A DNA stretch of 64,000 bases from Metaphire vulgaris (lineage: Eukaryota; Annelida; Clitellata; Crassiclitellata; Megascolecidae): contig CM030852.1 in assembly GCA_018105865.1 (NCBI GenBank), forward strand, positions 6,770,034-6,834,033, in the 5' to 3' direction. The position numbers were made by a program, and so were the translations under genes. Position 1 is the stretch's first letter. Every line of letters begins with the position of its first letter. The notes under the pieces were generated by a model, which was not told the origin of the DNA, did not search any database, and worked only from the letters and a program-made list of their open reading frames with translations. This document shows positions 1 to 64,000 of this stretch, one piece after another.

Positions 1-497
1 TCAACGCTACGGGGCCTTCGTTGTCTAAGCGAAAGATAGGAAGAAAAGACCCACGTCAGCGGTTTTGTAACGTGTCGCGACCCTGAAAACTTAGCGCCAA
101 CTGAAAGCGGATAAAACACTAATAATTTAAATAGGAAATTTGAGTATGGACTGCAGGTATAGGCCTGAATTTGTTAAAACTAAGCTTAGACCTACTTGCA
201 GCTTTGTAAGGATGGTGACATTATGGTGTTGGTTAGAAAACGACACATTTCACATCTTGTCATTTGTACAAATTTTATGTTGAAATAATTATTCAACATA
301 TTTCTGTTCAAGTATACAGTTATTCATGGTTTATATACTATAGTTAAGCTGTCTATTCTTGAAATGCTGAGAAAATAAATTTGATTTGATTGATTGATTG
401 ATTAATCTAATTTCGTGCTACACAGCGACCCAGTAGACTGAGTAGACTGAGACCTGCGATCCACTTTTGGGTCGCGACCCACAGTTTGGGAAACACT
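1..497. mobile_element. hAT-type non-autonomous repeat, cut by window edge
   Basis: The right end reads as the reverse complement of CAGTGTTTCCCAAACTGTGG, a hAT-like terminus. The body (TTTTGTAACGTGTCGCGACC near 63-83, GGTCGCGACCCACAG near 470-485) is shared with the copies at 15189 and 15752. A short (GATT)n run sits near 388-405. The left end lies outside the window. Confidence 0.6.
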
Positions 498-1086
498 AAT
501 TATAGAACATACGTTCACCCATGCAGACCTTTGCAGGCAGTGGTGGATTTACCACAGCACATTTCTACCGTGGTGAAAGGGGCCCACCTTTCCTATTAAC
601 AATAGTTTATAATGATTTTCAGGATTTATTTGTTTAAACAACTTTAGTTTCCGAAATGCAACCATTTGTCACGCAACGTGTCCTGAAAAAAAGAAAAAGC
701 TTATCGCCACTATTGCTCTCGTCCACCTGATCTGTAACTCATCCGCTCTTCCGAAAGTTTCCCGAGAAAACCTTAAAAACTTGACAAGCAAAAAAGGTCA
801 TCTCGCCACTTTTCACACTTGATCTGTAACTTTTTAGAAGAAAGTGTTCCGGGGCCTAAAAAATGTAAAGCGGCCACTTTTTGCAGATTAAGATTTCTGG
901 CAAAAACAATCGATTTCTTTGCAGAAAGTTTCAGCAGCCATCCATCTGAGATTTATCGATTCTTCAAGGCAGAGAAAAGTCAAGAAGACTGAGCGACGAA
1001 GACAGATAGATTATTCGAGAGTAAACCCCTCTCTACAGGGGAATTCTCAGCGTCGGACTCTAATCGAACAGAATGATCGGTTTTAG
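498..1086. other. Unannotated upstream DNA
   Basis: No gene is recognised. Around 780-880 there are phrases (GACAAGCAAAAAAGGTCAT and similar) that also occur inside the 390-420 bp GGGGCTGTCCAT repeats elsewhere, so this is probably old repeat debris. Confidence 0.4.
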
Positions 1087-1285
1087 ATGACTCAGATCCT
1101 GACTCAAATACTAACTCTGATCCTGACTCTGATCCTGACTCTGATCCTGACTCTAATCTTTGCTCTGATTCCTGACTCAGATCATCACTCTGATCCTCAC
1201 TCTAATCTTTGCTCTCTTCTTGACTCCAATCCTGACTCTAATCTTGACTCTGTGATCCTGACTCTATCTGACTCTGACCTTATTC
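1087..1285 (+). repeat. Minisatellite of 12-bp CTGACTCTGATC units
   Basis: Tandem degenerate units of CTGACTCTGATC run through the interval. The open frame across it only reflects the repeat and is not called as a gene. Confidence 0.8.
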
Positions 1286-1755
1286 TGGGAGAATAAAAAA
1301 ATCTAATCCATTCCTGGTAGCTGATGTCACTCTTATTCGTCACTCAACAAGCAGTTTATTTCCTCTCTTGGGAACTGACGGTTGGAATAACTGTCGCGAT
1401 TTATCTGACGAAAATACCTAATTACAGCATCTAAGTTAGGAAAGACCCTGGAATTATCATGCATTGAATGCATTCAATGCGTCTAGACTCTAGAACAACG
1501 ATCCGCAAACCCTGACCCACGGGCCAACTTTGGTTCGCGAAAGTGCTTCTGTTGGGCCGGGAATACGTTCCCAAAGAATTTTTTGCAAATTATTTCTAGA
1601 AATGTGTGACTTTTCGTGTATTTCCATGCAGGTAACAGGTCTGTAAATTTGTGCTCGCCTTATCAGCGCCAAAGCACATAAGTGATGAGTTGAGGTAAGG
1701 GACAGGGTTAAATGGCTCGACCAGTGATCTAAACAAGAAGCTCAGAGTTAGAGCG
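1286..1755. other. No feature seen
   Basis: AT-rich sequence without a recognisable exon, repeat family or RNA. Short open frames lack splice context and protein similarity. Confidence 0.4.
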
Positions 1756-1880
1756 AGGCTATAGCTATAGCTATTTAGCTATAGCTACAGCTTTATAGCT
1801 CTATATAGCTTTATAGCTCTATAGCTCTATATAGCTTTATAGCTTTATTGCTATAGATTTAGCTATAGCTATAGCTATAA
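1756..1880. repeat. Tandem (AGCTAT)n-like repeat
   Basis: A nearly pure array of AGCTAT / AGCTCTAT / AGCTTTAT units. Each AGCT is self-complementary, so the whole array can fold on itself. Confidence 0.85.
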
Positions 1881-2331
1881 CTGAAGGTTTCTTGTTCGAT
1901 AGCTATTTGATTTTGACCTTTTGTCTGTACCTTTCTTAAATGGCTGAAGTGATCTAAACAGATCATTGCTATGAGAAGGCAATAGTAAGATATTGATGAG
2001 TTTTAGTTGACAATCAGCTCGGCCTGAAGGGCTGTGCAGGCAAAGAGCAGATGGAAATTGTGGAATTGGTGTTCTCTTTCCCTTAATTCTCACCCAGGTC
2101 ATTATTTGGCGCGTTATTTCGAAGTACAACCGTTTCGGAGAATGCTGTTTTAGGTTTCATTTTGCGTTGGATTAATTGCGTTTCCCTCTCTGCGTCTGTT
2201 ATTAATTATTCTGCTGACTCAGCATTAGAACACTGTTGTTCTGTTGCTGTTACAGTTGACCTGAATGTAAACCCTGTTACGCCGCTTGCAGTTTACGCTA
2301 ACCTACCACTGTCTGTTACGGTGAATTTCAG

Positions 2332-4067
2332 ACGATGAGGGAGCCTGGCGTGTCCTCCGGTCGACAGGAAATCGTCATTTCTGCTGCCAAGGGACCTCCT
2401 GCAGCAGGCGATCGCCAGTTTCAATCGTCTGCCCAGCAGCAGGCGATGACGGCCCATCGGACAAAGAGACCGCCGCCGCCTAAGTCGAAGAAACGTCGCC
2501 AGAGGGCCGCGGTCGGCGGTGCTGCTGCCGCTGTAGCCACGCGACGACCGATTATCTCGGACGTGATCTCGTTCTCCGGCCGCGAGATCTCGCCCCGCTC
2601 TGGCCGCTGCGGCGAGATCTTTGGAGCGTCGGACGAGGAACGCTGCACCTCAGCGGAAACGGAAATTAGACGCCAAGTCGTCGACTGCGGCGGCGGCGGC
2701 GGCAGCGGCAGCGGTGGGGGGAGGATGGGGAGAGGAGGAGGAGGAGGAGGAGAGGAGAAAGAGGAGGAGGACGAAGATGACGACGACGACGACGACGCCA
2801 CTATCTCGAACGACGGAAGCGTGTTCCAGCGTTTCGTTGACTCTGGGGAAACCGGAAGAACGATTAATTCGATGAAAGAGATGCGTCACGACGACGACGA
2901 CGACGACGACGGCTCTCCACTGCCAACAGATAAAAACGGCGACTCTCTGTCTCCTCCTCCTCCTCTGCTTCTTCCTTCTCCTCCTCCTCTCTTTCCAATT
3001 GCCCGCTCTTCCCCATCCGCCCTGTCAGCCTCCCCTCCTTCATTGGCCTCCTCCTCTTTCTCATCGTCCTCTTCCTCCTCCTCCTCCTCCTCCTCCTCTT
3101 CTTCTTCTTCTTCTCCCTTCTTCCTCCTCCTCCTCCTCCTCCTTCTCCTCCTCCTCTTCGGACTCCGTTGTCATGGCAACCGACGGCGACTGTGGCGTCG
3201 CCGTCGCCGCCGCCGTCGTGAGTGCGTTTCAATCCTCGAGCGTCTCTTCGATCGATTTCTTCGTCGACGCGAATCGCACCGATGCGAATTCGGAAAAAGA
3301 TCGATACGAAAACGAAGCGAAGACGAGGGAAGAGGAGGAGGAGGATGAGGAGGAAGGTGGGGCGGGGAGACAGTCGCCCAACGACGGAAACGAAATACCG
3401 GAAGGAAAAGTGGTCGGAGGGGGAGGGGGAGGAGTGTGGTCGCCTGTCTCTTTGGCAACGTGGTCAAAAAGTCAATCGTACAACGGTTCAGTACCCGCGT
3501 CAAACGATACGAAATTTATCGAAGAAGAGACAGGACTGAGAGACGACCACAGTCTCAACATTGAAAAGGTCTCTCGGGTTAACTCCGAAACCCCTGCGAT
3601 GACTCACGAGGAGGAGGAGGAGGAGGGAAACGAGTTCCTCTCACAGAGGAGGAATCTGATGAGTCGAAGCGGAAACTATGCGAAGACAGTGAACAGTGGA
3701 AAGGCAAAACGCAGACGGCGAGCGTCGTCGCCGACAACGACCGACGAAACCGCAGACGCCAGTCTCCTCCTCTGCCCCAGTCTCTTCTGGAACCACCCGA
3801 AGCATGCTCTCGACTGCGTGACATCTGCGCTTCATTTGCCAGCGCAGAGATCTTCCGACGTCTAGATTTAGACAAATCACAAACGATCAGTATTCGTGCG
3901 AGTACTTCACAGCACTCCGACGACGATGACGAAAATACGGAAGTAGCAGGAGACGGAAAGAAAAAGACGCAGGATGTCGCATCTTCCTCAACCGCAGCAG
4001 CAGCAGCAGCATCCTCCTCCTCTCTGCACCTCATCTCTACCTCATCAATTATCTGCCCTATTCACGG
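2332..4067 (+). CDS. First coding exon of the low-complexity protein gene
   Basis: An acceptor (GTGAATTTCAG) ends at 2331 and an ATG lies at 2335, so a 5' UTR intron is likely. Frame 1 runs to the poly-Ser tract, and deleting one C of the CCC at about 3114-3116 carries poly-Ser directly into frame 2 (..SSDSVVMATDG). Near 3690-3780 coding-like sequence returns to frame 1 (LLEPPEACSRLRDICASF, then AEIFRRLDLDKSQTISIRAS). An alternative to a second indel is a 92-bp intron 3689-3780 with a weak donor (ACA|GTGAAC) and a strong acceptor (CTCCTCCTCTGCCCCAG), phase 0 on both sides. The donor at the end is GG|GTAGGA. Confidence 0.55.
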
Positions 4068-7000
4068 GTAGGAATTCAACTTCGATCATAAATCAACGAC
4101 CCCAGAGTTTCTCATCCTTCGTTTACCATTTCTGCCATTTACTTTAGTAAAATCGTTTTAAACGTTGCCTTTCATCGAAAGAGCTTTGATCATCTCTGAT
4201 AAACACGTCTCGTGCACAGGCTAACTTCGAAAACTCGACGCAGAGGAAGGCTGTGAAATTCGAATCAATGTTATGAAACAAGGAGGAAAAATTTAAATTT
4301 AAGAGTAAAGAATTTTACCATTAGAATGTTACAACCATCGCCCAAAATCTACCTGTTTTCGGTTTTCTCTGTAATTTTAAGATTTAAGAAAAATAATAAA
4401 ATTTGCACATAAATTTTAAAAATGCAGTCAAAAGAATCCAAACGATAGAGGATAGCCTTCGACTTACAGTATGCATCACAGTTTTTGTCTCTATTTTTTG
4501 AGAGGAGGGGGCCTAGAAAAGACTAAAAACGAGACTAGCACATTTTCTTTAAAAAAAAATAGCCAGACTGAAAAAAAGTGCAGATTGACTTTTGGAAAAC
4601 ATCATTTTTCAGTTTATGTCGTAATTTTCAGAACTTGATATCTGGGAAGAGTGCTGTGTTCTGCTTTGGAAGAAATTCAAATCGACCGCAAAATATATTG
4701 ACTCGTTTTATTCATCTGCAAAGCTGCGTTCGCGGAATGCATTTGCAGAGAGAGATAATTGCCACTTGTAGACTACTAGAAGAACACTTGTGTTTCTTTT
4801 CTGCACCTGATTCGAGGTCTGCTCACTCCAACAATTGAATCGTTAAATCTCTAACAGTTAGACCAAAGTACAATTGCTTCATCTCTGTTATTTACTGGAG
4901 CCACCGATAATGATGTTGATGATGATGACGAGGAAGATGATGAAGATGATGATGATGATGATGCACTTTTAAAGCACCATTTCAAATGTAGGCTACAAAG
5001 GTGTCGATCAGTGTTGTTTCTCATTCATCCGCTAAGTTAAAGACATATTATATTAATCAATATTCAACATCTCGTTTCCACGCTCCTTGTAAAACGCCCC
5101 TGACTTTGGTCCTTGCTATGTTACGGCGCTATATAAATTGCCATGAACAATAACAATAAGGTTGTAAGCGACCAGCGCCATAGTTGTGATCGTGAGAGTT
5201 GCGCGTTGTGTCGCTTGTCCTCTGACCAGTCGTCCAGTTCACGCGTGCATTTGGCTTTTGGCGGATGTCATCATCTCATGATCAGCTCGACTGACAAAAC
5301 GCTATTAAACTGTTTCAGAATTCAACGCATGCCTCACGACGCAATTGATACAATTGGCAACAGCAGATCATCTTCAACACTGAGATCTTCGATTGAATTT
5401 CCGTCAGAAGGTAATATACAGTACACTGGAAGGTACACGCACGCACACACACGCACACACATATACTGTATATATATACATATAAGATCTTATTACTGGC
5501 ACAGTTAGTAAATTTCCACTGTATGTTTTGGTTAAGAAGGGGGCCCTTAAGACCAAGGAATCCTGCTTCAGAACCCCAACACTTTCATTTTTGGCGAATC
5601 TAACACTCGTAATTAGGGTTTTGCCTCATTATATTAATATTCTGCTATTCTGTTTCTAAACTTTAACCGCTGTTCATTTAGAGATCAAGGAAAGCTAAGT
5701 TTGGAGACGAATAGATGAATTCGTGATTTTAAATTCTCAAGTGCCGCTTGGCAATTGACCTGACCTGACCAGGCAAGACCTGACCAAGTCTGACCAGAAC
5801 CCGACTCAAAAATCATCTTCGATAAATTGTTGCTCGGCGTCAGTCTCGGCCATTTTCTTTTTCCAGTTAGAAATGGCAATTAACAACTGAATCTCTTCTT
5901 TCAGCGACTACTGAACGACTTTCACACAGGCACTAATGCCCTCTATACAAGCCATTTTAAATCTTCAAATCACCAGGCAAAAACAACTCAAAACTATTCT
6001 CTTCAAAAATCCTATCTTCTCTAATAAAGGCCTGTTGCTCCCGCCGCAAATCTTGTCATCCTCCATAAAAATACTTTTTGCACTTAGAAATCTGCAACCT
6101 TGACCACAGCGTAATACGGATTACGAACTTCTTTCATCAAGATTGACTTGTGAATAAACGACTGCGCCAAGCTTTCACAGCGCTATAGAAACTAATGTTT
6201 ACTCCATAGGCCACTTTAAATCTTCAAATCATGCTATAGACTCGATTTTATTTTCAGCTTCTGCAGTTCACAGCATTTTGGAGAGGAATAAGGAAGACTT
6301 GGAAACTACACTTGGCGAAGTCTCGAATTCTCCTCAACTGAACGCAACGGACGATGATGACGATGATGATGATGACAAAGCGAAAATCGTCGCAAGGATT
6401 TCTTCTGCAAAATCCTCCGAAAAACTCAACTCTCAGACGGAAACTTTTGACGGTCGACCCAGCGCCGACGTCCCTTCGGCAACCAGTCAAGAGAAACCGA
6501 TGGAAGAGGAGGTCAAGTTCCCAGCAAACGGTGAAACTCCGGGCACAGAGGACGGCGCCGTAGTTACAGCGCGACCATCGCCGGTGTCGGTCGAAATGGG
6601 GAAATTAGGGACGGGAAACAGGGCGACGACGACGACGACGACCGAGCGACAGAAGAAGACGGACGCCCAGAGAATCGCCGAAGCAAAGAAATTGGCCGAG
6701 GTCTTGAAAATGGCCGAAGCACAAAGAACTGCAGCTGCAGAAAAATCGTCTCAGAAAACGGGAAAGAAAACAACGGAACAGAAGAACGGACGGAGATCGG
6801 CGGAAACGACGCCGGCGAAGGCAAAGGACTCGAGGCAGCACACGCCAACAGCAGCAGCAGCAGCAGCAGCAGCGGCGGCGGCGCAAAAGCTTCCCGACGA
6901 TCCTCTTAAACGGGATTCAGTGAAGCCATCGAGTCATTACAAGGCAATTGATACAGGACAACAACAACAACTACTGGCAGACTCACAGAAAATTACCGAC

Positions 7001-8127
7001 GCGTACAAAATGGCGGACGCGTACAAAATGGCGGACGCGTACAAAATGGCGGACGGATACAAGATGGCGGACGCGTACAAAATGGCCGGTTTCGGCGATA
7101 GTGCCCTGGCAACAATGACCAACTCCAGCTGGGCTGCTGCTGCGTACAGGTCGATGCTTATGGCATCGTCGGCATCTGCCTCTGGTGCAGCAGCAGCAGC
7201 AGCAGCCATCGATAAGACTGGCCTGTCGACCATCCTACCCACTTGCTATGGAATGAACGCGCCTTTCGCCTTTCCATCGCCCGCCTTTCCATTCTACTCC
7301 CCCTACCTCCTCATGGGAATTCCGCTTCATCCCCTGAGATATCCCCCGATGTATTCGGACCCTCGCAGGCAGCCGCAGTCCTCTGGAGCTGCCACGAGGC
7401 CGGAGGATTCGTTTGCGGCGGACATCAGCAACGGCCTCAATCCTTCCTCCTCCTCCTCCTCCTCCTCCTCTTCGTCGTCGTCCTCCTTCTCCTCGTCGAC
7501 CGCTCTGTCCTCGACAGCTGCGGGAACGGTGTCCTCCTCGACATCAACCGGTCGAAAGAGGAAGATGGCGAATCAGTCGTTGGCGTCTAAGGCGACCGAA
7601 ATCTTCGATTCGAAGAAACCCTTTCGAACGAGGATTTCGGGAACGGAGACTCGCATCCGATCGCGCCCAGGTGTCCCCTGCACGGAACTAAAGCTGGATA
7701 TGTTTCACCCATCGACCCCCCGAGGGGACAAAGACCCCAAATGACTACAACCGCCGCCGCCAACCCAAGGGAATCTTCTGCGATGCGAAGCGAAAGGAAT
7801 CGTCTTCCGACCGTCTATCCGTCGGCCTCTGGCAATCGCCGGGGGCCGCCGACCCCCAATCGACAGCGCACGGTTTTCGCTCGTCAGCCGCGGCTCGGAA
7901 TATCAGACGCTGCTGCTGCTGCGCAGGGGGATGAAGAGGAGGAGGAAGGGGACAGGGGAAGTGAGATCGGTCGTCATGGCAACGAACTCTCCGTCTTTTA
8001 CGACGAACACGGAGCGTTGGATCTGACGCTCTCCGCCGCCCCCGTCAGACCCAGCGGTGGCGGTGGCGGCGGCGGCGGCGGCGCCGAGGGCCCGGGCGTC
8101 TTCTCGACCGCCGCCGGTTGCAGCTAA
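2335..8127 (+). CDS. Unrecognised low-complexity, probably nuclear protein gene (gene-level entry)
   Basis: Two large exons (2332-4067 and 6274 to about 8127) share a strong bias for codons such as TCG, GAC, CGA and AAG. The predicted protein has basic clusters (KSKKRRQR, KAKRRRR), long acidic runs, poly-Ser and poly-Ala tracts, a run of DAYKMA hexapeptides and a terminal ALDLTL that resembles CtBP-binding PxDLS motifs. This suggests a nuclear regulator, but I recognise no folded domain and cannot name a family. The splice 4067/6274 joins in phase (GG|C) to give ...CPIHG-ILERNKED... The reading frame changes near 3114, between about 3690 and 3780, and again between 7670 and 7907. The first looks like one extra base. 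The other two could be frameshifts or small introns with matched phases. It may be a live gene with assembly or microsatellite indels, or a decaying one. Confidence 0.55.
4068..6273 (+). other. Intron of the low-complexity protein gene
   Basis: It holds a (GAT)n run at 4905-4962, a LINE 3' tail near 5080-5161 and a short (AC)n/(AT)n stretch near 5438-5485. The rest shows nothing recognisable. The acceptor used here (TTCACAG, ending 6273) was chosen because it matches the donor phase. A stronger pyrimidine-rich acceptor 16 bp upstream (TTTTATTTTCAG, ending 6257) would need a different donor phase. Confidence 0.5.
5080..5161 (+). mobile_element. LINE 3' tail fragment
   Basis: It matches the tail pattern seen at 21210, 40310 and 63255: a decayed GCGCCTTTGACTTTAG segment, then ACGGCGCTATATAAATTG, then an A/T-rich simple repeat (here AACAAT). 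Only the last 80 bp or so of the element remain. Confidence 0.6.
6274..8127 (+). CDS. Second coding exon of the low-complexity protein gene
   Basis: Frame 2 is open from the acceptor to a stop at 7742-7744 and contains poly-Asp, a K/A/E-rich coiled-coil-like stretch (IAEAKKLAEVLKMAEAQRTA), poly-Ala, five DAYKMA-type repeats at 7000-7083, an aromatic/proline segment (FAFPSPAFPFYSPYLLMGIP) and a poly-Ser tract. Frame 1 then carries GNELSVFYDEHGALDLTL and ends at 8127. The frames can be linked by indels in the C6 run near 7710, or by an intron 7671-7906 (CAG|GTGTCC ... ATATCAG) whose phases match. Both are inference. Confidence 0.5.
6998..7084 (+). repeat. Coding minisatellite, five 18-bp units (DAYKMA)
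   Basis: Units of GACGCGTACAAAATGGCG repeat head to tail. Four are nearly identical and one reads DGYKMA. The unit length keeps the frame, and the near-identity at DNA level implies recent expansion. Confidence 0.9.
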
Positions 8128-8339
8128 GTGCGATCGTCTTCAAATCTCTCTCTTCGTTCGGTCGATCGGTCGGTCGGTTGGTCGTGACTACCGGTACCTG
8201 TTGACCTCCATCGTTCTGCCCTGTCTCCCGCGCACCTCCTTCTCCTCCTCCTCCTCCTCTTCGCCCTCGGCGTGCGGTTTTACTCAGTCTTATCAGTTCG
8301 CTGAGGTTGCTTCCATTTCCTCTTCGCTCTTTCAATTCA

Positions 8340-8689
8340 GACTTTATTTTCTCAATCTTCTTCTTCGTCTTCTCCTCTTCTTCTTTTTCTCCTCCTCCTT
8401 CTTCTTCTCCTTTTTCTCCTTCTTCTTCTTCTTCTTCTTCTCCTCCTCCTTCTTCTCCTTCTTCTTCTTCTTCTTCTTCTTCTTCTTCTTCTTCTTCTTC
8501 TTCTTCTTCTTCTTCTTCTTCTTCTTCTTCTTCTTCTTCTTCTTCTTCTTCTTCTTCTTCTTCTTCTTCTTCTTCTTCTTCTTCTTCTTCTTCTTCTTCT
8601 TCTTCTTCTTCTTCTTCTTCTTCTTCTTCTTCTTCTTCTTCTTCTTCTTCTTCTTCTTCTTCTTCTTCTTCTTCTTCTTCTTCTTTTCT
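8340..8689. repeat. Long (CTT)n microsatellite
   Basis: A pyrimidine-only region becomes pure CTT repeat from about 8459 to 8684, roughly 75 units. The homopolymeric open frames over it (poly-S, poly-F, poly-E, poly-K) are artefacts of the repeat. Confidence 0.97.
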
Positions 8690-8812
8690 AGGTTCATTCG
8701 GTGGGGCTTGGAGCATCAAATTCGTTTCCGTCGTTACTTAAAGCCAGCCTTTATCTTCTTCAATTTACAGTGTAGGGACAGAATTCCGTTTGCTCAACTG
8801 CCTGAGTATCTC

Positions 8813-8864
8813 ATCTTTGTCTGTCTGCCTGTCTATCTGCCTGTCTGTCTATCTGTCTGTCTGT

Positions 8865-8906
<42 letters not shown>

Positions 8907-8908
8907 AT
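8813..8908. repeat. (CTGT)n followed by (CT)n microsatellite
   Basis: Units of CTGT/CTGC run to about 8882 and pass directly into (CT)n. Confidence 0.9.
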
Positions 8909-9453
8909 CCGCTGAAATCTTCAATATTTCTCCCTGGCAAATTTAGCCAGCGCTCCTACCGTCAATGTATATGACGGTGCAATGCGTTTGGCATACAGCT
9001 TTCTTGATAACCCGCGCGCCTTCTCTTTGACTCTCGGTCCAATTTGAACGACGATTTCTTGATTTCTTTACTTGATTTGACAATTCACAAGACGAAAGCA
9101 ACTCGGAAAGTGAGAATGTCACTATTCAGAAGCTTCAAAATCGGTCATTCAAAGGAGTGCAATGACAATAAACTGACATTGCAACAGTAAAACCAAACAA
9201 CAACACAGTGGAATAGAGACAGACAGGCACAGTGACAAGGAGACAGACAAAGCGACAGACCTAGTCACTTCAACTGTGAGCAGAAGCTGTGTTCGTGGAT
9301 TCATTAATTGCAAACAGTATTTAATGCTAAAAATGGACTGAAAATGATAAATCCGAGCATATGTCTTTGATGCTAAATAAAGATGTCAGAATTTCATCAT
9401 TCTAGTTCTGAGATAATTTCCACTTTTTCAAAAACCTGCTTTAAAAGTAGGAT
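8909..9453. other. No feature seen
   Basis: Unique-looking AT-rich DNA. The missing terminal exon of the minus-strand severin-like gene may lie between here and 11691, but I could not identify it. Confidence 0.35.
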
Positions 9454-9655
9454 CAGTGGCGGATCCACAGGAGGACCCGGGGGGCCCGTGCCCCGGGCAC
9501 TGCCCCCTTATTGAGTGCCTGGCTCCCCAGTGGCCCCTCTGTTGGGACCGTATACTTAATGCTACATACATAACAGCAAATGGTTGGCCCTCCATGATTA
9601 GAAGTTGCCACCCCAACGCCCCCCCCCCACTTGCCAAATCCTGGAGCCGGCGCTG
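9454..9655 (-). mobile_element. hAT-type MITE, CAGTGGCGG family, copy 1
   Basis: Ends CAGTGGCGGATCC / GGAGCCGGCGCTG. It is in the opposite orientation to the copies at 10974 and 58862. The flanks AGTAGGAT and AGTAAGAG look like a decayed 8-bp target-site duplication. Confidence 0.75.
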
Positions 9656-9721
9656 AGTAAGAGGCTGATCCTAGTTATTATAAATGAAGCGGCTGTTCTA
9701 AATTGTTAACCAGAATTAACG

Positions 9722-10350
9722 TCCAATGTTCACCATAGTAGTCCCACAAATTATATATGGAGCAGAAACATGGAGCATAAACATAAACACAAAAGTCACA
9801 ATATACAACACCATAGTAGTCCCACAAATTATATATGGAGCAGAAAACATGGAGCATGAAAGAAACAGACGAAAACAAAGGAGGCTAGACCCAGCAAAAG
9901 TGGATGGACAACATCAGAAATGACGTGAAAGGAATTACAATTACGGAGAATCCTGGGAGTAACTCGACCACAAAAATAAAAACCGAAGACATCAGACAAC
10001 GTCTCAACATGAAAGATACAATAATCGACAAAAAAATTTTAGAAGAAATTTCAACTTAAACTAAAATGGTTATGGGCAAACCCCTGCCAACAGAATGGAC
10101 GAAAGGTTCGATCTACCACACTCCAGCACTCTACACTTATCTTCAAATTTTAGAAGGAAACAAAGGAAGAAAAAGACCAGGAAAAACTACTGTGGATGGA
10201 CAACATCAGAGAAGACATGAACATGAAAGGAATTACAATAGTAGAAATGAGATGAGACGAAAGGTGACAGAAGATAGAACTTTGATTGGAAGCATTTTTT
10301 TCGTGACACCCTGTAGCTATTGACAGAAGATAGAACTTCTGATGATTTTG
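9722..10350 (+). mobile_element. LINE reverse-transcriptase remnant (C-terminal part)
   Basis: The phrase VPQIIYGAETWSI matches the region after the RT palm in many endonuclease-type LINEs. A repeated phrase near 9890 and 10190 (WMDNIR..KGITI) is the usual C-terminal motif. A 78-bp segment containing the YGAE motif is tandemly duplicated at about 9733-9850. The frames are broken. Confidence 0.65.
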
Positions 10351-10544
10351 CTGGCCGCTGAAAGCAAAGATGATGTTCATAGCGGCTGAAAACTCCACTG
10401 GTCAACAAGGTTTTTGTTTCCTTTGTAATTTCTGGTGCACCAGATAGATCTTGTCATGCTGATCATAGAAATAATTTCGAAAGTTTCTTATTACTTAAGG
10501 TTTTTGAGAAACAGCCAATTTTAAAATTAAAATTGCCAAAATTG

Positions 10545-10545
<1 letters not shown>

Positions 10546-10621
<76 letters not shown>
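10546..10621. repeat. (CT)n microsatellite
   Basis: A pure CT dinucleotide run of about 76 bp. Confidence 0.97.
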
Positions 10622-10623
<2 letters not shown>

Positions 10624-10973
10624 GTCACGTGGGTTCGTTTCAAAAAGAAATTGAATTCCGATGTCGATGACTTACACAAAATGTCTTTAAAATATTATGT
10701 ATTCTATAGTTCATACTTTAATGACACTTTTGATTATGACGATTCATGACTCAAAAGTCATAAACTCTGCCATGCAGTATTGGCAATAGTATCTACATCT
10801 AATATAATCCTAAATTGCTACATTTATTGAACTGAGTAGTTTCAATCGAAACACGTTCAACATGGTTAATCGTGCCCTGCTTGCGACAGACGGTGTGAAG
10901 ATTATCTACTAACGGTCTTCGTCTACGTTTTCAAGTTAACTATTTCTAAATGCAGTTTTAGTTGAAATATTAG
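10622..10973. other. No feature seen
   Basis: AT-rich, no repeat family or exon recognised. Confidence 0.35.
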
Positions 10974-11153
10974 CAGTGGCGGCTCCAGGATTTGGCAAGT
11001 GGGGGTGGCGTTGGGGTGGCAACTTCTAATCATGGAGGCAACCATTTGTTGTTAGGTATGTTGTATTAAGTATAGGGTCCCAACAGGGGACCACTGGGGA
11101 TAGGAACTCAATAAGGGGCACGGGCCCCCTGGCCCCCTGTGGAGTCGCCACTG
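10974..11153 (+). mobile_element. hAT-type MITE, CAGTGGCGG family, copy 2
   Basis: Starts CAGTGGCGGCTCCAGG and ends GGAGTCGCCACTG, with an internal GC-rich region (CACGGGCCCCCTGG). Collinear with the copy at 58862. Confidence 0.8.
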
Positions 11154-11559
11154 AATAGGCTATAGCGACGCACAAATGAAATAATCAACACGAGTGAGTG
11201 AAAAATACTGAATCAGATGAATATATTATCTGAGTCTTTTGATTTTATTTGGAGGAATTCTGCCTCGGGAATTTTTCCATCTTAATACGATTAATAAGCT
11301 CTTAATTGCAATTTCCTACGTTGAATTTTCAAGAGCAACGCAGAATATTTTGGCAGACAGTTCAAATTAATTATTCGGATTTTCAAAATCAGGTAATCAT
11401 AACGCAACGACAACAAAATACGCGAATCAAATCAGGCGACGACAAACGATATTCTCCAAAACAGCATTTTCAGAATAGAAGAGATGCCTCTACTGCATTC
11501 TCAATTATATATCGTTAATGAGCCTACATAGAATATCCAAGTTTAGACCTAGGCTTAGT

Positions 11560-11561
<2 letters not shown>

Positions 11562-11599
<38 letters not shown>

Positions 11600-11612
11600 T
11601 TCTTTCTTTCAA
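11562..11612. repeat. (CT)n then (CTTT)n microsatellite
   Basis: A CT run that passes into TTCTTTCTTTC. Confidence 0.9.
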
Positions 11613-11691
11613 AGGAAGCGAAAGAGGTGATGAGGGAGATCGGTTCCCCACCCCTTATGGCAGCAAGAGCCATGGCCAGTGCAGCGCTGAC

Positions 11692-25266
<13,575 letters not shown>

Positions 25267-26115
25267 CTAAAACCAAACAACGAATATTCAACGCCTATGC
25301 TATAGCAGCGCAGGCACTGCAATGTGCAAACAGAAGCACTTATGATGATTTAGTTCTCGAATGGACATCTGTAGTTTAGTGCACAGTGTTTCAGGTACGG
25401 CGCTGAGCCCATGGAGTGTACCTTTAGCTGTACCTACCACTGGCCTGATTAATTATCTCTAGATGACACCGCTGCAGTTCAAAATTTGAAAGCAAAGCTC
25501 AAATGGCTGGATTTAGGATAGGGGCCTGTATCACTGCAGAGGTACACCAAATTTCATGCATTTTAACCAAGGGATTGTGAAAATATTTACAATGATATAG
25601 GGTTGTGAAAATGATATAGGATTGTAAAATATTTACAATGATATAGGGTTGTACTGGCTATATGGGCCCACCCTATAGTGTTGCGTTCTGTCCCTTTCAT
25701 AGTGAAATTTCGCCGTGCAAGTCTTCTACGTCTAAAGTGGCAATGATTAAAAACTAGTACCAGGATACTTATGTAGTAGTAGGCACTAGGCCTAAGTAGT
25801 TGATCAGCGTAATTCCTGCTTTCGAATCAATATAGCTCACCTGTCATCTTCCGTTTTAACTGGTTTATGATCGAACTTAGTGGTCGAAAAAGCTTATTAG
25901 GACAATTCTCTGCTAATATTGATTCTCATCAGCCCTCGGCAATATAGCAGTAGGCTATGTACACATGCACAGTCCACTATAACAGACTAAAAGAAGCTTC
26001 TACAATTGATAGTATTTATTCAGACCGATAAGTATGAAATCAGTTTATCAGAAAGGTCATTCAAAGATTAAAGTTTGAAGATTAGGCTCAATCGACCAGA
26101 CCCTGCTGCTATCAC

Positions 26116-26118
<3 letters not shown>

Positions 26119-26161
<43 letters not shown>
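26119..26161. repeat. (CT)n microsatellite
   Basis: Pure CT run. Confidence 0.95.
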
Positions 26162-26162
<1 letters not shown>

Positions 26163-26268
26163 AATAATCTCGTTACGAGTCCAGACGATTGCGTTCAAAC
26201 CAAAGATTGTTCCCTTTCTGTCCTACCAGACACGAAAACATTCCACCGTAAATAGGCCTACTCACTTA

Positions 26269-26657
26269 GGGCTCGTCCACAAATGACGTAACGCGCCTAG
26301 AGGGGACAGGGGTCCGGACATTTGTTACGAAGTGTGACGATGGGGGGAGGGGGTTCCGTAAATGTGACGTAACGCAACACACAATTTCTAAGTGACGACC
26401 TTTTTTGCTTGTCAAGGTATTTGGAGAGGGAAAAATACAAGGATGACCTTTTTTGCTTGTCAGTATGTTTGGAGAGAGAGAAAAATAGAAGGACGAATGA
26501 CCTTTTTGCTTGCCCAGACTTTTCGGAAGACGAAAGGGGGGTCGGCCCGTTGTTACGTCATACTTTAGGGGTGGTCTGACTTTTTGTTGCGTCGCGCTAC
26601 GTAGGGGAAGGGGTAAAAAAGTGCAAAAAATTGCGTTAGTCATTTATGGACGACCCC
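26269..26657. mobile_element. MITE, GGGGCTGTCCAT family, copy 3
   Basis: Ends GGGCTCGTCCACAAATGACG / GTCATTTATGGACGACCCC, 389 bp. The flanks TTA/TTG suggest a decayed 3-bp duplication. It ends 23 bp before the piggyBac element's TTAA. Confidence 0.75.
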
Positions 26658-26684
26658 TTGCACACTCTTGGAAGAGTTGGTTAA

Positions 26685-28373
26685 CCTTTATTTTCCCAGA
26701 CCCCTACAAAATTGACACACACTCAAGAAAACTTATATTTAGACACTTTCTGATGTATAGTAACACAAAAAGTTGAAATCAGAAAAAAATTATTCAAGAT
26801 CACAGAACAATACCCATGTTCCCAAATGGGAACGTTGGGTCACTATGACTATCGAAAATCCTGGAAATACCAAAGGCAGTAATTTTATTACATTAGTGCT
26901 GTACAGTATGTAAATCTTTGAACATGCCTCATATAGGCATAGTATGTGGGAAATACTGTTTTTAAGTATCATCTTAAGGTGATTAATTAAATTCTTAATT
27001 AATTAATTAATTAATTAATTAATAATTGATGTGGTAGACCCCAAACACTTGATGTGAAGGTGCCTCTCAGTTCTCACGCTTCAAGCATTTCATTCTTGCA
27101 TTTGTCTGACAATAAGCACCTCGCCCCTGGGAAGTAGACAATGTTTGACTTCATAATGTCGTAAAAGATTTGGAACAAAGGCAGTGGGTTCTCCATAACG
27201 TTATCGAGGTGTGTCTTTCAACAGTCAAGCAACCACTTCACATCGAAATTCAGGATATCTGAGGCGATCTCCGGAAGAAGCGACCTTGCATGTAGCTTCC
27301 ATGCTGTAACCACTGCAGTATTGAATGCATTGACAAGCAAGTTCCACCACTATTTCTTGGATTTGATCTTGGGTCCGTATGTCGAAAGCAGACGATGAAG
27401 ATCAACAGTGTCTATTCCCGTTGCGTAATTGCTGAACATTTGTGGCTGTGAAATGTTTATTTCCTTCAAAATCCATTCACACGACGTTCTATCATGGCTA
27501 CAGGGTTGACATAGTTATGACTCAACTCAGAGCTACTAGGCTTACTATCACAGGTCTTGTCATCTTCACAGGGTCCTGCTGAGGCCTGGATCCCTTCATC
27601 TGCAACACGAGTAAACACATGAAGCTCACACCAACATATGATGATCAATCTGGACCTAAGATATCTTCATCTACTGCTTCAACTTTATAATCTTCCCCAT
27701 CGTTTGGAGGTAGTATACAAATGTCTGGAATACTAGCATTAGCATCGTCATCACTGAAGGACTCCTCAAAATCTCCTTCAAGTGCTAGAGAGGGCGAAAC
27801 ATCGCTTTTTTACAGGCAGTTTAGCTACTGTCCAGCAATAGCTACACAATTATGTGCAACAGAACAGGTCATTATATTCACGAAATGTATCATCAGAACA
27901 TACACACATATTAGTCTTACATATTTGCCGGATTGGAACACCAATGGCCAATGCTAGCGAAATATCAACAACTGTCAGCCTATTAGCCACATTGACCCAA
28001 CGTTCCCAATTGGGAACATGGCTGTTCAATCATGTCTTGTAATTTAACCTATGGTCATACATGCCAATCGGACTTAAAATCATGCATAGTGGTCATAGTT
28101 GAATAAAATGAGCCATTATGGTAAAATAAATGTTGACATTTAGATTTTATTCTAAAATATATCCGTTATACCTATGATTTTGGCAATTTTTCGGAATTTT
28201 AATGCAATTTATACAAAAAGTACAAAAAATTAGCAGAGATATTTTATGCAAAAATCAAAGATAGACACGTGCTCTAAATAAAAGCTACAAAAACCAGGAT
28301 GATATAGCTTGGTTAACTGCCTGAACTGCTTTCAAATCTATGTTCCCATTTGGGAACGTTGGGAAAATAAAGG
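26685..28373 (-). mobile_element. piggyBac-type DNA transposon
   Basis: Perfect 14-bp terminal inverted repeats CCTTTATTTTCCCA are flanked by TTAA at 26681-26684 and 28374-28377, the target site of piggyBac elements. Subterminal palindromes (GTTCCCAAATGGGAAC type) lie at about 26817, 28000 and 28341. The interior carries transposase remnants on the minus strand. At 1.69 kb, with a deleted middle, it cannot be autonomous. Confidence 0.88.
27070..27800 (-). pseudogene. piggyBac transposase remnant
   Basis: Minus-strand translation around 27430-27200 gives PQMFSNYATGIDTVDLHRLL, GPKIKSKK, a stop, then WWNLLVNAFNTAVVTAWKLH. This is the conserved C-terminal half of piggyBac transposases (N-Y-GxDxxD, IKSKKWWW..). 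An acidic N-terminal-like segment (SFSDDDANASIPDICILPPN) lies near 27780-27690. The central catalytic region is missing and stops are present. Confidence 0.8.
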
Positions 28374-28621
28374 TTAAACAGCTAAAGTAAATTGCATTTG
28401 CAGTCAGATAATAATCTCTATCTGCAAGATGATCATAGGCGCCGACTCCATAGGGGTAACGGGCCATTCGTCCCAGTAACTGCCAAGGTACTGGACAGGG
28501 TTATTTCCAGGATTATCAATTTGGGGGTGGGGCGGGCGTCGGTAAATTCAGGGGTCCCATGTCAAAATGTCTGACAAACAAGGCGAAAAAGGTCATCCCA
28601 TAGCTGAAATTGGGTGGGGGC

Positions 28622-28826
28622 CAGTGTTTAATCTAGACTCCTGGACTCCGGAGGGGAAACTGACAAAGCCGGGAGAAACTGAAAATGCCGGGGGAGTCAG
28701 CTAGGGGCTGCTGTTAATTGATGTAGCCTAGTATGCCAAAATTTCCGGGGAGAATTTGAAATTTCCGGCGGTGAAATGGGAAATTTCCGGGTTATTTCCC
28801 CCGGAAACGGCCTAGATTAAACCCTG
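28622..28826 (+). mobile_element. hAT-type MITE, GTTTAATCTAG family, copy 2
   Basis: CAGTGTTTAATCTAGACTCC to GGCCTAGATTAAACCCTG, 205 bp, with a perfect 8-bp target duplication GTGGGGGC at 28614-28621 and 28827-28834. Confidence 0.9.
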
Positions 28827-28950
28827 GTGGGGGCGTGGTGTTGGGAGATGTCGTTTTCAAATTGGGTCGGGAGGGGTAGGCTATATATATTGAGGAGTGT
28901 TAGGGGATGTAAAAATATCTCTGGTACTAGGGCAAATGTATAGTTTCGCC

Positions 28951-29146
28951 CAGGGCCTGTTTTAACGTGCAGTGATGCACAAAATGTGCAGTGGTAAAAT
29001 GCAATTATCTGTGCTTTGTGCAGTGATACATTTTCCCAACGACATGTTTTGCTTGTTTTTGCTCGTAGGCCTATAGCCTATGTCCACAAATTTTCTGAGT
29101 TTAGTGCAGTCACTGCAGTGATAAATTTTTCTTAAAACAGTCCCTG
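28951..29146 (+). mobile_element. hAT-type MITE, CAGGGCCTGTTTTAA family, copy 1
   Basis: CAGGGCCTGTTTTAACGTGC to CTTAAAACAGTCCCTG, 196 bp, with a perfect 8-bp duplication GTTTCGCC on both sides. Confidence 0.92.
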
Positions 29147-29277
29147 GTTTCGCCCCAGTATTGCTTTGGCCTAAATTAAATAAATGACTGTGGAATGGAA
29201 TCAATGGATATTTAATGTAATAGCTGATATTTTGCGATTAGCTCGATAAATCCAAGTCAAGTAGGCCTACAGGCTAA

Positions 29278-29350
29278 TATAATAATATAATAATATAACA
29301 AGGTTTAAAGTGGTTCAGTAGGGACTGCCCTGTGTGAGAACCACTGACTA
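29278..29350 (-). mobile_element. SINE 3' end fragment (second family)
   Basis: On the minus strand GTTCTCACACAGGGCAGTCC then CCACTTTAAACCTTGTTAT and (ATT)n. It matches the tail of the SINE at 34172 and a short piece near 19850-19880. Confidence 0.6.
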
Positions 29351-29639
29351 GACTGGCTAGACTAGAGATTCATCATTTCACACATTTGTTAAATTGTTAT
29401 TTGTTAATTGCTACATTAGTCGACGACGACGACGACTGTGCAGGAACGACTCACGGCACGGAGTCCTCCTTGCAGAAGTTGGGTCCGGGTCCGGGTGCTG
29501 GATTCTGGAAGTAAGTTCGCCCCAGTCCCCAAACCCAAAAGTCGGCGCCTATGCAGACGATTTATGGAAACTCACGCGCATTATATTATATCGCACTCGA
29601 TTGCAATTGCAATATATGCCTATATGCTACAGTTTATAC

Positions 29640-29783
29640 AAGTTTAAGAGGAGGAGGAGGAGGAGGAGGAGGAGGAAGAAGAAGAGGAGGAGGAAGACGA
29701 CGACGCCCCTATCTCGAACGATGGAAGCGTGTTCCAGCGTCTACTACACTACATTCTGACAAATCACGAGTTTGCAATTGTGT
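29640..29783 (+). pseudogene. Displaced fragment of the low-complexity gene's acidic exon
   Basis: GAGGAGGAAGACGACGACG then ATCTCGAACGATGGAAGCG and GTGTTCCAGCG repeat almost exactly the segment at about 2750-2838 of the first gene, in the same frame (DDDAxISNDGSVFQR). The match stops abruptly at about 29735 and the frame ends at a stop at 29781-29783. It is a partial duplicate about 27 kb from its source and about 0.8 kb upstream of the eRF1 ATG. Confidence 0.7.
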
Positions 29784-29789
29784 AAGACA

Positions 29790-30527
29790 TGCCAGTGACT
29801 TCATAGCACGGAAATCTTTAGCTGGATTACCACTCAGAGGTAGAGCAACATGCTGACCCCCCAAGTTAAAACTACTAGATTTTTCATGATTTATAGCGAG
29901 TGATCTTCTGTGTTTCTGAATGCACCAGTGGTAGTGGCGGTCTCATTCACGAGTTGCGCATTGCGTGATATCGTCGAAATCGAAGAATAAATCTTGGAAT
30001 TTTCCGATTAATAAATAAATACGGAAGATTTCTTCATCTGCGTCGACTGTTTGGCTGCTTTTAACCGTCGGACGTTGATCAGCGGGGAGGAATCTTGAAG
30101 GAGAATCGTCGAAACGTTGGATCCACGCCGACTGGTCAGGTTTGTACCATCTGCGTTTGTCACATTGACTGAATCAGTGGAATTATTATTATATTCCGTT
30201 AATTAATTTCGTTGATCGATTCGTGAATTTATAACACGACACTGAATTATTGATATTTTAATTTTAATTTTCTTATAATTTTTAATCGGTTCTCTTCATC
30301 GGTCTTTTCAAGTTGCTGTCTGGGGCCAAATTCGCCATCCTATAGAAGTACTTCAAGGATCCGTTTTTGATTAGTTTGTTGTACTTTTCATTTTGTTTAT
30401 TTCATTCTTGTATTTGTAGTGTTATTAACATTCCAACCTGATATTTCAAAGGTTTGACATTTTCATTTTGGATACTGCCATGATTAGCCAAAAATTGTGT
30501 AGTTATTATGTTTTCATTTTAATCTAG
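29790..30527 (+). other. eRF1 upstream region / probable promoter and 5' UTR
   Basis: No coding signal is seen. A locally CpG-richer patch lies at about 30045-30150 (GTCGGACGTTGATCAGCGG) and ends near a possible donor (GGTCAG|GTTTGT). An acceptor (TTTTAATCTAG) at 30517-30527 sits just before the eRF1 ATG. This suggests a 5' UTR exon spliced to coding exon 1. No TATA box is obvious. Confidence 0.4.
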
Positions 30528-46750
<16,223 letters not shown>

Positions 46751-47742
46751 GCTTTCTGAACTTTGCAAAGCTGCCTGATCTTGTCCTTTGTGAATATAAC
46801 AAGCTTCACAATCACAAATGTATCATCACAAGAAGATCACTTTCTTATGGTTTGTGCCAGCAGACATTGTGAAACTTTCAGTACAGATGACATGTAAAGT
46901 TTGAGGTTTCAGATGCATATTTTCTTTTTAAACTAAGCAATTTTAACTACAGAAAATTTTGGAAGATCTGGTATCAATTTGTTTCTATTGAGCAGCACCC
47001 AATCTGAATATTGTCACTGTTTTTGTGAATTGAACATATACATTAAACATGCTTTAGGAAATAATTTGTGTAATATAACATTTTCTGCTGAAGGTGAATA
47101 GATTTATCCAAAATAAAATGGGGTAAAAGTTCGTAAGTTTTTATTAGTTTTGTCAACTATGCAAACAGATATTAAATGTGTATGCTTGATCCCAGACCTC
47201 CAAGTTAGCAAACCCTTTGAGTTACTGTAGGCACCTAGAACTTGTACCAGTAATTAATTTGTCCCCTTAGGCAAAAGCTGGTTTCACTACTGGGATGCAA
47301 TATAATAATGGTGTGGGTTTATGATATGCCATACCAAAAAGGGTTTGCCTGTTTCCTGTTTTGCAATCTTGGACAAGTTCATACTTCAACTGTCTGTGAG
47401 GAAGGCAGTGGAACATTATTGTCAACTGCACTTAACTCTTTTGAGAGGAATGATTTCATTGTCATACAACATTGACTTTTGTCAACATCTGATATAAAAG
47501 AATTCATATAACACCTGGATAGTCCTTTGAATATAGCATAAAGTCTGGAATTTTGTATTTTCTTCAACTTTTGCATTCAAGTTTTATTTAGTTTATATGC
47601 CCAATACCATATTGAGATCCACTGCCAATCCTAACATTGGAATGTTTCATAATAAGCATTTTGCGATATAAATATTTTGAAATTGCCACATAAATGTTGC
47701 TACATGCCAAACACATCTTTACAGAAACAGATTTACTAATAT
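46751..47742. other. Convergent intergenic region, eRF1 3' UTR and poly(A) sites
   Basis: AATAAA for eRF1 is at 47112-47117. On the minus strand AATAAA (plus-strand TTTATT) at 47583-47588 serves the DUF1647-like gene. The two genes end about 470 bp apart tail to tail. Confidence 0.7.
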
Positions 47743-48294
47743 TTATGATACTGTGACATCCAGTGAATATTTTGCAGTTGTCTCTGGGAATGATGATGAA
47801 TTCGTGGTCATTTCTCGACCAAAGATTACAGAATTTCCGCTATATGTGTACTTGTTATCTAAAAAATTAAATGCTTGACCAAGAATTATATTAAGTGCTG
47901 ATTCATCATAATGGTGACAGCCAGAATATAGATAACGAGGCTTTCGTAGACTGCAGTAATTGGCTTCAGCACCAATTGGGGATATACAAGAATGGGAGAG
48001 GGCACACTGTACCCATGGCAACATGACATTGTTGTGTATTTCCTTTGTGTTATATATCACAAGATGTGAGGAACTTATCATGTGCTGAAATCTGTACTTC
48101 ACTGCTGTTGTCTTGAAGTACGAAAACATTTTTGGGTGTGTCAAAGTTGAAGTAGCATCTCCAGTATCCAACATCCATGCAACAATGCCCGATTTTTGAG
48201 CCTGTGCAACTGCTGCATTGATGTCTGCGCTAACAAAATACTCCTCTGTTTCACGGCCTATCCAAATGATTGCACCATATTCATTAAGAGCTTG
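47743..48294 (-). CDS. DUF1647-like gene, exon 3 and stop
   Basis: Acceptor TTTTGTGTTTCAG, 552 bp, starts [20 protein letters not shown] and ends with TAA at 47743-47745. Confidence 0.9.
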   Translation of the reverse strand, partial: QALNEYGAIIWIGRETEEYFVSADINAAVAQAQKSGIVAWMLDTGDATSTLTHPKMFSYFKTTAVKYRFQHMISSSHLVIYNTKEIHNNVMLPWVQCALSHSCISPIGAEANYCSLRKPRYLYSGCHHYDESALNIILGQAFNFLDNKYTYSGNSVIFGREMTTNSSSFPETTAKYSLDVTVS

Positions 48295-51200
48295 CTGAAA
48301 CACAAAACAGAAAGCTTAAACTCAGTAATTTTCAGCAAGTAATTCAGTAATTTTATAATGATGTGTAATAAACAAGTTTTATATTGAACATCAATTGGAA
48401 TTGAATAATTATTATAAGATATCTGCCTCGTAAGGAGGCCTCTTGAATATGCCATTCAAAATTATGCCAAATGAAGAATTTAATCAGTATTCACTGATCC
48501 ATCAGTTTAAAATACAGCTTATACTTTCTGCCATCTTAAATTAACTTGCTAAATTAATTAACAGAAATGAATATTCAATTGCTAAAGTGAGTCAAATGCT
48601 CATAAAAAATTAGAATAGGCCTTTCCAGACCTGTGTTTACTCTCAATTTTGTGCTAGTACCATACTCGTTTTTCTATTGCCTGAATGGTGAACTGGAAGC
48701 TAAAGTGCTTAGCCTAAACTTTATGGGTGATGATCAGTTTGGATTCAGAAGAGGTAAAGGTACACAAGATGCAGCATCAAGTACTAAGTAACTACATAAA
48801 TGAAAGAAGCATTGAAGATGTAAGAGACTGTCAGGCACATAACATCACTCCTTGAGGCCCTTGAACATTTCTTGATAATGTACAGTAAAACCTCTTTAGC
48901 CCGCCACTATTGGCCAAGGGTGAAAGTTTGGCGAGGGGCGAGTTTGGCGGCTTAACGAATACAATGCTCACTACTGAAACTACAGTAGGCTTGCCCCCCC
49001 ACGGGGGCGGGGATGAGAATTTTGGGTGCCCCGCGGATACCAGTAGGGACGGGTCAGCTAATGAACAAATGACAGGTTGCTATATATTCATGTATAGACA
49101 GCAGGTCGGCTACGAGAAACTGTCAACTTGTAAAGGAAAAGGCTCTAAGCTAGTAGGCTGCGTCGGTGTTTCGTATTGTTGATAATGCAGACCAGAGTAC
49201 CTGCTGCTGATGTAATACAGCAGCATACAGGCCTACGCCCTACAGATGAAAAGTTTTGTAAATCAGATCCATTGTCTGCTGCCACGGGGACTGCTGGGTT
49301 GGAGACAAAAGCCACGGGAGCGGGATTGGCCATCGCAGGGTGGGGCGAGAGTGGCGGGAGGGAGGTCAACTGTCGGGGTCAGATTCTTGCTCCCCTCCCC
49401 TCCGTGCAGACCTCTACCACAATCCCTTCACCAGATATTAGCTGACAGGTTAATAGCTGATTATCAACACACCGATGTATTCATCGGGGGGGGGGAGGGG
49501 AAGGGTCATTAATTGTGTAAACAGTCGGTCAGGAGCTTGGCCTACAAACGGTCAAACCGATAATTAAAGTTGCTATGGCGAGCAAAAGAGGTCATAGTAC
49601 ACAGGCATGGAATTTTGAAAGTTGTGGCGACGGCGAGCGGCGAGTTTGGCGACTAAACGAGTTATTTTACATGAGTGGAAATCCGTTCTTGACCCATCAA
49701 TGGCGAGAGGGGAGTTTGGCGACCTAAAGAGGGGCGAGCTAAAGAGGTTTTACTGTACATGCTGATCTTCAATGAGGGAACCCCCACTCTCCGAACCCCT
49801 GGCATTATGGTATAGCTTAAGAGCTTTGGATAACAAATTTAAAATAAAGCAACATGCACACTGTGCAGGCGCCACCATTGAGTTGTCAAAAAAGTGACAC
49901 TAAGAAGTAATTCCCAAATGGATGGGTTCAAGACATTGCAAAGGGAGGGTCCAGTCACTGCAAAAGCTCGACGCTGAGTAAGAGCAGTGCGTGATCTGGG
50001 GACATAAACATTCTTCTGATCAGTGGAGTGGAGCAGGCGATGAGCAGTGAAAGAGGGTGATTTGAAAGGCTCAGTAATGTAAGACGGTGCCTGACTCGAA
50101 GTGCTGCAGAAACAATAATTACTTGTTTGAATTTAATGCAGTCAGAAATTGGAAGCCAGTGGAGGGTGCTAAGCATAAAGTCTGAGATGCTAGAGTAGCG
50201 TGGAGCTTTAGCCACAAGATGAGCCGCAGCATTTAGGGCAGATTGCAGAGTGGAGAGCAGGCTTTTGGGCAGGCCAAGATAAAGAGAATTGCAATAGTCT
50301 AACCTACTAGCCACAAAAGCATGAACCAGAGATTTGGCTGCAGATGGTACACGGACTATTGACCACAGGACGATTGACCATAGGACGATTGACCACTGGA
50401 CGATTGCCCACAGCGGACTTTTGACCACTGGACGATTGACCACAGCCGTGAGTATCAGGCTTAGCACGCTGTCTGCTGCATGCATGCATACAAAAAAAGG
50501 AAACCAAATGCTATTGTCTATATATATTTATATATAATTATATATGTACATGTATATATATACAATAGCATTTGTATATATATATATATATATATATGTA
50601 TACATATGTATACATATGTATATATATGTATATATATGTATATATATATGTATATATATATGTATGTATATATATTGTATATGTATGTATATATATGTAT
50701 ATATATGTATATATATGTATATATATGTATACATATAATATATATATCGACTCACTATTGTCCTTTTCATCATTCCCAGCATTTGGTTCCTTTTTTTGTC
50801 ACACATACAAAAAAAAGGAAACCAAATGCTATTGTCTATATATATTTATATATAATTATATATGTACATGTATATATATATACAATAGCATTTGTATATA
50901 TATATGTATATATATGTATACATATGTATATATATATATATATATGTATATATATGTATGTATGTATCTATGTATGTATGTATGTATATATATATATGTA
51001 TATATATATAATATATATATATATCGACTCACTATTGTCCTTTTCATCATTCCCAGCATTTGGTTCCTTTTTTTGTATGCGTGCATGCATGCATGCAGCA
51101 GACAGCGTGCTAAGCCTGATACTCACGGCTGTGGTCAATCGTCCAGTGGTCAAAAGTCCGCTGTGGTCAATCGTCCAGTGGTCAAAAGTCCGCTGTGGTC

Positions 51201-54200
51201 AATCGTCCAGTGGTCAATCGTCCTATGGTCAATCGTCCTGTGGTCAATAGTCCTAGAACCGCTGCAGATAAAGAAAGCGAAGAACGAATAATCCTAATTT
51301 TCCTAAGTTGGTAAAAGCAGGATCGAGAGTCTAGCAAAGTGCTCTTTGAAGGTCAAGTTACCGTCAAAGTAAATACCAAGGTTTTTGATACAATTTGAGA
51401 AAGATTGATTAGGAAAGAGCGTGTTCAGTAAGTCATAATCAATTTTTGAGGGCAGATGTTTAGTACCAAGCCAGATAAGTTGAGTTTTGTCAGGGTTCAG
51501 TCGAAGTCTATTGGAAAACATCCAATCCAGAAGAGTTGGAATTACATTGTCTACTGATTGAGTGAGCTCAGTATGAGAAGAGTGAAGGCAGTGTCAGTAA
51601 ATTTGAATGTCATCAGCATAGAGGTGCACACTGCACAGTGAAGCCAAATGAGCTAATTAAAGAGCAAAGGTCAGCAGTATAGAGTATGTACAGCAGAGGA
51701 CAAAGCACTGAGCCTTGGCCACCAAAATCCCCAGATCTGAATCCTGTGGACTACAGTGTCTGGGGAATACTTCCGGAAAGAGTGTACAGAACATTCATTG
51801 CTGACCTTGGAGAACTGAAACAACTATTGCTGGTCGAATGGGTAAACCTGGATCGGGGTCATTGTGGCGGCAATACATCAGTGGCAACGTCGATTTTTGG
51901 CTTATGCAAAAGTCAATGGTGGACACTTTAAACATAAATTCTGATACAAATGTCAGTTTGATGACATTATTTGATAGGTCAGTTGAAAACTCTTTCGTAA
52001 CGTTTTAAGTCAAATTCCACTGGCTCAAAGTAATTTGCTACTGATGGATTATGCAAGTTGGTTTATCAAAAACGAAGTTCAGATTGACTTAGATAATTGT
52101 ATTCTGTTTCAAAAACTACAAAAATGTTTTTAATGGGTTCAGCGTTAGTAAGGCTATGCTGATAAATGCATTGGCTTGGTTTTTTAGCAGACACTGTGTA
52201 TATATAAAGAAAACAAAGGTGATGTGTATCACAAAAGTAGAAATAAGGCAAATGAAGATCATAATGAAAGGAATGATTCTGGAACAGGTTAAAGAATTCA
52301 AGTATATGGGACACATGATAACAAATGATGCAGATGTCATCATAAAATCAAGAGAATACCTGTAATAGCGATGGGTAAGCAGGCATTCATTACAAAACTT
52401 CCAAGAACTGGATTAAACAAAGCTACAAAAAGAATAGTGAATGTACAAGTATAATAGTATTGAGCATGGTGCTATATGGAGTAGAGATATGGACAATAAG
52501 GGAAAATGGCATCAAAGTACTTAAAGCATTCAAAATGTAGATATGGAAAAGATTGGAAAAATCAATTGCACAGAAATCAAATTATTGGTCACACATCTTA
52601 AGAGGATGACAAAGATACTACAAGGGCTCTTCAAGGGGCGAAAGACTAAATGACAACCAAGAATCGTGTTGCTCAGCTGGATGACAGATGACTATAACAC
52701 CAATAGCGACAAGACACTCAAGGAAAGAGCTCACAACAGAGTTGAATGGCAAATCTACCCAAGGACCTGGACAATGCAGAGAACCTGAAGTATGATAACA
52801 GCCAATTTGGCCATTGGCTCCACAGCTGGATTCCAGGATGGCCACCGATCCAATTAATTACCAAGCTGTGCTCAATGTTGCTTAACTTCAGTGTTCTTAT
52901 TTAAATGGATTACCACCAGCTAGTAGTAAATAGGTAATATTATTAGTGATAGTCACATCATGCTGACTGAAACGATATTAAAAATTTAAAGAGGGGGAAC
53001 CTGGTTTTGCAATCTTCCATGGTTATGAACTATAGCACCTCCAAAATTTTCTGCTAGGAATAAATGTGCCCAGTAACTACATTTTCTGACATAAAACTGC
53101 ATCTATCTCAAATGTGCAAGAAAGTTCATAAAGTTGACAACAAACTGCAATCATATAATTTGTGATTTGGAGCTATCAGATGAAGCATATATGTAGCTTT
53201 ATCATCATCATGATCATCATCATCATCAACAACAACAACAACAACACTGCTGGTGATTCATAGGCACATTCTGACACCTTGTTGAAGCTGTCAGAGCGTG
53301 CCTATGCATCGCCAGCACAGTGTTGATGAAGCTAATATGCATATTATTTGGCCCCATATCATGACAAACAAATTAGAGCATGCTGGCAATCCACACAATT
53401 AAGAAACATGCTGTCAACAGAGGAATACATGTATAAAACCAACTCATTAGCACCATAATTTATATTCCATTGCTCTGCAGCAGATATGGCTAACTTCCAT
53501 AGATATATATTCACATAATATGAAATCAGTACTTTCAAAATAAGTCACACACATTAAAAAATTACCTTTATATTATCATAAGATATGCAAAATACAAATT
53601 CATGACTGCAAGTGCAGCTTTAATTTTTTATTAATATATCAATTTACTTGATTTTTATTAATATTAATATATCAATTTACCTGAATAATTATGGGTAGGT
53701 AGGCATGCATATACAAGTGATTTTTAAGGTGACTAGGAAATTTGTCAAAATCAAGAGATCTCAAAATGCAGACATCGGTTGTGTTGCATCTTTTTTTGAG
53801 CTGCAAGAATAGTTATTTCAGGATAATATTAGCAACATTATAATAACCAGGTAAGAACAAGCAGCAATCACATTCACAATTATCAATCAGGAACAAAAAC
53901 AAACTTATTTAGTGTCATTCTAATGCATTGGCAAAGCCAAGATTCAAGAACTGGGGGACGGTGGGGGGATTGTCAAGTCTGACACAGGTCTCATTTAGTC
54001 TAACTAGGTGGTTGCGGAGCATTATGACCAATCACCCCACCCCTGGTAAAATATTTTCATTGGTTTTGCACAAATTCCACTACTGATCCAAGCCAGATTA
54101 GGAGGCAGCCCCTGATAGCTATGCTAATGTTTGATGTGGGAAGCTATCAGATAATAAAGAGTGACCCTCAAAAATTATGTCCATGGTAAAGGACTAGGCC

Positions 54201-55381
54201 AGCTGAGAAATACCCATAAGTCAATTTTAAACGTTATGTCTGGCAGCTGAAAGACATGTCTCACGAAATGTCTTGAAATATAGTATGTGATATCATATGT
54301 TAGATCAGTGGAAGACATATCCAAGAATTAGCAATTTTGTATAGTTAGCACGTTACTCGAGCTCGAGTAACCTCTCCATCTGAAGTTTTCTGAATGGCTT
54401 GCATAATATTGAGGTTGACTAACTAGAGTCAAATCTAGAGTTAAATCATTTCTCTTTGTTAAATCACTTTTCTTTTTCATAGTCTGCCTTGCTGCTTCCC
54501 CCTCCCACTCTGATATCTGGAATTGACCTTGCCAGGTTGACCACTAAATTTCAGCTATAGCTATTTAAACAGTAGATAAGCGCCTAGGAATGAGCAGCTA
54601 CTGCTGTACCTGCTTTTGAAAGCATTATAGAAATTCACGAAATTTTACTTACTTACTAATCCAGAGAAAAGATATTCTAGTGCATCAAATGAATGAAAAT
54701 CAGGGTATTCATAAGAGAAATGAGAGACAGAAAAACAATGTGCCTAATTCTGAGTGTAATATATCAGTGCAAGTTCAATGCACAGCACTGATATATTTAC
54801 TGAATCACTGAATACTCAAACACAAACCAATGTCATTCATATCAACTATGGTAAAATGCAAATATCTGAAGACCTATGCTGATAATCATTGCATGCAAAC
54901 CATTCAACATAACAATTTACATACTTATGAACAACAAGGCAGAAAGGACAATTACCTTCAGAAGTTCATATGATCCTAAGCCCAAATCAAATATCACCAC
55001 TGTCTTGTTATGTAGGTACTTCTGTACAGACTCTACTAACAGAATAGCATTTTCATAATTCCCACTTGTAGCTCCTGTAACTATGATGGGAATTGAATGC
55101 GAATTTTCAAAATTACTCGGAAATAGTCTTGACAATGAGGAGAAACCTAGCAGCTCCAGATACACAACATTCAATTCAGTCAATCCAAGATGATGTGTCT
55201 GAACCGGTTTTGACTTTGACTTGATCAATTTCAAGCTGGTGATCTGCTTGTGAGTTTCTGTAACAATTGTTTGTATGTTTGATGTTGGTGTGCTCACCAA
55301 CCATATTGCAATTGTAGTAATTAAAATGAACAAGAATAAAATTACGGTGTGCTTCAGACGCATGTCAATTTCCATATACAT
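47743..55381 (-). CDS. DUF1647-like type II membrane protein (gene-level entry, 3 exons)
   Basis: Three minus-strand exons (55381-54956, 53800-53681, 48294-47743) join at phase 0 to 365 aa. The N terminus has a short cytoplasmic tail and one hydrophobic anchor ([17 protein letters not shown], about residues 13-29). The lumenal part has [20 protein letters not shown], a Cys-rich exon with [13 protein letters not shown] and PIIIQ, then [21 protein letters not shown], a Cys-containing [15 protein letters not shown] and [14 protein letters not shown]. This order (VTGAS, F..PSHV, W.P.IIQ, CH.YD.SALN) is that of invertebrate DUF1647 proteins, thought to be glycosyltransferase-like; function is unknown. 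Expected Trp in the AWKP motif is replaced (HAYLPIII). ER or Golgi location is inference. Confidence 0.82.
48705..48830 (+). mobile_element. LINE RT fragment
   Basis: [19 protein letters not shown] is the FGFRxGxGTxDA motif in the RT fingers of endonuclease-type LINEs. The frame breaks at once after it. Confidence 0.7.
48883..49755. mobile_element. pogo/Tigger-like non-autonomous element
   Basis: CAGTAAAACCTCTTTAGC / GCTAAAGAGGTTTTACTG, a perfect 18-bp inverted repeat with TA on both sides. 873 bp. Subterminal GGCGAG(A/G)GG(C/G)GAGTTTGG repeats lie at both ends. No transposase. Confidence 0.85.
49955..51719 (-). mobile_element. CR1/L2-like LINE RT remnant, split by a foldback insertion
   Basis: Minus strand: QGSVL-type motif near 51715, YADD near 51615 ([10 protein letters not shown]), [20 protein letters not shown] (51521 on), then, beyond the inserted element (50346-51260), [20 protein letters not shown] and [20 protein letters not shown]. 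Stops and frameshifts are present. Confidence 0.85.
50346..51260. mobile_element. Foldback (long inverted repeat) element with 9-bp target duplication
   Basis: GCTGCAGAT occurs at 50337-50345 and 51261-51269, immediately outside the inverted ends (GGACTATTGACCACAGGACG). The arms, about 150-210 bp, are built of tandem GACGATTGACCACTG-type units, then GTGAGTATCAGGCTTAGCAC and a CATG-repeat. The core is (TA)n-rich and itself contains two direct copies of an 80-bp and a 58-bp segment. A 9-bp duplication is typical of Mutator-like and some foldback elements. No coding capacity. Confidence 0.9.
51720..51935 (+). mobile_element. Tc1/mariner transposase C-terminal fragment
   Basis: [20 protein letters not shown] then [16 protein letters not shown] is the end of the DDE/D catalytic domain (PxSPDLNPxDxxxW). 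It abuts the LINE RT in the opposite orientation at about 51719. The N-terminal two thirds is absent. Confidence 0.8.
52190..52620 (+). mobile_element. LINE RT fragment (second family)
   Basis: [38 protein letters not shown], then across frame breaks [20 protein letters not shown]. This is the palm/thumb region after the YADD motif. Confidence 0.75.
52840..52900 (-). mobile_element. Degenerate 5S-derived fragment
   Basis: On the minus strand TTAAGCAACATTGAGCACAG resembles the 5S box A region seen at 19410. It is more decayed than that copy. Confidence 0.45.
52900..53215 (-). other. DUF1647-like gene intron 2, no feature seen
   Basis: AT-rich DNA without recognised elements. Confidence 0.35.
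53249..53336. repeat. Imperfect inverted repeat, about 34-bp arms
   Basis: ACTGCTGGTGATTCATAGGC and GCCTATGCATCGCCAGCACA pair around a GACACCTTGTTGAAGCTGTC centre, preceded by (CAA)n. Confidence 0.75.
53681..53800 (-). CDS. DUF1647-like gene, exon 2 (40 codons)
   Basis: Acceptor CTATTCTTGCAG, donor CAG|GTAAAT, 120 bp, phase 0-0. Encodes [20 protein letters not shown] then FPSHLKN and PIIIQ. Found by searching for the segment the family needs between the other two exons. Confidence 0.88.
54000..54576 (-). other. DUF1647-like gene intron 1, no feature seen
   Basis: AT-rich DNA without recognised elements before the SINE tail. Confidence 0.35.
54577..54659 (+). mobile_element. SINE 3' end fragment
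   Basis: GCGCCTAGGAATGAGCAGCT, then AAATTCACGAAATTTTACTT and (ACTT)n. Confidence 0.65.
54956..55381 (-). CDS. DUF1647-like gene, exon 1 (signal anchor)
   Basis: ATG at 55381. Two further in-frame ATGs follow within seven codons, so the exact start is uncertain. 426 bp, donor AAG|GTAATT, phase 0. Ends [15 protein letters not shown]. Confidence 0.88.
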
Positions 55382-55775
55382 ATGCTGTTCATTTTCTTCT
55401 CAATTGGTATAATGTTAGCAGCATTTGATGTATGCAACTTAATTCATCATATCCATTCTTTACTACAAGAAAGATCAAATGGCTGATGTAGCAAATACCA
55501 TAATTGATCAATAACAATCAATATGCATACACTATGATTGTCATCAAACTGCAACTGTTAAAGAGTAAGATTTAATTAAGATATCAATCTTATTATAATC
55601 AGCACCATTTATTGGATCAGTATCAAAACAAAATTGAGAATAAGAAATCATGTATTGAATGTCATAATCAAAAACACAAGTCTGAATATATGAAAATCGC
55701 ATATTGGTCAGATATGCCACCATAATAACCAGGATAAGTTTTCTTGTTACAATACTAATCCAAATTAGTTTTTAA

Positions 55776-56640
55776 CTCTTTGGCAGACAAGTTGTTTTCA
55801 CATAATTTATCCCTCAACAGTTTCCCAAAATGTTTTTTAAAAATATCATTCTTCATATTTCATGAGAAGATATTAAAATTTAAAAAACTAATTTTTACTT
55901 TGAAGTTCATCAAAAATTTTGTCAGCAACAGGACAGTATAAGTAAGATATATGAAACATGTACAAATATGTAATAAACATTAAAAAAATTATATATAGAT
56001 TCATAAGTGCCATATTTTATTTTTAGAGGATTTCGTGTGAAAGGTCTCAAAACAATTATGACATGTATTTTTGACACTTGTCACAAAAGTTCATAAAAAG
56101 TTTTGTCAGCAACAATACATTATAAGCGAACTATCTGCAACATGTGCACAAATGTAGTAAACATTAAAAATTAGATAAAAAGTCATTTATGTTTAGAGAT
56201 GCTCCTGTGTGAAAGGTCTGAAAGCAAATGTATGGCATACATATTTTTGACAGATGTCATAAAAGTTTACAGACTTAGTTTTGTTATACTGCCCAGCAGA
56301 ATTTTTTTAGTTTTTGCTATCAAGTTCAGAAATATCCATGTCATCAAACTTACCATTTTCAATCGCTTCCAAAACTTCCTTGGTTGAATAAAACTTCTGC
56401 CTCTATGTAAGGAAGGTTATTTAAAATTTAAATGCCAGAAGGACCGCAAATCTAGCCAACAAATCAATATAATTTTGCAGTCAAACTCACGAAACAAAGC
56501 GTTTTTTCACCTGTTTTAGAAGCAAAAGCATGTTGGCTATCGTTGGAAAAAACCCAAGATCATAAAAATAACAGTCTACATTTAGAAATAGGTGCACTTT
56601 TGTTGTGCAGTCAAAAACGACCGCAATATCTGCTAAAGAG
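55776..56640. mobile_element. piggyBac-like TTAA element with internal 180-bp duplication
   Basis: TTAA|CTCTTTGGCAGACAAG ... TATCTGCTAAAGAG|TTAA. Two tandem units (TTTTGTCAGCAACA ... GTGTGAAAGGTCT) of about 180 bp lie at about 55905-56090 and 56085-56270. It is upstream of the DUF1647-like gene's ATG. Confidence 0.7.
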
Positions 56641-56644
56641 TTAA

Positions 56645-57645
56645 ATAATAAAAAGACAGTCAACTTATATTAGAATAAATCAATGGCACTGAATGACAGA
56701 ACATCTGCGGTTTTGACAACAATGCAATGCTTATCATTTTTTAATGGAAAGTTTCAAACATCACATTAAATTTCATGCTTCTTAAATTAAAGAATAATGA
56801 AATTTTCAATGATTTATGGCAAAATGTTGGAAGTCATTGTTTTCACAAGGTACTTGATAATTATTACTTTGCACTATTTCACTTTTGACCAACAAGTCAA
56901 TGCTTAGTAATCAATCACGGTTTGGGAACCAGTCACAGTTTGGAAGCCACTGGTAGAAAATCTGGCACTCCTCCGAATGTCGGTCCCAATTTATATATAT
57001 TTTTCAGCTTAGTACGCCTAAGTCTGGTAATTATAAGAACAATGATTAGGAAATACTTTTCTAACATTGCTGATCCTAATTAAAACTGTTTTCATTTACA
57101 TACAATCGTTGCAATTTGCAAAACGTAGAGTTGAATACAAAATGTTGTGGTTATTAGGCCTACAAAACAGTTCCAAGTAATTGCCAAAAACGTGTTGTGT
57201 GCGACCTGGTAGCATATTTTATGATTGACTTGCATCCATAAAACTTCAATAGCTTCACTGTCAATTTCTCTTTGAAAAGTTTGAACTGCATCAACAAATT
57301 CATTTGCATGAACAATAAGCACATGATTACACTGTAGATGCCATTCTTGAACTGATGAATGTTATTAGCCATGGCTTAGTTAGCCTGATTGCCTGCCTGT
57401 TAGAACCTCGCCAAGCATCAGTCACAAGTTGTGTGCTTTATTTTCGCAAGTAATAAGTGGCTAGTTTGTGAAAAAGAAAGCTATCGAAATAATTTGGGAC
57501 CGACATTTGGATTATCGAAAAATCTTAAAACCACAGGATATCTCTGTCGTGCCACATTAATGTAGGAAAAACGAATATCATCTTATACATGAAATTGAAC
57601 AAACGCGAGTTAATCAGCGAAGCTGGACAGAACAAACTCTAGAAA
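56645..57645. other. Intergenic DNA with a weak open frame
   Basis: A minus-strand stretch near 57320-57110 reads VDAVQTFQREIDSEAIEVLW in one frame. It lacks clear splice sites or a family match, so I do not call a gene. Confidence 0.3.
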
Positions 57646-57649
57646 CAGA

Positions 57650-57878
57650 AGTCGGTAGACGTGGGTACGAGCGGTGTAACCGAAAGTAGTCCGTAAACAC
57701 TGAAAGAAATTCAGTTGAAAGGGTTAGGGTTAAGGTAAGAGTCAGTGTTATGGTTAGGGTTAACTCTAACCTTAACCCTACACCACACCGAAACCCTAAC
57801 CCAAAACCATACTGATACGTACTGATACATTACGGGTCGCGTAGTGATACCTTACACCGCTCGTACCCACGTCTATCC
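57650..57878. mobile_element. Palindromic element with telomere-like core, second example
   Basis: Arms GTAGACGTGGGTACGAGCGG (57653) and its reverse complement (to about 57875) enclose GGGTTAGGGTTAAGG and CCTTAACCCTA blocks. Its arms differ from those at 22434. Confidence 0.7.
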
Positions 57879-57879
57879 A

Positions 57880-58605
57880 GAAGTCTAAACGGGCTGTTAC
57901 TAGACAGGATATATCGATTTGAGACCCCTTGGGCAGATCGGGATCGTCTAGACTCTAGACTACTACTGTAGAGTGCTCTAGACGTATCTAGTCTGCGTAA
58001 TTCAATATGGATCAAATACATTACAAGATGAGTTATGGCATGCTAAAATCCACAAGATTTATCACATGCTTAATAATTTAACCAGTGTACGCTACAGTTG
58101 CGCTGACCATTTAAGCACAACAGCATTTACCAATAAAATATTTAATTTTGAAACGAAATTAATATCAACATAATCAAATAATTAGGTCCAAAAATGTTCA
58201 GTTACCGCTGCAATTTTGGAATAACATCCTGGAGGCAAACAACTCTCCCCATTTCCGACAGTTTCCGCATTTCTTCGATAGATTATCTGCGAAAATCGCA
58301 TTCATTCTGCCGTTCATTTAAAGCGATAGTTTCAGCAGATCATCTCATTTGAACGACGTACAGTAGTAGGAGACTGAGAACAATGGTTAAAAATTAATTT
58401 AGGTGAAAAAAGAAAACGAGTGCCTGCGTAATACAGTAGAGTGACTCTGAGTGAGTAGACCCTATAAAAGAGCAGATCAAAAGAGTAGAAATTCTATAGT
58501 CTAGGCCTATACGCCACAGAGACAGTGACTCGCAGTACCTTGACAAGAATGTGAAAGGCGCCCGTAATGAACATTTTCAAACTCAAAGGTTCTCCGTCAA
58601 CACAG
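57880..58605. other. Intergenic, no feature seen
   Basis: Clusters of TCTAGAC occur near 57945-57990. Nothing else is recognised. Confidence 0.35.
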
Positions 58606-58736
58606 GGGTCAAATGCAATTTTCTGTGCTTTGTGCAGTGATAAATTTTCCGGACGACCTGTTTTTGCTTGGTTTTTGCGCGGATGTCCACAAATTTTCTG
58701 AGTTCAGTGCAGTGATACTTTTTTCTTAAAACTGTG
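58606..58736 (+). mobile_element. hAT-type MITE, CAGGGCCTGTTTTAA family, truncated copy
   Basis: AAATGCAATTTTCTGTGCTT to TTTTTTCTTAAAACTGTGAG matches the inner and right part of the copy at 28951. The left terminus is missing. Confidence 0.7.
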
Positions 58737-58861
58737 AGTTTGCTTTCATTCTGATTGTAGTGGTCAGGTGACAAATGAGGATCTTTGCGATTAGGCCTAT
58801 GTCGTGCGCGTGAGTGAGGCCATATAGCTCGGTTTGAATCTATGTGACAGGTCATTGTCAG

Positions 58862-59033
58862 CAGTGGCGGCTCTAGGATTTGGCAAGTGGGGGCCGTTGG
58901 GATGGCAACATCTAATCATGAGGCCAACCATTTGTTGTTTAATGTATGTAGCATTAAGTATAGGGTCCCAACTGGGGGGCAGACACTCAATTGGGGGCAC
59001 GGCCCCCCCGGCCTCCCGGTGGAGCCGCCACTG
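58862..59033 (+). mobile_element. hAT-type MITE, CAGTGGCGG family, copy 3
   Basis: CAGTGGCGGCTCTAGG to GTGGAGCCGCCACTG, 172 bp, with a perfect 8-bp duplication ATTGTCAG at 58854-58861 and 59034-59041. Confidence 0.93.
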
Positions 59034-59049
59034 ATTGTCAGTTGCTCTG

Positions 59050-59785
59050 ATTACAGCATTAGAAGCGGCGCTGAAGCAGTCAAAGGCTTTTCTGTCTGAG
59101 TTAAACGCTGTGGAAGACAATCTGCTTTAATTCAATTCGACTGTTGGGCGAACGTTAAGCAGAATCAACGTAGAAATCGTTGAAATGTCTGGTAGGTAGA
59201 CATGCTGTCTGTCGTTCATTTCTATGATTCTGATAATTTAGAATTAGGCCTATAATGTGTGATTTAAAATTATATAAATTTGTTCTGTCATTGTCCAAAT
59301 GTTAAACATAAAGTGAAACTGGGTTTTACTAATTTAGGCCTACTTTAATTTAATTAATATTAGAGACGATCAAATATATATATATAGAATAGTAGATGCA
59401 GAAATCAAAGCAATCGGGGAAAGAAGAGGGGGAGCCTGGGGAGGAAGCAATCAGAGTTTTTATCTAATGAGCTGTTTAACCTGAAACTTTGCTATGATCC
59501 CTCTATAGGGCGTCTAGGCCTATTTCATAAATTCAACGAATGACTAATTCTACGTTTCCATTGAGTATACAGTTACTTTGCATTTAGTACCGTTTACCAG
59601 TCTAAGAGAATCAGAACGATACATCTATGTGTTTTAGCAGAATCTCAGAAAATCTGAAATTGAATGTCAAAAGCACACATAGGCGGCGATCGGTCACAAA
59701 AATTTGGAGGTGTCCAGACTCCAGACCTGCCTCTCTAATTTGTAACGGGGGTCCGGGATTTAGCCTTCGCAGCATTTTAAAATGT
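59050..59785. other. Intergenic, no feature seen
   Basis: Several TAGGCCTA words. No gene or repeat family recognised. Confidence 0.35.
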
Positions 59786-59789
59786 ATAG

Positions 59790-59985
59790 CAAGGCATGTT
59801 TTAAGAAAAAATTATCACTGCACAAAACTCAGAAAATTTGTGGACATCCGCGCAAAAAACAAGCAAAAAAGGTCGTTCGGAAAATTTATCACTGCACAAA
59901 GCACAGAATATTGCATTTTATCACTGCACATTTTCATTTTATCATTGCACATTTTGTGCATCACTGCACGTTAAAACAGGCCCTG
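59790..59985 (-). mobile_element. hAT-type MITE, CAGGGCCTGTTTTAA family, inverted copy
   Basis: CAAGGCATGTTTTAAG to ACGTTAAAACAGGCCCTG, with a perfect 8-bp duplication ATGTATAG on both sides. Confidence 0.92.
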
Positions 59986-60078
59986 ATGTATAGATACTCG
60001 AAGGTGAGTTTGAGTGCATTTGGACATAAAAGCACGCGCTTTATAGGCCTAAAACTGGTTCCATATATACGCCCGTAA

Positions 60079-60485
60079 GGTGCTGTCCATAAATGACGTC
60101 ACGCACTTAGAGGGGAGGGGGTTCAAACATTTGTGCCGATGTGTGGCGACAGGAGGAGGGGTTTCCAGAAATATTACGTCACAATACTAAATACTGTTAT
60201 TAATACCGCAATGATATGCTACCGCAAGTTGAAAGTATTTTACACTTATAATTATTATACTTCATTTTTAAAAAGTTTCTGAATATTGTCTCAACCATAA
60301 TAATTATAATGAATATTTTCAAACAAAACATTAATTTTGACATTGGAAAGATGACAAGGTGATGGGGGAGGTTAACGCGTTGTGACGTCATATTTGAGGG
60401 GTCTGAATTTTTGTGACGACGTGTGACGAGGATGAGGGAGTCAAACAACGGCCAAAATCGCGTGACGTCATTTATGGACGGCCCC
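60079..60485. mobile_element. MITE, GGGGCTGTCCAT family, copy 4
   Basis: GGTGCTGTCCATAAATGACG / GTCATTTATGGACGGCCCC, 407 bp, flanked by TAA on both sides. Confidence 0.82.
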
Positions 60486-60591
60486 TAAACCTTATAATTC
60501 ACTGACGGCAAGAGGGCATTGGTAATGCAATTACATCACTTGCATGATGCAAATCAGTGGTTCTCAGACCCTTTTTAATGGCGCACCCCAT

Positions 60592-61082
60592 TTCTGACTC
60601 TCAGTATTCTCACAACCCCCAACATTTGTACAAGAATTGTGATAGGCCTACGTTCAATACAGAATTAGGAATTAGTCATAGATGCATCGTTCTGATTATT
60701 TAGACTGGTTTAGTAAATGCAATAGCGTTGTTAGATGGAGTGGTCTTTTATCCACTTGCTTTGTAATTCATTACTGTAATTCATTGCTGTAATTCATTGC
60801 TGTAATTCATTACTGTAATTCATTACTGTAATTCATTACTGTAATTCATTACTGTAATTCATTACTGTAATTCATTACTGTAATTCATTACTGTAATTCA
60901 TTACTGTAATTCATTACTGTAATTCATTACTGTAATTCATTACTGTAATTCATTACTGTAATTCATGCAGAGGTTCGACAATGGTTTTTCTGTCACCTGC
61001 CTTGTCTGCTGTGTGCTGTTCTGACTCTCAGTATTCTCACAACCCCCAACATTACTGTAATTCATTACTGTAATTCATTACA
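60592..61082. repeat. 13-bp minisatellite bracketed by 35-bp direct repeats
   Basis: TAATTCATTACTG is repeated about 15 times at 60763-60966, and twice more at 61054-61082. The 35-bp sequence TTCTGACTCTCAGTATTCTC... occurs identically at 60592-60626 and 61019-61053. Confidence 0.9.
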
Positions 61083-61284
61083 TGAGCATGGTCGTCCGGA
61101 GGGGGGGCACAAGGGGGCGCAGTTGCACAACCTGGAAAAATTGTGAAGTTATGAAAAAAGTAAAATTACTAGTTTCTTTTGGCAGAAGACCCTATTTTGC
61201 AACCCCTGAAAATATTTCTGCGGACGCCTATGTTGATGAGTTGATAGATAAATAGACTTAGAGATTCTGACGCAATTTACTCAA

Positions 61285-61480
61285 ATCAAAGAGTTGTGTG
61301 CTGGTCGTTTAGTCTATGCAGATGATATTATGTTGTCACTGCGCTACAAAAGATACTGCAGGCATTTGCAGCAGATAGGCTATATTGATGAGTTTGATTT
61401 GTTGTTCAATGTCACAAAATCTATAACCTTGAGAATTGGACTGAGATGGGATATCGGACGGATGTTCCACTTTTTTGTGT
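61285..61480 (+). mobile_element. LINE RT fragment with YADD
   Basis: RLVYADDIMLSL is the RT palm motif, followed by FNVTKSITLRIG (compare NxxKTxxM/L). Isolated and truncated on both sides. Confidence 0.7.
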
Positions 61481-61733
61481 ATTGAACTTTGTCACTTCGA
61501 TTAGGTAGGTCTACCTAGGGATTAACATTATTGCTGCAAAAAGATTTCAGTGTGCTTACGAGCATGCAATGCGGAGCTATTTTAGGGCATTTTAACTGCA
61601 TAGATCAAAAGCGCAAAACTCTGAGCTTGTGACTGTTGAATTTAAAGTCGTTTTGTTTGCCTGAACTTAAGCCTACGTAGCCTCTGCTGTTGAGGTAACA
61701 GTATCGAGTAAAATGAGAGCAAGACTTCATTAA

Positions 61734-61805
61734 CCCCTTAACTGGGAACCCCGGATATATCCGTCCATTTTACATTGAGTTACAGTTAAATACACGGTTA
61801 AGGGG
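61734..61805. mobile_element. 72-bp piggyBac-like TTAA micro-element
   Basis: TTAA|CCCCTTAACTGGG ... CACGGTTAAGGGG|TTAA. Confidence 0.6.
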
Positions 61806-61811
61806 TTAAGG

Positions 61812-62170
61812 TCTGCCGCATATATAAATGTGTATAAGATTTTTGGCACGAGCGCGCTTTTGGCAAAATATCACTGAGATAGGCCCCTACGAACTATTTT
61901 AAAAATTGATCCGATTATAGTAACTGGTATGCAAAGTTTATGGACTATTTGTACAAACAGTCTGTGTTATAGTGTTAAGGATATCTAATACTCGTGTAAG
62001 TTTGCCAAATACCTAGGACCTAGGTTAGTGCCTATATACCGGAGTAAAATTTTCTCTATGTCACTGTAGCCTAGTCAATAATCGTGCTTGCATTGTGTTG
62101 TTTATTGTTTGTTTTTTGTTTTGTTTGTATTGTATTTTATTTGTGTTTTGCTGTCATAAGCGCTAAAGAT
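61812..62170. other. Intergenic, no feature seen
   Basis: T-rich stretch near 62090-62155. No gene recognised. Confidence 0.35.
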
Positions 62171-62172
62171 AA

Positions 62173-62175
<3 letters not shown>

Positions 62176-62210
<35 letters not shown>
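62176..62210. repeat. (TA)n microsatellite
   Basis: Pure TA run. Confidence 0.95.
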
Positions 62211-62212
<2 letters not shown>

Positions 62213-62437
62213 TGTATATACAGTTCACAAAGAGTAATTGTGAGTATATACATAGGTTACCTTTAATAAAACATTTGGCTTGTTCTCTACCCTGTTTATG
62301 TGGGAGGGGGGTCCAGCAGCTGTTGGATATTGCCTTACACTGTAAACTCAAACTTGGGGTGTCGTGACACCCCCACAATGGCCCCATAATGAAAGCAAGA
62401 ATAGGTTTAGCTAATGACACTGTAGGCCTATTAGGCC

Positions 62438-62438
<1 letters not shown>

Positions 62439-62521
<83 letters not shown>
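62439..62521. repeat. (ATT)n microsatellite
   Basis: Pure ATT repeat of about 83 bp. Confidence 0.95.
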
Positions 62522-62579
62522 CTTTGACAATTTATATTATTGTCTTATCTTTGTCAATTTATATTATTAACCTATAATA

Positions 62580-63180
62580 CCCGTGTTCAAACAGCCGACC
62601 AGATGTCGCTAACGTAGTTTTATGCCGGACAAAATGCCAAATGGCTGGGTGGAGTGCATGGTATTCGGATAAAATTAACCATTTTAACGACGCTGTGTAC
62701 TGTCGGCCTAATATACGAGATAAGATAAGGGTTTTTCAAGAAAGCTGATTCAAGATAAGGCAACACCAGCAGCTGATTTCCGATTATCTGAGGGATTGTA
62801 AAATCTCTTAAACTTCAAAAAGCGCTTTTCGAGAATTACACTGAAATAAAACATTCATTCAATTTGCACAATAAATGTCCAGACATTGTTGCTGTCTAGA
62901 CTTTATGTTCACTTACATTTTGGTTGTGACTCAAGATATTCTGAGATTTTCCAAATCATTCTTTTTGTGAGTGGTGGTGGTGGTGGTGGTGGAGGAGGAA
63001 ACGAGATAGAACTAGATCTTTATCATAAAAAGGGTAATTTTGTTGAAACAGGAAGCACGCATTTCTAGTTTTTAAAAACCTTTTTTCTCTACTGGAAGCA
63101 CGATATAGGCGGCTATATGTCCTGCATTACAGTAAGTAGAAGTTAGTTTTATATTGTGATCATGAAAATGAAGATTTGAG
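62580..63180. other. Intergenic, short GGT/GGA repeat only
   Basis: A (GGT)n(GGA)n run lies near 62970-62999. No gene recognised. Confidence 0.4.
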
Positions 63181-63184
63181 AGGA

Positions 63185-63315
63185 CATGGCTGTTTTGAGA
63201 AGCTCCTAAAGACACACTTATTTTAAGTTATTTAACATCTCTTATAAGTGACTCCTTTGTAAAGCGCTCTTGACTTTAGCTCCAGTTATGTTACTGTGCT
63301 ATATAAATTGTCGTA

Positions 63316-63385
<70 letters not shown>
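63185..63385 (+). mobile_element. LINE 3' end fragment
   Basis: KLLKTHLF-like end of the RT C terminus, then AGCGCTCTTGACTTTAGC, GTGCTATATAAATTGTCG and (AAT)n at 63318-63384. Confidence 0.7.
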
Positions 63386-63550
63386 TCTGGATTCTAGACT
63401 TTGTTCAGGCCGCCTTTAGACTTGCTTGTTCTCTGTCATTGCTTTCAGTTTATTTTTTGAATTTCACAGGACTTTCAAAACGAAGACACTTGCACAAAAT
63501 TATGGCAAGCTTACCAGACATTCATAGGAAATTATTCTGTATTTATTCAG

Positions 63551-63631
63551 GTCTGCTAAAGCCAAAGAACTATGACTGGAAAGATTCGAACCTGGCTCTG
63601 TTTGGATCTGATTTGGATAAACAAGTAAAAA
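63551..63631 (+). CDS. Exon of a second severin/gelsolin-like gene (rest beyond window)
   Basis: Acceptor CTGTATTTATTCAG, donor A|GTCAGT, 81 bp, phase 1 on both sides. Encodes LLKPKNYDWKDSNLALFGSD and LDKQVK. It matches exon a of the minus-strand gene (25186-25266) in length, phase and nearly every residue. The frame is open upstream to an ATG at 63502, so read-through is possible, but the paralogue's splice site argues for the acceptor. The next exon must lie beyond 64000. Confidence 0.85.
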
Positions 63632-64000
63632 GTCAGTGACGGCATGGCAACAGTCCTCGGCATTTTTGTAACATTGGTCATGTCGGTTGAAATGCAATAG
63701 TCTGTTCATAGTCATAAAATAGCCTACCCTACAAAAGTGATGCTAAGAATTTTAAAATGGAGAGAGGTTAGAGCTTAAGCTAATCTGCATCAATACTAGA
63801 ACAATGTTTAAAGTATTCAGGTTTTAAATAGTAATGTTAGATATTTGAATAGTCCAAAAGTCAATTAATGTATTCCATATTAATAAATCCATATACAATT
63901 TCTATTAACGGAGGTTTCTATTCAGTGCCGTTTTATGAAGTTTGGGTGTCCTAAGCAATTTTAAAAAGTAGCGATGACTTTTTTTTACTTAATCTGCTTT

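Follow-up and report, generated by a model that had tools for sequence, protein, structure and literature searches.

A foldback Mutator-like element inserted in a LINE of Metaphire vulgaris belongs to a family with a transposase-coding member

Introduction

What kind of sequence interrupts a LINE in the annelid Metaphire vulgaris, and what could have moved it there? The window analysed here, a stretch of 64,000 nucleotides from contig CM030852.1 (assembly GCA_018105865.1, positions 6,770,034 to 6,834,033), holds a 915-bp segment with long inverted arms and a (TA)n core, which an earlier note made from the letters alone had assigned to Mutator-like/foldback elements. This reading is supported by the present analysis, which indicates that the insert is genuine and of an already known type, a foldback MULE with a coding relative in the same genome.

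Results

The 9-base sequence GCTGCAGAT is found at 50337-50345 and again at 51261-51269, the two copies framing the 915-bp insert (50346-51260), and no further base is gained by extending the repeat on either side. A minus-strand LINE reading, whose motif we take to be of CR1/L2 type, occupies one flank at 49955-50345 and the other at 51270-51720 (outer limit approximate), where a separate frame change occurs at some distance from the insert. The reading crosses the junction once the insert and one GCTGCAGAT are removed, and a stretch of 23 residues spans the join. A genome search with 240 nt of the LINE joined without the insert gave 799 first-look candidates, and the best 40 of these were scored; all 40 matched at 95-97%. 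Since the LINE reads through the join and 40/40 scored copies match without the insert, the insertion is exact. These results confirm what had been noticed from the sequence, namely a foldback structure in a LINE between perfect 9-bp duplications, with the LINE reading continuing on either side. Pfam analysis of seven proteins from frames of the window gave no domain at 0.001, and a rescan of four window proteins at a threshold of 1 gave one weak DUF1647. Another LINE frame of the window had 177 relatives by protein search.

Each end of the insert begins with a 7-base tip; further in come the outer arm, made of GGAC-NN-TTGACCA units, and ~67 bases of inner arm, and the centre is a (TA)n-rich core. 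On the left (plus strand), tip A (50346-50352, GGTACAC, for which the usual family form is GGTACGC) is followed by an outer domain of six units (50353-50445, TA/15-GA/15-GA/15-GA/17-TT/15-GA by variable bases and spacing) and by an inner domain running from CCGTGAGTATCAGG to CCAAATGCT (50446-50512). The right end lies on the minus strand, with tip B (51254-51260, GGTTCTA), an outer domain of eight units (51129-51253) and the inner domain in reverse complement (51054-51128, inner limit approximate). The units of both arms read GGAC-NN-TTG[A/C]CCA and stand 15 or 17 bp apart. The right outer arm exceeds the left by one 32-bp dimer and departs from it at one base, and the inner domains differ at eight bases plus one more (identity 0.88). 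The arms are thus similar without being identical, and the seven bases at the very ends are themselves unlike. The core is a direct duplication on the plus strand, in which module 1 (50487-50799) starts inside the left inner domain and is 83.5% identical to module 2 (50804-51076). A two-unit pattern matched 11 times in the window, with 10 of the matches inside the insert, and 0 times in 100 shuffles. By eye, the insert's frames of at least 110 aa are low-complexity or arm-derived and encode no transposase, which is compatible with MULE membership because non-autonomous members lack a transposase by definition.

Further copies were sought with the left arm as the query in the 728-Mb genome (246 contigs). 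The search gave 724 first-look candidates, the best 40 of which were scored and yielded 44 matches. Thirty-eight neighbourhoods besides the window were fetched, with longer stretches for 12 that initially had no arm pair, making 39 places including the window copy; as the query was an A arm, this sample is biased toward copies with a good A arm. Both tips were recognised in 25/39 places, and in seven others both arms were present with a tip missing or changed (L026, L032, L036, L042, L052, L054 and L053/L066), while seven had no second arm within the stretch read, one of these entering Ns. L017 and L040 are a single insertion within an inverted segmental duplication, their flanks being reverse complements. 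A 19-base pattern of the B tip with the first unit had 200 exact copies in the genome, and the reversed control pattern had none. The whole-genome check proposed in the earlier note thus returned many copies, both as scored arm matches and as exact ends.

With up to two mismatches allowed in tip typing, all 25 two-tipped copies pair one GGTACGC-type (A) tip with one GGTTCTA-type (B) tip, and none carries two alike; unlike 7-bp tips, one of each and outside the inverted repeat, are the arrangement of Tm1-type elements. An exact duplication stands directly at the tips in 18 of these copies (9/25 at 9 bp and 9/25 at 8 bp), within the 8-10 bp of MULEs, while the remaining seven have neither an 8- nor a 9-bp exact duplication there. 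Swapped-flank controls gave 0/600 at 8 bp and 0/600 at 9 bp. Because L017 and L040 count as one insertion, there are 24 independent two-tipped cases, 17 with an exact repeat. The expectation of 9-bp duplications across copies therefore holds for many of them, but 8 bp is equally frequent. A 9-base repeat was also seen at L032, where the left tip is missing, at L052, where a tip is changed, and at L054, where the right end is altered; at L026 (10 bases), L028 and L042 (8 each) repeats appear if one tip is extended by 6 to 10 bases, a freedom with which 1/600 control swaps passed. No target repeat was seen at L036. Since copies with missing, changed or extended tips still show repeats, the tips are a rule with exceptions.

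Across copies the arms follow an order set by the two variable bases: TA/15, GA/15 units, one GA/17, and then TT/15-GA/17 dimers. The tandem unit proposed from the window was correct but incomplete, as TATTG and TTTTG variants occupy set places. Counted on the unit list from the first unit to the first 17-base step, with the step unit included, 20/25 A arms have three units, whereas B arms have four in 13/25 copies, three in 7/25 (window copy included) and neither number in five. By a loose pattern, A arms contain 4 to 16 units and B arms 3 to 11. Together with the long inverted arms and short tandem units, this variable number is characteristic of foldback elements, and the differences by whole units between copies support arms that lengthen and shorten one or more full units at a time. 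Internal repeat expansion, the mode of growth suggested in the earlier note, fits the arms; the duplicated (TA)n core is real in the window copy, but the core motif was found twice in this copy alone among 25. The oriented core motif is directed toward the B tip in 22/23 copies where it was found, and the reversed orientation in L028 is as expected from a crossover between inverted arms. Inner-domain identity had a median of 0.947 within elements (n=23) versus 0.933 between them (means 0.927 and 0.920), and homogenisation of arms inside elements was rejected.

Four copies are 2.6-6.5 kb long (L055, L056, L057 and L061). L055 and L056 have a 2.6-kb stretch in common at 95% identity, a frame of which has one uncharacterised relative, and L056 carries a reverse transcriptase piece (PF00078, 4.4e-25). 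No transposase was detected at 0.1 in six frames of L056:401-2901, L057:901-3202 and L061:751-2702, the first of which gave one weak CENP-B_N, nor was a transposase domain found in the single frames scanned from the remainder of L055 and L056. The scanned parts of the long copies thus give no support to an autonomous source among them.

The MULE domain PF10551 has at least 105 matches in the genome (150/153 candidates scored). By eye, among the 100 listed of the 200 B tips, one such match was noticed 2.6 kb inside a B tip on contig C4; a second match with an equal score stands at C133:40982-41263. Here, tip B at 18155936 faces a tip A arm ending at 18160530, with 4595 bases between the tips; 11 units were found at the tip B end and 12 at the tip A end, and the family inner domain is present on both sides. 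On the minus strand a FLYWCH frame (PF04500, 1.2e-8) comes first, followed by a frame change and the MULE frame (PF10551, 1.7e-8), so that FLYWCH precedes MULE as in Phantom elements but lies in another reading frame. GGTGATTTT abuts tip B and recurs 9 bases beyond tip A, with no repeat at tip A itself. C4:18155936-18160530 was read except for its middle (C4:18156331-18157899, 1569 bases) and is the one member in which a MULE domain was found between the family's ends. Judged from its domains, we name it a transposase-coding member; it is not called active because FLYWCH and MULE are in different reading frames. The earlier note had proposed to look for an autonomous partner with the same ends; the C4 member shares these ends and carries both domains. 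Another MULE, L075, has its own arms, made of other units.

Discussion

The insert can very probably be classed as a MULE-superfamily DNA transposon of foldback type, cut-and-paste and non-autonomous, which jumped into an old LINE copy and was moved by a FLYWCH-MULE relative. The Mutator-like/foldback assignment, originally drawn from the 9-bp duplication, is strengthened by the exact 8- and 9-bp duplications, which the swapped flanks did not reproduce, and by the MULE-coding member with the same ends. On the basis of the tips, the duplications, the unit grammar and the FLYWCH and MULE domains of the C4 member, we place the family among Phantom/Muta/Tm1-like Mutators. A structural guess thereby becomes a family and a likely enzyme within one genome.

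By MULE biochemistry and by the yeast assays with Muta1 (PMC5225508), a transposase of this kind would bind the arms, cut and paste. In this family, the enzyme, combining a FLYWCH finger with a MULE (DDE) domain, would be supplied by a relative with the same ends and would bind the repeated GGAC-NN-TTGACCA units as putative binding sites. One A tip would be paired with one B tip and cutting would occur at the tips, and insertion by a staggered cut would leave the 8- or 9-bp duplication. Slippage or unequal exchange would alter the arms by whole units (15 bp, or 32-bp dimers), and the core would be free cargo. Three parts of this picture are our inference: mobilisation of the family by a transposase of the C4 type, binding of this enzyme to the units, and a need to pair two unlike tips. 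For the last, simple descent of both tips from one founder would fit the data too.

Three other readings were weighed against this one. According to the available text of two papers (PMC3169594, PMC4079207), several superfamilies have evolved foldback ends. The insert might belong to another of these (Galileo, for example, is a P-superfamily element), in which case the C4 MULE gene would be an unrelated passenger. With at least 105 MULE matches in the genome an accidental position near an arm is possible, and a single transposase-bearing member was read. A hand estimate preceding the reading of C4 gave about 0.04 such accidents (100 listed tips x 105 matches x 3 kb / 728 Mb). The MULE gene in fact sits between facing B- and A-tip arms 4595 bp apart, with the family inner domain on both sides, and, as far as the published descriptions at hand extend, duplications of 8-9 bp agree with MULEs (PMC5225508, PMC3169594) and Phantom elements combine FLYWCH and MULE in this way (PMC3169594). 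We therefore regard the passenger reading as improbable.

The other two readings do without separate jumps. Spread of the copies and their duplications by segmental duplication has an example in L017/L040, but the remaining duplications, and the 14 bases shown per flank, vary between copies, which makes this explanation very improbable for the family. An inverted array might also have been built locally, by microsatellite or minisatellite growth inside the LINE and with no insertion at all, in a window that is rich in tandem repeats (69 rows) and around a core that is itself (TA)n. This is contradicted by the exact 9-bp duplication and by the 40/40 scored empty LINE sites, and the same ends at other genome sites already refute it; we give it next to no credence.

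Several described systems resemble the foldback MULE family reported here. TU elements of sea urchins are similar to our family in plan, with an outer arm built of 15-bp tandem units, then an inner domain and a variable middle; their duplications are 8 bp. The closest comparison is Tm1 of root-knot nematodes. In the portion of the Tm1 report available, Tm1 has composite arms with a tandem unit of 13-15 bp and unlike 7-bp tips outside the inverted repeat, followed by GGA; duplications of 8-10 bp, mostly 9; a FLYWCH+MULE partner of Phantom type; and both MITE-like and cargo-bearing members (PMC3169594). These traits have counterparts here, namely unlike 7-bp tips, GGA next to them, tandem-unit arms, a similar duplication size, a FLYWCH-MULE partner and cargo-bearing beside MITE-like members. 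The printed tips of Tm1 are CGGTTAA and CCTACCC (inward GGGTAGG), followed by GGA and then CGATTCAG... (PMC3169594), and by eye, with no statistic attached, these tips and the first unit resemble GGTTCTA / GGTACGC followed by GGAC(G/T)ATTG. Beyond GGACGATT, the unit, the inner domain and the core differ: only GGACGATT is common, by eye, with the printed GGA plus unit consensus, and a purine-rich motif D and members with a histone hairpin are described there for Tm1, in contrast to the (TA)n core in Metaphire vulgaris. As the sequences of the Tm1 unit and motif D were not found by eye, we liken the family to Tm1 in the way it works and do not classify it as such, and common descent of the two sets of ends is a lead only, because the comparison was made by eye without a statistic.

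The available account of Muta1 and Muta5 of Aedes aegypti gives 8- or 9-bp duplications, a variable repeat number and mixed internal cargo, with terminal motifs of 10 and 8 bases followed by 12-bp repeats with 3-4 bp spacers or by 15-bp repeats, and reports that Muta1 moves in yeast assays (PMC5225508). That Muta1 yields either 8 or 9 bp fits the even 8/9 split seen here; unlike tips are not mentioned for Muta in that portion of the text, and the likeness is one of description, not of aligned sequence. MULEs of the Phantom clade, as far as described in the accessible text, have FLYWCH in some members, a MULE transposase, 8-10 bp duplications and invertebrate hosts (PMC6446971); our family agrees in FLYWCH, transposase, duplication size and invertebrate host, the C4 transposase being likened by domain layout and not by a tree. 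In the excerpt on Tetris of Drosophila virilis, a foldback element with modular arms, 8-10 bp duplications and known copies without transposase, sea urchin foldbacks are also cited, and the arm units, unlike ours, are ~220 bp (PMC4079207).

We raise, as a speculation that we ourselves hold to be doubtful, that the ends form a code in which the transposase pairs unlike ends, so that both A and B would be needed, and in which GGTT.../GGTA... followed by GGAC-N-ATT would have been kept between Metaphire vulgaris and nematode Tm1 while arms and cores turned over. If so, selection would act on the tips, which lie beyond the repeated arms. The value of the find lies in its copy number, its unlike tips and its coding member, and the likeness by eye to nematode Tm1 is of interest. 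With hundreds of copies, unlike tips and countable units, the family offers a test bed for the growth of foldback arms, and it is equally suited to asking whether MULE transposases need two different ends.

Outside this genome, the two-unit pattern was found in one stretch of viral contigs and seven of genome contigs, each with 2-4 units at a single place; two of the eight were read, and all were taken as chance or coding repeats and not as relatives. Unit sequences gave chance 12-base matches only in the literature text searched, one in each of two papers, Repbase and most subscription journals being outside its scope. Within the genome, the window itself holds a degenerate copy of a sister family at 23712-23890, with units GGAC-NN-TTGCTCAC and a right tip reading GGGTCTA inward. 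This array has genome relatives (63 candidates, the best 40 scored), and GGATCTA stands ahead of the first unit at two of eight loci inspected (L068 and L069). Given these GGATCTA/GGGTCTA tips and GGAC-NN units, the design of tip plus unit seems to be common to at least two families in the genome.

Variant copies, a sister family and another MULE gene

Two long main-family copies elsewhere in the genome, L055 (5425-9662) and L056 (219-6702), were found to have a 2.6-kb stretch in common, which contains remnants of an uncharacterised gene with one relative found at 49% identity. Another main-family copy (L028, 1560-2197) carries the GGTACGC-type A tip twice (GGTACGCTTCGGTACGC), and its core orientation is inverted relative to its tips. 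The array at window 23712-23890, whose unit is GGAC-NN-TTGCTCAC, is a degenerate copy belonging to a sister family of foldback elements; one of its relatives, L068, is a 31-unit array with the tip GGATCTA. In L075, inverted arms (172-312 and 2222-2365) were present on both sides of another MULE transposase gene, built of their own tandem units that differ from those of the main family.

Other repeats in the window

The reverse-transcriptase-type frame at window 31280-32185 represents a LINE other than the host of the insert, and a protein search retrieved 177 relatives, several carrying PF00078. In the tandem-repeat listing, we identified microsatellites of (TCT) (8356-8689; 112 copies at 93%), (CT) (10547-10622; 38 copies at 100%) and (TAT) (62438-62521; 28 copies at 100%), and the window holds further long microsatellites. 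A partly palindromic 13-bp unit, TGTAATTCATTAC, forms a tandem array at 60762-60966 (15.8 copies at 98%).
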